A stretch of 42,622 bases of DNA from a virus: positions 1 through 42,622 of IMG/VR virus record IMGVR_UViG_3300042560_001019, one strand, 5' to 3'. Every line of letters starts with the position of its first letter. Position 1 is the first letter of the stretch. The position numbers and the translations under genes are program-made. Below, piece after piece: positions 1 to 42,622 of the stretch. Under the pieces are notes generated by a model. That model saw only the letters and a program-made list of their open reading frames with translations. It had not been told where the DNA came from and searched no databases.

Positions 1-33
1 GGGGGGGGCGTGACGGACTGTTGCGCCCTCCCC

Positions 34-62
34 TTGGCAACGGTGGGACCCAGTGTTACGAT
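34..62 (+). promoter_or_regulatory. Sigma-70-type promoter for the HTH/sigma-factor operon
   Basis: TTGGCA at 34-39 and TACGAT at 57-62 are separated by 17 bp, the optimal spacing for a housekeeping sigma-70 promoter. Transcription would start near 69 and run through a short hairpin leader into the gene at 103 and the two sigma genes. Because it lies in the terminal repeat, it is intact in the circular molecule. Confidence 0.6.
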
Positions 63-70
63 CAAGTCAT

Positions 71-102
71 GGGGCACGACGCCCCGCCACCACCATTCAC
101 CA
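71..102 (+). promoter_or_regulatory. Hairpin plus CACC-rich leader
   Basis: GGGGC (71-75) and GCCCC (81-85) form a perfect 5-bp stem with loop ACGAC. It is followed by the purine-poor linker GCCACCACCATTCACCA directly before the ATG at 103. There is no Shine-Dalgarno sequence. Similar hairpin-plus-CACC leaders precede the genes at 36543, 36831 and 41888, which suggests a shared translation or RNA element of early genes. Confidence 0.5.
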
Positions 103-291
103 ATGACCGCCACCCTTTGCCTTGCAGCGACGCTGCTGGCCATCCTCACCATCCCTGTGCTGATCCTGCTGTGGGCGACGGAGTCCAGGGAGCAGCGGAT
201 TCGCCGCTGGCGTGCTAATGGCATGAGCCAGCAGGCGATTGCTGACCGCCTCGGCATCACCCGCTACGCCGTCCGCCGCGCCCTTGCCTGA
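103..291 (+). CDS. Small membrane-anchored helix-turn-helix protein
   Basis: A 62-residue protein. Residues about 2-25 (LCLAATLLAILTIPVLILLW) form one hydrophobic segment. The C-terminal half, RIRRWRANGMSQQAIADRLG and following, reads as a resolvase/LuxR-type helix-turn-helix. The ATG at 103 was chosen because it follows the promoter and the CACC leader shared with other early genes; upstream in-frame starts lie before or inside the promoter. It is three bases from the first sigma gene and probably cotranscribed with it. A membrane-tethered DNA-binding regulator or an anti-sigma-like partner is possible, but the function is inferred. Confidence 0.6.
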   Translation: MTATLCLAATLLAILTIPVLILLWATESREQRIRRWRANGMSQQAIADRLGITRYAVRRALA

Positions 292-294
292 GCC

Positions 295-1146
295 ATGGCC
301 AACCTCATCACCGCGGCGCTGCGGGTGCCGCTGCTGCATCGAGATCAGGAGATCGCCCTAGGCCGGCAGGTGCAGGCCTGGATGGCCATCCGCGACACAG
401 AACCCACCACCGCCGCCGATCGCCGCACCTGGCGTCGTGGCATCCGCGCTAGGGATCAACTGGTCGTTCATAACCTGCGCTTTGCCTATCGGTTCATCAG
501 CCGCCATCTGCGGTGCTGCAAGACCCTCGACCGTGAGGACCTGCTGCAGGCTGCCACGATTGGACTGACACGTGCCGCGGAACTGTTCAAGCCGGAGCAC
601 GGCTGTCGGTTCGTGACCTACGCGACCCTGTGGATCCGGCAGTCTGTGGATCGTGAGATCTGGATGGCAGATGATCCGATCCGGATCCCGGCCAACCTGC
701 ACACCATGAAGGCCAAGATCGGCAGCCTGACCAGTGCTGGCATGAGTCCAGAGGATGCGATGGCGGCAGCATTGCAGGGCCGCACGACACCGCCGGAACT
801 GATCGAGGCAGCACTATCCGTCACCCGCCCCCTGGCATCACTCGACGGCCCGGTGCGCGACTGCCCGGACCTCAACCTGCATGAGACGATCGCTGATGGT
901 GGCCCGTTGCCGCTGGATCTGGTCGCTGATGAGATCGGCACCGAACTGGTACAGGTGCATGTCCTGCGGCTCAGGGACCTACAGCGCGACATCATCGAGC
1001 GGGTCTATGGGTTCAACACAGAACCGCAACCGATGACCGCCATCGCCCGCGAAACCAACCGGAGCCGACAGGCAGTGAAACAGATCCACGACCGCGCTAT
1101 ATCTCAACTGGAGCGAATGATCAACGTTGACCCTGCCATCCAATGA
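295..1146 (+). CDS. Phage-encoded sigma-70 family factor (first of tandem pair)
   Basis: A 283-residue protein with full sigma-70 layout. A region 1.2-like helix lies at about residues 8-32. Region 2 spans about 55-125, with the core-binding segment around LDREDLLQAATIGLTRAAEL and the promoter-melting segment CRFVTYATLWIRQSVDREIW. Region 3 follows IRIPANLH. A region 4 helix-turn-helix sits near residues 235-275 (PMTAIARETNRSRQAVKQIH). It would bind host core RNA polymerase and redirect it to phage promoters. It overlaps the second sigma gene (ATGA at 1143-1146), so the two are translationally coupled. It is more divergent from bacterial RpoD-type factors than its neighbour. Confidence 0.88.
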   Translation: MANLITAALRVPLLHRDQEIALGRQVQAWMAIRDTEPTTAADRRTWRRGIRARDQLVVHNLRFAYRFISRHLRCCKTLDREDLLQAATIGLTRAAELFKPEHGCRFVTYATLWIRQSVDREIWMADDPIRIPANLHTMKAKIGSLTSAGMSPEDAMAAALQGRTTPPELIEAALSVTRPLASLDGPVRDCPDLNLHETIADGGPLPLDLVADEIGTELVQVHVLRLRDLQRDIIERVYGFNTEPQPMTAIARETNRSRQAVKQIHDRAISQLERMINVDPAIQ

Positions 1147-1985
1147 CCACCACCGTCCACATTTCCCACGGCTATCAGACCTTCATGGATGCCGTGAAGC
1201 GCTATAAGCTGCTGACGGCAGAGGAGGAGATCCTACTGGCCCGCAAGATTGCCAAGGGGTCGAAGCGTGCGCACGAGCGGATGATGCTGTGCAATTTGCG
1301 ACTGGTTGCCAAGATTGCAAGCACCATCTTTCATCGTCGCCGGCCGCAGATGCTGACGATTGAGGATCTGTTCCAGGCTGGTGTCTTCGGCCTGAGTCGT
1401 GCCGTCAGCGGTTGGGATCCTGAGCGCGGCTATAAGTTCTCGACGTATGCCTACTGGTGGATTCAGCAGGCGATCAATCGAGAGCTGATGTATCAGGACG
1501 GTGCGATCAGGCTGAAGACCAGACCTCAGCGGTTGCTGTCGCAGGTGTCGACATGGATGGCCCGCAATAGCCAGCAGCAGCCGACGCTACGGGATGCTGT
1601 CGATGCGTTGGGACTGGACTACGACGAGGTGCTGGGATACATCAGCGCCAGCATCGGGCCGGTGAGCCTCGACAAGGTGATCGGCGACAGCGACGACCTG
1701 GACCTAGGGAGCGTGCTGCAGGGCGACGCTGACCCGTCGGACTATGCCGAGGCCATGGAGCTATGCGGGAGGGTGCATGATGCGTTGGATGCGTTGGAGC
1801 CAGAAGAGGCTCATGCGATACGGGCAACCTATGGAATCTGCACTGATCACGATGCGATGTCGATCCGAGAGTATGTCAGGGAGCATGACGTGACGCAATT
1901 CAAGGCCGAAAGGCGAATCAGGGGTGGGATTGTAAAGCTCAAAAGACTTCTTGCATCAACCACGCAATCTTTGAGCGCGACGTAG
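1143..1985 (+). CDS. Phage-encoded sigma-70 family factor (second of tandem pair)
   Basis: A 280-residue sigma-70 protein. Region 1.2 lies near residues 18-40 (LLTAEEEILLARKIAKGSKR). Region 2 spans about 45-120, with LTIEDLFQAGVFGLSRAVSG, then WDPERGYKFSTYAYWWIQQA and INREL, the canonical core-binding and -10 recognition segments. A region 3-like stretch and a region 4-like C-terminus follow (residues about 215-270). Its start overlaps the end of the preceding sigma gene. Its 3' end overlaps the convergent gene at 1939 by 47 bp. Region 2 is closer to bacterial primary/group 2 sigma factors than that of the first copy. The two sequences are clearly different, so they are probably separate acquisitions or an old duplication. 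Confidence 0.9.
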   Translation: MTTTVHISHGYQTFMDAVKRYKLLTAEEEILLARKIAKGSKRAHERMMLCNLRLVAKIASTIFHRRRPQMLTIEDLFQAGVFGLSRAVSGWDPERGYKFSTYAYWWIQQAINRELMYQDGAIRLKTRPQRLLSQVSTWMARNSQQQPTLRDAVDALGLDYDEVLGYISASIGPVSLDKVIGDSDDLDLGSVLQGDADPSDYAEAMELCGRVHDALDALEPEEAHAIRATYGICTDHDAMSIREYVREHDVTQFKAERRIRGGIVKLKRLLASTTQSLSAT

Positions 1986-2118
1986 CGTCCTGATCAGCCA
2001 GCAGGACGGCATATTCTAAGACGCCGTTGAAGTCGCCGCGGTCGTGCATTTCTCGGAGGCAACGCTTATGACCTTCGGCGATGAACTGATCTTCCACACG
2101 ATACACAAGGGGTTTCAT
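1939..2118 (-). CDS. Hypothetical protein, last gene of the late strand
   Basis: A 59-residue protein beginning MKPLVYRVEDQFIAEGHKRC. It is acidic and probably helical, and I recognise no family. The ATG at 2118 is chosen over the upstream GTG at 2124 because it follows a late-type GGCAACCTAGG motif at 2148-2138. Its 3' end overlaps the second sigma gene by 47 bp on the opposite strand, so late and sigma transcripts collide here; I see no clear terminator. Its position beyond the lysis genes suggests an accessory function. Confidence 0.55.
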   Translation of the reverse strand: MKPLVYRVEDQFIAEGHKRCLREMHDRGDFNGVLEYAVLLADQDATSRSKIAWLMQEVF

Positions 2119-2137
2119 GTGCACGCCTGAAGGTTGC

Positions 2138-2148
2138 CCTAGGTTGCC
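2138..2148 (-). promoter_or_regulatory. Late start-associated motif (GGCAACCTAGG)
   Basis: A copy of the recurrent late motif on the minus strand, 19 bases upstream of the ATG at 2118. It continues as GGGCAACC, the same extension seen at the copy at 19480. Confidence 0.65.
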
Positions 2149-2260
2149 GACATTGCAACAGGTTGAGACTGATGATGGACCGATGTGGCTGGGTTGTTAT
2201 GACGGGCAGTGCTGGCAGCACCACCAGCGATGGCAGGTGATGGTCTGGCTGCAGGCCCGG

Positions 2261-3421
2261 TCACGCCCGGACCAGCAATGCCCAGCCGGTAGCTGAGCCG
2301 TCGGGCATCCAGCGAGGCAGCCAGTTCCGGCGGCTGTAGCGGATCCCGGCGCCATTGGCATTGGAGACATAGCCGCCGCTGACGAGGTTGGCTTCACCGT
2401 TGGGGTCGTTGTGGTAGAAGGCATCGGCATCAAAGCCGATCGCGACCGTCCAATGGCCACCACCGGATGGGGACGTGGCAGAGCCATGGTGCAACCAGCC
2501 GACAGGCACCGGCCGACCGGCACGCAGTTCAGCTTCGAGCAGGTCCGGGCCGCAGTTGGTCCGCAGGGTGGCCTCGAGGCCAAGGGACCGCAGGGCTGCC
2601 AGCTGGGCCTGTGCGTCGGTGGTATCACCGAACTTCGACCGGATGACGTTGTAGGCGTCATCGGACGTGACCTTGCCGTAAAAGGCGGCGACCATGGCGC
2701 ACGATGAGCTGAAACACTCGCGGTAGCCGGTGCCGGAGGCATTGTCGTTCTGCGAGAAGTACGGCACTTTCAGGCGCACCGACGCCGCCTGTACGGCCTC
2801 GCCCCAGAGCTTGGCCTCAGCATCACGACGACGGCGCAGGCCAGCCTCTGAGGGGCCGCCAGGGTTGACGTAGAGCCGCAGAACAGCCGGCACCGCGGGC
2901 CAGTTGCCGTCGCGTAGGGCCTTGGTGATGGAGTCAAAGCCTGAGGCGCCATAGAATCCGGCACCGACGTTGTAAGCGAAGCTCAGGATGGCCGCCTGCT
3001 GGCGTGCTGAGAGCTTGCGCCAGGTCGGGATCGAGCGGCTCAGCCGAGGCTCCAGCACGTCCCGGACGTGGCTGTCGAGCATCTGGTCCGCGACCGCCTG
3101 GGTGATGGTGTCGCCAGCCTTGACCTTGGACCCGTCGAAGTGGGTGGTGGCACCCCAGCCGATGGTCCACGGCTCACCGCCGGTCTCAGGATCGGGGTAG
3201 GCCTCCAGCCGGCACCCCTCGAACTCTTGAATCAACGGCAAGGCCAGCTTGACCGCAGGATTGTCCGGTGCCTTCGGTGGTGGGCCAGCACGGAACATCT
3301 CGAAGAAGCGTTCCCGCGCCTCTGGTGTCAGCCCTTCATCAAGCCAGTTCCATGCCGCGGCCTGATGGGGTTCGGGTGGATTGCCGGTGAAGCGTGCAGC
3401 ATCGATCAGTTTGCCGGTCAT
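2261..3421 (-). CDS. Two-domain endolysin: GH24 lysozyme plus C39-like peptidase
   Basis: A 386-residue lysis enzyme. An N-terminal segment (residues about 17-45, PHQAAAWNWLDEGLTPEARE) resembles extensions of cyanophage lysozymes. A GH24/T4-lysozyme-like domain follows at about 60-210; it shows the Glu-Asp-Thr pattern in QEFEGCRLEAYPDPE and EPWTIGWGATTHFDG, and SFAYNVG. The C-terminal domain from about 220 resembles C39-family cysteine peptidases: VPYFSQNDN, a cysteine in YRECFSSSCAMVAAFYG, and a histidine in GGHWTVAIGFDAD followed by YHNDPNGE. It would cleave glycan and probably peptide bonds of peptidoglycan. The start overlaps the previous stop (ATGA). Confidence 0.85.
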   Translation of the reverse strand: MTGKLIDAARFTGNPPEPHQAAAWNWLDEGLTPEARERFFEMFRAGPPPKAPDNPAVKLALPLIQEFEGCRLEAYPDPETGGEPWTIGWGATTHFDGSKVKAGDTITQAVADQMLDSHVRDVLEPRLSRSIPTWRKLSARQQAAILSFAYNVGAGFYGASGFDSITKALRDGNWPAVPAVLRLYVNPGGPSEAGLRRRRDAEAKLWGEAVQAASVRLKVPYFSQNDNASGTGYRECFSSSCAMVAAFYGKVTSDDAYNVIRSKFGDTTDAQAQLAALRSLGLEATLRTNCGPDLLEAELRAGRPVPVGWLHHGSATSPSGGGHWTVAIGFDADAFYHNDPNGEANLVSGGYVSNANGAGIRYSRRNWLPRWMPDGSATGWALLVRA

Positions 3422-3618
3422 AGCTGGTGGGGCGGTTGTTGGAATAGGGAAAACAGTTGAGAGCCGAGACCAAGGACGGTGGCAGTCGTGAGTTGCCATT
3501 CCTGCTGGCACTGCTGCGACCGGCTGCCGGCGCGAATCTCGCAGACGCTGACCTGTGCAACGGCAAGACCCAGGGCCGTACCCCAGACGATGCAAAGGAG
3601 GCGCAGGAACAGGGCCAT
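3418..3618 (-). CDS. Small exported cysteine-containing lysis-cassette protein
   Basis: A 66-residue protein with a signal peptide-like start (MALFLRLLCIVWGTALGLAV), two cysteines in the mature part (VSVCEIR and QQCQQEWQ) and a hydrophobic stretch near TATVLGLGSQLFSLF. It is coupled at both ends, by TGATG to the holin-like gene upstream and ATGA to the endolysin downstream. Position and topology suggest a spanin-like or holin-accessory protein, but there is no diagnostic family motif. Confidence 0.6.
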   Translation of the reverse strand: MALFLRLLCIVWGTALGLAVAQVSVCEIRAGSRSQQCQQEWQLTTATVLGLGSQLFSLFQQPPHQL

Positions 3619-3875
3619 CAGCGGACGGATTCCATGCGGGTCAGGCGGGTGTCCTGAATCCTGTCACTGGCCTCGATCTTGGTGATGCGGCTGTCGAAGT
3701 CTTCGGTTTTTTCGACTAGCTGCTGCTGATTGTGCAGGATCCGATCCAGTTGTCGCGGCACGGTCCACGAGAGCCAACCGACACCACAGATGGCACCGAT
3801 GACCAGCCATGAGGCGGAGGTTGCGATGATCTCGCGCCAATCGAGGAGGGGCCTCCGATTGTCATTGCCGGTCAT
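3618..3875 (-). CDS. Holin-like or lysis-associated membrane protein
   Basis: An 85-residue protein with one transmembrane segment (residues about 17-38, TSASWLVIGAICGVGWLSW) and a polar coiled-coil-like C-terminus (RILHNQQQLVEKTEDFDSRI, then heptad-like charged residues). It is immediately upstream of the small exported protein and endolysin, where holins commonly sit. A single-span design fits a class III holin or an i-spanin equally well. The ATG at 3875 lies 24 bases below a late motif. Confidence 0.6.
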   Translation of the reverse strand: MTGNDNRRPLLDWREIIATSASWLVIGAICGVGWLSWTVPRQLDRILHNQQQLVEKTEDFDSRITKIEASDRIQDTRLTRMESVR

Positions 3876-3899
3876 TTGTCTCGGTGCTGCATCCTCGGG

Positions 3900-3909
3900 C
3901 TAGCTTGCC
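3900..3909 (-). promoter_or_regulatory. Late start-associated motif (GGCAAGCTAG)
   Basis: The motif begins directly after the TGA of the fibre gene at 3910 and is the main content of the 34-base gap before the holin-like gene, so it opens the lysis cassette. Confidence 0.65.
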
Positions 3910-4545
3910 TCAGAGGACAGCGCCGGGACCCATGACGAGAATCATGCCGGTGCTGGAGTTGACGCGAGCGACGACGCCCATGGGTTGACGATTGGCCGGT
4001 GCCGTTGCGGTGAGGCCACCACCCGAAGCGACGTAGAGGGTGGCATTGATGGTGTAGGTATTGGTCGGCACGTCGTTGAGCTTGCCGTGGGTGATGATGT
4101 GGCCATCCTGACCGGCGGGCAGGCTGTCGCCGATGAGACCAACAGCGGGCATGGTGGCAAGGCTGGCGGCATTGGCACGACGGACCAGCATGCGGTCTGT
4201 GTTGCCGACGTTGCCGACGCAGTAGACGGGAGTGCCCTTGGCCAGGGTGATGCTGTCGTCGTTGCGGACATGGACAAAGACCGACCCGGTGAGCTCACCG
4301 TGCACCTCATCGACGGTTGCGATACCGGTGACGGTGAGGCCAGCGAAGGTCGGTGAGTCGTCGGCATCGAGCTGGTCGAGGCGGGTCTTGCCCGTAGCGT
4401 TCAGCAGGCCGGCCTGTGTGGTCGTGGCCTGCGGCAGGGTCACGTCGACACCACTGGAGCTGGTGACGACCATCGTGGTCGTGGTGCGGGTGCCGACTGC
4501 CAGGTCAGTGGCGCCGGTCGTGACTTCAACGACGTAATCAGCCAT
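3910..4545 (-). CDS. Tail fibre or receptor-binding-like structural protein
   Basis: A 211-residue protein rich in Thr, Val, Gly and Ala. The N-terminal part (TTTTMVVTSSSGVDVTLPQA) and SPTFAGLTVTGIATVDEVHG have the feel of phage fibre repeats with shaft-like beta structure. A C-terminal globular part follows (VGLIGDSLPAGQDGHIITHG). No catalytic motif is visible. It is coupled to the preceding gene by TAATG and followed by the lysis cassette. A virion-surface role is inferred from composition and position. Confidence 0.6.
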   Translation of the reverse strand: MADYVVEVTTGATDLAVGTRTTTTMVVTSSSGVDVTLPQATTTQAGLLNATGKTRLDQLDADDSPTFAGLTVTGIATVDEVHGELTGSVFVHVRNDDSITLAKGTPVYCVGNVGNTDRMLVRRANAASLATMPAVGLIGDSLPAGQDGHIITHGKLNDVPTNTYTINATLYVASGGGLTATAPANRQPMGVVARVNSSTGMILVMGPGAVL

Positions 4546-4916
4546 TAGGGAACCTCCGTGAAACCTTCAGTGGGCAGCAGTCGCCCGTCAAGGTGGTAGA
4601 TGTCGAGGCCGCCGCTTGGCTCGTCGAACTTCACGTCATAACCAGCACCACGGGCCAGGTCGATGACGGCAGTAATCGCCCGGGGGAAAGTGATGTTGAA
4701 CCGCCCGACCGCGAGGCTGACTTCAGTGATGACGGCATCACCGAGCTTGGTGTTACGGCTGCGGTCTGGGTTGAGGCTCCACACGGCGCAGTAGATCCGG
4801 CCTGCATAGGTTGACAGGTCCACCGTGGCGCCTGCTGTGTTCTTGATCGTGATGGCGACGACCGTATCACCGCGGCGCTTGACCGGGATGTCGAGGGTGG
4901 TCCAGGTGGGGAGCAT
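4545..4916 (-). CDS. Fibre or baseplate-associated structural protein
   Basis: A 123-residue predicted beta-rich protein (MLPTWTTLDIPVKRRGDTVV, ITIKNTAGATVDLSTYAGRI). The pattern of a beta sandwich adding a polymer-like 'DLS-Y-gri' strand resembles N-terminal domains of phage BppU-type baseplate/fibre proteins, a tentative comparison. It starts three bases after the stop of the gene at 4920, and the late motif covers that junction. Confidence 0.5.
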   Translation of the reverse strand: MLPTWTTLDIPVKRRGDTVVAITIKNTAGATVDLSTYAGRIYCAVWSLNPDRSRNTKLGDAVITEVSLAVGRFNITFPRAITAVIDLARGAGYDVKFDEPSGGLDIYHLDGRLLPTEGFTEVP

Positions 4917-4918
4917 GG

Positions 4919-4929
4919 CCTAGCTTGCC
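4919..4929 (-). promoter_or_regulatory. Late start-associated motif overlapping stop and next start
   Basis: GGCAAGCTAGG supplies the Ala-Ser-stop codons of the upstream gene and is followed immediately by CC and the ATG at 4916. It is one of the tightest copies. Confidence 0.7.
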
Positions 4930-5306
4930 TCGACTTCACAGAGGACCTGATTGGACGGGCCGACGTTTTCGGAGACGCCGAGATTGGTGACGATCATGCC
5001 GGGGAACTCGAGCAGCAGACGATCGGTTAGCACCATGAGCGGTGTACGACCCGACCAGTCGACCAGATAGACCTGCCAGACCTTACGGGCCTGCTGGTTG
5101 CGGTAGCCCGGCACTGCCTCGGGCACCGGTTCGCGGTAGATGACGACCTCCAGGCCCTCGACGGTGGTTCCCGACGGTCGGCCCTCCCCTTCAGCCCGTA
5201 CGGCGATCGCAGGGGTGAGGGTGCCGTTCTGGAGGCGGTAGCGGCCCAGGTCATCCCGTAGGACGCCTTCGACGCGATCGCGCAGCTGTCGGACGGTTGT
5301 GGTCAT
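4920..5306 (-). CDS. Tail-terminator-like protein
   Basis: A 128-residue protein. It begins with a helix (TVRQLRDRVEGVLRDDLGRY) followed by LQNGTLTPAIAVRAEGEGRP and a beta-rich C-terminus (QVYLVDWSGRTPLMVLTDRL). Helix-then-'tPAI-V' strand order is typical of small tail-terminator/completion proteins of long-tailed phages, but this is fold-level resemblance only. It directly follows the tail-chaperone-like pair. It ends in the TAG of a late motif and starts three bases after another. Confidence 0.5.
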   Translation of the reverse strand: MTTTVRQLRDRVEGVLRDDLGRYRLQNGTLTPAIAVRAEGEGRPSGTTVEGLEVVIYREPVPEAVPGYRNQQARKVWQVYLVDWSGRTPLMVLTDRLLLEFPGMIVTNLGVSENVGPSNQVLCEVEAS

Positions 5307-5308
5307 GG

Positions 5309-5319
5309 CCTAGGTTCCC
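5309..5319 (-). promoter_or_regulatory. Late start-associated motif, variant (GGGAACCTAGG)
   Basis: One mismatch from the consensus. Its TAG is the stop codon of the -1 frame extension ending at 5310, and ATG follows two bases later at 5306. Confidence 0.55.
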
Positions 5320-5957
5320 GCCAGGAGTAGATCCGCCTCGATCCAGCCGCCATGGCTTCGCTGCGGGATCTTGACGGTCCAGGTCAGCAGCTGCCGGTCT
5401 AGGTCGCGGACTGTGATGGTGCCAGCGTTGAGGCCATGGCAACCGACGAGGCCGCCGCGGATGTTGCCGCCCTCCCATGTTGGCGCCAGCACCCAGAACC
5501 GCCCACAGTCGGACCGCAAGGCCCGGCAGTCGGGTGGGCGGCCTGCGGTGTCGGCCTGGGCTTGTGCGAGGTGCCAGGCGGCCAGCAGCTGGTCGGGCAG
5601 CTTGCGCTCAGCACGTAGGGCCAGCATGACGGCGACGACGGCAGGGCTGAGCGAATCGCCGGACACCTCAGGGTCGAGGGTGCCATAGATCCACCAGTCG
5701 CGCTCGGTCAGCACCTTGGCATCCTTGCCGCGGTTGATGTTGAACAACAAGGCGGTGAGCTGGGCAATGGGCCGTTCTGCCCGTGCCGCAGCTTCCCGCT
5801 GCTGGGTTCGCATTGCCCGCAGGGCATCCCGGACGATCCAGGTCAGCTCTTGGCCGAACGTTTGGCGGTGGAACTGTCCGGGGTAGTGGTGGGCGAGCTC
5901 CCAGAAGGTGGAGGCCCAGGTGCGGGTTGGCTTGCCCCGTCTGGATCCTCCGGCGGC
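5310..5957 (-). CDS. -1 frame extension of the tail-assembly-chaperone-like protein
   Basis: This open frame runs without a stop from the slippery site at 5957 to TAG at 5310 (215 codons). Its first 48 codons contain no ATG, GTG or TTG yet encode ordinary-looking protein, e.g. TFWELAHHYPGQFHRQTFGQ and ELTWIVRDALRAM. The first possible start is the ATG at 5813. Another stop (TGA) lies in this frame just upstream of the slippery site, near 5994. The simplest reading is that it is made as the C-terminal part of a 392-residue fusion with the gene at 5843-6487, as in lambda G/GT. Internal initiation at 5813 would give 167 residues and cannot be excluded as a second product. Confidence 0.7.
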   Translation of the reverse strand, partial: AAGGSRRGKPTRTWASTFWELAHHYPGQFHRQTFGQELTWIVRDALRAMRTQQREAAARAERPIAQLTALLFNINRGKDAKVLTERDWWIYGTLDPEVSGDSLSPAVVAVMLALRAERKLPDQLLAAWHLAQAQADTAGRPPDCRALRSDCGRFWVLAPTWEGGNIRGGLVGCHGLNAGTITVRDLDRQLLTWTVKIPQRSHGGWIEADLLLAGT

Positions 5958-6487
5958 TTTTTTAGCACGTCCTCCGTCATGGGTTCCGGCGGGTCAGCCT
6001 TGACGACCTGTTCGTCCTGCCAGAGGGCATAGAGGCCATCGATGAGCACCCGCGGCTGGCGGCGCACATCATCGAGGGTGGCAGCGGCCTGTCCGCAACG
6101 GTGGCGCAGGAGGGTCAGGACTGCCGCGAGACGTTGGGTCTGGAACTCCCGGAGCCAATCGCGCTTGATGGTCTCCAGCTGCTGCGCATGGGCCAGGGCG
6201 ATCTCAAGGGCCGCAGGTTCCTGCACGACGCCAGCGAGGTGGGCTTGGATGATGGCGTAGCCCTCGGCGCGGGTGATGCCGTGCTCAACGTGCCAGGCCT
6301 CAGCCAGCTTGGCAGCAGCCTCAAAGGTTGAGGGCTGGTCGGCCTGGATGAGGGTGTAGTCCGTGTCCTCATCGGTGGTGATGCCGCCGAGGACCGGGAC
6401 CGCGATGATGCCAGAGGCGGTGTTGCCGATGAGGCGCGGTGCACCAGCGGCAGCGGGTGGGGTGGTGTAGTTGAGGTGGAGGGTCAC
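5843..6487 (-). CDS. Tail-assembly-chaperone-like protein, zero frame
   Basis: A 214-residue protein. A helical core spans about residues 50-160 (TFEAAAKLAEAWHVEHGITR, LETIKRDWLREFQTQRLAAV). The C-terminus after the frameshift site is low-complexity (37 residues of Pro, Ser, Thr, Gly, Ala). The start is GTG at 6487, overlapping the stop of the 35-residue gene (GTGA). Helical core, disordered tail and an in-phase slippery heptamer match lambda gpG-type chaperones that coat the tape measure protein. Its location, downstream of tail fibres rather than before the tape measure, is unusual. The role is inferred. Confidence 0.6.
   Translation of the reverse strand: MTLHLNYTTPPAAAGAPRLIGNTASGIIAVPVLGGITTDEDTDYTLIQADQPSTFEAAAKLAEAWHVEHGITRAEGYAIIQAHLAGVVQEPAALEIALAHAQQLETIKRDWLREFQTQRLAAVLTLLRHRCGQAAATLDDVRRQPRVLIDGLYALWQDEQVVKADPPEPMTEDVLKKPPEDPDGASQPAPGPPPSGSSPTTTPDSSTAKRSAKS
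5957..5975 (-). other. Programmed -1 frameshift signal (A AAA AAG with upstream SD)
   Basis: Minus-strand bases 5963-5957 read A AAA AAG, exactly phased as X XXY YYZ in the frame of the gene starting at 6487 (codons CTA, AAA, AAG). The same heptamer drives frameshifting in E. coli dnaX. An SD-like GGAGG at 5975-5971 lies seven bases upstream, also as in dnaX. GC-rich sequence follows. Shifting by -1 enters the open frame that ends at 5310. Confidence 0.75.
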
Positions 6488-6591
6488 TTGGCAGCGGCGA
6501 GGGTGGCGGCGGTCTGTTCGTTACGGAGGAGTGAGGCGCGATTGGCGGCCTGTTGCCGTGCGAGTTTGGCGATCAGTTGATGGCTGGTCAT
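6484..6591 (-). CDS. 35-residue protein resembling the N-terminus of its upstream neighbour
   Basis: This short gene runs from ATG at 6591 to TGA at 6484 and encodes MTSHQLIAKLARQQAANRAS then LLRNEQTAATLAAAK, an amphipathic helix. It overlaps both neighbours (ATGA upstream, GTGA downstream), which supports real translation. Its ARQQAANRASL closely matches LSQQAANRKAL near the N-terminus of the 546-residue protein at 6588-8228, so it may be a partial duplication that docks to the same partner. Confidence 0.55.
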   Translation of the reverse strand: MTSHQLIAKLARQQAANRASLLRNEQTAATLAAAK

Positions 6592-8228
6592 GCGCTGATG
6601 ATGCTCACCTCCAGTTGAGCGTAGCGGCCTGGTGGTGTGCGGTTCTCGAAGGTGCTGTAGGGCGGGTTATAGCCAAAGAACCAGTTGCCGCGGGTGGAAT
6701 CCAGCAGGGGGCGAAGTTGTGCGCGTGGAATCCGGACGGGATAGTAGGGGCTATCGGCATTGTCGTCACCATCTTTGGCGAAGTTGAATGTGATCACGTC
6801 GGTCGATTGGTCATAGACAATACGCGGCTCAAATCGCCGGAGCTGATAGGTCGGCACATAGTCTGCCGGGATGCTGCTGTCCCAGGCATCGTTGCCGGTC
6901 TGGATCTGATCGAACGATGCCGCACCGGCCTCGGATGATGTTGTGCTGCGACTCGCGGCGCTGAACTTCTGCCGATAGAAGGAGTAGGCATTGGCCTGGC
7001 CATCGATCAGCGCTTGTTGGGTGGGCCAGACTGCCGCAATCCCGGTCGGCCCCTTCTGGATTCGTGGCGTCGCCATGCTGTAGAGCGGGTGTTCATAGGT
7101 GGTGGCGATGTAGGCGTCTTTCTTGTACGGGTTCTGATAGTCGATGCTTGCCGATAGGCGAAAGGTCTTGTCGTTGAGCGGGTTAGGCGGCAGGTCTACG
7201 GCGGGGATACCTGCAGCGTCATACGCCCAGCGCACCTCAGTCGGCGGAACCTGGTCCCAGGTGGCATAGGACCGGATCATATAGAACCGGAGGCCACTGA
7301 TCGAGACTGCCGGCCACGTGGCGCCGCTGATGGTGTAACGCACCTCGCCGGTGACGGTGCGATCCACTGCGGCGACGGTATAGAGCGTATCGGGTGTGGT
7401 CCAATATGACCGCATGAAGGTGTTAGCCGTCTGCGCCGATGGGCTGGTGCTGTAGATCAGAAACGGAACGATCCGGAACTGGTCGCCGACGCTGTAGAGG
7501 ATTGCACAGCCGGGCTTGTCGTCACTGTCCCTGGCACTGGCCTCGGTGTAGACCTGCAGGATGATGTTCGGCCCGTCGTAACCGACCGCGAATCCACGGG
7601 GGCCGATGACGTAGGGGTAGACCATGAACGGGAACTCTTGCGCCGTCGGGTCAGTCCGTAGCGGCTCGAACTGCGGCGCGGCCATGGTCGCCACATCGGT
7701 GCCAGAGAGGCTGAGGGCCTTTGGCAGCACGGCATAGGACCGCCCGAACGAGAATGAGACGCCGCGGTTGTGGATGGCCGTATAGGGCCGGTACAGGCGC
7801 TGGTAGACGCCACCGGCCTGCGGTGCACGACCGTCGAAGTCTTGCCAGTCCTCAAGCGTGAACGGTGGCGCCGTGACGGTCAGCAGCTTGCCCGTCGCCG
7901 GGGTCTGAGCTGCGTTGAGTTGTGCGGTCGCATCCGGAGCCCTTGCGACTCCACCGGGGAAGGACCACTCGGGCAGGTCGATGAAGGTGCAGGAGATCAG
8001 CAGAACCGTCGGTGCACCCGTTGGCGTCGCGGCTGGCTCCTCGACCCGGCGGGTGAAGGATGGCGGTGCCGCCTTAGCGATGGCCTGGCGGCGCTTCTGC
8101 TCGACGGCCGCCTGTTCGCGCTTCTGCCGTTCCTGTTCGGTGAGGGCCTTGCGGTTGGCTGCCTGTTGGCTGAGCAGGCGATTGAGCAGGGCCGACCCTT
8201 TCAGGATGACGTTAATGATCGTGGCCAC
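6588..8228 (-). CDS. Large tail or fibre structural protein with N-terminal coiled coil
   Basis: A 546-residue protein. Residues about 10-55 form a charged helix (RKALTEQERQKREQAAVEQK) likely to coil. The remainder is aromatic- and proline-rich, beta-type sequence (GGVYQRLYRPYTAIHNRGVS, WFFGYNPPYSTFENRTPPGR) without a motif I recognise. GTG at 8228 is the start, two bases after the previous stop. A tail-tip or fibre role is inferred from position between tail tip and lysis genes. Confidence 0.6.
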   Translation of the reverse strand: MATIINVILKGSALLNRLLSQQAANRKALTEQERQKREQAAVEQKRRQAIAKAAPPSFTRRVEEPAATPTGAPTVLLISCTFIDLPEWSFPGGVARAPDATAQLNAAQTPATGKLLTVTAPPFTLEDWQDFDGRAPQAGGVYQRLYRPYTAIHNRGVSFSFGRSYAVLPKALSLSGTDVATMAAPQFEPLRTDPTAQEFPFMVYPYVIGPRGFAVGYDGPNIILQVYTEASARDSDDKPGCAILYSVGDQFRIVPFLIYSTSPSAQTANTFMRSYWTTPDTLYTVAAVDRTVTGEVRYTISGATWPAVSISGLRFYMIRSYATWDQVPPTEVRWAYDAAGIPAVDLPPNPLNDKTFRLSASIDYQNPYKKDAYIATTYEHPLYSMATPRIQKGPTGIAAVWPTQQALIDGQANAYSFYRQKFSAASRSTTSSEAGAASFDQIQTGNDAWDSSIPADYVPTYQLRRFEPRIVYDQSTDVITFNFAKDGDDNADSPYYPVRIPRAQLRPLLDSTRGNWFFGYNPPYSTFENRTPPGRYAQLEVSIISA

Positions 8229-8230
8229 GA

Positions 8231-8638
8231 TCAGGCGTCGTTCTGGCTGAAGGTAAGGGTATAGGTCTTGGACTGACCGGCGGCAAGCGTGATCGAGGGG
8301 GATTCCACGATGATGGAATGCACGTAGGTCTCGGTGGCGATCCGGATCACCACCGTGTCATAGGAGAACCCAGCCCCGGTCGCGGTGAAGGTGGCAGTGA
8401 TGGCTGGGACTTCGACCCGGCCAGTCCCTGCCTGGTAAACACCAGCTCCGAGGGTGCCGGTAACAGCAGCGTAACCAGTACCACCACCAACCTCAACAGC
8501 ACTCCAGGCGCTGTGCGTGGATTCAGCAGTGAGGCTGCCATTATTCGTGGCGAGATAGACCCGGTAGGCCTTGCCATCAAAGACCGCCGCCGATTGACGG
8601 AGCAGTTCTTTCGTGCTGATGGTGGTTGTGATTGCCAT
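8231..8638 (-). CDS. Small beta-rich tail protein
   Basis: A 135-residue protein starting MAITTTISTKELLRQSAAVF and continuing with a YRVYLATNNGSLTAESTHSA strand pattern and regular alternating hydrophobics, typical of tail or fibre-associated beta domains. No family is recognised. The ATG at 8638 follows a late motif 16 bases upstream; the stop is two bases from the next gene. Confidence 0.6.
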   Translation of the reverse strand: MAITTTISTKELLRQSAAVFDGKAYRVYLATNNGSLTAESTHSAWSAVEVGGGTGYAAVTGTLGAGVYQAGTGRVEVPAITATFTATGAGFSYDTVVIRIATETYVHSIIVESPSITLAAGQSKTYTLTFSQNDA

Positions 8639-8654
8639 GGTTTCACCGGTTTGG

Positions 8655-8665
8655 TCTAGGTTGCC
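8655..8665 (-). promoter_or_regulatory. Late start-associated motif (GGCAACCTAGA)
   Basis: It contains the Ala-Thr-stop codons of the gene ending at 8656 and precedes the ATG at 8638 across a short leader. Confidence 0.6.
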
Positions 8666-8832
8666 GAGATCGTGCGGATCGCCCGCCGCCAGGGTGGGCG
8701 GACGGGATAGGGCGGCGGATCAGGCCGTGCATCAAGGAAGGTGAGCCCTTGCAGTGGGTATTCAGCCGGAGGCCAGAGGGAGACGCCGCCGAGGAAGTGG
8801 TAGGAGTAACCGTTGGGGGTGATGACGGCCAT
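8656..8832 (-). CDS. Small proline-rich tail-region protein
   Basis: A 58-residue protein, MAVITPNGYSYHFLGGVSLW then a PPYPVRPPWRRA segment. Its start overlaps the previous stop (TGATG at 8834-8830). The YSYHFLGG opening and aromatic/proline richness suggest a short virion attachment peptide. No family is recognised. Confidence 0.55.
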   Translation of the reverse strand: MAVITPNGYSYHFLGGVSLWPPAEYPLQGLTFLDARPDPPPYPVRPPWRRAIRTISAT

Positions 8833-9722
8833 CAGGCGATCCTCACCCAGAGGCACCCAACAGAGCGGGTGTAGGTCTTACCTTCAAGGATCACCGTGTC
8901 GCCCCAGTCGCCTGTCGCACCATTGGAAACCAGCATGTCGTATGTTGGCTCACCTAGAAAGTGAGTGTCGCCATACTGGGCGCCGAGCTTAAAGAAATAG
9001 CCGTTGCCATAAGTTACGGCTGGCTGCGGTGCACGAAGCGCAATGCTTGACTGCAAGCCAATGTAAGGAGCGCTTGTGTTTCGCTGAGGCGTTAAGAACT
9101 GTGGGATGCTGTTTGAGGACAAGTAGTTACCAGCCTGCGAAGCGTAAAGCCACTTTCCAAGTCCTGTCGATGGGTAATAGCTGCCGGCGGCCATGTTTGC
9201 CGTTGACAGCCTGCACAAGAAGTTAATCGCTCCGATATTGCTGCCACTCTGAACAAATCGACTTATAAAAGCAAACCACGGAGTTGCGCCCTCTGCGTCG
9301 TACGCAGTCCTGTAGTCAACGGCATAACTGGTTAGCGATCCCGCGACAGCTCCAGAGCCACCAATGTTGGCGAAAGTAGCTGCGCCGGCGCCGTTATTGG
9401 CGCTGCCCGCTGTTCTGCCGTAATAGATTCCCTGGGTGCTCGTGTTGGCACCACCAGCCTGCATATTGCAAAACCTGATCCCATAATCGCTTGACGTGTC
9501 GGACTCACGGCACCGCAGCAGCCAGCGCACCTCATCACTGGTGCCACGAGCAGTTGCATCGCCCGGATCGTGGATGATACTGATCTTGCTGGCATCGTTG
9601 ATCGCGTTCACCCAGTTGGTCAGCTGCACGTCGAGCTTCCAGCTGGGGTCGGTGCTCACCCAGGTCGGGGATGCCCACACGTCACCCGCCGCGCTGCTGA
9701 ACGTGGTGGTTACGACAGCCAT
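8832..9722 (-). CDS. Putative receptor-binding or tail fibre protein
   Basis: A 296-residue protein rich in Ala, Ser, Gly, Asn and Tyr (VSTDPSWKLDVQLTNWVNAI near the start, later YSTGLGKWLYASQAGNYLSS and GYFFKLGAQYGDTHFLGEPT). The pattern resembles small-molecule or glycan-binding beta domains of adsorption proteins. The middle (about 8950-9480) is visibly less GC-rich than its neighbours, consistent with a host-range gene exchanged between phages. It is coupled to neighbours by TGATG junctions on both sides. Confidence 0.5.
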   Translation of the reverse strand: MAVVTTTFSSAAGDVWASPTWVSTDPSWKLDVQLTNWVNAINDASKISIIHDPGDATARGTSDEVRWLLRCRESDTSSDYGIRFCNMQAGGANTSTQGIYYGRTAGSANNGAGAATFANIGGSGAVAGSLTSYAVDYRTAYDAEGATPWFAFISRFVQSGSNIGAINFLCRLSTANMAAGSYYPSTGLGKWLYASQAGNYLSSNSIPQFLTPQRNTSAPYIGLQSSIALRAPQPAVTYGNGYFFKLGAQYGDTHFLGEPTYDMLVSNGATGDWGDTVILEGKTYTRSVGCLWVRIA

Positions 9723-10078
9723 CAGCTCACCTCCTCATAAGCAACGGACACATCAAACGCTGACGCACCCGACGACTGGGCATAGAGCGCATCACCTTCT
9801 TCCAGGTAGATGTAATCCTCCCGGCTGGTGACGATCAGCGACAGCCCAGCATCGACCGGCGCCGCCTTGATCAGGTACCGATGGGTCGAGGCCCGGTAGA
9901 CGGTGATCGAGATGCTGGAGGATGACGCGGTGATGTTGCACGCCCGGATCGTCGTGACCTTGAGCACCCTGCCACTGCTGGAGCCATTGGCCAGCACCGA
10001 TGCCAAGGTGGTGGAGGCCTGAGCGAGGGCCAGTTTGCCGGTGACGACCAGCGGGACCCGTAGGTTTGGAGCAGCCAT
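9722..10078 (-). CDS. Small virion-associated beta protein
   Basis: A 118-residue protein (MAAPNLRVPLVVTGKLALAQ, YLIKAAPVDAGLSLIVTSRE). It is compact and beta-rich with no charged tail, like small tail or decoration proteins. The ATG at 10078 is 16 bases below a late motif, and it is coupled to the downstream gene by TGATG. Confidence 0.55.
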   Translation of the reverse strand: MAAPNLRVPLVVTGKLALAQASTTLASVLANGSSSGRVLKVTTIRACNITASSSSISITVYRASTHRYLIKAAPVDAGLSLIVTSREDYIYLEEGDALYAQSSGASAFDVSVAYEEVS

Positions 10079-10094
10079 CAGGTCATGCCATCGC

Positions 10095-10105
10095 GCTAGT
10101 TTGCC
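10095..10105 (-). promoter_or_regulatory. Late start-associated motif, variant (GGCAAACTAGC)
   Basis: The TAG is the stop codon of the gene ending at 10096 (Ala-Asn-stop). The central base differs from the usual G or C. Confidence 0.55.
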
Positions 10106-10845
10106 CAGCCTTCAGGCCACACGGCTTCGGCGTCCCATTCGTAGTGCTGCCAGCTCCACGAGTTGAAGTAGGTCTCATCGCTGGCCCCGCTGCTGGTCTC
10201 CACCTCCAGTAGCACTTCGGTCGATGGCACCACCATGAGGCCAGTGAGGACCGTGATCACGGTCGGCGGTGGCACCACCACGTCAAGGGCCGTGAGCGTG
10301 TCGAGCAGGCCGCCAGACTTCAGCTCAATGCCCAGCTGGGTCGTGGTGCCAAGGTTGACGGTCTCGATCCCGATCTGCAACCACGTCTGCACGTCGAGGC
10401 CCGTCAGGGTCGGCAGGGCCACGGTCTCAAGGCCAACCAGTAGCAGCGTGACAGCGTCGAGCTTGGTGGTCGTCTGCAGCGCCGCAGCATCACCCGGCAG
10501 GATCAGCGCATAGGGGAGTTCCCCGACGACAAGGGCCGTGGTGGTCGCAGCATCGGCCGGGATCTCCTCATTAAACGGCGCCAGCACCCGGGCTGCCGTC
10601 ATCACCTTGGGCCAGACCGGCGCGACGGCATACGGCAGGATCGTGCCGAACAGTGCCTGCAGGTTGGCCGGATCGAAGCCAGCAGGGACCGCGACGGCGT
10701 TGGGCGGCTGCGGTGTGGGGTTGGTCGAGATCGCAGGTGCCGCCCCGAGGGTCGTCACGCCCGGCGGTGTCGGGAACCAGATCGCCGCTGCTGCTGGAGC
10801 GGAAGCCAGGAGAGCAGTGCGGGTTTCGAGCGATACAGCGGTCAT
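10096..10845 (-). CDS. Tail protein with Thr/Leu-rich internal repeats
   Basis: A 249-residue protein. From about residue 120 it carries related segments (TTTKLDAVTLLLVGLETV, LTGLDVQTWLQIGIETV, TTTQLGIELKSGGLLDTL) that look like short beta-strand repeats. The C-terminus is Trp-rich (YFNSWSWQHYEWDAEAVWPE). Such repeat-plus-aromatic-tail layouts occur in tail-associated adhesins. It overlaps the tail-tip gene (ATGA). The function is inferred only. Confidence 0.55.
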   Translation of the reverse strand: MTAVSLETRTALLASAPAAAAIWFPTPPGVTTLGAAPAISTNPTPQPPNAVAVPAGFDPANLQALFGTILPYAVAPVWPKVMTAARVLAPFNEEIPADAATTTALVVGELPYALILPGDAAALQTTTKLDAVTLLLVGLETVALPTLTGLDVQTWLQIGIETVNLGTTTQLGIELKSGGLLDTLTALDVVVPPPTVITVLTGLMVVPSTEVLLEVETSSGASDETYFNSWSWQHYEWDAEAVWPEGWAN

Positions 10846-12848
10846 ACGGTGCCGATGCCTCCCCAGAACATGGCATCAACCTGCGCCGCGATGCCATCGG
10901 CGGAGAAGGCCCAGGAGGTGCCATTGACGCGGTACTGGCCCACGATGCCGTCAAGGTTGATGTAGAGCGGATCAAAGGGCCGGACCGGCACCAGCTCGGG
11001 TTCAAGTTGCAGCGACAGGCCGGCACGATTGGCGAGCCGGAGACGGTTCTGGATCCTGGCAAACCGCAGCACCTGCCCATTGATGGTCTCACCGACAGGC
11101 GTGTACTTGGCCAGGGCCGGATCGTAGACGTAGTAATCGGCGAAGGCATAAGGCAAGCTGTAGCCCACCTCACGCTTGTCAGTTTCCTGCCCGGCTTGGA
11201 TCTTGACCTTTGCCTTGACGGGTTCTTGGGTGCGGAACTTCTCGGCCAGCAGCTGATCCGGGTCGGGTCGCGCTTGATCTGGTGGTGCGACCTGCTCGGC
11301 TTCGGCGGTGCTGACCTCCTGGCTGTTCTGCAGCTCGACCGAATCAATCGCCAGGCCGCGCAGCATGGCCGTGGCCAAGGCGACCACCTCAGAGTAAGCA
11401 CTGGCATCCTCGGCCTGCCTAGCGATGGCCTGCTGGCCCTCCTGGGTGTGAAGCGGCAACTTCTCGACGGTCCGTTTGGTTTTGCTGTACTTGATGACCA
11501 GCCCATCGTCCGTCGTGGCTTCCCACTTGGCATAGTCCGTGGTAGTGCGCTCGGCTAGATAGGCAGGCGTCAGTCGTGGGTTGTAGATCGTCTGGCCGCC
11601 GCTGACGTCGTAGGTGTAGCGGATGGCTGATTTGCCAATGCTGACGACTTCCGGTTCGTAGCGTTCCTGCACCTGCCGAATGAGAGTGCCATTGTTGTCG
11701 TACTCGTACCGCTCAATGGTTTCCATCAGCAACGGATAGGCGCCAGAAACCGAACCGTTGTAGAACTCAAGCGCCTCCTTAAAGTAGGATCCGTTTGCCA
11801 CGGGTGCATAAGTGCGTTCGGTGGTGGTGCGTTTAGCGACTCGGTTGTTTTCGTCGTACTCGGTTCTGGTGTAGACGAATGGCACGTAGTTCAAGAAATA
11901 GGTGGACTTCGTCGTGGCAGGTGGCGCCGGGTTCCAGGCGATCTCCAGCCGCTGGAGACCACCAATGGACTCGTCATAGGTCCACAACACCCGCGACGGT
12001 GGCAGATCTGGCGGCTGGTTGGGGTCGTCCGGCGGCTCAGGTGTATCCGGCGGGCCTGGTGGGTCCTGCGGGCTGCCCTCGTCGATGCTGTCTTCACCGG
12101 CCTGGATCGAACCTGGGGCGAAGGTGTAGTTCGGCGTTGTCACGTCGACGGTTTCGCCGCCCAGCTCGCCGACCGCGATGGGTTCCATGGCGATGACTTC
12201 ATCACGGCCGATGACAGGTCCGGTGCCGGAGTCATCGGTCAGGTTGCGCAGGACCAGCTGTTCGGACTCGTTCAGGTAGCCGATGTAAGCGGCACTTTTC
12301 AGGATCTCGTCGATCATGCCGACGTAGGTGGTGTCGGCCTCGAACTTGGACCCATTGAACCGCACCGCAAACGGGAGAGCTGCAGCGGCCGTGATGCCAA
12401 GGGCGGTGAGGCAGGTGTTGATGACGTAGTTGACCGCGATGCTCTGCGGGATGTAGCCGCGATCCTGAACGCGGATGGGATTCGTCGGGTCCGCTGCAGC
12501 ACTGACCGCGATCGTCGGTTGCTTGCGGCCGGTGTCCTTCTGGTAGTCGCGCTTTTTGTAGTCCTTCAGGTAGGTCAACTTGCAGCCCAGCTCGATCTGG
12601 GTCTGGCGGGAGAAGGGATCCGCGAACGACGACAGCACCCGCAAGCGACGGGGGAAGCGCGAGAGCCAGCCGTTTTTCTGATAGGCGAAGTCCACGACCT
12701 GCCCCAAGGTCGGCTGGTAGATGCCGTCAAGCGTGACCGATCCGCGGCAGTAGATCAGCCCGTTGCCTTGCACATAGGAATCTGACAGGCTGCCTTCGAT
12801 GATTGGGCCGAGGTTACAGAAGACGTTGGCGCGAATGTCAATCGTCAT
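10842..12848 (-). CDS. Tail tip / baseplate hub-like protein
   Basis: A 668-residue protein, the largest after the tape measure, primase-helicase and similar genes. Residues about 1-120 and 130-235 look like hub beta domains (GSVTLDGIYQPTLGQVVDFA, then VGMIDEILKSAAYIGYLNES). A Pro/Asp/Glu-rich hinge follows at about 262-290 (PPGPPDTPEPPDDPNQPPDL), then a Tyr-rich domain (YEYDNNGTLIRQVQERYEPE). The position two genes after the tape measure is where tail-tip hubs usually lie. ATGA couples it to the previous gene. Confidence 0.6.
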   Translation of the reverse strand: MTIDIRANVFCNLGPIIEGSLSDSYVQGNGLIYCRGSVTLDGIYQPTLGQVVDFAYQKNGWLSRFPRRLRVLSSFADPFSRQTQIELGCKLTYLKDYKKRDYQKDTGRKQPTIAVSAAADPTNPIRVQDRGYIPQSIAVNYVINTCLTALGITAAAALPFAVRFNGSKFEADTTYVGMIDEILKSAAYIGYLNESEQLVLRNLTDDSGTGPVIGRDEVIAMEPIAVGELGGETVDVTTPNYTFAPGSIQAGEDSIDEGSPQDPPGPPDTPEPPDDPNQPPDLPPSRVLWTYDESIGGLQRLEIAWNPAPPATTKSTYFLNYVPFVYTRTEYDENNRVAKRTTTERTYAPVANGSYFKEALEFYNGSVSGAYPLLMETIERYEYDNNGTLIRQVQERYEPEVVSIGKSAIRYTYDVSGGQTIYNPRLTPAYLAERTTTDYAKWEATTDDGLVIKYSKTKRTVEKLPLHTQEGQQAIARQAEDASAYSEVVALATAMLRGLAIDSVELQNSQEVSTAEAEQVAPPDQARPDPDQLLAEKFRTQEPVKAKVKIQAGQETDKREVGYSLPYAFADYYVYDPALAKYTPVGETINGQVLRFARIQNRLRLANRAGLSLQLEPELVPVRPFDPLYINLDGIVGQYRVNGTSWAFSADGIAAQVDAMFWGGIGTV

Positions 12849-13591
12849 CGGACCAGTGCCTGGGTCAGGTTCACGGTGTAACGGGTGGCCTTGGCCCCAC
12901 CGTCAATGATGACCTCTCCCGTGGCCTCAGGCGGGCTGATGGGCCAGTAGGTGCCGGCTGCTGGGGTCGTCTGCACAATGGCCTCGTACCACGTCTGTAG
13001 GGCCGACCAGCCGGCCGAGGTGGTGGTGCCGACGACCTTCCGCAGCTTGGTCGCGGCCAGTGGGCCTTGGACATAGTGGCGACCGCCGGCCGTGAGCTGT
13101 AGGTTCGGTGCGTCCTGATAGCCGACGGGCTCCTCGATCAGCGTCAGGGTGCAGCTGCCGAGCGTGAGGGTGCCGTAGGCGGGCCTGCTGGCCTCCTCCG
13201 ATTGCCGGCCCTTCTCCTGTTCCCGCAGCAGCACCGCCAGGGCCTGTGTGGCATCGACGAGGGTGAAGGATGCCTGAACGTAGGCGCCGAGCTGCTCACC
13301 GGCAGGAGCTGACACGAACCAGCACGCGACCGATGACCATGACTGGCCAAAGCCATCGGCGGTAAGACTGACGGTGGTGCCGATGGTGCCCGATAGGGCG
13401 GTGTCCTGATCCTGGATTCGTGCATCACGCCAGGTGTCGTAGACGCTGAGGAGTGCGGTCCACTGGGCTTTGGTGAGGAGGCCAGAGATGGACCAGAAGC
13501 GCGAGGTAAGACCTTGCCGTGCATCACCTTCGTAGCCGAACGGCTGCGCGGTGAGATGGGTGCAGGAGAAAGCGCCGATGGTGACGGTCAT
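12845..13591 (-). CDS. Tail protein with duplicated domain (distal-tail-like)
   Basis: A 248-residue protein that looks internally duplicated. Residues about 30-60 (SRFWSISGLLTKAQWTALLS, VYDTWRDA) align with about 190-215 (VVGTTTSAGWSALQTWYEAI), each followed by a beta half. Lying immediately after the tape measure, it probably caps or joins the tail tube to the tip. The ATG at 13591 overlaps the tape measure stop (ATGA). Confidence 0.55.
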   Translation of the reverse strand: MTVTIGAFSCTHLTAQPFGYEGDARQGLTSRFWSISGLLTKAQWTALLSVYDTWRDARIQDQDTALSGTIGTTVSLTADGFGQSWSSVACWFVSAPAGEQLGAYVQASFTLVDATQALAVLLREQEKGRQSEEASRPAYGTLTLGSCTLTLIEEPVGYQDAPNLQLTAGGRHYVQGPLAATKLRKVVGTTTSAGWSALQTWYEAIVQTTPAAGTYWPISPPEATGEVIIDGGAKATRYTVNLTQALVR

Positions 13592-16008
13592 TGGAGGCTG
13601 TTGACAGTGTTCACGGTGGCAGCCCCGCCGGCTTCGTTGGTGACGTTGACCTGAACCGACCAATCCTTGTTTGCCAGCTCACCGATGGAGCCTTCAAGGG
13701 CACTGATCCGATCAACCAGGGCGGTGTTGCTGTTGCTGATGTTTTCAGCAGCGGTCAAGGATGCCTTGCTGTTCTCTTGGATTGGTGCCGGGTCGATCTG
13801 GATGGAATCCAGGAAGGCGCGGAAGCCGGGCTGCTGCTGCACCTGCGGCAGTGGCAGGTCATCGGCCGCCGCGGCCCGGCGCTCCTGCTCGAGCTGCTGC
13901 CGGCGAAGCTCGAATAGCTGGGTCGCCCCCGTGATCTTCTCTGCATTGATCTCCCGGACCAGCGCCCGTTCCTGCTGCGCCAGCCTCAGGGCCTGTTCTG
14001 CCGCTTGGATTTCGGCCGGGGCCCCTTTAGCCTGTGCCTGCGCCAGCTGAGCCCTTGCGGCGATCTCTCCGCGTTGAGCAGCCAGGTCGGTGATCCTGCC
14101 TTCTAGGTCAAGCTGCTTGAGTTGCGCTTCAAACTCGGCCTGCTGCGCCCGGGCTTTCAGGTCGAAGCTCCGGCGTTCGAGCTCATCACGCTTGAGCTGG
14201 AACTGCTCCTGGATGGCGGCCCGGGTGCGGTCGTTGGTGACGCCTTCTAGGGCCCGCTTCTCCTGGGCATTGAGCAGGGCCTCTTCGGTGCGGAGCTTGG
14301 CATTGGCTAGGTCGGTTTCGGCCTGTGCGATCTGGCCGGTCAGGTCGAGGCGTGCTTGGTTGAGCTTGAGGGCAGCGGACTGGGTGTCGACGTTGAAGGT
14401 ATCGGGCCGGATTTCGGCGACGGCAGCAGAGGTGCCCTTTGCGGCATCGGTGGCAGCCTGCAGGGCCTTTTCCACGATGGGGATTTCGCGGCCCAGCTCC
14501 TGAAATCGAAGGGTGCCGATGCCGACCTTGTTCTGCTCAGCCCTAAGGGCTTTGAGCCTTTCGTTCAGGCTGTCAATGCTGACGATTACCGGTTTCACGG
14601 GATCAGCGCCACCGGTCTGCGGCTTTGCGATCAGCTCGACCGGTTTGGTCTTCTTGCCGAACAGCGAATCCAGGACAGGTTTCAGCGTCTTTCCTGCTGC
14701 TGTCAGGCTGTCGGTAGCGAGTTTGGCGCCGCCAAGGCCTTTGATCAAAGCCTCAAGGGCCTTGAGTTGCGTCGGGCCGAGTCCACCAAAGCCGCCGAGG
14801 TTGGTGGCCTGAGCCTGTCCTAAGGCCTGCCTGGCCTCACGGGATCGAATCGCAAGCGATGCCAGTTCCGCCAATCCAGCGACGACCGGCTTAACCAGTG
14901 GCAGGATTCCTTGCCCCAGTTCGGTCTTTAGTTCAGTGAAGGCGTTTGTGAGCTTGCCGATGGCCTGTGCTGCGGTCGGTGCGCTCGACGGGCCGCCGTT
15001 GATCTGCTTGAGGCCAGCGGTGAAGGCAGGGAAGAACTCCTTACTGGTGAGCTTGCCGGACTCAACAAGCTTGATCAGCTCCTGCTGAGTCACGCCAAGA
15101 CCTTTGGCGGCGGCTGCAAACGCGACCGGCAGCCTCTCCCCAAGCTGCCCGCGCAGCTCCTCCATTGAGACGGTACCTTTGGATGCGATCTGCTGCAGCG
15201 CCAGCAATGCGCCTTCTAGTTGATCGCTGGTCAAGCCAAAGTTAGTGGCTGATTTTGCTACTTCAGTGAATAGGGCTTGCTGCTGATCCAGTGGCACGTT
15301 TGCAGCTGTTGCAGCCGCCGTAAAGCTTGAAAATGTGCTGGTTAGCGTCTTGAATGACAGGCCAAGTTCGTCTGCAAGGCCTTTGGTGAAGGCCAGCGCC
15401 TGCGCTGCACCCTGTTCGCCCAGCGTAATGCTCAACCGACGGGTTACGGACTCCAGTTGGATGGCCTCTTGGGCCCCCTGGCGGAAGAACTCACCAAGGG
15501 CAATGACACCAAGACCACGCACGAGGCCGCCAATCTGCCCACGGATGGCGCCGATAAATGCCTGCTGTTGCGCTGCGGCTGCCGCCTCGGCGTCTGCCCG
15601 TTGCTTGGCTGCGGTCTTGGCAGCCTCGTTCAGCCGTCGGATCTGCTCGATTCGCTGCTGGGTTGCCTGCTTCTCCGCCTCAACCGCTGCCCGTGCCGCC
15701 TGCTTGGCCAGCGTTGCCTGCTCCCGCGCGGCGGCCTGCTGCGCCTCCAGCGGTGACCGTGCCGCCGACTTCAGTGCCGCTTCAGTCTGCGCGATCTCCT
15801 GCCGTAGCTTCGCAAACGCACCGCTGCCGATCTCAAGGCCTGCCAGCTGCGCCTGCTGATCCTTCAGTTTCTGCCGCAGCGCATCAATGCTGTTGGCGAC
15901 CTTTGTGGTCTCCTGCTGTGCCGTTTGCCCGAACTGCTGCAGGGCCTGCTGGGCACCGGCCTGGTCGACCTTGATGCCTAGTACGACCTCGCCGAGGGAG
16001 TCTGCCAT
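13588..16008 (-). CDS. Tape measure protein
   Basis: An 806-residue protein. Residues about 20-150 are coiled-coil rich (AQQALQQFGQTAQQETTKVA, Gln/Ala/Lys repeats). A tape-measure domain signature follows at about 225-300 (KGTVSMEELRGQLGERLPVA), then hydrophobic helices, and a long coiled coil from about 500 to 740 (LRAEQNKVGIGTLRFQELGR). It sets tail length; at about 0.15 nm per residue the tail would be near 120 nm. The ATG at 16008 is two bases below a late motif. Confidence 0.85.
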   Translation of the reverse strand: MADSLGEVVLGIKVDQAGAQQALQQFGQTAQQETTKVANSIDALRQKLKDQQAQLAGLEIGSGAFAKLRQEIAQTEAALKSAARSPLEAQQAAAREQATLAKQAARAAVEAEKQATQQRIEQIRRLNEAAKTAAKQRADAEAAAAAQQQAFIGAIRGQIGGLVRGLGVIALGEFFRQGAQEAIQLESVTRRLSITLGEQGAAQALAFTKGLADELGLSFKTLTSTFSSFTAAATAANVPLDQQQALFTEVAKSATNFGLTSDQLEGALLALQQIASKGTVSMEELRGQLGERLPVAFAAAAKGLGVTQQELIKLVESGKLTSKEFFPAFTAGLKQINGGPSSAPTAAQAIGKLTNAFTELKTELGQGILPLVKPVVAGLAELASLAIRSREARQALGQAQATNLGGFGGLGPTQLKALEALIKGLGGAKLATDSLTAAGKTLKPVLDSLFGKKTKPVELIAKPQTGGADPVKPVIVSIDSLNERLKALRAEQNKVGIGTLRFQELGREIPIVEKALQAATDAAKGTSAAVAEIRPDTFNVDTQSAALKLNQARLDLTGQIAQAETDLANAKLRTEEALLNAQEKRALEGVTNDRTRAAIQEQFQLKRDELERRSFDLKARAQQAEFEAQLKQLDLEGRITDLAAQRGEIAARAQLAQAQAKGAPAEIQAAEQALRLAQQERALVREINAEKITGATQLFELRRQQLEQERRAAAADDLPLPQVQQQPGFRAFLDSIQIDPAPIQENSKASLTAAENISNSNTALVDRISALEGSIGELANKDWSVQVNVTNEAGGAATVNTVNSLQ

Positions 16009-16010
16009 GG

Positions 16011-16034
16011 CCTAGCTTGCCGGCAACCTATGGC
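16011..16034. promoter_or_regulatory. Head-to-head late motifs between divergent genes
   Basis: The 26-base gap between divergent ATGs (minus 16008, plus 16035) is nearly filled by two opposed motif copies: minus GGCAAGCTAGG (16021-16011) and plus GGCAACCTATGGC (16022-16034). They meet at the palindrome TTGCCGGCAA. Each points into its own gene, which shows that motif direction follows gene direction. Confidence 0.7.
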
Positions 16035-16433
16035 ATGACCTCAGCTCTTGCCGCCGTCGCTAATGCTTCCGTCACCTTTGACGTAGCAACGACCGGCACC
16101 GTTGTCGATCCCTTCACCGGTAATGTCCTGCCTCGCACCGAGACCGTTACGGTTACGTGCTACCTGCGGCAAGGCTCACCCGCGATCACTGACCTCGCTG
16201 GTGTCAACGTGGCCGGTGATACGTTCTCAGGCTATGCCGTGGCACCGCAGGCACTCGATGCCAGGGTGGTGCCGGGGACGCTTGGGATGCTGACGTTTGC
16301 TGGGCAGACGCCAGCCCGTTGCGTGGTGCAGGAAGCCCGCGGGCCGTATGGCACCACCGGCCTGATCGGTTCGACGCTGCAGCAGGTGCTGGGCGACAAG
16401 CTACAGATTGTGCGCTATCGGCAGCAGGCATGA
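16035..16433 (+). CDS. Head-tail connector / neck protein in inverted cassette
   Basis: A 132-residue beta-rich protein (VATTGTVVDPFTGNVLPRTE, ETVTVTCYLRQGSPAITDLA, then GLIGSTLQQVLGDKLQIVRY). Size, composition and linkage to an HK97 gp10-like gene suggest a head-closure protein. The ATG at 16035 follows the plus-strand late-type motif; the longer frame would use a non-ATG start inside that motif. It is transcribed opposite to all surrounding late genes and is coupled to the next gene by ATGA. Confidence 0.55.
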   Translation: MTSALAAVANASVTFDVATTGTVVDPFTGNVLPRTETVTVTCYLRQGSPAITDLAGVNVAGDTFSGYAVAPQALDARVVPGTLGMLTFAGQTPARCVVQEARGPYGTTGLIGSTLQQVLGDKLQIVRYRQQA

Positions 16434-16900
16434 ACCTGACGGTCACCACGACATTCAACCCGGGCAACCTAGACCCGTCGCGGTTCATTGCCCGTAGCGC
16501 CGAGATCCTGCGGGCCTATGACTCGGTGATCTTCCCGGCGTTTAAGGAGGAGATCAAGGCGGCACAGTTCAGCTGGCCGAGGGCAACGAGGCGCCGCGGC
16601 AAGAAAGGGGAAGCCCCATACACCGTCACCAGCCCGCGGGATATTGTCGACACCGGCGATTTCCTTAGCTCGCAATTCCGACGGCAGGAGGCCCCGCTGA
16701 GCCTGAGGCTGACCTACACGTGGGGCGGCAGAGGCACCGGCGTCAACTATGCCGGCTACATCTTGACCGGGATTCCAGCAAGGGGCTATCCGGGCCGGGA
16801 TTGGATCAAACCCGTCTTCACGGATCACCCCCTCGATCGGTTCTTTGCCACGAACTGGCGGCGGCTTGCAGGTGCTCCCAACAAGCCACCGCGGGCCTAA
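16430..16900 (+). CDS. Neck / tail-completion protein (HK97 gp10-like) in inverted cassette
   Basis: A 156-residue protein with a helix-then-beta layout: ARSAEILRAYDSVIFPAFKE, APYTVTSPRDIVDTGDFLSS and LRLTYTWGGRGTGVNYAGYI. The 'DTGdF-sS' plus 'Y-ilt-G' arrangement recalls HK97 gp10-type proteins that join tail to neck. It ends two bases from the stop of the opposing tail tube gene. It contains a plus-orientation GGCAACCTAG at 16463-16472 within codons for Gly-Asn-Leu-Asp, possibly chance. Confidence 0.6.
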   Translation: MNLTVTTTFNPGNLDPSRFIARSAEILRAYDSVIFPAFKEEIKAAQFSWPRATRRRGKKGEAPYTVTSPRDIVDTGDFLSSQFRRQEAPLSLRLTYTWGGRGTGVNYAGYILTGIPARGYPGRDWIKPVFTDHPLDRFFATNWRRLAGAPNKPPRA

Positions 16901-16902
16901 GG

Positions 16903-17646
16903 TCAGGCGATCGTAGCGACCGTCAGGACCGGCGCCGTATCGCCCGAGCTGAACACCGACGCATCGTCGATGGTCAGCGTATCGCCCACCACGAAGTTGT
17001 TGCCACCAGAGACGATCGTGACGGTCTGGATCACGCCCGAACCATTGACGGTCGTGGTCGCTGTTGCCCCGCGGCCCGACGCTTGGCCGGCCTTTGGTGT
17101 CACCGGCACCAGCGGCACCGCCGAGGCAGCAGCCGCCAGGCCAAGGCCGCCATTGGTAACGGTCAGCGTCGCAATCGAGTCGCCCTGCTGGTATTTGTAG
17201 TAGACGCCATAGCCGTTGAGGGTGCCCGACACCTTGGCCACGTTGCCGGCCTGAATGTCTTCCGACAGTCCCGACACCTGCACGACCGCCGCGAGGATCT
17301 CCGGATCGTCGTCGCTGCCATCAGTGACGGGCGATTCACGCCAGATCTGCAGGCATGCACCGTTGGCGGACTCCAGGAATGCCCGCTCCATCAGCTTGTA
17401 GCCGGCCGAGGTGATGTCCATGTTCATGCCAAACGGCATCGACCACGAGTTGCCCGACACCAGCTGCTTGGCAAAGCCAGCCTCACTGGCATAGTCAATC
17501 GCGTTGACGGTGTCAGAGTTGGAGGTGACGCCAACATTGTCGATGTTGATGATTTCGGTCATCGTGGACCGGCTGGTCGGGATGGCGCTGGCCGTAGTGC
17601 CCAGCTTCACCCAGAGCCGGTAGTCATAGGCGACGAAGAAGCCCAC
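16903..17646 (-). CDS. Major tail (tube) protein
   Basis: A 247-residue protein. Residues about 30-175 follow tail tube proteins (STMTEIINIDNVGVTSNSDT, then GNSWSMPFGMNMDITSAGYK, and GLSEDIQAGNVAKVSGTLNG near the end of the core). The last 70 residues (GQASGRGATATTTVNGSGVI onward) are a Gly/Thr/Val-rich repeat-type extension, probably surface-exposed decoration. Translation probably starts at GTG 17646; no ATG lies near the expected N-terminus. The late motif is 20 bases upstream. Confidence 0.75.
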   Translation of the reverse strand: MGFFVAYDYRLWVKLGTTASAIPTSRSTMTEIINIDNVGVTSNSDTVNAIDYASEAGFAKQLVSGNSWSMPFGMNMDITSAGYKLMERAFLESANGACLQIWRESPVTDGSDDDPEILAAVVQVSGLSEDIQAGNVAKVSGTLNGYGVYYKYQQGDSIATLTVTNGGLGLAAAASAVPLVPVTPKAGQASGRGATATTTVNGSGVIQTVTIVSGGNNFVVGDTLTIDDASVFSSGDTAPVLTVATIA

Positions 17647-17666
17647 GGCAAAGGATCCAGAACTGA

Positions 17667-17677
17667 CCTAGCTTGCC
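17667..17677 (-). promoter_or_regulatory. Late start-associated motif (GGCAAGCTAGG)
   Basis: An exact copy located one base after the TGA of the sigma-like gene, leading into the tail tube gene across a 20-base leader. Confidence 0.65.
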
Positions 17678-17678
17678 C

Positions 17679-18386
17679 TCAATCGGTCAGCACCTCCCAT
17701 GGGGTCGGCCGTGAATCGGCATGCAGATCAAAGCCCAACACGTCATGGGCAAGGCCCTCAGTGGCCCGTAGGGCTTCCCTGAGCACCGCGGCAACGAGTT
17801 GATCCTCGACCTCATCAATCGCCGCCTCAACCGCTGGCCGCTCACCCCATACCGGCAAGCTGGCCTTAAGGCGGTCCCGTGCGGCGATGACGGTACGGGC
17901 GAGGATGCCGACCTCTGAGTCGCGGCTGCCGCGGGCACTGAGGCCAGCGGCGAGCAGTTCGCCCCTCATCTGGTCTCGGGCTTGCCGTAGCGTCAGCCCT
18001 TCACCCATCAACCGTCGGGCGAGGTTGCCGAGGTGCTGGCACGCATCGGTCGACCTGATGCCATAGCCGTGGTCCCGTCGCCAGTGGGAGCATTCACCCT
18101 CGATCAGGCGGGCGAAGATCGTTGAGAATCGGCCCCGGGCAGGGTCCCAAGCCCGACACGCCTTGATGAAGGCAAAGTCGATGCACGAGAACACGTCCTC
18201 CGCCCGCATGTGCCGGTAGCGGTTGACGTAACGGCGGCCGAAGGCCTTGACCAGCGCGATGTGCTCAACGTACATCTCACCGCAGCGCTTGCGTTCCGCT
18301 GGGCTCAGCGGTTCCGCGAGGTGGCCTTGAGTCCTGCGGCGCCGTTGCGGTGCTGCTGGCTCAGGTTCCAGGAGCTGCAGCTGCAA
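17679..18386 (-). CDS. Sigma region 2-like protein within the head-tail module
   Basis: A 235-residue protein. Residues about 45-110 match sigma region 2: VNRYRHMRAEDVFSCIDFAF, then IKACRAWDPARGRFSTIFAR and ECSHWRRDHG. The second sigma factor of this phage has the same spaced pattern (EDLF, then WDPERGYKFST). No convincing region 4 helix-turn-helix follows; the rest is helical (RLMGEGLTLRQARDQMRGEL, EAAIDEVEDQLVAAVLREAL). The start is TTG at 18386, three bases after the connector stop; ATG at residue 38 is an alternative. It could be a truncated sigma, an RNA polymerase-binding co-regulator, or a structural protein of sigma origin. Confidence 0.6.
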   Translation of the reverse strand: MQLQLLEPEPAAPQRRRRTQGHLAEPLSPAERKRCGEMYVEHIALVKAFGRRYVNRYRHMRAEDVFSCIDFAFIKACRAWDPARGRFSTIFARLIEGECSHWRRDHGYGIRSTDACQHLGNLARRLMGEGLTLRQARDQMRGELLAAGLSARGSRDSEVGILARTVIAARDRLKASLPVWGERPAVEAAIDEVEDQLVAAVLREALRATEGLAHDVLGFDLHADSRPTPWEVLTD

Positions 18387-18389
18387 CCG

Positions 18390-18947
18390 TCACGAGCGCA
18401 CTGCCCGGATTGTACCGCTGCCCGTTTGTGCTGTGCTTGTCGTGAGGCAGCCGAGGATGCCAACGAGGGACGGGAGGGCAGTGAGGCAATCGCGGACGAT
18501 GGGGGCACCACCGCCGCGAAACTCGACGCTCAGCACATCAATCGAGGCTGACTTCAAGTCAGCATTCGGGATCCCGGGGATCAGCTCATTGAGGCTGGCA
18601 TTACCACCGGTGAGCAGGGTCGGGGTCGTGAGGAGCTCATTGGCAAGGTCGAACGTTGCGGTCTTGACCGGCCCGGGGATCACCAGACTGGTGTAGGACC
18701 ATTCCCCGCAGGCGGCATCAGACCGAGGCCAGAGGAGTGCCTGCGTGGTGGCGGCCTTGCTGCCGATGTAGCCGAGCTGGTCCAGGTATGCCGTCGCCTG
18801 GATCAATGCCCGGCCCTTATCGTCAGTCGTGGCCGTGGACCATGCCAGCGTCCCGAGGCGGTATTCCGCGATGGCATCCGCATCAGCGACCGTGAGATAC
18901 GAATTGGCTGCAGCGCCGCCGATCGTGGCATCAACGGTAACGGTCAT
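18390..18947 (-). CDS. Head-tail adaptor (DnaT-like/Ad1-type) protein
   Basis: A 185-residue protein. The opening VDATIGGAAANSYLTVADAD followed by YLDQLGYIGSKAATTQALLW, PRSD and a VKTATFDLANELLTTPTL helix is the pattern of the small head-completion proteins often annotated DnaT-like or head-tail connector. It would bind under the portal. It overlaps the histone-like gene (ATGA). Confidence 0.7.
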   Translation of the reverse strand: MTVTVDATIGGAAANSYLTVADADAIAEYRLGTLAWSTATTDDKGRALIQATAYLDQLGYIGSKAATTQALLWPRSDAACGEWSYTSLVIPGPVKTATFDLANELLTTPTLLTGGNASLNELIPGIPNADLKSASIDVLSVEFRGGGAPIVRDCLTALPSLVGILGCLTTSTAQTGSGTIRAVRS

Positions 18948-19462
18948 TTGCGGGACTTACGGGTCTTGGACAGGCCGCGCGACTTCTCCAGCCGCTTCAC
19001 CTTAGCTTCTGCGGCCTTGACGACCTTATCAGTCTTGCCGGCACGGTACATCTTCAGTTCACGCACCTCACTGCGGGCGGACTTGTAAGCCTGCTTTGCG
19101 GCATTGGTCGGGGCCTTGCTCATCTTCGCCGGCTTCGACGACTTGGCAGTGCCTTTGCTGCTGAGGTTGGCTGCTGCCTTGCTGACACCAGAACCGCTGG
19201 CCTTGCTGCGCTTGGTGCCGGTGCCGGTGCGTTGGTAGAACTCACGCGCACGCTGGGCCACTAGCTGCGACTTGGCCTCCTTGCGTCCGACGGCACCGGA
19301 CTTGGTGGCAGCCTTCACGGCCTTGGTGGCCTTGCGCTCATTGGCCAATGCACGACCGCGGGCGCTGGTGGTCTTGGGGGCTGATTTGGCGCCACCTTTG
19401 GCCTTGCCGCCACCTGTCGACGAAAACCTGCCGCTGCTGTCGCGCTTGTAGTTCCTGGCCAT
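18944..19462 (-). CDS. Lys/Ala/Ser-rich histone-like basic protein
   Basis: A 172-residue, strongly basic, low-complexity protein (RYKRDSS-type start, then GGKAKGGAKSAPKTTSARGR, KATKAVKAATKSGAVGRKEA, AKSSKPAKMSKAPTNAAKQA, ending KSRGLSKTRKSRK). The composition resembles histone H1 tails and bacterial KAK-rich nucleoid proteins. It sits between the minor head protein and connector genes, so it could be packaged with DNA, condense it or act in assembly. There is no enzymatic motif. The start follows a late motif 17 bases upstream. Confidence 0.7.
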   Translation of the reverse strand: MARNYKRDSSGRFSSTGGGKAKGGAKSAPKTTSARGRALANERKATKAVKAATKSGAVGRKEAKSQLVAQRAREFYQRTGTGTKRSKASGSGVSKAAANLSSKGTAKSSKPAKMSKAPTNAAKQAYKSARSEVRELKMYRAGKTDKVVKAAEAKVKRLEKSRGLSKTRKSRK

Positions 19463-19479
19463 CGGGCATAAGTCGTTGC

Positions 19480-19490
19480 CCTAGCTTGCC
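19480..19490 (-). promoter_or_regulatory. Late start-associated motif overlapping stop codon
   Basis: GGCAAGCTAGG provides the Ala-Ser-stop codons of the minor head protein gene and continues as GGCAACG, matching the extension seen at 2138. Confidence 0.7.
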
Positions 19491-20464
19491 CACTCCTTAA
19501 TCGCCTTGTCGAGGGTCAGTTTCCCGTCGATCAGGCGCTGGCCTAGCTTCTGGCCGAAGATGCTGCGGGCGGTCTCGGGATTGTCCTGGATCCAGCTGCT
19601 GACCTTGGTGCCAAACCCGATCTGTTCCGTGCCTTGATCACCCGTCGCGAAGCGCTCATCAGCAGTACCAGCCCTGACGTATGGGATCAGGTAGCAGCGG
19701 CAGTTCAGGTGCGGGTCCAGCTTGCTGGTGCCGTCGAAGTACCGACCCGGTTCGCCCAGCTTGTAGCGGTTGCCGTCGAGGCCGACACAGACCGGGCAGA
19801 CCCTGGAGTCCAGGGTGGCAGTCCACACGAGGCCCTGCGCATCCAGCCAGACCGGATCGGACTCGATGGCATAGATCATCTGTTGGGCGAAGCTACCGGA
19901 GGCATGGACACCAGACCTGATGGTGGCCTCGACGCTGTTTTCAACGACTCGCACGACGGCCGAGTCGTATTCGGCGAACACCTCACCACCCATCATGGCC
20001 AGCCGCTGGACCTTGTCGGCGACGAGTGCCGGGAGGCTGACGGTGAGGTTTTCGGCTAGTGGCTTGCCGTTGACGATCGCGGTATTGATGATCTGCGCCG
20101 GCTGGCGTGCTGCAGCGGCGGCTCCAGGTGCGGTGAGGGTACCGCCTGCGGTCTCGACCATGCGACGGGCGAAGGCCTGCTGCTGCTCGATCCATGGCGC
20201 CAGTGATTCCTGCAGGTCCGCTAGGAGCGGTGCTCCCCAGTTGAGCTGCACCTGCCGGGCAATGGCTGCGGTAAGGGTCGTGAGCAGCTGCTGACGGCCC
20301 ACGGTGGTCTCGAGGAGGCCCGAATCCTCCACCTGCCGCCTGATGCGCGTTAGGACCGGCGCGAGGGACTGCAGGGCCTGCCGGATGGCACGATCTTCGG
20401 TCTTGCGTTGCCGGGTCGCATTACGCAGGAACGCCTCAACCTGTGCGTCAAGATCCGCCGCCAT
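19481..20464 (-). CDS. Phage minor head protein (Mu F / SPP1 gp7-like)
   Basis: A 327-residue protein. A helical N-terminal two-thirds ends in the diagnostic head-morphogenesis motif at about residues 215-260: GLVWTATLDSRVCPVCVGLD, then DPHLNCRCYLIPY, the Cys-x2-Cys and His/Cys pattern of Phage_Mu_F proteins. These enter the procapsid with portal and scaffold. It overlaps the preceding gene by 17 bases. Confidence 0.85.
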   Translation of the reverse strand: MAADLDAQVEAFLRNATRQRKTEDRAIRQALQSLAPVLTRIRRQVEDSGLLETTVGRQQLLTTLTAAIARQVQLNWGAPLLADLQESLAPWIEQQQAFARRMVETAGGTLTAPGAAAAARQPAQIINTAIVNGKPLAENLTVSLPALVADKVQRLAMMGGEVFAEYDSAVVRVVENSVEATIRSGVHASGSFAQQMIYAIESDPVWLDAQGLVWTATLDSRVCPVCVGLDGNRYKLGEPGRYFDGTSKLDPHLNCRCYLIPYVRAGTADERFATGDQGTEQIGFGTKVSSWIQDNPETARSIFGQKLGQRLIDGKLTLDKAIKEWAS

Positions 20465-20792
20465 CGGTCACCTCCGGCGGCCATGCGTCGGCGTCGGGCT
20501 CGGTGCCAGCGAACACCCTGCCGCCGCTGCCGTAGGGCACTGAGAAGAACCGCAGGGACCGCGGCAGGACCGGCAAGGCGCAGTTGACGTAGAACCCAGG
20601 GAGGGGAGTGGCCGGGGTCAGCTCGTTGCCGTCAGCGTCGTAGGTGCCCGGGATCGTGACTTCGCCGATGATGTCGAGGGCACCTTTGTGGCCGAGGGAC
20701 ACCAACTCGCCGTCGTCGTCGAGGTAGCCGGCCCCACCTGCGGCATCATGGGCGGCCTGGTGGTCGGGGAAGCGGAGGGTGTAGTGGCGCAT
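20448..20792 (-). CDS. Hypothetical head or fibre-associated protein
   Basis: A 114-residue acidic protein (MRHYTLRFPDHQAAHDAAGG, DDDGELVSLGHKGALDIIGE, GFYVNCALPVLPRSLRFFSV). Stretches such as 'iGevtiPGtYD-DGne' recur in phage fibre-assembly partners. The ATG at 20792 overlaps the stop of the fibre gene (TGATG), so the two are coupled and may act together. No named family is recognised. Confidence 0.6.
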   Translation of the reverse strand: MRHYTLRFPDHQAAHDAAGGAGYLDDDGELVSLGHKGALDIIGEVTIPGTYDADGNELTPATPLPGFYVNCALPVLPRSLRFFSVPYGSGGRVFAGTEPDADAWPPEVTDGGGS

Positions 20793-22072
20793 CACTGGGT
20801 CATGGATTGGAGGTTGGCGTTGGGGCGTCGGGACTTGAGGATTGCCATCTCGCGGATGTAGCCGCGCAAGATGTTGGCGCTTCCATTCTCAGAACCGATA
20901 AAGATGCGATCAACCGCAGGCATCGTGGCAAGATTATCAGTGCCCGTGATTACCCCATTGCTTGCGCCCGCAACGTCATTGGTCGCAAATGCAATCGCAG
21001 CTTTGACGCCATTTTCTGCAAAAAAGCTGGGATACCATTCAGCTTGGTTTGTTCCACCTGTGGTGATGACGTTGGCCTGACCGTTGGAATAGTATGTCTG
21101 TTCGATCCTGTTGACTGACGTGCCATCACTGGCCTGCCATGCGCGAGGGAACCCTGACGGCACCGCAGACAGTCTCCTGATGTCGCTGTAAACCGTCCCC
21201 GCCGTCTGATTCCAAATCCCCGCAAACGCCGCGCCAGTGATGCTCGCCACGTCCGCCGTACTGCTGGCGGTTAGGGCTCCAGTGGGGACGTAGGGGGCGA
21301 GGGCGCCGGTGTTGATCTGTGTGCCAGTGATCCAGAAGCCTGTCGTGCCGTCCGCCACTGGCGTCTTGATCGTCCAGTGGTCGCCGCGATTGCCTGGCGC
21401 TGATGTGGTGGTGGTGAAGCTCCACGACACTCGATACCAGCCATTCGGTGCGGCTTGCACAGTGCAGGCCGTGATTGTGCCGCTTGGCATCGTGGCTCCA
21501 CTGGCAGGCACAATGTCAAACACCTGGCCGGTGACATTGCTCCGAAGCCTGATCGTATTGGTTCCGCTCAGCTTGAAGAATCCACTTTGCGTGTATGCGG
21601 TTGAGTTGGCCAAGGACAGGCCAGAACCATAAGTCATCCCATCGGTGCTGTTTCCAGTGTTCGCCCCACTATTCAGCGCAAAAAAGCTGGCGCTAGATAC
21701 TCCTTGAATCGGCGTTGATACGCTTTGAGTCGTCAGGGTTGAATTGGTAACGTTATAGTTATTGGCGACCAATACTGCTTCGCTGTAACTTCTTAGATTC
21801 GTCACCGCATCCCACACCCGCCAGCCCAGGCACGCCCCTGTCGCCGGGTCGTACTCGATGAACGGCACGTTGACCGAGGGCTGCACCAGCACGCCCGAGC
21901 TGTTGAAGCCCCAGGCGGGGCTGCTGTTGGTGAACGTGATGATGTTCGACCCGGTGATCAGGTCGTTCACGTTGCCGGTTCGCACCGGGGCGATGTGCCA
22001 GCTCGGCACCTCTCGCGCCGCCAGCCACAGGCGGTTCGCGGCAAACCTCGGCGCCAGCAGATAGGGTCTCAT
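20792..22072 (-). CDS. Head-spike / adsorption fibre-like protein
   Basis: A 426-residue protein. NLRSYSEAVLVANNYNVTNS, NGWYRVSWSFTTTTSAPGNR and GALAPYVPTGALTASSTADV form the layout of phage head-spike fibre or carbohydrate-binding sandwich proteins (the 'N-l-yS-', 'gWyRvs-s', 'aPY-PT' signature). A second beta domain follows (NRIEQTYYSNGQANVITTGG to the end). Part of the coding sequence, about 20870-21780, is less GC-rich than its neighbours, consistent with exchange. The start overlaps the previous stop (TGATG). Probably a virion-surface receptor binder. Confidence 0.65.
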   Translation of the reverse strand: MRPYLLAPRFAANRLWLAAREVPSWHIAPVRTGNVNDLITGSNIITFTNSSPAWGFNSSGVLVQPSVNVPFIEYDPATGACLGWRVWDAVTNLRSYSEAVLVANNYNVTNSTLTTQSVSTPIQGVSSASFFALNSGANTGNSTDGMTYGSGLSLANSTAYTQSGFFKLSGTNTIRLRSNVTGQVFDIVPASGATMPSGTITACTVQAAPNGWYRVSWSFTTTTSAPGNRGDHWTIKTPVADGTTGFWITGTQINTGALAPYVPTGALTASSTADVASITGAAFAGIWNQTAGTVYSDIRRLSAVPSGFPRAWQASDGTSVNRIEQTYYSNGQANVITTGGTNQAEWYPSFFAENGVKAAIAFATNDVAGASNGVITGTDNLATMPAVDRIFIGSENGSANILRGYIREMAILKSRRPNANLQSMTQ

Positions 22073-22590
22073 CAGATCTCGATCGTCCGCAGCCGCACCC
22101 GGCAGCCGGTCCCACTCGCTGGCGTATAGGCGCCGATCGTCTGCAGCTGACCCCACAGGCTGGTCACGGCACTCGCCAGCTGGGCTTCGGCATACACAAA
22201 CCGCGCCTGGCTGAACAACGTCGAGCCAAGGTCTTCTGGTGTACCGAAGTCCGCGTAACCCATGTAAGCGTCACGATCAGCAGCGACCAGATCAAAGGCT
22301 GCATTATCCAGAATCGCGGTCGGGCTGCTGCTGTAGAGATGCAACCGGAACCCAGCCATGCCCGACGGCACTGCCGCTAGGTTGATCATCAACTCCGCAG
22401 CGAACACGATCAGATCCCCTCCCCTCGGGCCGACCTGCGTGAACTCATGGATCGCACTCGTCGCACTGCCGACCACATCACCAGCCGCATATGCCGTGGT
22501 GTCAGCCGGTCGGGTGAACTGCACCTCCGACCGGAACCCTTGCCCACGGGCCTGAACCGTTGAATCCCCGAAACCCCTACTGATGACCAT
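22072..22590 (-). CDS. Conserved-looking head-region structural protein
   Basis: A 172-residue beta-rich protein (VQARGQGFRSEVQFTRPADT, AYAAGDVVGSATSAIHEFTQ). Its sequence resembles uncharacterised proteins found next to capsid genes of T7-like and siphovirus phages. It starts 14 bases before the end of the 59-residue gene and 24 bases after a late motif lying inside that gene. Structural role inferred. Confidence 0.6.
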   Translation of the reverse strand: MVISRGFGDSTVQARGQGFRSEVQFTRPADTTAYAAGDVVGSATSAIHEFTQVGPRGGDLIVFAAELMINLAAVPSGMAGFRLHLYSSSPTAILDNAAFDLVAADRDAYMGYADFGTPEDLGSTLFSQARFVYAEAQLASAVTSLWGQLQTIGAYTPASGTGCRVRLRTIEI

Positions 22591-22756
22591 GCTCGACCTC
22601 AGCTGCCCGTTGGCCTAGCTTGCCGCGCACCTTCCGCACCCTCCGTTGCGTTGGTGGTTCCTCCATGGCCTCTGCAATGGGCAAGGCCCCAGAAGCTGCC
22701 TGAGCAGCCTCCAGGGCCTCACGTTCCCGCAGCCGGCGCCACGCGAACATTCCCAT
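22577..22756 (-). CDS. 59-residue basic C-terminal, Ala/Glu-rich small protein
   Basis: A short gene from ATG 22756 to TAG 22577, encoding MGMFAWRRLREREALEAAQA and then a basic tail (TQRRVRKVRGKLGQRAAEVE). Overlaps support translation: TGATG with the gene upstream and 14 bases with the gene downstream. The Trp-Arg-Arg head and arginine-rich tail suggest a membrane- or nucleic-acid-binding peptide, function unknown. A late motif at 22624-22614 is read here as Gly-Lys-Leu-Gly. Confidence 0.6.
   Translation of the reverse strand: MGMFAWRRLREREALEAAQAASGALPIAEAMEEPPTQRRVRKVRGKLGQRAAEVEHGHQ
22614..22624 (-). promoter_or_regulatory. Late start-associated motif inside a small gene
   Basis: An exact GGCAAGCTAGG lies within the 59-residue coding sequence, 24 bases before the ATG at 22590. 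The different reading phase from the stop-overlapping copies argues that DNA or RNA sequence, not protein, is selected. Confidence 0.65.
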
Positions 22757-23157
22757 CAGATCCGACGCAGCAGGACCGTCACCACCATGTTGGCCACAGC
22801 GGTCGTGGTACCGGTCACGTCGAAGCTCAGCCGATCACCAGTCGCCAGCTGCAGGTCTGCAGCGGTGCTGGTAAGCGCCGGGCTCTGGACCGTGTTGATG
22901 GTGCCTTTAAGGTCGATCTTGGTCGTGCCCAGCAGATCAGCCCCTGCGGTCAAGGCCTGAGTGCCGGTGCACTTCTTGATCGTGGCCGACACGGCACTAC
23001 CGTCGGTGCCGAGGGCACCATGCACCTCGTGGATCTCCAGAACCTCAAGCGGTTCCGGGGCGATGTAGAACAGCTGGTCAGCAATGCTGCTGGCCTGCGA
23101 CAGGGTCACGGTCAGATAGTTCTGAACGGCCTGCTCGAACTCAGAAGGTTGGGCCAT
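22756..23157 (-). CDS. Capsid decoration-like protein
   Basis: A 133-residue protein. A helical start (MAQPSEFEQAVQNYLTVTLS) is followed by a beta-rich body (APEPLEVLEIHEVHGALGTD, LATGDRLSFDVTGTTTAVAN). Located immediately downstream of the major capsid gene with a 12-base gap containing GAGGA, an SD-like element rather than the late motif. Decoration or stabilisation of the shell is the likely role, inferred from position and size. Confidence 0.55.
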   Translation of the reverse strand: MAQPSEFEQAVQNYLTVTLSQASSIADQLFYIAPEPLEVLEIHEVHGALGTDGSAVSATIKKCTGTQALTAGADLLGTTKIDLKGTINTVQSPALTSTAADLQLATGDRLSFDVTGTTTAVANMVVTVLLRRI

Positions 23158-23169
23158 GGGATGGATTCC

Positions 23170-24201
23170 TCAGAAGTTGGGGTCGACGGTGCCGCGAACG
23201 ACGCCGATGTTCTTGATCTCAAACACCCGCTCCCAGTTGGCAGCGGTCGCCAGCGTCGCACGGGTCGGGTTCACACCACCGGTCGAGACCTTATAGCGGG
23301 TGCCCATCACGTGGAACAGGTTGTGCCACGTCACGGCCATCGCATCGGACTGCGCCAGGATGTCGCGGTCGGTTTCGGTGTTGATCCCCTGCTGGAGACC
23401 AGTACCGACGGCACCGGGAGCGAAGAAGTACACCGCCTGATCCGAACCACTGACGGTCACGTCATCGGAGACGATCACCCGCAGACCCATGTAGAACGGG
23501 ACTTGATAGTCACCGGCATAGGCTGCAGCGACGGAACCAGCGAACGCAGCCGGGTTGGCAGCATTGCTGGTCGCGGCAGTGATCCGGGCCTCAGCGGCCG
23601 ACACGTAGTCAATCGCCCGCCGTTCGACCAGGTCGTAGTACGTCTTGGAATGGACGCAGACGGCGGTCAGCTTGTCGCCTTGATCACCGAGCAGCGCACG
23701 GGCCTGAGCGACGTGACGGGGGGACAGGGGCGTACGGGTGCCGCTGGTGTCGAAGGTCAGCGATTCCAGGGCGGCGCCGCTGTTGCTGGTCAGCGGCCCA
23801 AAGACGCCTTCGTGGATGGCCAGCAGATCCTTCTGCTGCTGGTTGGTGATGTAGGCAGCGACCTTGTTGCCGATAGCAGCCATCGGGTCAGACCCGGCGG
23901 CCAGCTTGGCCAGTTCACGCGATTCCCAGGCGCGACCACGGTGCAGCACCGGGGCGACCTGCTTGTCGGCGCCGATCTTGGAAGGCGTCAGGCTGCTGGT
24001 GTCGGTCAGCCGCTCGGCGTCACCCGTCAGGTCGGCGTCCCAGTTGGGAACGGTGACATAGTCGCCACCTTCATCAACGTTCAGCACCTCGGCGGCTTGG
24101 ACGATGCCAGAGTTAAGGAAGTCCGACCGGATGGTAACGGCCTCCTCAATGTACGGAGTGAAAATCTCCGGGATGATTACGTCAGAGCGCAATACGGCCA
24201 T
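23170..24201 (-). CDS. Major capsid protein
   Basis: A 343-residue protein. The opening MAVLRSDVIIPEIFTPYIEE, the E-loop-like YVTVPNWDADLTGDAERLTD, a long helix around AAIGNKVAAYITNQQQKDLL, and SAEARITAATSNAANPAAFA through PFYMGLRVIVSDDVTV form the coat-protein pattern of HK97-fold capsids. It follows the scaffold gene after a 72-base leader containing a degenerate late motif and GCCTGCGGC repeats. It is probably the most abundant virion protein. Confidence 0.85.
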   Translation of the reverse strand: MAVLRSDVIIPEIFTPYIEEAVTIRSDFLNSGIVQAAEVLNVDEGGDYVTVPNWDADLTGDAERLTDTSSLTPSKIGADKQVAPVLHRGRAWESRELAKLAAGSDPMAAIGNKVAAYITNQQQKDLLAIHEGVFGPLTSNSGAALESLTFDTSGTRTPLSPRHVAQARALLGDQGDKLTAVCVHSKTYYDLVERRAIDYVSAAEARITAATSNAANPAAFAGSVAAAYAGDYQVPFYMGLRVIVSDDVTVSGSDQAVYFFAPGAVGTGLQQGINTETDRDILAQSDAMAVTWHNLFHVMGTRYKVSTGGVNPTRATLATAANWERVFEIKNIGVVRGTVDPNF

Positions 24202-24225
24202 TGGATTGAAGCAAAGGGAACATGC

Positions 24226-24278
24226 GGCCGCAGGCCAAGATGGGCAGCCGCAGGCTCACCCTTTAGCGATAGGTTACC
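24226..24278 (-). promoter_or_regulatory. Major capsid gene leader with degenerate late motif and GC hairpins
   Basis: Within the 72-base gap, minus-strand GGTAACCTATCGC (24278-24266) resembles the late motif and includes the scaffold stop codon TAA. Two copies of the small hairpin GCCTGCGGC follow (24255-24247 and within 24236-24226, the latter GGCCTGCGGCC). The same 11-mer occurs before the scaffold ATG at 24971-24961. Confidence 0.45.
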
Positions 24279-24954
24279 GCTTCGCTGCAGATTTCAACTG
24301 ATCGTAGAGCGCCCGATTGGTGCGGAACAGTCGGCCTTGCTCGGTGAGGCTGAATGTTTCCTTGTCGAATGGGTTCACGGTGCCAGCCGGGATCCCAGAG
24401 GGAGCGCTGCCGCCACCACCGACCGGGGCGCCACTGCCGCGAGGGGCTGGAGCCTTGAGCATCCATGCCGGCAGGTTCGATTGTGCCCAGTCCTTCACTG
24501 GGGTCCGCTGGAGGCCATCAACGACGACGACAGACCCATCAGGATCGCGCTCGATTCGATCCGCGGGGAGCTTGAGCTTGAGGACGGCATCGGGGTCGTG
24601 CACCAGTTCCGACAGTGCCGACACCGCAGGCGAGACAAGCTCCAACTCTCGGACCCGGGCCTGGAGCCGTTCAGCCTCGGCCCGCAGGGCTGCCGTGTCG
24701 CGGTCGTACTGCTCCTGGAGCTGCCGTTTGGCCTCCTCATACTGGCCGGCAGATTCGAGCTTCTGCTGCTCGTGTTCCTGCCGGAACCGGATCAGTTCTT
24801 GCACATCGACACCATCGGGGACGGCGTCGGCTTTGCGCTTGGCTTGCCGTAGCTCACCGATCAGCTCTCGGTTTTTCTCGGTCAGCTTGGCGATGGAGTC
24901 TTGCAGGTTCGCATCATCAGCCGCAGGCTGTTGCGCGGTGGTTTCGTCAGACAT
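24274..24954 (-). CDS. Capsid scaffold protein
   Basis: A 226-residue protein. Residues about 18-115 are a long charged coiled coil (DSIAKLTEKNRELIGELRQA, YEEAKRQLQEQYDRDTAALR). A Gly/Pro/Ala-rich hinge follows, then a small C-terminal capsid-binding-like end (EQGRLFRTNRALYDQLKSAA). Position immediately before the major capsid gene and this architecture are typical of scaffolds. The ATG at 24954 was preferred to an in-frame TTG near 24996. Confidence 0.8.
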   Translation of the reverse strand: MSDETTAQQPAADDANLQDSIAKLTEKNRELIGELRQAKRKADAVPDGVDVQELIRFRQEHEQQKLESAGQYEEAKRQLQEQYDRDTAALRAEAERLQARVRELELVSPAVSALSELVHDPDAVLKLKLPADRIERDPDGSVVVVDGLQRTPVKDWAQSNLPAWMLKAPAPRGSGAPVGGGGSAPSGIPAGTVNPFDKETFSLTEQGRLFRTNRALYDQLKSAAKR

Positions 24955-24979
24955 GGATGAGGCCGCAGGCCAGGGACCG

Positions 24980-24990
24980 CCTAGCTTGCC
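24980..24990 (-). promoter_or_regulatory. Late start-associated motif just below a terminator
   Basis: An exact GGCAAGCTAGG, four bases after the T-run of the terminator at 25025-24995 and 25 bases before the scaffold ATG. Lying directly below a termination signal, it is the best place to test whether the motif starts new transcripts. Confidence 0.7.
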
Positions 24991-24994
24991 CGAC

Positions 24995-25025
24995 AAAAAA
25001 CCCCCAGAGTTACCAGCTCCGGGGG
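24995..25025 (-). terminator. Rho-independent terminator upstream of the scaffold gene
   Basis: On the minus strand CCCCCGGAG pairs with CTCTGGGGG (nine pairs, one G-T) around a seven-base loop, followed immediately by TTTTTT. This would end transcripts coming from the portal side and separate them from scaffold/capsid expression. Confidence 0.8.
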
Positions 25026-25061
25026 TCGGTTCACCAATGAATCCACCACAGGCAGTCTAGG

Positions 25062-25337
25062 TCACCATTTTGCGCGGTCCGCCCAGAAAGCGGCACTTAG
25101 CTTGCCCTTCGCGATGTTCCGGGCATGCCGGGCCTTGAACGCTGCCCGTCGGGCCTTCGCAGCCTTGCCCTCCCCTTCCCGTGGCGGGCTGCCGCTGACG
25201 CCCTGCTGCCCGAACCGGATCAGCCTGATGGTGCTGCCCTCCTTGGCCAACACCACATGGCTTTTCGTCGGGTGGCTGGGTGTGCGCTTGGGCTTGTTGT
25301 AGCCCTCGAACGTCTCGCCTCGGTACTCGATGGTCAT
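25062..25337 (-). CDS. Conserved phage structural-region protein
   Basis: A 91-residue basic protein (YRGETFEGYNKPKRTPSHPT, IRLIRFGQQGVSGSPPREGE, then AAFKARHARNIAKGKLSAAF, WADRAKW). The 'RFGqqGv-GsP-reGE' plus 'aFkaRHa-NiakG--saafWA' pattern is familiar from small proteins next to portal/capsid genes of many phages; I cannot name its function. It overlaps the DUF6496-like gene (ATGA). The terminator follows it. Confidence 0.7.
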   Translation of the reverse strand: MTIEYRGETFEGYNKPKRTPSHPTKSHVVLAKEGSTIRLIRFGQQGVSGSPPREGEGKAAKARRAAFKARHARNIAKGKLSAAFWADRAKW

Positions 25338-25516
25338 TTGCGACCCTTTGGCTTCCGGGTCTTGCCGGCTTCCGACAGGGCAATGGCGATGGCCTGTTTA
25401 CGGCTCTTCACCTTCGGGTTAGCCTTGCCCGTGCCACCAGACCGGAGCGTGCCAGCCTTGTACTCGCGCATGACCTTCGTGACCTTCTGCTGGGCCTTGC
25501 TCGGCTTCTTGGCCAT
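25334..25516 (-). CDS. Lysine-rich DUF6496-like small protein
   Basis: A 60-residue protein. KVTKVMREYKAGTLRSGGTG, then KVKSRKQAIAIALSEAGKTR matches the DUF6496 pattern of small basic phage and bacterial proteins. The ATG at 25516 is taken over the upstream in-frame GTG/ATG-like codons because it gives the usual MAKK-type start and follows the late motif variant 18 bases above. Function unknown, probably nucleic-acid or capsid associated. Confidence 0.7.
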   Translation of the reverse strand: MAKKPSKAQQKVTKVMREYKAGTLRSGGTGKANPKVKSRKQAIAIALSEAGKTRKPKGRK

Positions 25517-25534
25517 CACGCACACCACGAATGC

Positions 25535-25545
25535 CCTAGTTTTCC
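25535..25545 (-). promoter_or_regulatory. Late start-associated motif, degenerate (GGAAAACTAGG)
   Basis: Two mismatches from consensus, in the 33-base gap before the DUF6496-like gene. Its TAG closes the reading frame that continues in phase past the portal stop codon. Confidence 0.45.
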
Positions 25546-25549
25546 AGCC

Positions 25550-25639
25550 TCAGCACGGCTTGACCGATCGCTTCGATGACTTGCCGGCAATCGTTGAGGT
25601 GGGGAAGTAAGGCAGCTTCTTCGGCTTCTTAGGTGTCAT
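25550..25639 (-). CDS. 29-residue Lys-rich peptide overlapping the portal stop (tentative)
   Basis: An ATG at 25639 overlaps the portal stop and opens MTPKKPKKLPYFPTSTIAGK then SSKRSVKPC before TGA at 25550. The high lysine content suits a phage DNA- or capsid-binding peptide like its downstream neighbours. However, the portal frame itself also stays open past its TAA across the same DNA, so only one of the two may be meaningful. Confidence 0.4.
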   Translation of the reverse strand: MTPKKPKKLPYFPTSTIAGKSSKRSVKPC

Positions 25640-27146
25640 CTTCTTCGCCGGGGCCTTCGGTTTCTTCGCTGCCATTCTCATCCACTACAGGCCCCCTGAG
25701 ATTACCTGCTATCCGATCCAACGCCTGTCCCTGCAGCTGCCTCGTGGCTTCGATCTCGGCATCAACGTCGAAATCATCAACGAACACATTCCCGGCCGCC
25801 AGCTGGATCAGCAGCGTCTCCTGCGTGATCTTGCCGGCCTGCTCCAGCTTGAACAGGGCCTCGATCTCGCCCGGTTGCAGTCGTGCCGACACAAAGTCCC
25901 GGTCGACCATGGAGCTCCCACCGTCCTGGCCTAGGTAGACGCCATGGAGGCGGAGGCAGTTGTCGATCAGATCCTGCAGCGACTGCGCCACCCTCATCAA
26001 TGGCGCATCCCCTTGGCTCCGGTCGATCGCCTTGGCCACGCCTGACTCCTGAAAGCCCTGCTGGCCCAGGATCGCGGCGACACCTAGCTGGTTGATCTGC
26101 CGTTCGATCTCCTCCAGGTGCTTGAACTGGTACTGGTAGCTGTTGCCTGCGGGTTCGACGTATTCCAGCCGTGCATCAACCGGCAGCACCGTGGCCGACT
26201 CTGGCCCGCCTTCGATCTCCTCCACCGATGCCGGCACGCCATAACCCACGAGGCGCGGCACCGCGGCTAGGTGGAGCTGGTTCGATAGGTCGCTGCTGCG
26301 CTGGTATGCCTGCAGGTTGAGCCATGCGATCTCCTCTAGCGCCGGCTGGGACTGGTAGAGGCCAGTGCGGCGGGCATAGCCGACCGCGAATGGGATCTCG
26401 TCCAGTGTTGTGGTGCCCTCGGCCACCAGGTCGAACGAGCTGCCCTTGCTCGATTGCTTCCGGTACACCCGCCACCGGCCGGGCTCCAAGACGCGGACCT
26501 GATCGACGATCTCCTCACCGAACTCGCCATAGGGCACCGTCAGGCGCTCGAATAGCCGGAGCTGCGTGAGCCGTTGCGTGCCGCCGATGGTCTCATGGCG
26601 CCATCCGATGATGTCCCGGGGGCTGTAGGCGACCCAGTAGGGCCGACGATCACCTGCCGGCCGCGGCTGGCCTCCAGCAGTTGCCAGGTCGGCCTCATCG
26701 GTCGGGAAGTCGACCAGTACGCCGACGTGGCCATAACGCAGCATCGTGACCGCGAGCTGACCGGCGAACACCTGCAGGTTGTTGCCTTGCGAGTCGATGT
26801 CGTAGAGGTGCTCAAGCATCACCTCCGGCGTACCGTCGAGCCTGACTTCCTTCCGCACCAGCATCCCTGCTAGGCGCTGCTCCATCCCGTCGTAATAGGG
26901 CGGCAGGACGGAGAGCGATAGACGCCGCTGGTAGGCCTCGGCTCCTTCCTTCTCCTCTGCGGGCAGGTATTCGATGCCAGTGGCGCGAATGGCGAGGGTG
27001 CCACCGACGAGGGTTTCAGGCAACCGCCAGCGCGGCTCCATCTGCTGCCATGCGATGCAAGGCTGTTCAACGTTGAGCTGGTTGGTGCCCTGCGTCTGCA
27101 GCAGGGGACCGGAGATGGTGCCGCGAGGCGGAAGGTACTGGGCCAT
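25629..27146 (-). CDS. Portal protein (DUF4055 type)
   Basis: A 505-residue protein. Features include LVGGTLAIRATGIEYLPAEE, YQRRLSLSVLPPYYDGMEQR and LAGMLVRKEVRLDGTPEVML near the N-terminus, a core with VTMLRYGHVGVLVDFPTDEA and YWVAYSPRDIIGWRHETIGG, and a stem/crown-like helical region (AYQRSSDLSNQLHLAAVPRL onward). This is the DUF4055 portal family. The C-terminus is acidic (ETEGPGEEDDT). It forms the dodecameric DNA entry vertex. The start is two bases below a late motif. Confidence 0.85.
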   Translation of the reverse strand: MAQYLPPRGTISGPLLQTQGTNQLNVEQPCIAWQQMEPRWRLPETLVGGTLAIRATGIEYLPAEEKEGAEAYQRRLSLSVLPPYYDGMEQRLAGMLVRKEVRLDGTPEVMLEHLYDIDSQGNNLQVFAGQLAVTMLRYGHVGVLVDFPTDEADLATAGGQPRPAGDRRPYWVAYSPRDIIGWRHETIGGTQRLTQLRLFERLTVPYGEFGEEIVDQVRVLEPGRWRVYRKQSSKGSSFDLVAEGTTTLDEIPFAVGYARRTGLYQSQPALEEIAWLNLQAYQRSSDLSNQLHLAAVPRLVGYGVPASVEEIEGGPESATVLPVDARLEYVEPAGNSYQYQFKHLEEIERQINQLGVAAILGQQGFQESGVAKAIDRSQGDAPLMRVAQSLQDLIDNCLRLHGVYLGQDGGSSMVDRDFVSARLQPGEIEALFKLEQAGKITQETLLIQLAAGNVFVDDFDVDAEIEATRQLQGQALDRIAGNLRGPVVDENGSEETEGPGEEDDT

Positions 27147-27148
27147 GC

Positions 27149-27159
27149 CCTAGGTTGCC
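27149..27159 (-). promoter_or_regulatory. Late start-associated motif (GGCAACCTAGG) before portal
   Basis: It occupies the 16-base gap between the methyltransferase stop and the portal ATG, ending GGC-ATG. It is the first copy met in the direction of late transcription. Confidence 0.7.
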
Positions 27160-27162
27160 GGG

Positions 27163-28050
27163 CTACGCCATCTCAACACCATCTATGACCGGCTGGCCAG
27201 CCGCCGACTCCAGGAAACGGGCCGCCTGCCTGGCATATTCCGGTTTCAGTTCGACACCGATGTACCGACGGCCCATTTTCACCGCCTGATAGCCGGTGCT
27301 GCCGATGCCGTTGAACGGATCCATCACCAGATCGCCGGGGTTGCTGTAGAGGGTCAGGCATCGCTCGATCAGATCCAGCGGCATAGGGCAGATGTGCTTT
27401 TCGTCCTTGTCGGCCTTGAATCTTGAGTTGAGCACCTTGGTTTGCATGGTGTCCATCCAAACGGGCGACGCCCATTGCTGCCACTGATCAAGACTGAACT
27501 CTTCACGTGTGTGCGTGACAGGCTCCCCGACATTCTTGCCCTTGCTCTCCTTGCGCATCACGAGAATGTACTCCGGCATCCCCATGGCACTGACTCGACT
27601 GTTTTCTCTGATGTTTTTGTAGAGCAATCGTTCGTGCTTGGTTTTCTGCATCTCGCGGACAGGGTCGCGCCAGATCGTGACCCTTGCTCTAAGGCAGAAA
27701 CCTGCCTGCCGATAGTTAGCGCTTGCGGCATCACTGAACGGGAATAGACCGCCTTCGCCGGTCTCGCTACTGTTCTGATAAAAGACAGTGTCTTTGACGT
27801 GATCGCAGATCACAGTACCCGGCTTCATGACCCGGAACAGCTCCCGCGCCATGTAGGCATGGTGCTGCAGGAACTCGTCATGCGATGCGCTATTGCCCAT
27901 GTCTCGCTCGGAGTCGGAGTAGATGTAGAGCGACGAAAACGGCGAGCTAAACACTGAGCAATCAACGCTGTCATCAGGCAGCCCCATAAGCAGCTCAACA
28001 CAGTCAGCGTTGTAGACGGCCCAGTTATGGCCTTGATAGTCTGGTTTCAT
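27163..28050 (-). CDS. DNA methyltransferase (N4-cytosine/N6-adenine, beta-class order)
   Basis: A 295-residue protein. Catalytic motif IV is N-terminal (residues about 30-45, SVDCSVFSSPFSSLYIYSDS) and the AdoMet-binding motif I is C-terminal (about 240-265, DPFNGIGSTGYQAVKMGRRY then IGVELKPEY), as in beta-class enzymes. Motif IV reads Ser-Ser-Pro-Phe instead of the usual (D/S)PP(Y/F). It overlaps the helicase gene by ATGA. It may protect phage DNA from host restriction; the recognition sequence is unknown. Confidence 0.85.
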   Translation of the reverse strand: MKPDYQGHNWAVYNADCVELLMGLPDDSVDCSVFSSPFSSLYIYSDSERDMGNSASHDEFLQHHAYMARELFRVMKPGTVICDHVKDTVFYQNSSETGEGGLFPFSDAASANYRQAGFCLRARVTIWRDPVREMQKTKHERLLYKNIRENSRVSAMGMPEYILVMRKESKGKNVGEPVTHTREEFSLDQWQQWASPVWMDTMQTKVLNSRFKADKDEKHICPMPLDLIERCLTLYSNPGDLVMDPFNGIGSTGYQAVKMGRRYIGVELKPEYARQAARFLESAAGQPVIDGVEMA

Positions 28051-29435
28051 TGGTGGAAGAAATCGGGAAGGGTAACGGTGGGCGCCTTTTCATAGGCACG
28101 ACGCAAGATCGCGCTTTGCTGCATGGACAGCATTGAACGCGTCATCGCCTGTTTCATCCTCGCATGATCAGCGGCCTTGCGCTGGACGTTGTTCCAGATC
28201 GTTGACTCAGTGTCACTGATCACAACATGGCAGGTGACGGGCTTCGCCTGCCCGAACCGCCACGCCCTGCGCACGGCCTGGTAGTGCTGCTCATAGCTGT
28301 GGCTAATGCTGGCGAACACGACAGTATTGGCGTGCTGCCAGTTGAGGCCAAGACCTGCGAGCTTCGGCTTGGAGACGATCACTCGCCGTTGGCCAAAAGT
28401 GAAGCTATCCAAGGCGGCGACCTTCTCCTCAATGCTCATCGAGCCGTAGACCTCAACGGCATCAGGGATCGAATCAGCCAGTGCCGAGGACTCATCGTTG
28501 GTTTCGCACCAGACGATCACCGGTCCGTCTGACGTGTTGGCGATCTCGGCGGCCCTTGCCACACGATCGGCCATCGTCAGGCGTTTCTCTCTGTGAATGG
28601 TGGTAGCGCTGCCGTCTGGGATCCTGAACAGCATCCCTTCTGGAACGTCCTGCGTGATGTCGGCAGAGATGGAATGGATCTCGTAAGACAGCGGCGGCAG
28701 GACGAATCCTTCGTCATCACCCCCAAGGTCTGACGGCAATGCCGCAGCCCTTGACCAGCTGGCTACCCATGCCCAGAAGGACTCCTGCGCATGACCCTTG
28801 AGTCTATATCCGCCCATGGTCGTTTGATCCGAGATAAACCATCGGGACAGCATTTCAGGGCCAGGCATGATGCCAAGGAACTCTGCATGCTGGCCGATCT
28901 CCATGTGATCATTCGGCGCCGGCGTTGCCGTTGCCGCGAGTCTGTATGGCGTCTGGCTGAATGCGTCGCATAGCATCCGCTTCGTCGGGCCAGTGAAGCT
29001 CTTTAAGATACTGGATTCGTCAAGCACGACACCGCCAAATGTTGACGGGTCGAGCTTTGGCAGCCGCTCATAATTGGCGATGTTGACGCCAGTGCCGACG
29101 TCGGACTGTTCACGCACGATACGCGATTCGACGCCGGCCGATTCACATTCGCGCATCATCTGACGCGCAACGGCAAGCGGCGTCAGGATCAGTGACGGCT
29201 TGCCGCTGGCAATACTAAACTCTGCGGCTGCAGCAGCCTCAACGCGAGACTTGCCAAGGCCAGTGTCCAGGAAGGCGGCAGATCGGCCCTTTTCGCACGC
29301 GAACTCAAGGGTTGCGCGTTGATGTGGGAATAGATTGGACCAGTCCATGGATGGGCTGAATCCATGGGACGAAGCTGCGGTGCCTTTGCTGGCGATGAAT
29401 TGACGGTAGGCGGTGATCTGGTCGGTGGTGGCCAT
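28047..29435 (-). CDS. SNF2-like DNA helicase/translocase
   Basis: A 462-residue SF2 protein. Motif I is DTGLGKSRV, motif II VVLDESSIL (DESS in place of DEAH), motif III AATATPAPN, and motif VI QAVRRAWRFGQ, the SNF2 hallmark. Motif Ia-like LILTPLAVARQM is also visible. It is coupled to the methyltransferase, a pairing seen in phage and defence-island modules, so it may help methylation, unwinding or packaging. The start is ATG 29435 after the leader ACCACCATCCACC, with no SD. Confidence 0.8.
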   Translation of the reverse strand: MATTDQITAYRQFIASKGTAASSHGFSPSMDWSNLFPHQRATLEFACEKGRSAAFLDTGLGKSRVEAAAAAEFSIASGKPSLILTPLAVARQMMRECESAGVESRIVREQSDVGTGVNIANYERLPKLDPSTFGGVVLDESSILKSFTGPTKRMLCDAFSQTPYRLAATATPAPNDHMEIGQHAEFLGIMPGPEMLSRWFISDQTTMGGYRLKGHAQESFWAWVASWSRAAALPSDLGGDDEGFVLPPLSYEIHSISADITQDVPEGMLFRIPDGSATTIHREKRLTMADRVARAAEIANTSDGPVIVWCETNDESSALADSIPDAVEVYGSMSIEEKVAALDSFTFGQRRVIVSKPKLAGLGLNWQHANTVVFASISHSYEQHYQAVRRAWRFGQAKPVTCHVVISDTESTIWNNVQRKAADHARMKQAMTRSMLSMQQSAILRRAYEKAPTVTLPDFFHQ

Positions 29436-29450
29436 GGTGGATGGTGGTAC
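29436..29450 (-). promoter_or_regulatory. CACC-rich leader of the helicase gene
   Basis: The minus-strand sequence before the ATG reads TACCACCATCCACC, the same kind of purine-poor leader used by early plus-strand genes rather than the GGCAANCTAGG type used from portal onward. A TAGAGT hexamer further upstream could be a -10 element, without a clear -35. Confidence 0.45.
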
Positions 29451-29473
29451 GTTGTCACTCTAAGGCATACGGT

Positions 29474-29617
29474 TCACCTGCGCCGCTGCTGGAGGGCGGC
29501 CAGGTCCAGCGCAGCACGCCACGACTCATAATCGCCGTAGCGGCTGCTCGGGCTCCACGGTTGCCGCCAACGCTTCAACGCGCAGTCGGCGACGTTGTCC
29601 CAGTCGAGGGGGGTCAT
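29474..29617 (-). CDS. Small hypothetical protein, 47 residues
   Basis: MTPLDWDNVADCALKRWRQP, then WSPSSRYGDYESWRAALDLA and a basic end. The Trp/Asp-rich helical sequence looks genuinely protein-like. The ATG at 29617 overlaps the stop of the small membrane gene upstream (ATGA), which decides the start over longer in-frame readings. No family recognised. Confidence 0.55.
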   Translation of the reverse strand: MTPLDWDNVADCALKRWRQPWSPSSRYGDYESWRAALDLAALQQRRR

Positions 29618-29787
29618 GCCACCCTCCGGTTGCGTTGGACCCAGCGGGTCAAGCGCACGGCGACCACCAGGGGCCAGGCGGCCCCAGCGATCAAGGCGGC
29701 AAGCCATTCGCCGGGCTCGCGGCATTCATGGGGGCGCACGACGCTCATCGCGGTGAAGACGCCGGCCCAGGCGTAGATCTCAAGCAT
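29614..29787 (-). CDS. Small single-span membrane protein, 57 residues
   Basis: This short gene encodes MLEIYAWAGVFTAMSVVRPH and then the hydrophobic WLAALIAGAAWPLVVAVRLT followed by a basic end. One or two membrane segments are likely. The start overlaps the end of the upstream gene and the stop overlaps the next start (ATGA), so it is a coupled member of this small-gene cluster. Function unknown. Confidence 0.6.
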   Translation of the reverse strand: MLEIYAWAGVFTAMSVVRPHECREPGEWLAALIAGAAWPLVVAVRLTRWVQRNRRVA

Positions 29788-30115
29788 TGGGGGCCTCGGG
29801 TTGGGGGATCTGGTCGCGCCGCAGCCAGCCGCAACGCTTGCTGTCAGTAGCCTCCCAGAATGAGCCGTCGTCGCAAGCGGCGTAGAGCCTGCCTTCGTGA
29901 CTGCAAAGCGCCGTCACCACGCGGGCCGGGGCCGGCGCAGGCGGCGGGGTGGGGCGGGCGGCGTGGGGGACTCTTTCCGACCACCACGGCTGGCCGGGGA
30001 CGACGCAACTCCAGTGCATGTATCCGAGAAGCTCAGGGCCGCGGCGGATACTCACTTCTCCCTCCCCATCAGCATCCGCCGCCGTCGGCAGGCGGTCGGT
30101 GATCCATTCGGTCAT
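29780..30115 (-). CDS. Hypothetical protein, 111 residues
   Basis: The ATG at 30115 gives MTEWITDRLPTAADADGEGE, with VSIRRGPELLGYMHWSCVVP, GQPWWSERV and a later LYAACDDGSFWEATDSKRCG. This resembles DUF551-like or small beta-domain accessory proteins of phages (W-tdrlPt-ad-dg pattern). The upstream frame extension is rejected because the leader GTTCACCAATGCACC directly precedes this ATG, like other early starts. Confidence 0.6.
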   Translation of the reverse strand: MTEWITDRLPTAADADGEGEVSIRRGPELLGYMHWSCVVPGQPWWSERVPHAARPTPPPAPAPARVVTALCSHEGRLYAACDDGSFWEATDSKRCGWLRRDQIPQPEAPNA

Positions 30116-30169
30116 GGTGCATTGGTGAACGCCCCAGCACCATAGCACCGCAGACCCACGACGGCCCAC

Positions 30170-31525
30170 CTAGTACACCCTTCGCATTCCTCGCACCACA
30201 CGCCCCGCACTGCCGCGCTCCACGGCATACCGGCGGTGCACCACATAGCCCAACGCATCGGCCATGTGGTCGTGTCCGGTCTCCTTATCCGGCAGCCCCT
30301 TGTCGTCGTATGCCTGCAGCTCCAAGCTCTCGATCGTCTTTCGGCACCTCGGATGAACCCAGAGGCGGGTCTGGCCGTGGCCGTTCTCTAGTAGTGCCTG
30401 CACGGCCGCGACGCGGTCCCGGATCGGAGGGTTCGCCGCGGGTGACTGGTTGCTGATCCCGTAGCTCTGCAGGATCGCCACATCCGACCGGCTGGAATTG
30501 GTCGAGCGGTTCGCACCTGACGCGTCAGGATGGCCGAGGATCTGCGCCCGTGGGTAGCGGCTGCGGATCTCCTGCCCCATGGCATCGGTGTCATGGGCAC
30601 CGGCGATCTCATCCCAGACCCACAGCTGCCCTTTGCGCTCGACTGCCAACACCGCATTGCAGTTGCCGATGTTGAAGTCGCAACCCATCAGCAGGACCTC
30701 ATCGTCCAGGTCCGGTTCGTCGAATGCGACGACGTGCAGGTCCCGCCGGAAGCGGTCGTAGACCATCCCGGCGGTCAGGTTGACGAACTCACCGTCGAGG
30801 TAGGCCCGCAGCAGATTGGGGTCGTAGTTGGCCTGCAGGCGCTCGATGAAGTCCGGCGGCAGGTGTGGATTGTCGGTCGTGCGCATCCGCACCAGGCGAC
30901 GATCGGCCCGACCTTCTGCCTCATCTGAGGCAAACGTTTTCCACATCCACCGGAAGCCCTCCGGTGTCGAGGCTGCCGCGAACTGACGGACGTTACCGGC
31001 CCGCAGGCGGCCGAGGATCTTTGGGAAGGCCCGCGCTGCAATGCTGGGCGCGACGGTGTCGATCTCATCGGCCAGCACCCACGCGAGGTTCAAACCAATG
31101 ATCCGGGTCCAGTTCTCAAACGACCGGCACAGGATCTTGGTGGCCCCGCCCGGCAGCATCAGCACGTACTCCGGCAGGGGCGACGACCGGAAGGTGTAGG
31201 GGATGCCGTAGGACTCCAGGAAGCTGTCGAACTCCGGCAGCCAAATGTCCCGGATCAGCGGCCCTGTGGGCTCCAGGACGGCCCCCTGGAAGCCAGGGTT
31301 GAGCATTGCCATGGCCACCGCCTTGGCGCATAGCGCATGGGTCTTGCCGGCGCCATAGCCTGCGGAACACCCGAGGATCTCGACCTGCGAATCCTGAACG
31401 AAGTCCCGCTGTCGTGGGTGCAGATCGTCAATGATCGCCGCGAGGGTGGCATCAGCATCAAAAAAGGCAGTCTCCTCATCAAATGCGAGGAGACTGCCTG
31501 GATCTTGACAATCGAGCAGCCCCAT
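30170..31525 (-). CDS. Terminase large subunit
   Basis: A 451-residue packaging motor. ATPase: Walker A-like GCSAGYGAGKTHALCAKAVA near residues 53-72, Walker B WVLADEIDTVAP near 145-156, and the coupling region FAAASTPEGFRWMW. Nuclease domain: CDFNIGNCNAVLAVERKGQL near 270-290 and C-terminal HDHMADALGYVVHRRY with acidic residues. It cuts and pumps DNA into the prohead. The start overlaps the acidic protein gene (TGATG). Confidence 0.9.
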   Translation of the reverse strand: MGLLDCQDPGSLLAFDEETAFFDADATLAAIIDDLHPRQRDFVQDSQVEILGCSAGYGAGKTHALCAKAVAMAMLNPGFQGAVLEPTGPLIRDIWLPEFDSFLESYGIPYTFRSSPLPEYVLMLPGGATKILCRSFENWTRIIGLNLAWVLADEIDTVAPSIAARAFPKILGRLRAGNVRQFAAASTPEGFRWMWKTFASDEAEGRADRRLVRMRTTDNPHLPPDFIERLQANYDPNLLRAYLDGEFVNLTAGMVYDRFRRDLHVVAFDEPDLDDEVLLMGCDFNIGNCNAVLAVERKGQLWVWDEIAGAHDTDAMGQEIRSRYPRAQILGHPDASGANRSTNSSRSDVAILQSYGISNQSPAANPPIRDRVAAVQALLENGHGQTRLWVHPRCRKTIESLELQAYDDKGLPDKETGHDHMADALGYVVHRRYAVERGSAGRVVRGMRRVY

Positions 31526-31731
31526 CAGGCAGCCATGAGGCCACAGGCGGGCGATTCGGCCTCGTCGTCGTCGTCCTCGTCCTCGCAGACCTCGTCCTCG
31601 TCGTCGTCGTCCTCGTAGGCGCCAACGATCAGGGCGTGCTGAGCGACCGCGAGGGCAGCGATCATCTCGGCAACGGTGGCCTCCTGCTCATCGACGATGA
31701 TGGTGTCGAGCAGCTCAACGAAAGTCGCCAC
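31525..31731 (-). CDS. Acidic-tailed small protein between terminase subunits
   Basis: A 68-residue protein starting at GTG 31731 (ATFVELLDTIIVDEQEATVA) with a helical N-terminus and a run of Asp/Glu (EDDDDEDEVCEDEDDDDEAE) encoded by a GTC/CTC-rich tract at about 31560-31620. The start is set by the leader GGCACCGAACCACCGCC. An acidic tail could mimic DNA or bind a basic partner such as terminase. No family recognised. Confidence 0.55.
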   Translation of the reverse strand: MATFVELLDTIIVDEQEATVAEMIAALAVAQHALIVGAYEDDDDEDEVCEDEDDDDEAESPACGLMAA

Positions 31732-31756
31732 GGCGGTGGTTCGGTGCCCCACCAGT

Positions 31757-32077
31757 CTAGGCCTTCGTCCGTGCAATACCGCTGGCCTTGTCGATGCAAC
31801 CCAGCGCCACCATCAGATTGCCATCCCGTCGCGCCTGCATCTGCAGCGTCTCCAGTTGCGCCAGCTGAATCGCGGCATACGTCGGTCGTGGGATGTCCCA
31901 GTCGTTGCAGATCTGCAATCGTGCCGCCTGCAGCATCGACCCCGCCAGCGTCTGGCTGTAACCCCACTCCTGGCACGCGTGCCTCACGCACTCACGCCCG
32001 CTGAGTCCACGGCAGATCATGTCTGCCATGGCGGTGATGTGATCATCACGCAGATCAGCAGGAACGATCTGTCCCAT
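31757..32077 (-). CDS. Terminase small subunit
   Basis: A 106-residue protein. An N-terminal helix-turn-helix-like segment (DHITAMADMICRGLSGRECV, RHACQEWGYSQTLAGSMLQA) is followed by a helical oligomerisation-like region (AAIQLAQLETLQMQARRDGN) and LMVALGCIDKASGI. Position just upstream of the large subunit and this architecture fit the DNA-recognition subunit. It would bind the pac site, whose location I cannot see. Confidence 0.75.
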   Translation of the reverse strand: MGQIVPADLRDDHITAMADMICRGLSGRECVRHACQEWGYSQTLAGSMLQAARLQICNDWDIPRPTYAAIQLAQLETLQMQARRDGNLMVALGCIDKASGIARTKA

Positions 32078-32089
32078 CGGCGGTAATCG

Positions 32090-32326
32090 TTAAGCGCAGC
32101 CTACAGCGGCCTGCAGGGAGTCCAGGACAAGGGGCGGCAGGTCAGCCGTCGCCGGATCCATCGCGCGTGGGTTCCAGCGGCCCTGAGACGGCTCCCAGAC
32201 GGCGAGGGTCTCCAGGGTGCAGCGGCCACCATCGCGGCGGTGCTCGACCACGAACGCCGGGACGGTCATCGGCAGTTGCGTGACGCGGTAACCGGCGTGG
32301 TCACAGAGAAGGCGGAAGAGGGCCAT
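32090..32326 (-). CDS. Hypothetical protein, first gene of the leftward arm
   Basis: A 78-residue protein, MALFRLLCDHAGYRVTQLPM then FVVEHRRDGGRCTLETLAVW, resembling small beta-rich accessory proteins. The ATG at 32326 follows the leader GGTTCACCAGACCACCGC; a longer in-frame start at 32401 is rejected because it runs through the repeat region. A possible -10 hexamer TACGCT sits at 32355-32350. It directly borders the divergent control region. Confidence 0.5.
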   Translation of the reverse strand: MALFRLLCDHAGYRVTQLPMTVPAFVVEHRRDGGRCTLETLAVWEPSQGRWNPRAMDPATADLPPLVLDSLQAAVGCA

Positions 32327-32386
32327 GCGGTGGTCTGGTGAACCCACCCAGCGTAGCCAGCCGCTATTGAGAACCACCCCCCCGTC

Positions 32387-32630
32387 TGCCATACCTGGCA
32401 TACCTAGCCATACCTCCCCCTATATTCCCCTACACGCCCCTATATACGTGTCCTGACACCCTTACCCCCCCCCTTAACACCGATTAGAAAATAGGTATGG
32501 TAGGTATGGCAGGTCTGACGCCGCTAGTCGCTGACTGGCTTTTCAGCGATGGGGTAGGTATGCCAGAGGTATGCCAGGCATGGCAGCGCTGCCATACCTC
32601 AGGTCCATTCTCAATAAGGCAGGTGTGGCA
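32387..32630. promoter_or_regulatory. Divergent control region with about ten AGGTATGSCA repeats (operator or origin)
   Basis: In the 367-bp gene-free stretch 32327-32693, a 10-bp unit recurs. Minus-strand copies lie at 32396-32387, 32405-32396, 32415-32406 and 32599-32590. Plus-strand copies or near copies lie at 32493, 32502, 32556, 32567, 32576 and 32621. Most adjacent copies are 9-11 bp apart, about one helical turn. Copies at 32576-32599 form a near-perfect inverted repeat around GCAGCGCTGC. Between the clusters lie T/A-bearing pyrimidine-rich sequence (32416-32460), a poly-C run and an AT-rich GATTAGAAAATAG. This suits multiple RHH operators, an iteron-type replication origin, or both. 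Confidence 0.75.
32529..32548. other. Hairpin within the control region
   Basis: CGCTGA (32529-32534) and TCAGCG (32543-32548) form a perfect 6-bp stem with loop CTGGCTTT, lying between two repeat clusters. A structural mark in an origin or the leader of a transcript is possible. Confidence 0.5.
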
Positions 32631-32643
32631 GGCCTCCTGTCCG

Positions 32644-32671
32644 TTGCGGCAATGATCCGGAGTGCTACGGT
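32644..32671 (+). promoter_or_regulatory. Promoter for the RHH/primase operon
   Basis: TTGCGG at 32644-32649 and TACGGT at 32666-32671 are 16 bp apart. A leader GGGTCCTCACCGACGACCGCC then leads to GTG at 32694, similar to other CACC-type leaders. A repeat copy ends 14 bp upstream of the -35, well placed for repression or activation by the RHH protein. Confidence 0.5.
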
Positions 32672-32693
32672 GGGTCCTCACCGACGACCGCCT

Positions 32694-32843
32694 GTGTACC
32701 AGCACGTGAGTATCAAGCTGCCCTTAGATTTCCTGGAATGGGCGGAGGCCAAGGCGCGGCAGAAGCGCCAGACGCGGAGCGCGATCATTCGGGACGCGAT
32801 CCTGGAGGCCATGAACAGGGACCAGCAGCCCGCACGGGTCTGA
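32694..32843 (+). CDS. Ribbon-helix-helix DNA-binding regulator
   Basis: A 49-residue protein. HVSIKLPLDFLEWAEAKARQ, then KRQTRSAIIRDAILEAMNRD is a textbook RHH (Arc/CopG/MetJ-like) fold: beta strand VSIKLP, two helices, and turn QTRSA. The GTG at 32694 is preferred because it gives a strand near the N-terminus and follows the promoter; an ATG at 32652 would extend it by 14 residues but overlaps the promoter. It probably binds the AGGTATGSCA repeats immediately upstream as an autoregulator and switch between arms. Confidence 0.75.
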   Translation: MYQHVSIKLPLDFLEWAEAKARQKRQTRSAIIRDAILEAMNRDQQPARV

Positions 32844-32844
32844 G

Positions 32845-34977
32845 ATGGGGGCGATCATTGATGCCGCCCGAGGCCGCTGGCCTCAGGTGCTGGCGGATCT
32901 TGGCGGCCTGACGGAAAAGCACCTGAGCGGTCGGCATGGGCCGTGCCCGCTGTGTGAGGGAACGGACCGGTTTCGGTTTGATGACCAGGGAGGGACCGGG
33001 AGCTGGTTCTGCAACCAATGCGGGGGGAAGGACCAACGCGGTGGTGGCGGGTCAGGGCTTGAGCTGCTGGCCCGGAAGCGCGGCTGGACGCCCCGGGAAG
33101 CCCTGAGACACGTCGGCCGGTACCTTGACACTCCCGACACCCCAGAGGCCCCGCGCAAGGCCCCAGAGACGCCATGGCGGCAACCGGAGCGCCCACCAGC
33201 CGATGCACCGCCTCCGGCCCTGGATCGTGGCGCTACGGCCCGCTGGTGTTACCGGGACGCCAGTGGAGCGCCCCTGTTCTGGATTCTGCGGCTGGAGCTG
33301 AGCAACGGCGCCAGGGCATATCCGCATGTGGTGTGGCTTGATGGCGGCTGGCACCGGCCGAACAAGCGCCGTGATGGGTTCAGCTGCGATTGGCCCACGC
33401 CACGGCCGCTCTATGGCCTCCCAGACCTCACAGAACGACCTGAGGCGCCGGTGCTGGTGGTCGAGGGTGAGAAGACCGCCGACGCGGCGCGTGAGCTATT
33501 GCCCGACTGGGTGGTGGTGACGTGGTCGAACGGGGCCAAGAGTCACGGCAAGGCCGACTGGTCGCCGCTGCGGAACCGTGACTGCTGGCTGGCACCAGAC
33601 AACGACCTGGACGGCCGAAACGCCATGGCCGCGGTGGGTGACGTGCTGCGGGGTCAAGGGTGCCGGGTGCAGGTGGTCGGGCCACCACCGGAGGCCACTG
33701 AGGGATGGGACCTGGCCGATGCGCGGGACTGGAGCACGGCGCAGACAGAGGAATGGCTGAGGGGAGCGCAAGCGGTCGAGGGCAAACAGTTCGATGGGCT
33801 GATCCGCAGGCGAACGAGTGATGAACCCAAGGCGCTGGATGCAGGGCTGCTGCTGGCGATGCTGCGGGTGAAGGCATCGGACGGGCAGACGTTGCGGTAC
33901 AACACCTTTAATCAGACGATTGAGCTGAACGGCGAGGCGATTGAAGGGATCGAGCGGTTCTACCTGAAGCTGGCAGATATGGGCTACACGATCAAAAAAC
34001 AGATGGCGCAGGATTGCCTGGTTGAGATCGCGAAGGAATACAAATACGACCCGGTGAGAATGTACCTTGAGCACGTTGAAGCCACGGCAGAACCGGCCTA
34101 TATCGACCAGCTGGCGACGACCTACCTACGGCCTGAAGATGCGGCCCTGAATGAACCGACCCTGTATGACGCGATGATTAAGGCCACCTTGATCGGTGCG
34201 GTGCGGCGGGCATTGGAGCCAGGCTGCAAGCATGACACGTGCTGCGTGATTGCTGGTGTCCAGGGTGCACGCAAGTCAGCATTCTGGCAGGTGCTGGGTG
34301 GGCCATTCTTCAGTGATCAGTTGAGCACGCTGCAGAAGTTGACTGATGAGCAGCTGAAGCTGCATCGGAGCTGGATCATGGAATGGCCGGAGCTTGACCA
34401 CATCATGAGCCGCGGCCATTCGGGACAGATTAAGGCATTCATCACGACCCAGCGGGACCTGTTCCGTGCACCATATGGGGCAGCAGTGGAGGAACACCCA
34501 CGGCGTGGGATCATCGTGGCAACGGTGAATAAGACCGATGGCTTGCTGATCGATGACACGGGCAACCGTAGGTTCTGGATCATCCCGACGACCTTGAGCG
34601 AGGATAACCAGATCAATACGGCAGGGTTACAACGTGAGCGTGATGCGATCTGGTGCGCAGCGGTGAAGGCATACCGGAGGGGCGAGAGCAGCTTCTTGCC
34701 GGTCCATCTGCTGCGGCAGGTCAGAGAGGAGAACGAGAACTACGTGACGGAGTCGCCATGGATGGCGGCAGTACAGGAATGGATCAAAGCGCCAGTGAAT
34801 GCCGGGCGGCCACTGACCACGGAAGTCCTACTGAAAGAGGCGATCCAGAAGCCAGTGGGGCAGCAGAACCGGGCGGATCAGATGATGGTGGGCGACATTC
34901 TACGGCGGCTGGGATATTCCAAGACACGAAAGCTGGTCAACGGTCGTCGTGAGTGCCATTACACGCTTGATCCTTGA
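32845..34977 (+). CDS. Primase-helicase (zinc-binding, TOPRIM, VirE-like ATPase)
   Basis: A 710-residue replication protein. The N-terminal zinc-binding domain has CPLCEGTDRFRFDDQ and WFCNQCGGKD (residues about 34-62). TOPRIM follows with LVVEGEKTADAARELL, SNGAKSHGKADWSPLR and LAPDNDLDGRNAMAAV (about 200-270). The C-terminal VirE/D5-like ATPase has Walker A-like IAGVQGARKSAFWQVLGG, IMEWPELDHI and IIVATVNKTDGLLIDDTGNR. It would make primers and unwind DNA at the nearby control region. It starts one base after the RHH gene; its 3' end overlaps the convergent nuclease by 41 bp. Confidence 0.9.
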   Translation: MGAIIDAARGRWPQVLADLGGLTEKHLSGRHGPCPLCEGTDRFRFDDQGGTGSWFCNQCGGKDQRGGGGSGLELLARKRGWTPREALRHVGRYLDTPDTPEAPRKAPETPWRQPERPPADAPPPALDRGATARWCYRDASGAPLFWILRLELSNGARAYPHVVWLDGGWHRPNKRRDGFSCDWPTPRPLYGLPDLTERPEAPVLVVEGEKTADAARELLPDWVVVTWSNGAKSHGKADWSPLRNRDCWLAPDNDLDGRNAMAAVGDVLRGQGCRVQVVGPPPEATEGWDLADARDWSTAQTEEWLRGAQAVEGKQFDGLIRRRTSDEPKALDAGLLLAMLRVKASDGQTLRYNTFNQTIELNGEAIEGIERFYLKLADMGYTIKKQMAQDCLVEIAKEYKYDPVRMYLEHVEATAEPAYIDQLATTYLRPEDAALNEPTLYDAMIKATLIGAVRRALEPGCKHDTCCVIAGVQGARKSAFWQVLGGPFFSDQLSTLQKLTDEQLKLHRSWIMEWPELDHIMSRGHSGQIKAFITTQRDLFRAPYGAAVEEHPRRGIIVATVNKTDGLLIDDTGNRRFWIIPTTLSEDNQINTAGLQRERDAIWCAAVKAYRRGESSFLPVHLLRQVREENENYVTESPWMAAVQEWIKAPVNAGRPLTTEVLLKEAIQKPVGQQNRADQMMVGDILRRLGYSKTRKLVNGRRECHYTLDP

Positions 34978-35254
34978 CGACCTGCACCTCAAAGCCCAGG
35001 TCGCGCAGCTCCTGGATTCGGTGCTCCTGAATGGGTGACAGGCGCCCACGGGAGGCCTTGACTTCGACGAACAGGATGCCGCGGTCGGGATGGCATAGGA
35101 GAAGATCCGGCAGACCTGCGACGGAGGTACGCAGGAGCCGGATCACATACCAACCGTCGGCCTTGTATTGCTTAACCAACATTGCCTGAAAGGCTGCCTC
35201 GGTCCGCTCTGAAGTGGGCTGCGGTATAGGACTCCTTCGCCCGGACTTTGTCAT
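34937..35254 (-). CDS. VRR-NUC domain nuclease
   Basis: A 105-residue protein. TEAAFQAMLVKQYKADGWYV, then SVAGLPDLLLC and GILFVEVKASRGRLSPIQEH give the VRR-NUC core: E...Q helix, PD, and ExK catalytic residues. The ATG at 35254 keeps the conserved first helix; ATG at 35182 is a shorter alternative. It overlaps the helicase gene by 83 bases and the convergent primase gene by 41. It probably acts with the adjacent helicase on branched or broken DNA. Confidence 0.8.
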   Translation of the reverse strand: MTKSGRRSPIPQPTSERTEAAFQAMLVKQYKADGWYVIRLLRTSVAGLPDLLLCHPDRGILFVEVKASRGRLSPIQEHRIQELRDLGFEVQVVKDQACNGTHDDR

Positions 35255-36440
35255 AGACCTTCAGTTCGAGGGAGTTGGCTGCAAGGATCCAGTGTACGCG
35301 CGGCGGGACGGTACGACCAAGGGCCGAGGCACGGTCGCGGCCTTGCAGGTAGGACAGGGCGGAGTAGTCGATGCCGAGGAAGACGAGATCATCGGCAGGC
35401 GAGAGGTTGACCCCTTCCCGTGAGGCCTGGACCTGCCCGATGAAGACGGAATCAGGCCGTGCGGCGAACTCCTCGGGCGAGTCGGTGGCCAGCGTGCCAT
35501 AGGCCTGCCGGAGCATGACCCCTTCGGCATGGAAGCAATAGAGGACCGCAAGACGCCCCCTAAACCTGTTGCGGATGTAGTCGACCTTGCTGGTGTCAAA
35601 AATGATTCCAGTCCCACAGGCGTTCTCTGGAATCACGGTGCCGCTATACATCTGCCTGAGCTTCTGCATCTGCTTGGCTGCGGTGTCAGCGACGACGGGC
35701 CAGCCCGTGCCAACGGTGACCACGTCATCGCGCATGAGCTTGCCGGTGTCGGCATAGGTCTGGGGGGCCATCCGCACCTGATGAACCTGCTCGATGATCT
35801 GGGTCTGAAAGCCGGCCTGCTGCTGGGTGATGCGCACCATGTGAGGTGCCAGATCAGCCATGATGAGCGCTTCATTGGCGTCGGAGTAGTCGTTGACCTC
35901 CTGACCGGTGCCAACCCTACGGGTGCGGACGTTGACGTAGCCCGCGGCGGCCCACTTGTAGAAGCTGCTCTGCTGCCATGGGACGGCGGTGGAGAGGCCA
36001 GCGGCGGAGGCAATGCGGATCTGGTGGTAGAGCTGCGAGAGGGATTCGGGTGAGGGTGTCCCGGAGAGCAGGATGCAACGGTCGTAGGTGAGCCGTGCCA
36101 CCTGTCGCGCCCGCAGGGAGGCCTTCGGGTAGGCCCCGAGGCAGTGGGCCTCATCAAGGATCAGCAGGTCGTAATGGCCCAGGAGCTTGTGGACCTGCTC
36201 GTAGTTGGTGACGTGCACCCGGTCGGTGAGGCCGAGGGCGTCCCGGTCCGCCTCGATGGAGGCGATGGCCTTCTTCTTGGTGAGGAACAGGCACCGCGTG
36301 ACCCCCAGGCGCCGGGCGACCTCAAGGACGGTCAGGGTCTTGCCGACGCGCACTTCACCGGCAAGGTAGGCCCAGCCGTCACGGAAGACGCGGGTGAGCA
36401 GGTCGTCTGCGGCGGTGAGCTGGTGTGGTCGTAGGTCCAT
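35172..36440 (-). CDS. SF2 DNA helicase paired with VRR-NUC nuclease
   Basis: A 422-residue protein. MDLRPHQLTAADDLLTRVFR supplies the Q-motif-like opening, motif I is AGEVRVGKTLTVLEVARRLG, motif II LLILDEAHCLGA, motif III LLSGTPSP, and motif VI-like YLQGRDRASALGR near the C-terminus. It is a SNF2/DEAH-type helicase. The ATG at 36440 was preferred; the frame is open upstream to about 36578 but would run over the promoter region of the rightward genes. It runs opposite to the surrounding early genes. Confidence 0.8.
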   Translation of the reverse strand: MDLRPHQLTAADDLLTRVFRDGWAYLAGEVRVGKTLTVLEVARRLGVTRCLFLTKKKAIASIEADRDALGLTDRVHVTNYEQVHKLLGHYDLLILDEAHCLGAYPKASLRARQVARLTYDRCILLSGTPSPESLSQLYHQIRIASAAGLSTAVPWQQSSFYKWAAAGYVNVRTRRVGTGQEVNDYSDANEALIMADLAPHMVRITQQQAGFQTQIIEQVHQVRMAPQTYADTGKLMRDDVVTVGTGWPVVADTAAKQMQKLRQMYSGTVIPENACGTGIIFDTSKVDYIRNRFRGRLAVLYCFHAEGVMLRQAYGTLATDSPEEFAARPDSVFIGQVQASREGVNLSPADDLVFLGIDYSALSYLQGRDRASALGRTVPPRVHWILAANSLELKVYDKVRAKESYTAAHFRADRGSLSGNVG

Positions 36441-36503
36441 TGTGAAGATTCTCGGTGCTAAGCGGTGGCGATCCCCGCTCAGCCATGGTAGTCTGTGAAC
36501 ACA

Positions 36504-36542
36504 GGCGAGGGAACCCCCGCCACCCACCACCACCGACCAGCC
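36504..36542 (+). promoter_or_regulatory. Hairpin plus CACC-rich leader
   Basis: GGCGAGG (36504-36510) pairs with CCCCGCC (36515-36521, one mismatch) around GAAC, followed by ACCCACCACCACCGACCAGCC and the ATG at 36543. A TAGTCT hexamer just upstream (about 36489) may be a -10 element. Confidence 0.45.
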
Positions 36543-36770
36543 ATGACCTACACCCTCACTCGCCCTGAGACCAAGCACACTCCTGCCGCTCGTTGCATCT
36601 TCAAGCCATACACCAACGATTCAGGTAAAACGTGGGTCGAAGTAAGCATGCTTCATCTCACTAACGCGGGATGGGGCAGCACCATGGGCCGCGGTGAAGG
36701 TGTTTATAGCGTCAAACATGCCCGAGAGTTCTATTCATCGCTGATCCAGCGTGGGTTTGTTGCCGCCTGA
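36543..36770 (+). CDS. Hypothetical early protein, 75 residues
   Basis: MTYTLTRPETKHTPAARCIF, then WVEVSMLHLTNAGWGSTMGR and YSVKHAREFYSSLIQRGFVA. A small alpha/beta protein of the size of phage host-takeover peptides. It restarts plus-strand transcription after the minus helicase/nuclease island. No known family recognised. Confidence 0.6.
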   Translation: MTYTLTRPETKHTPAARCIFKPYTNDSGKTWVEVSMLHLTNAGWGSTMGRGEGVYSVKHAREFYSSLIQRGFVAA

Positions 36771-36784
36771 CCCCCCCACGGCCC

Positions 36785-36830
36785 GCCGGGAGCCTATCCC
36801 GGCAACATTCACCACCACCACCCACCACCC
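36785..36830 (+). promoter_or_regulatory. Hairpin plus CACC-rich leader
   Basis: GCCGGGA (36785-36791) and TCCCGGC (36797-36803) form a perfect 7-bp stem with loop GCCTA, followed by AACATTCACCACCACC and further CACC before the ATG at 36831. There is no T-run, so it is not a standard terminator. The leader before 41888 is closely similar. Confidence 0.55.
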
Positions 36831-37073
36831 ATGACCATCCTTCAATCCCGGATTGATAACTTCATCTCTACTGTCAACTGTGGCGATGAAATGATCCTGA
36901 GCCAGCACGGCTCAGTAGAGCAGGGGACCGGCCTGATTCTCGGTTACGGGCACACGGGCTGGTATCTGCTGGACAGCGGCCACCGTGTCGAACTTGGGGC
37001 CACAATTACTTCCCAGGCAATCATGCTCATTGCCGCCGACTGGGCCAGCGATACAGGAGCCGAGCTGGCCTGA
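36831..37073 (+). CDS. Hypothetical early protein, 80 residues
   Basis: MTILQSRIDNFISTVNCGDE, then GLILGYGHTGWYLLDSGHRV and SQAIMLIAADWASDTG. It resembles the 85-residue protein at 39275 in its opening (helix followed by a GD-(E/S)---S strand), so the two may belong to one small paralogous family in this phage. Function unknown. Confidence 0.6.
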   Translation: MTILQSRIDNFISTVNCGDEMILSQHGSVEQGTGLILGYGHTGWYLLDSGHRVELGATITSQAIMLIAADWASDTGAELA

Positions 37074-37102
37074 CCACCATCCACCACCACCATTCACCAC
37101 CC

Positions 37103-37288
37103 ATGACCAAATACCAAGCGACCTACGCGATGGCCGTCCAGATCGTCGTTGAGCTTGAGGAAGACGACATCGAGCGTGCACAAGAGGAGGCCCGGCTGAT
37201 CGTGCCATCGGTCGAGCTGGCCAACCTGCGCGGCCGTGCCTGGATCGACGACACCGCCACCCTTGCGCCGATGGTGACCGCACGATGA
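37103..37288 (+). CDS. Hypothetical early protein, 61 residues
   Basis: YQATYAMAVQIVVELEEDDI then ERAQEEARLIVPSVELANLR: a beta strand followed by an acidic helix, the layout of small accessory partners in phage recombination modules. The start follows the leader CACCACCACCATTCACCACCC. It overlaps the nuclease gene by ATGA, suggesting stoichiometric coupling with it. Confidence 0.6.
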   Translation: MTKYQATYAMAVQIVVELEEDDIERAQEEARLIVPSVELANLRGRAWIDDTATLAPMVTAR

Positions 37289-38073
37289 ACCCCGCTGCAT
37301 ACCACGCACACCCAGCCCTGTCGGCCACGCGGCTCAAGCGTGCCCTCAGCGGCACCGCCCGTAAGTTCCACGTCCCGGTCGAGCGCACCGACGCCATGCG
37401 GCAAGGGTCGCTGGTCGACTGCCTGGCACTGACGCCTGACCTGTTCGAGCACCGCTACGTCGTGGCACCTGAAGGCCTCGACCGCCGCACCAAGGATGGC
37501 AAGGCATGGTGGGCGGAGGCCAGCCAAGGCAAGCGCGAGATCATCAGCCATGACTGGCACATCACGGCCGCCAGCATCGTGGTGCACCTCCTCAGTGACC
37601 CAGCGATCCGGCCGCTGATCGATCACGCATCACAGCAGGCCCACTTCTGGTTTGATGCTGATGGTGTTGAGTGCCGGTACCTGCCGGACATTGAGGCGCC
37701 GGGCCTGCTGGTCGACATGAAGAAATCCGCCCGCACCGACCCCCGTGGATTCGCGGCTGACGCCTATGCCCGCGGCTATGACGTGCAGATGGCCCACTAC
37801 CTGCTGGGCCACCTCGACAAGCGCCAGACCGCCGACCTGCCGCGTGTTGGCTTCATCGCCTACGACTGGCACCCGCGGCCTGATGTGGGGCTCTACTGGC
37901 TGCCGGGCGAATGGATTGAGGAGGGCCTGCGCCGTCGCGAGATTGCCAAGGCCCGGGTGTTGGAGTGGGAGGCCCACCTGACCAACACCAGCCATCCAGA
38001 GCAGACGTTGCCCCTACCGCGGTGGGCGGGCTTCGACGGTCCAGCCCCTGAGCTTGCCCCTGAACACTTCTGA
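37285..38073 (+). CDS. RecE-like PD-(D/E)xK exonuclease (DUF3799 type)
   Basis: A 262-residue protein. YHAHPALSATRLKRALSGTA and MRQGSLVDCLALTP form the N-terminal helices. The catalytic centre is YLPDIEAPGLLVDMKKS (PD, then D-x-K), followed by a conserved YDVQMAHYLLG (Q-x3-Y motif of the RecB nuclease family). It would resect double-stranded ends for the Rad52-like annealing protein encoded six bases downstream, forming a two-component recombination system. Confidence 0.85.
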   Translation: MNPAAYHAHPALSATRLKRALSGTARKFHVPVERTDAMRQGSLVDCLALTPDLFEHRYVVAPEGLDRRTKDGKAWWAEASQGKREIISHDWHITAASIVVHLLSDPAIRPLIDHASQQAHFWFDADGVECRYLPDIEAPGLLVDMKKSARTDPRGFAADAYARGYDVQMAHYLLGHLDKRQTADLPRVGFIAYDWHPRPDVGLYWLPGEWIEEGLRRREIAKARVLEWEAHLTNTSHPEQTLPLPRWAGFDGPAPELAPEHF

Positions 38074-38079
38074 ACCGCC

Positions 38080-38709
38080 ATGACCTTCACCACAGAACAG
38101 ATCACCCAGCTGCAGGCACCGCTCAACCGTGGAGCGGTGCAGCAGCGCAGCCAGTCGGGACGGCAGCTGAGCTACCTCGAGGGTTGGCACGTGATCGCGG
38201 AAGCCAATCGGATCTTTGGCTTTGATGCCTGGACCCGAGAGACGATCGAGATCCGCTGCGTCAGTGAGCGCGAACGCGGGATTGGCCGCGACCAGAAGCC
38301 AGGGTGGGGCGTCACGTACATCGCCCGGGTGCGGGTCATGGTCAACGGCCTGGCCCGTGAGGGGTGCGGCGCCGGCCATGGCATTGACACGGACCTGGGA
38401 CTGGCGCATGAATCGGCGATCAAGGAAGCCGAGACCGATGCGATGAAACGTGCCTTGATGACGTTTGGCAACCCCTTCGGCCTCGCCCTCTACGACAAGC
38501 AACAACGGCAGGTGCAGGATGAACCACAGCAGTCGGCGGCATACCTGGCGGGCGAGAAGGCGATCCAGGGTGCCAAGAGTGCTGCGGAACTGGCGACGAT
38601 TCGTGATCGGATTGACTTGCGGCTGACCAATGGCGACCTGTCTGTCGAGGATGCCACTGCGCTCAGAGAGCAGCTGGCATCTGCTGCCGAGAGGTTGACT
38701 GCTGCATGA
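38080..38709 (+). CDS. Rad52-family single-strand annealing protein
   Basis: A 209-residue protein. LSYLEGWHVIAEANRIFGFD, WTRETIEIRCVSER, YIARVRVMVNGLAREGCGAG and AIKEAETDAMKRALMTFGNP then FGLALYDK are the Rad52/Rad22 core. Together with the upstream nuclease and downstream SSB it makes a standard phage recombination module. The C-terminal 60 residues are helical and probably contact SSB or nuclease. It overlaps the HTH gene by ATGA. Confidence 0.88.
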   Translation: MTFTTEQITQLQAPLNRGAVQQRSQSGRQLSYLEGWHVIAEANRIFGFDAWTRETIEIRCVSERERGIGRDQKPGWGVTYIARVRVMVNGLAREGCGAGHGIDTDLGLAHESAIKEAETDAMKRALMTFGNPFGLALYDKQQRQVQDEPQQSAAYLAGEKAIQGAKSAAELATIRDRIDLRLTNGDLSVEDATALREQLASAAERLTAA

Positions 38710-38918
38710 CCGAGACCGGACTAACACCACCCCAGCTGGCCGACCGCTGGGGATTGAGCCAGCACACGTTGAGAGGCTGGCGACTGCGCGGGATTGGCCC
38801 TCCATGGGTCACCCGCCCGCGGCTTGGCACCCCATACGGTCAAAGCCGCGTCCTGTACCCCCTGCCTGGCGTCCTGGCCTTTGAGGAAGCGCAAGGCATC
38901 ACACCTATCAACCCCTGA
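38706..38918 (+). CDS. MerR/excisionase-like helix-turn-helix protein
   Basis: A 70-residue protein. LTPPQLADRWGLSQHTLRGW, RLRGIGPPW and the wing SRVLYPLPGVLAFEEAQG match HTH_17/MerR-N type DNA-binding domains. No integrase is present, so a transcriptional or replication role is more likely than excision. It lies inside the recombination/SSB operon. Confidence 0.8.
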   Translation: MTETGLTPPQLADRWGLSQHTLRGWRLRGIGPPWVTRPRLGTPYGQSRVLYPLPGVLAFEEAQGITPINP

Positions 38919-38924
38919 GAGCAA

Positions 38925-39275
38925 ATGAACAGCATCACGATCGTTGGCCGCGCTGGCCGTGACCCTGAGGTGAAGTTTCTGGACGGCGGTAAGGTCGTCG
39001 CGAAACTGAGCCTGGCCTCCAATGGCTGGACGAAAGAAGCCGAGACGAATTGGTTCGACCTGGAGATCTGGGGCAAGCAAGCCCAGGTGGCGGCTGATTA
39101 TGTGAAGAAGGGAAGCCAGATCGGTGTCGTCGGCACGATCAAGACAGAGGCATGGACCGACAAGACGACGGGCCAGAAGCGAACGAAACAGGTAGTCAAT
39201 GTGAACACGCTGCAGCTGCTGGGCTCCAAGCCTGCCGGCACCGGCTCTGCCCCTGCTGTTGAGGAGGAATTCTGA
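38925..39275 (+). CDS. ssb: Single-stranded DNA-binding protein
   Basis: A 116-residue OB-fold protein. MNSITIVGRAGRDPEVKFLD, VAKLSLASNGW, WFDLEIWGKQAQVAADYVKK and GSQIGVVGTI are canonical SSB strands. It ends with a short linker and acidic VEEEF tail. It coats single-stranded DNA during replication and recombination. A purine-rich GAGAGCAAATG start differs from the CACC-type leaders. Confidence 0.93.
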   Translation: MNSITIVGRAGRDPEVKFLDGGKVVAKLSLASNGWTKEAETNWFDLEIWGKQAQVAADYVKKGSQIGVVGTIKTEAWTDKTTGQKRTKQVVNVNTLQLLGSKPAGTGSAPAVEEEF

Positions 39276-39532
39276 TGAGCCTGAGAAACCGAGTGCTCAA
39301 CTTCATCCAGACCGCCCAGCCGGGCGACAGCCTGGCCCTCAGCACTGATGCCTGCTGCGAACTGCGGCAAGGGATCTGGCTACAGGCCGAACGGGCGACC
39401 AGCGGACGGCGGCAGCTGTTCATCTACTGCGAGAACGAAACCCCATTCCCCATCCGCTACGGCGGCGGCGCTTTTGCCGCAGACCACGCCCGTGTCATTG
39501 CCGACCGAACCCACCGCACATTGGAGGACTAA
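39275..39532 (+). CDS. Hypothetical early protein, 85 residues
   Basis: MSLRNRVLNFIQTAQPGDSL then LALSTDACCELRQGIWLQAE. The start overlaps the SSB stop (TGATG); the stop overlaps the next start (TAATG). It has a similar opening to the protein at 36831 (short helix, GD-(E/S)). Function unknown. Confidence 0.6.
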   Translation: MSLRNRVLNFIQTAQPGDSLALSTDACCELRQGIWLQAERATSGRRQLFIYCENETPFPIRYGGGAFAADHARVIADRTHRTLED

Positions 39533-39547
39533 TGGACCCGAACTACC
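39527..39547 (+). repeat. 21-bp direct repeat at a gene junction, copy 1
   Basis: A repeat beginning GACTAATGGACC spans the TAA stop of one gene and the first codons (Met-Asp-Pro-Asn-Tyr) of the next. An identical copy lies 227 bases downstream at 39754, and similarity continues for about six bases with one mismatch. Confidence 0.8.
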
Positions 39548-39759
39548 TCGCCACAGTTAAATTGCGCCGGCGTCGATTTGTCAGCATTAGCCGGCACCAA
39601 AACCCCGACGGAAGCCATACACTTGATGCAATTTGCGAGGAAGGTCGCGCCTGGTGGCTGGTTCTTGGTATTGCCGAAGCTCCACTGAATTGGACTGAGT
39701 CACTTCAATTACCTAAGACTCGAAACACGCAGCAACCGCCATCGGAGGCAAGAGACTAA
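39532..39759 (+). CDS. Hypothetical early protein, 75 residues
   Basis: MDPNYLATVKLRRRRFVSIS, then HTLDAICEEGRAWWLVLGIA. A short, partly basic beta protein. It shares its MDPNY start and upstream bases with the next gene through the 21-bp repeat. This gene is less GC-rich in its second half. Function unknown. Confidence 0.55.
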   Translation: MDPNYLATVKLRRRRFVSISRHQNPDGSHTLDAICEEGRAWWLVLGIAEAPLNWTESLQLPKTRNTQQPPSEARD

Positions 39760-39774
39760 TGGACCCGAACTACC
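39754..39774 (+). repeat. 21-bp direct repeat at a gene junction, copy 2
   Basis: Identical to 39527-39547. Together they bracket the 75-residue gene exactly from stop/start to stop/start, as expected if it were inserted or lost by recombination between them. Confidence 0.8.
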
Positions 39775-40505
39775 GCGCCAGTGACAGGCAGTGGAGAAGC
39801 ATGGAAAACCGGGCTAGCTGTGAGTTTTCAGCTCCTTCCTGCATCCTTGAACTCCGCGCCCGCATCGAGGCGCTGGAGGCCGCGCAGCAGCCGCAGCAGT
39901 CGCCCGAGCCGCAATGGCATCGGCTGAGTGATGTGAAGCCGTCAAATGGCATGCAATGCCTGTTTCGGGTTCATCCGAACCTGCTGCACAGTAGGGGCGT
40001 CTGGGTTGACCAGTCACACTCACTAACGCCGTCTATTTCGCCGTCTGGTTTCTACACTGATCGCGGCCTTTTCGTCGGCGATCCTGCGCTGATCTGGTGG
40101 AGCGCCATCGAACCTGAGGTGCAGCAGCCGCTGGCCCCGCCGATTGGCGTCAAGCCGCAATGGTTGGCGGACGAAGAACGTCTTGGCGATCTTCAATCTG
40201 CCATCAAGCGGTATGAAGACAGCGGCCACCCAGTGCCACCGCAATGGCGAGCAGAGGCCCGCGAGATCATTGAGAGGCAGGAGCAACGACAGCAGCCGCA
40301 GCCGGCCGACCATATTGCTGACGCCAGGAAAATGGCTGCCCCGCCCGCGCCTGCCGGTGGGCTGGTGGACGGGATCTGCAGGCAACTGCCATTGAGCCCA
40401 GGCGAGGTTCGCGCCGTGGTCCGGGTGGTGGCGAAGTGGCTGCGGTCGGACGGCCCAGACTGGCCATCCGTCGCATCCCTACTGGAGCAGGAGGCCAGCC
40501 AATGA
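39759..40505 (+). CDS. Hypothetical Gln/Pro-rich protein with helix linker
   Basis: A 248-residue protein. MDPNYRASDRQWRSMENRAS, a short coiled coil CILELRARIEALEAAQQPQQ, a DUF551-like aromatic domain (WHRLSDVKPSNGMQCLFRVH to LIWWSAIEPEV), a second charged helix, and a C-terminal helical domain (GEVRAVVRVVAKWLRSDGPD). Such modular coiled-coil/DUF551-type proteins are frequent in cyanophage accessory arms. Function unknown. Confidence 0.6.
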   Translation: MDPNYRASDRQWRSMENRASCEFSAPSCILELRARIEALEAAQQPQQSPEPQWHRLSDVKPSNGMQCLFRVHPNLLHSRGVWVDQSHSLTPSISPSGFYTDRGLFVGDPALIWWSAIEPEVQQPLAPPIGVKPQWLADEERLGDLQSAIKRYEDSGHPVPPQWRAEAREIIERQEQRQQPQPADHIADARKMAAPPAPAGGLVDGICRQLPLSPGEVRAVVRVVAKWLRSDGPDWPSVASLLEQEASQ

Positions 40506-40696
40506 TCCGCGTCACAAGCCACGGCGGCTGGATCGGCCCGCTGTGCTGGTCGAACACCCTGCCTGCCGTTGTGGTCCCTGACCATCGGTTCGCTGGCATC
40601 ACCAGCTGCCTGCAGCCCTGGGGACGCACCTACTGGCACATGCCGGGGGAGACCTGGCGGCCGCTGCAGTACACCATCACCGAGAGTTTCCAATGA
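40502..40696 (+). CDS. Hypothetical protein, 64 residues
   Basis: MIRVTSHGGWIGPLCWSNTL, then GITSCLQPWGRTYWHMPGET. A Trp-rich small beta protein. ATGA overlaps at both ends (40502 and 40693) make it a coupled member of the operon and decide the start. Function unknown. Confidence 0.6.
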   Translation: MIRVTSHGGWIGPLCWSNTLPAVVVPDHRFAGITSCLQPWGRTYWHMPGETWRPLQYTITESFQ

Positions 40697-41148
40697 CCAC
40701 CGACTTCCGCGCTGAACTGGAATGCCTCGTGAAGGCTTACGCCGATCACGGCGGCAGCAGGTGGCCCGACGACGACGCGCGGGCCCTGTATCAGGCTGTC
40801 AAGAAAGCCCGCGCCGCGCTGTCCGCCCCGGAGCAGGGGCCGACCGTCATGAAGATCGTCGAACTGTCCGATCAGATTGAGGATGAAGGTCTCGGGCAGG
40901 TCGATCTGGTCCGCCGCGCCCTCGCCCGCTGGGGCCGCCCTGCCGTCGAGCCGGTGCCGGTCGCTGAGCGGTTGCCGGGGCCGGGGGATTTCGACGGTCA
41001 GGGACGCTGCTGGTGGCTGGACCGACCACTGAAGAACGGCCCGGCAGCCTGGATGCTGAGGCGTCCGGATGATGGGCTGCTGTATCCGTTCATCGCCTGG
41101 GCCCCCCACTGGGCGATCCCCGCGCCGCAGGAGGGGGCCGATGGCTGA
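40693..41148 (+). CDS. DUF551-like hypothetical protein
   Basis: A 151-residue protein. A helical start (DFRAELECLVKAYADHGGSR) leads to VAERLPGPGDFDGQGRCWWL, PAAWMLRRPDDGLLYPFIAW and APHWAIPAPQ, the 'v-erLPgpgDfD--GrCWwl ... W--aP-waiP' pattern of DUF551-like phage proteins. Function unknown. It overlaps the following gene by eight bases. Confidence 0.65.
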   Translation: MTTDFRAELECLVKAYADHGGSRWPDDDARALYQAVKKARAALSAPEQGPTVMKIVELSDQIEDEGLGQVDLVRRALARWGRPAVEPVPVAERLPGPGDFDGQGRCWWLDRPLKNGPAAWMLRRPDDGLLYPFIAWAPHWAIPAPQEGADG

Positions 41149-41368
41149 CCTCTCCCCCGCCGCGCAGGCCGCCTGGGAAGCGTTCAACGACGTGGCAGAA
41201 CGTGTCGGCGTGCTTGAGGACTACGGCGATGCGCTGGCCGCCTTCACCCGCGCTCTGGCAGATCAGGTGGTACCACACACAGCAGCTCGAACCGATGGGG
41301 CAGCAAACCGCCGGAGGCTTCGCAGAAAACTGCTCGCCATCGCCGCCGAGCTGGAGGGCAAGCCGTGA
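41141..41368 (+). CDS. Hypothetical helical protein, 75 residues
   Basis: MADLSPAAQAAWEAFNDVAE, then YGDALAAFTRALADQVVPHT and a basic end. All-helical. The reading frame stays open for 22 codons after its TGA stop, including KSIFNGETVADLYDSLR, which looks protein-like and could be the remnant of a longer or deleted gene. Function unknown. Confidence 0.6.
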   Translation: MADLSPAAQAAWEAFNDVAERVGVLEDYGDALAAFTRALADQVVPHTAARTDGAANRRRLRRKLLAIAAELEGKP

Positions 41369-41433
41369 GAGACTTTCAGAAGGAAGTCTATCTTCAACGG
41401 CGAAACCGTCGCCGACCTGTACGACAGCCTGCG

Positions 41434-41832
41434 ATGACTCCCGAGCAGTTGCAATCCTCAGAAGATTGGCGCAAGTTTAGCTTGGATAACGCTCCAGATC
41501 AGGCAGGAATCTACGCTATCAAGAATACAAAACGCTTTCTATACATTGGAAGGTCTGTCAACATTAAGACAAGGGTGAACGGCACGTATCATCCGTGCCG
41601 GATTACGGCAGGGCTGCAAAGCGTTCAGCTTCACTACGCTTGGGCAAAATGTCCTGAAGGCGTTTCGCTTGGCAGGTATGAGAATCTTTTAATTGCAAAG
41701 TATGATCCAGAGTGGAACGGACGCACGGAAGTGATCGGCCATCCCAGCCCTTGGCCAAAGTGCAGTTTCCAGCCGCAAAGACAATGGACAAAGGAAGAGG
41801 CCAGATTATTTCTGGAGGACTTTTTCCTTTGA
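41434..41832 (+). CDS. GIY-YIG family nuclease-like protein
   Basis: A 132-residue protein. AGIYAIKNTKRFLYIGRSVN, then IKTRVNGTYHPCRI and a later GRYENLLIAKYDPEWNGRTE give the GIY, YIG, R and E elements of the GIY-YIG fold. The ATG at 41434 overlaps the end of the preceding remnant frame; GTG at 41365 is an alternative giving 155 residues. The coding sequence is less GC-rich than its neighbours, consistent with recent transfer, as for free-standing homing-type endonucleases. Confidence 0.75.
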   Translation: MTPEQLQSSEDWRKFSLDNAPDQAGIYAIKNTKRFLYIGRSVNIKTRVNGTYHPCRITAGLQSVQLHYAWAKCPEGVSLGRYENLLIAKYDPEWNGRTEVIGHPSPWPKCSFQPQRQWTKEEARLFLEDFFL

Positions 41833-41840
41833 CGCGGCCC

Positions 41841-41887
41841 GCCGGAGCCGCACCCAATCCGGCGACCATCCACACGCACTCCCATCA
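41841..41887 (+). promoter_or_regulatory. Hairpin leader of the RTX gene
   Basis: GCCGGA (41841-41846) and TCCGGC (41858-41863) pair across an 11-base loop, followed by GACCATCCACACGCACTCCC and the ATG at 41888. Sequence from CGGCCCGCCGG through TCC-GGC-(A/G)AC-AT-CAC is shared with the leader at 36785. Confidence 0.45.
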
Positions 41888-42487
41888 ATGGCCATCATCA
41901 AAGGCACCCTGAAAGCCGACATCCTGACCGGCACCGCGCAGGCTGATCAGTTCTACGTCAACCACGCCGGGGACATCATCGTCGGCGGCAACAGTCAGGA
42001 CCAGGTGCTCTCCACCCTGGCGTCGTACCAGCTGCAGGACGGAATCGGCAGCCTCGTGCTGGGCTCCGGCGCTGATGTGGGCATCGGCAACGCTGGGGCC
42101 AACAGGATCGGCGGCAACCAGCGCAACAACCTCCTCGACGGTGGCGCCGGCATGGACGAGCTGACCGGCGGCGGCGGTGCGGACGTGTTCCGCTTCAGCC
42201 ATGCCGGTCAGGCCCACGCTGACTTCGTCACCGACTTCCGGGCCGGGATCGATCGGATCGCCATCAACGGCGCAGCCTTCGGCCTGGCGGCTGGGACTGC
42301 CGTGGGTTACGAGCTGAACCGGCAGGCGACTGGCGCCGGGCCGACGTTCCTGCGCTACGGCAGCCAGGGGACGGCCCAGGCGATCTACTTCGACCGGGAC
42401 GGTATCGGGGCTGAGAAGGCGCAGCTGATCTGCACTCTGCAGGGCTTCGCTGGTGCCACCTCGGCGGCTGATTTCGTCATCATCTGA
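41888..42487 (+). CDS. RTX-type calcium-binding repeat protein
   Basis: A 199-residue protein. Nonapeptide-like repeats at about residues 70-100 (NAGANRIGGNQRNNLLDGGA, GMDELTGGGGADVFRF) are the Gly-Gly-x-Gly-x-Asp calcium-binding type of RTX/hemolysin-family proteins, followed by the C-terminal DFVTDFRAGIDRIAING pattern. No signal peptide is visible; RTX proteins are commonly exported by type I systems. RTX genes are common in picocyanobacteria, so a host-derived accessory gene is likely. On the circular molecule it is followed by the promoter of the sigma operon. Confidence 0.82.
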   Translation: MAIIKGTLKADILTGTAQADQFYVNHAGDIIVGGNSQDQVLSTLASYQLQDGIGSLVLGSGADVGIGNAGANRIGGNQRNNLLDGGAGMDELTGGGGADVFRFSHAGQAHADFVTDFRAGIDRIAINGAAFGLAAGTAVGYELNRQATGAGPTFLRYGSQGTAQAIYFDRDGIGAEKAQLICTLQGFAGATSAADFVII

Positions 42488-42495
42488 GGCCAGCG

Positions 42496-42622
42496 GGGGG
42501 GGGCGTGACGGACTGTTGCGCCCTCCCCTTGGCAACGGTGGGACCCAGTGTTACGATCAAGTCATGGGGCACGACGCCCCGCCACCACCATTCACCAATG
42601 ACCGCCACCCTTTGCCTTGCAG
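42496..42622. repeat. 127-bp direct terminal repeat, right copy
   Basis: Identical to bases 1-127. The run of G is one longer on this side because the base before the repeat is also G. Confidence 0.95.

Follow-up and report, generated by a model that had tools for sequence, protein, structure and literature searches.

The locus described here raises the question of whether two overlapping reading frames on the minus strand of a virus genome are two genes or, as a first-pass annotation proposed, one gene that is read partly with a -1 frameshift to yield a pair of tail assembly chaperones. Long-tailed phages make these chaperones by -1 frameshifting (lambda G/GT), and in lambda the G/GT gene is placed between those for the major tail protein and the tape measure. 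The window, that is, the whole stretch of DNA under analysis, is a virus record of 42,622 bases. Our comparisons support the presence in this cyanobacterial siphovirus of a -1 frameshift tail assembly chaperone pair similar to lambda G/GT: a known kind of system, made of a protein family hitherto unnamed, in an unusual gene position.

The slippery site and the reading frame under selection

The elements of the site lie on the minus strand, as follows.

5843 to 6487, minus strand: 0-frame ORF with a GTG start, 214 aa; putative short form of the tail assembly chaperone, analogue of lambda gpG
5994 to 5996, minus strand: TGA closing the -1 frame 5' of the heptamer, the nearest upstream -1 stop (sequence)
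5971 to 5975, minus strand: SD-like GGAGG, 7 nt 5' of the heptamer (sequence; anti-SD pairing peak family-wide at 6 to 7 nt)
5957 to 5963, minus strand: slippery heptamer A AAA AAG in X XXY YYZ phase (sequence; the same in independent contigs)
5910 to 5951, minus strand: possible stimulator stem-loop, its stem closed by GGAGG/CCTCC (prediction)
5310 to 5957, minus strand: -1 frame extension, 215 codons plus stop; putative analogue of lambda T (blastp, hhalign, phrog_34388)

Read through the codons CTA AAA AAG (5965-5957), the heptamer at 5963-5957 has precisely the X XXY YYZ phase. Counting the slipped AAA AAA, 217 codons of the -1 frame are free of stops, 215 of them beyond the site, before the frame closes at 5312-5310; its earliest ATG, GTG or TTG is the ATG at 5813, 48 codons past the heptamer, with only CTG and ATC codons before it. 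Joining the two frames would give a fusion of 392 aa, with a shared N-terminal part of 177 aa and a -1 part of 215 aa. In these respects the first-pass description was accurate: the coordinates and phase of the heptamer, the GGAGG seven bases upstream (5975-5971), the -1 frame of 215 codons that lacks a start codon in its first 48 and is preceded by a stop (5996-5994), and the length of the fusion could all be verified. The heptamer is the sole in-phase A AAA AAG among 23 minus-strand genes, with 0.22 expected over all 23 upon codon shuffling, and a codon-usage simulation gave P = 0.0085 for any common slippery heptamer in phase within the overlap.

The selected reading frame switches at the heptamer. 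Substitutions were counted between the window and contig L008/L003, which is about 91% identical to it in the chaperone region and retains the heptamer, the GGAGG, and all bases in between. Upstream of the heptamer, third positions of the 0 frame take 23 of 29 substitutions (23 synonymous and 6 non-synonymous codons). Within the 38-codon overlap, 11 of 15 substitutions fall at third positions of the -1 frame (binomial p 0.0018), and the same overlap read in the 0 frame has 11 non-synonymous versus 1 synonymous codon changes. The start-less 48-codon segment of the -1 frame, the conservation of which had been set beforehand as a test for the frameshift proposal, keeps 43 of its 48 residues, with 13 of 18 substitutions at -1 third positions.

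These data bear on the possibility that the two frames are separate genes and that the downstream protein begins, without a frameshift, at ATG 5813 or another internal start. Initiation at ATG 5813 would give a 167-aa ORF, and database annotations of relatives indeed begin the downstream ORF internally. We consider this very unlikely, given that the 48 codons 5' of ATG 5813 are conserved as -1 frame protein, that homologs align across them, upstream of any possible start codon, and that the first possible start position varies widely among relatives while the preceding residues are conserved. Likewise, the presence of an in-phase slippery heptamer in 59 of 62 relatives (see below) argues against two independent genes and for the -1 frameshift.

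The surroundings of the heptamer had been likened to the dnaX cassette, with the GGAGG placed "as in dnaX," and this comparison holds only in part. Like the E. coli dnaX element, the window combines an in-phase A AAA AAG with an SD-like element upstream and a (predicted) stem-loop downstream. In E. coli dnaX (genome record, locus L087), however, AGGGAG lies 10 nt 5' of A AAA AAG, and a review gives 9 to 14 nt as the SD spacing for -1 shifts (PMC5009743), so the 7 nt of the window constitute a shorter spacing. Moreover, the dnaX shift shortens the protein, whereas the shift in the window would extend it. Nor is the heptamer itself a notable choice in this setting, being used by 21 of 47 non-redundant family members. 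The pairing of the anti-SD core peaks family-wide at 6 to 7 nt 5' of the heptamer, with a mean of -3.3 kcal/mol compared to about -0.7 elsewhere. A 3' CC is the dinucleotide that makes A_AAA_AAG most shift-prone in E. coli (review, PMC5009743), and CC follows the heptamer of the window.

The stem-loop predicted at 5951-5910, which the first-pass annotation does not mention, is GC-rich and begins 5 nt 3' of the heptamer. In L008, 13 of the 14 stem pairs are kept, and the pairs 5937/5925 and 5936/5926 are altered on both sides; the strength of the structure was borderline, with a P of 0.047 against random substitutions and of 0.19 with positions held fixed. It is likely, judging from this comparison, that the stem-loop is real in the clade of the window. 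Across the family, downstream folding shows a modest excess (z -0.64 versus -0.12 in control stretches, p 0.034), which weakly supports such a structure as a family-wide feature.

A cyanosiphovirus family with the same frame break

Against named phages, neither megablast of the first 25 kb nor tblastn of the fusion gave matches at ordinary cut-offs. The family was reached via sub-threshold tblastn matches in P-SS2 and S-CRES1, followed by reverse and profile searches. Judged by these sequence comparisons, both halves are homologous to a family represented by P-SS2, S-CBS2, S-CRES1, and S-CRES3. With blastp, the -1 segment matches six-frame ORFs of S-CRES1, S-CBS2, P-SS2, and S-CRES3 at 1e-11 to 2e-7, and the 0-frame ORF matches a six-frame ORF of P-SS2 at 5e-4. 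In hhalign, the N-half profile aligns to the N halves of the four phages with an E of 5e-10, and the C-half profile-profile comparison gives 2e-14. In addition, the -1 half matches phrog_34388 at 2.7e-5, and Foldseek finds a 1e-10 match of the N half to a 181-aa viral protein.

The homologous pairs of the cultured phages (P-SS2, 34537-35765; S-CBS2 gp15/gp16; S-CRES1 gp72/gp73; S-CRES3 gp79/gp80) resemble the window in that the frame breaks by -1 at a slippery heptamer lying in phase and a gp18 homolog comes next. In contrast to our reading of the window, each pair is entered as two proteins, called hypothetical or "tail assembly protein", and none carries a frameshift annotation. The heptamer is G GGA AAG in P-SS2 and S-CRES3 and A AAA AAG, with a stop immediately 3', in S-CBS2 and S-CRES1. 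A stop at this place is common: most of the family have the 0-frame stop directly after the heptamer (TAG or TAA in 29 of 47 non-redundant sites), whereas in the window it comes 38 codons later, the stop included.

A family scan of IMG/VR yielded 62 contigs with relatives. In 59 of these, an in-phase heptamer occurs 3' of the last -1 frame stop and 5' of the 0-frame stop, with the same -1 break, bearing out the conservation of heptamer and frame for which the first-pass annotation had called. The three exceptions are L050, which ends at the contig edge, and L073 and L074, which have GGAAAAG. The latter two sites (L073 10001 and L074 4292) are near-identical; GGAAAAG TAA replaces the full heptamer while the -1 frame is still open, and they are perhaps tetramer A AAG sites. 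Among the 47 non-redundant sites, 21 have AAAAAAG, 22 GGGAAAG, and 4 GGGAAAA, and by parsimony the type changes 8 times on the C-half tree, which implies that the site is kept while its letters vary.

The relatives also speak to two other ways in which the frame break could arise. The heptamer contains a run of six A's, on which RNA polymerase rather than the ribosome might slip to make the fusion. Such transcriptional slippage appears extremely unlikely to us: in roughly half of the family this position is occupied by GGGAAAG or GGGAAAA, and the heptamer invariably has the X XXY YYZ phase of ribosomal slippage and is accompanied by an SD-like element at a preferred spacing. A homopolymer run at the junction might also raise the suspicion of an assembly or sequencing error that splits what is really one continuous ORF. 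This idea, to which we attach practically no weight, is already refuted by the relatives, because contigs of different metagenomes share the A6 run and the frame break, the cultured phages P-SS2, S-CBS2, S-CRES1, and S-CRES3 share the break, and homologs break frame at GGGAAAG, where there is no long homopolymer. Ribosomal frameshifting thus remains our reading of the site.

PHROG 34388, for which no function is given, was matched by the -1 half in each of the 46 members scanned. Its profile of 186 positions is shorter than the -1 half, presumably because its members were annotated from internal starts. Two scans of genome contigs turned up no prophage. Microcystis phage Mae-JY04 was considered as a member on account of a GGGAAAC -1 pair and left out, as the match spans just 18 residues. 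Its pair (L022, 5537-6174) comprises two ORFs, one in the -1 frame relative to the other, with GGGAAAC in phase; each is annotated as a hypothetical protein of its own, and the long ORF downstream of them is possibly the tape measure gene. This pair is probably another unannotated frameshift chaperone.

Probable tail assembly function and displaced gene order

The chaperone role is deduced from synteny, architecture, and virion absence in P-SS2, not from homology to lambda. All relatives with enough flanking sequence have the order gp14 - chaperone pair - gp18 - major tail protein - (gp20) - tape measure. The virion proteome of P-SS2 includes ORFs 061 to 063 and 066 to 069, and the pair between 063 and 066 is not in the table (PMC2784084); by their coordinates, the two ORFs in that gap are the homologous pair at 34537-35765. 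Similarly, lambda gpG and gpGT are missing from virions (PMC5009743). In the S-CBS2 annotation the neighbours are structural and the pair itself is hypothetical. Together with the frame-specific selection and the family homology, the synteny of the relatives and the absence from P-SS2 virions support the initial suggestion of a tail chaperone made by -1 frameshifting.

The resemblance to lambda gpG/gpGT lies in the architecture. In both, a -1 shift close to where a short tail gene ends would add a C-terminal domain (in the window, as read from the sequence), so that a short and a -1 extended product have one start (in the window, from architecture and selection); the genes of the relatives are near tail genes, and virion absence is seen in one relative, P-SS2. 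In contrast, we detected no homology to lambda G or T in sequence or fold. Pfam and PDB sequence searches gave nothing useful, and no Pfam, PHROG, or PDB match names a chaperone. AlphaFold2 modelled both halves with fair confidence (pLDDT 82 and 84), but the significant structural matches of both are unnamed viral proteins, with no confident match to a named chaperone. Furthermore, the -1 extension of the window, at 215 aa, exceeds the 177-aa shared N part in length, and the gene in the window clade is not adjacent to those for the major tail protein and the tape measure, both of which it precedes in the relatives.

The genes that define this displaced order, which the first-pass annotation did not note, are given below.

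4920 to 5306, minus strand: S-CBS2 gp18 homolog; in relatives this tail gene comes directly behind the chaperone (blastp 2e-8, synteny)
13588 to 16008, minus strand: tape measure protein (PHROG tail length tape measure, 9e-40), encoded upstream of the chaperone
16017 to 16433, plus strand: inverted gene at the gp13 position (gp13 match at E 0.056 only; 21 of 23 substitutions at third positions of the plus frame)
16430 to 16900, plus strand: inverted S-CBS2 gp14 homolog (best E 2e-5; plus-strand coding by substitution pattern)
16903 to 17646, minus strand: probable major tail protein (blastp S-CRES3 6e-4, S-CBS2 1e-3; phrog_38654 tail protein)

The placement usual in the P-SS2/S-CBS2 family, upstream of the major tail protein and the tape measure, is not seen in the window. 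In its clade, the chaperone and the gp18 homolog follow the tape measure at a distance of 7 kb. The window and independent contigs share the order major tail protein - tape measure - 272 aa - 668 aa - 249 aa - ... - 546 aa - chaperone pair. The gp18 homolog follows the pair in L011 and in the window, where an endolysin lies further on. All three genes, for the major tail protein, the tape measure, and the chaperone, occur together on L011 and likewise on L012, and the L012 tape measure is just 67% identical to that of the window. The gp14-type gene, normally directly upstream of the chaperone, is inverted between the major tail protein and the tape measure; the two opposite-strand genes (16017-16900, plus strand) within the minus-strand late operon are an arrangement kept in L009 to L015. 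Since the order is altered throughout the clade, we regard it as a variant placement, not as a loss of homology.

In the window, the gene follows those for the tail tip and putative fibres and precedes the endolysin, which could also mean that the frameshift is real but that its product is part of the surrounding tail fibre or lysis region. We find this quite unlikely: the relatives with enough flanks all have the pair upstream of the major tail protein and the tape measure, the same gp18 homolog adjoins it in relatives and window, and it is absent from P-SS2 virions. A tail chaperone in a displaced position is the reading we prefer. Minus-strand ORFs at 16828-16469 and 16488-16204, located between the major tail protein and the tape measure, were considered as an alternative chaperone pair and rejected, as the plus strand codes there.

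In L058, L065, and L083, homologs of the 272-aa and 668-aa proteins of the window lie behind the tape measure and the chaperone in front of it, so the window order is probably the derived one. These contigs join an S-CBS2-like chaperone order to window-like tail-tip genes and are possible intermediates of the rearrangement. The terminase is closest to those of S-H1 and KBS-S-2A (about 68 to 70%), and hence the packaging and tail modules differ in their affinities. In P-SS2 the tape measure is also far from the chaperone (18 kb), but downstream of it; to our knowledge, no tailed phage has a chaperone behind the tape measure. We tentatively suggest, as a scenario that may well prove wrong, that the tail module of the clade was broken up, the chaperone having moved with its downstream neighbour to a place behind the tape measure and tip genes, and the gp14-type gene having been inverted, so that synthesis of the chaperone, which ordinarily just precedes that of its clients, would follow it here and tail initiation would be independent of this order; in the same tentative vein, the SD-like stimulator at 7 nt may be a cyanophage-specific signal.

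Two further genes were noted in these regions. A sigma-factor-like gene (17679-18386, minus strand; phrog_351, 1.7e-11) is situated among head-tail connector and tail genes, and a 35-codon ORF (6591-6484, minus strand) spans the junction of the 546-aa gene with the chaperone, overlapping the stop of the former and the start of the latter; most of its differences from L008 appear to be synonymous.

Proposed mechanism and significance

Taken at the sequence level, it is very probable that one start gives rise to two tail assembly chaperones through a -1 slip at A AAA AAG. The majority of ribosomes would read 6487-5843 and make the 214-aa protein, and a minority would slip back one base at the heptamer to make the 392-aa fusion, the last 215 residues of which derive from the -1 frame. 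The slip would probably be aided by the GGAGG 7 nt upstream and the stem-loop 5 nt downstream. If lambda gpG/gpGT is a guide, the N half common to both products would coat the tape measure and the -1 half would recruit the major tail protein; the rate of slippage would set the ratio of the two products, neither of which would stay in the virion. The slippage itself, its rate, and the binding partners of each product are what we infer.

In conclusion, our analysis suggests a likely function for phrog_34388 and its unlisted N half, a cyanobacterial-phage family annotated in pieces, and makes available about 60 loci for comparing -1 frameshift signals. The displaced order may serve as a natural test of whether the chaperone must be made next to the tape measure.
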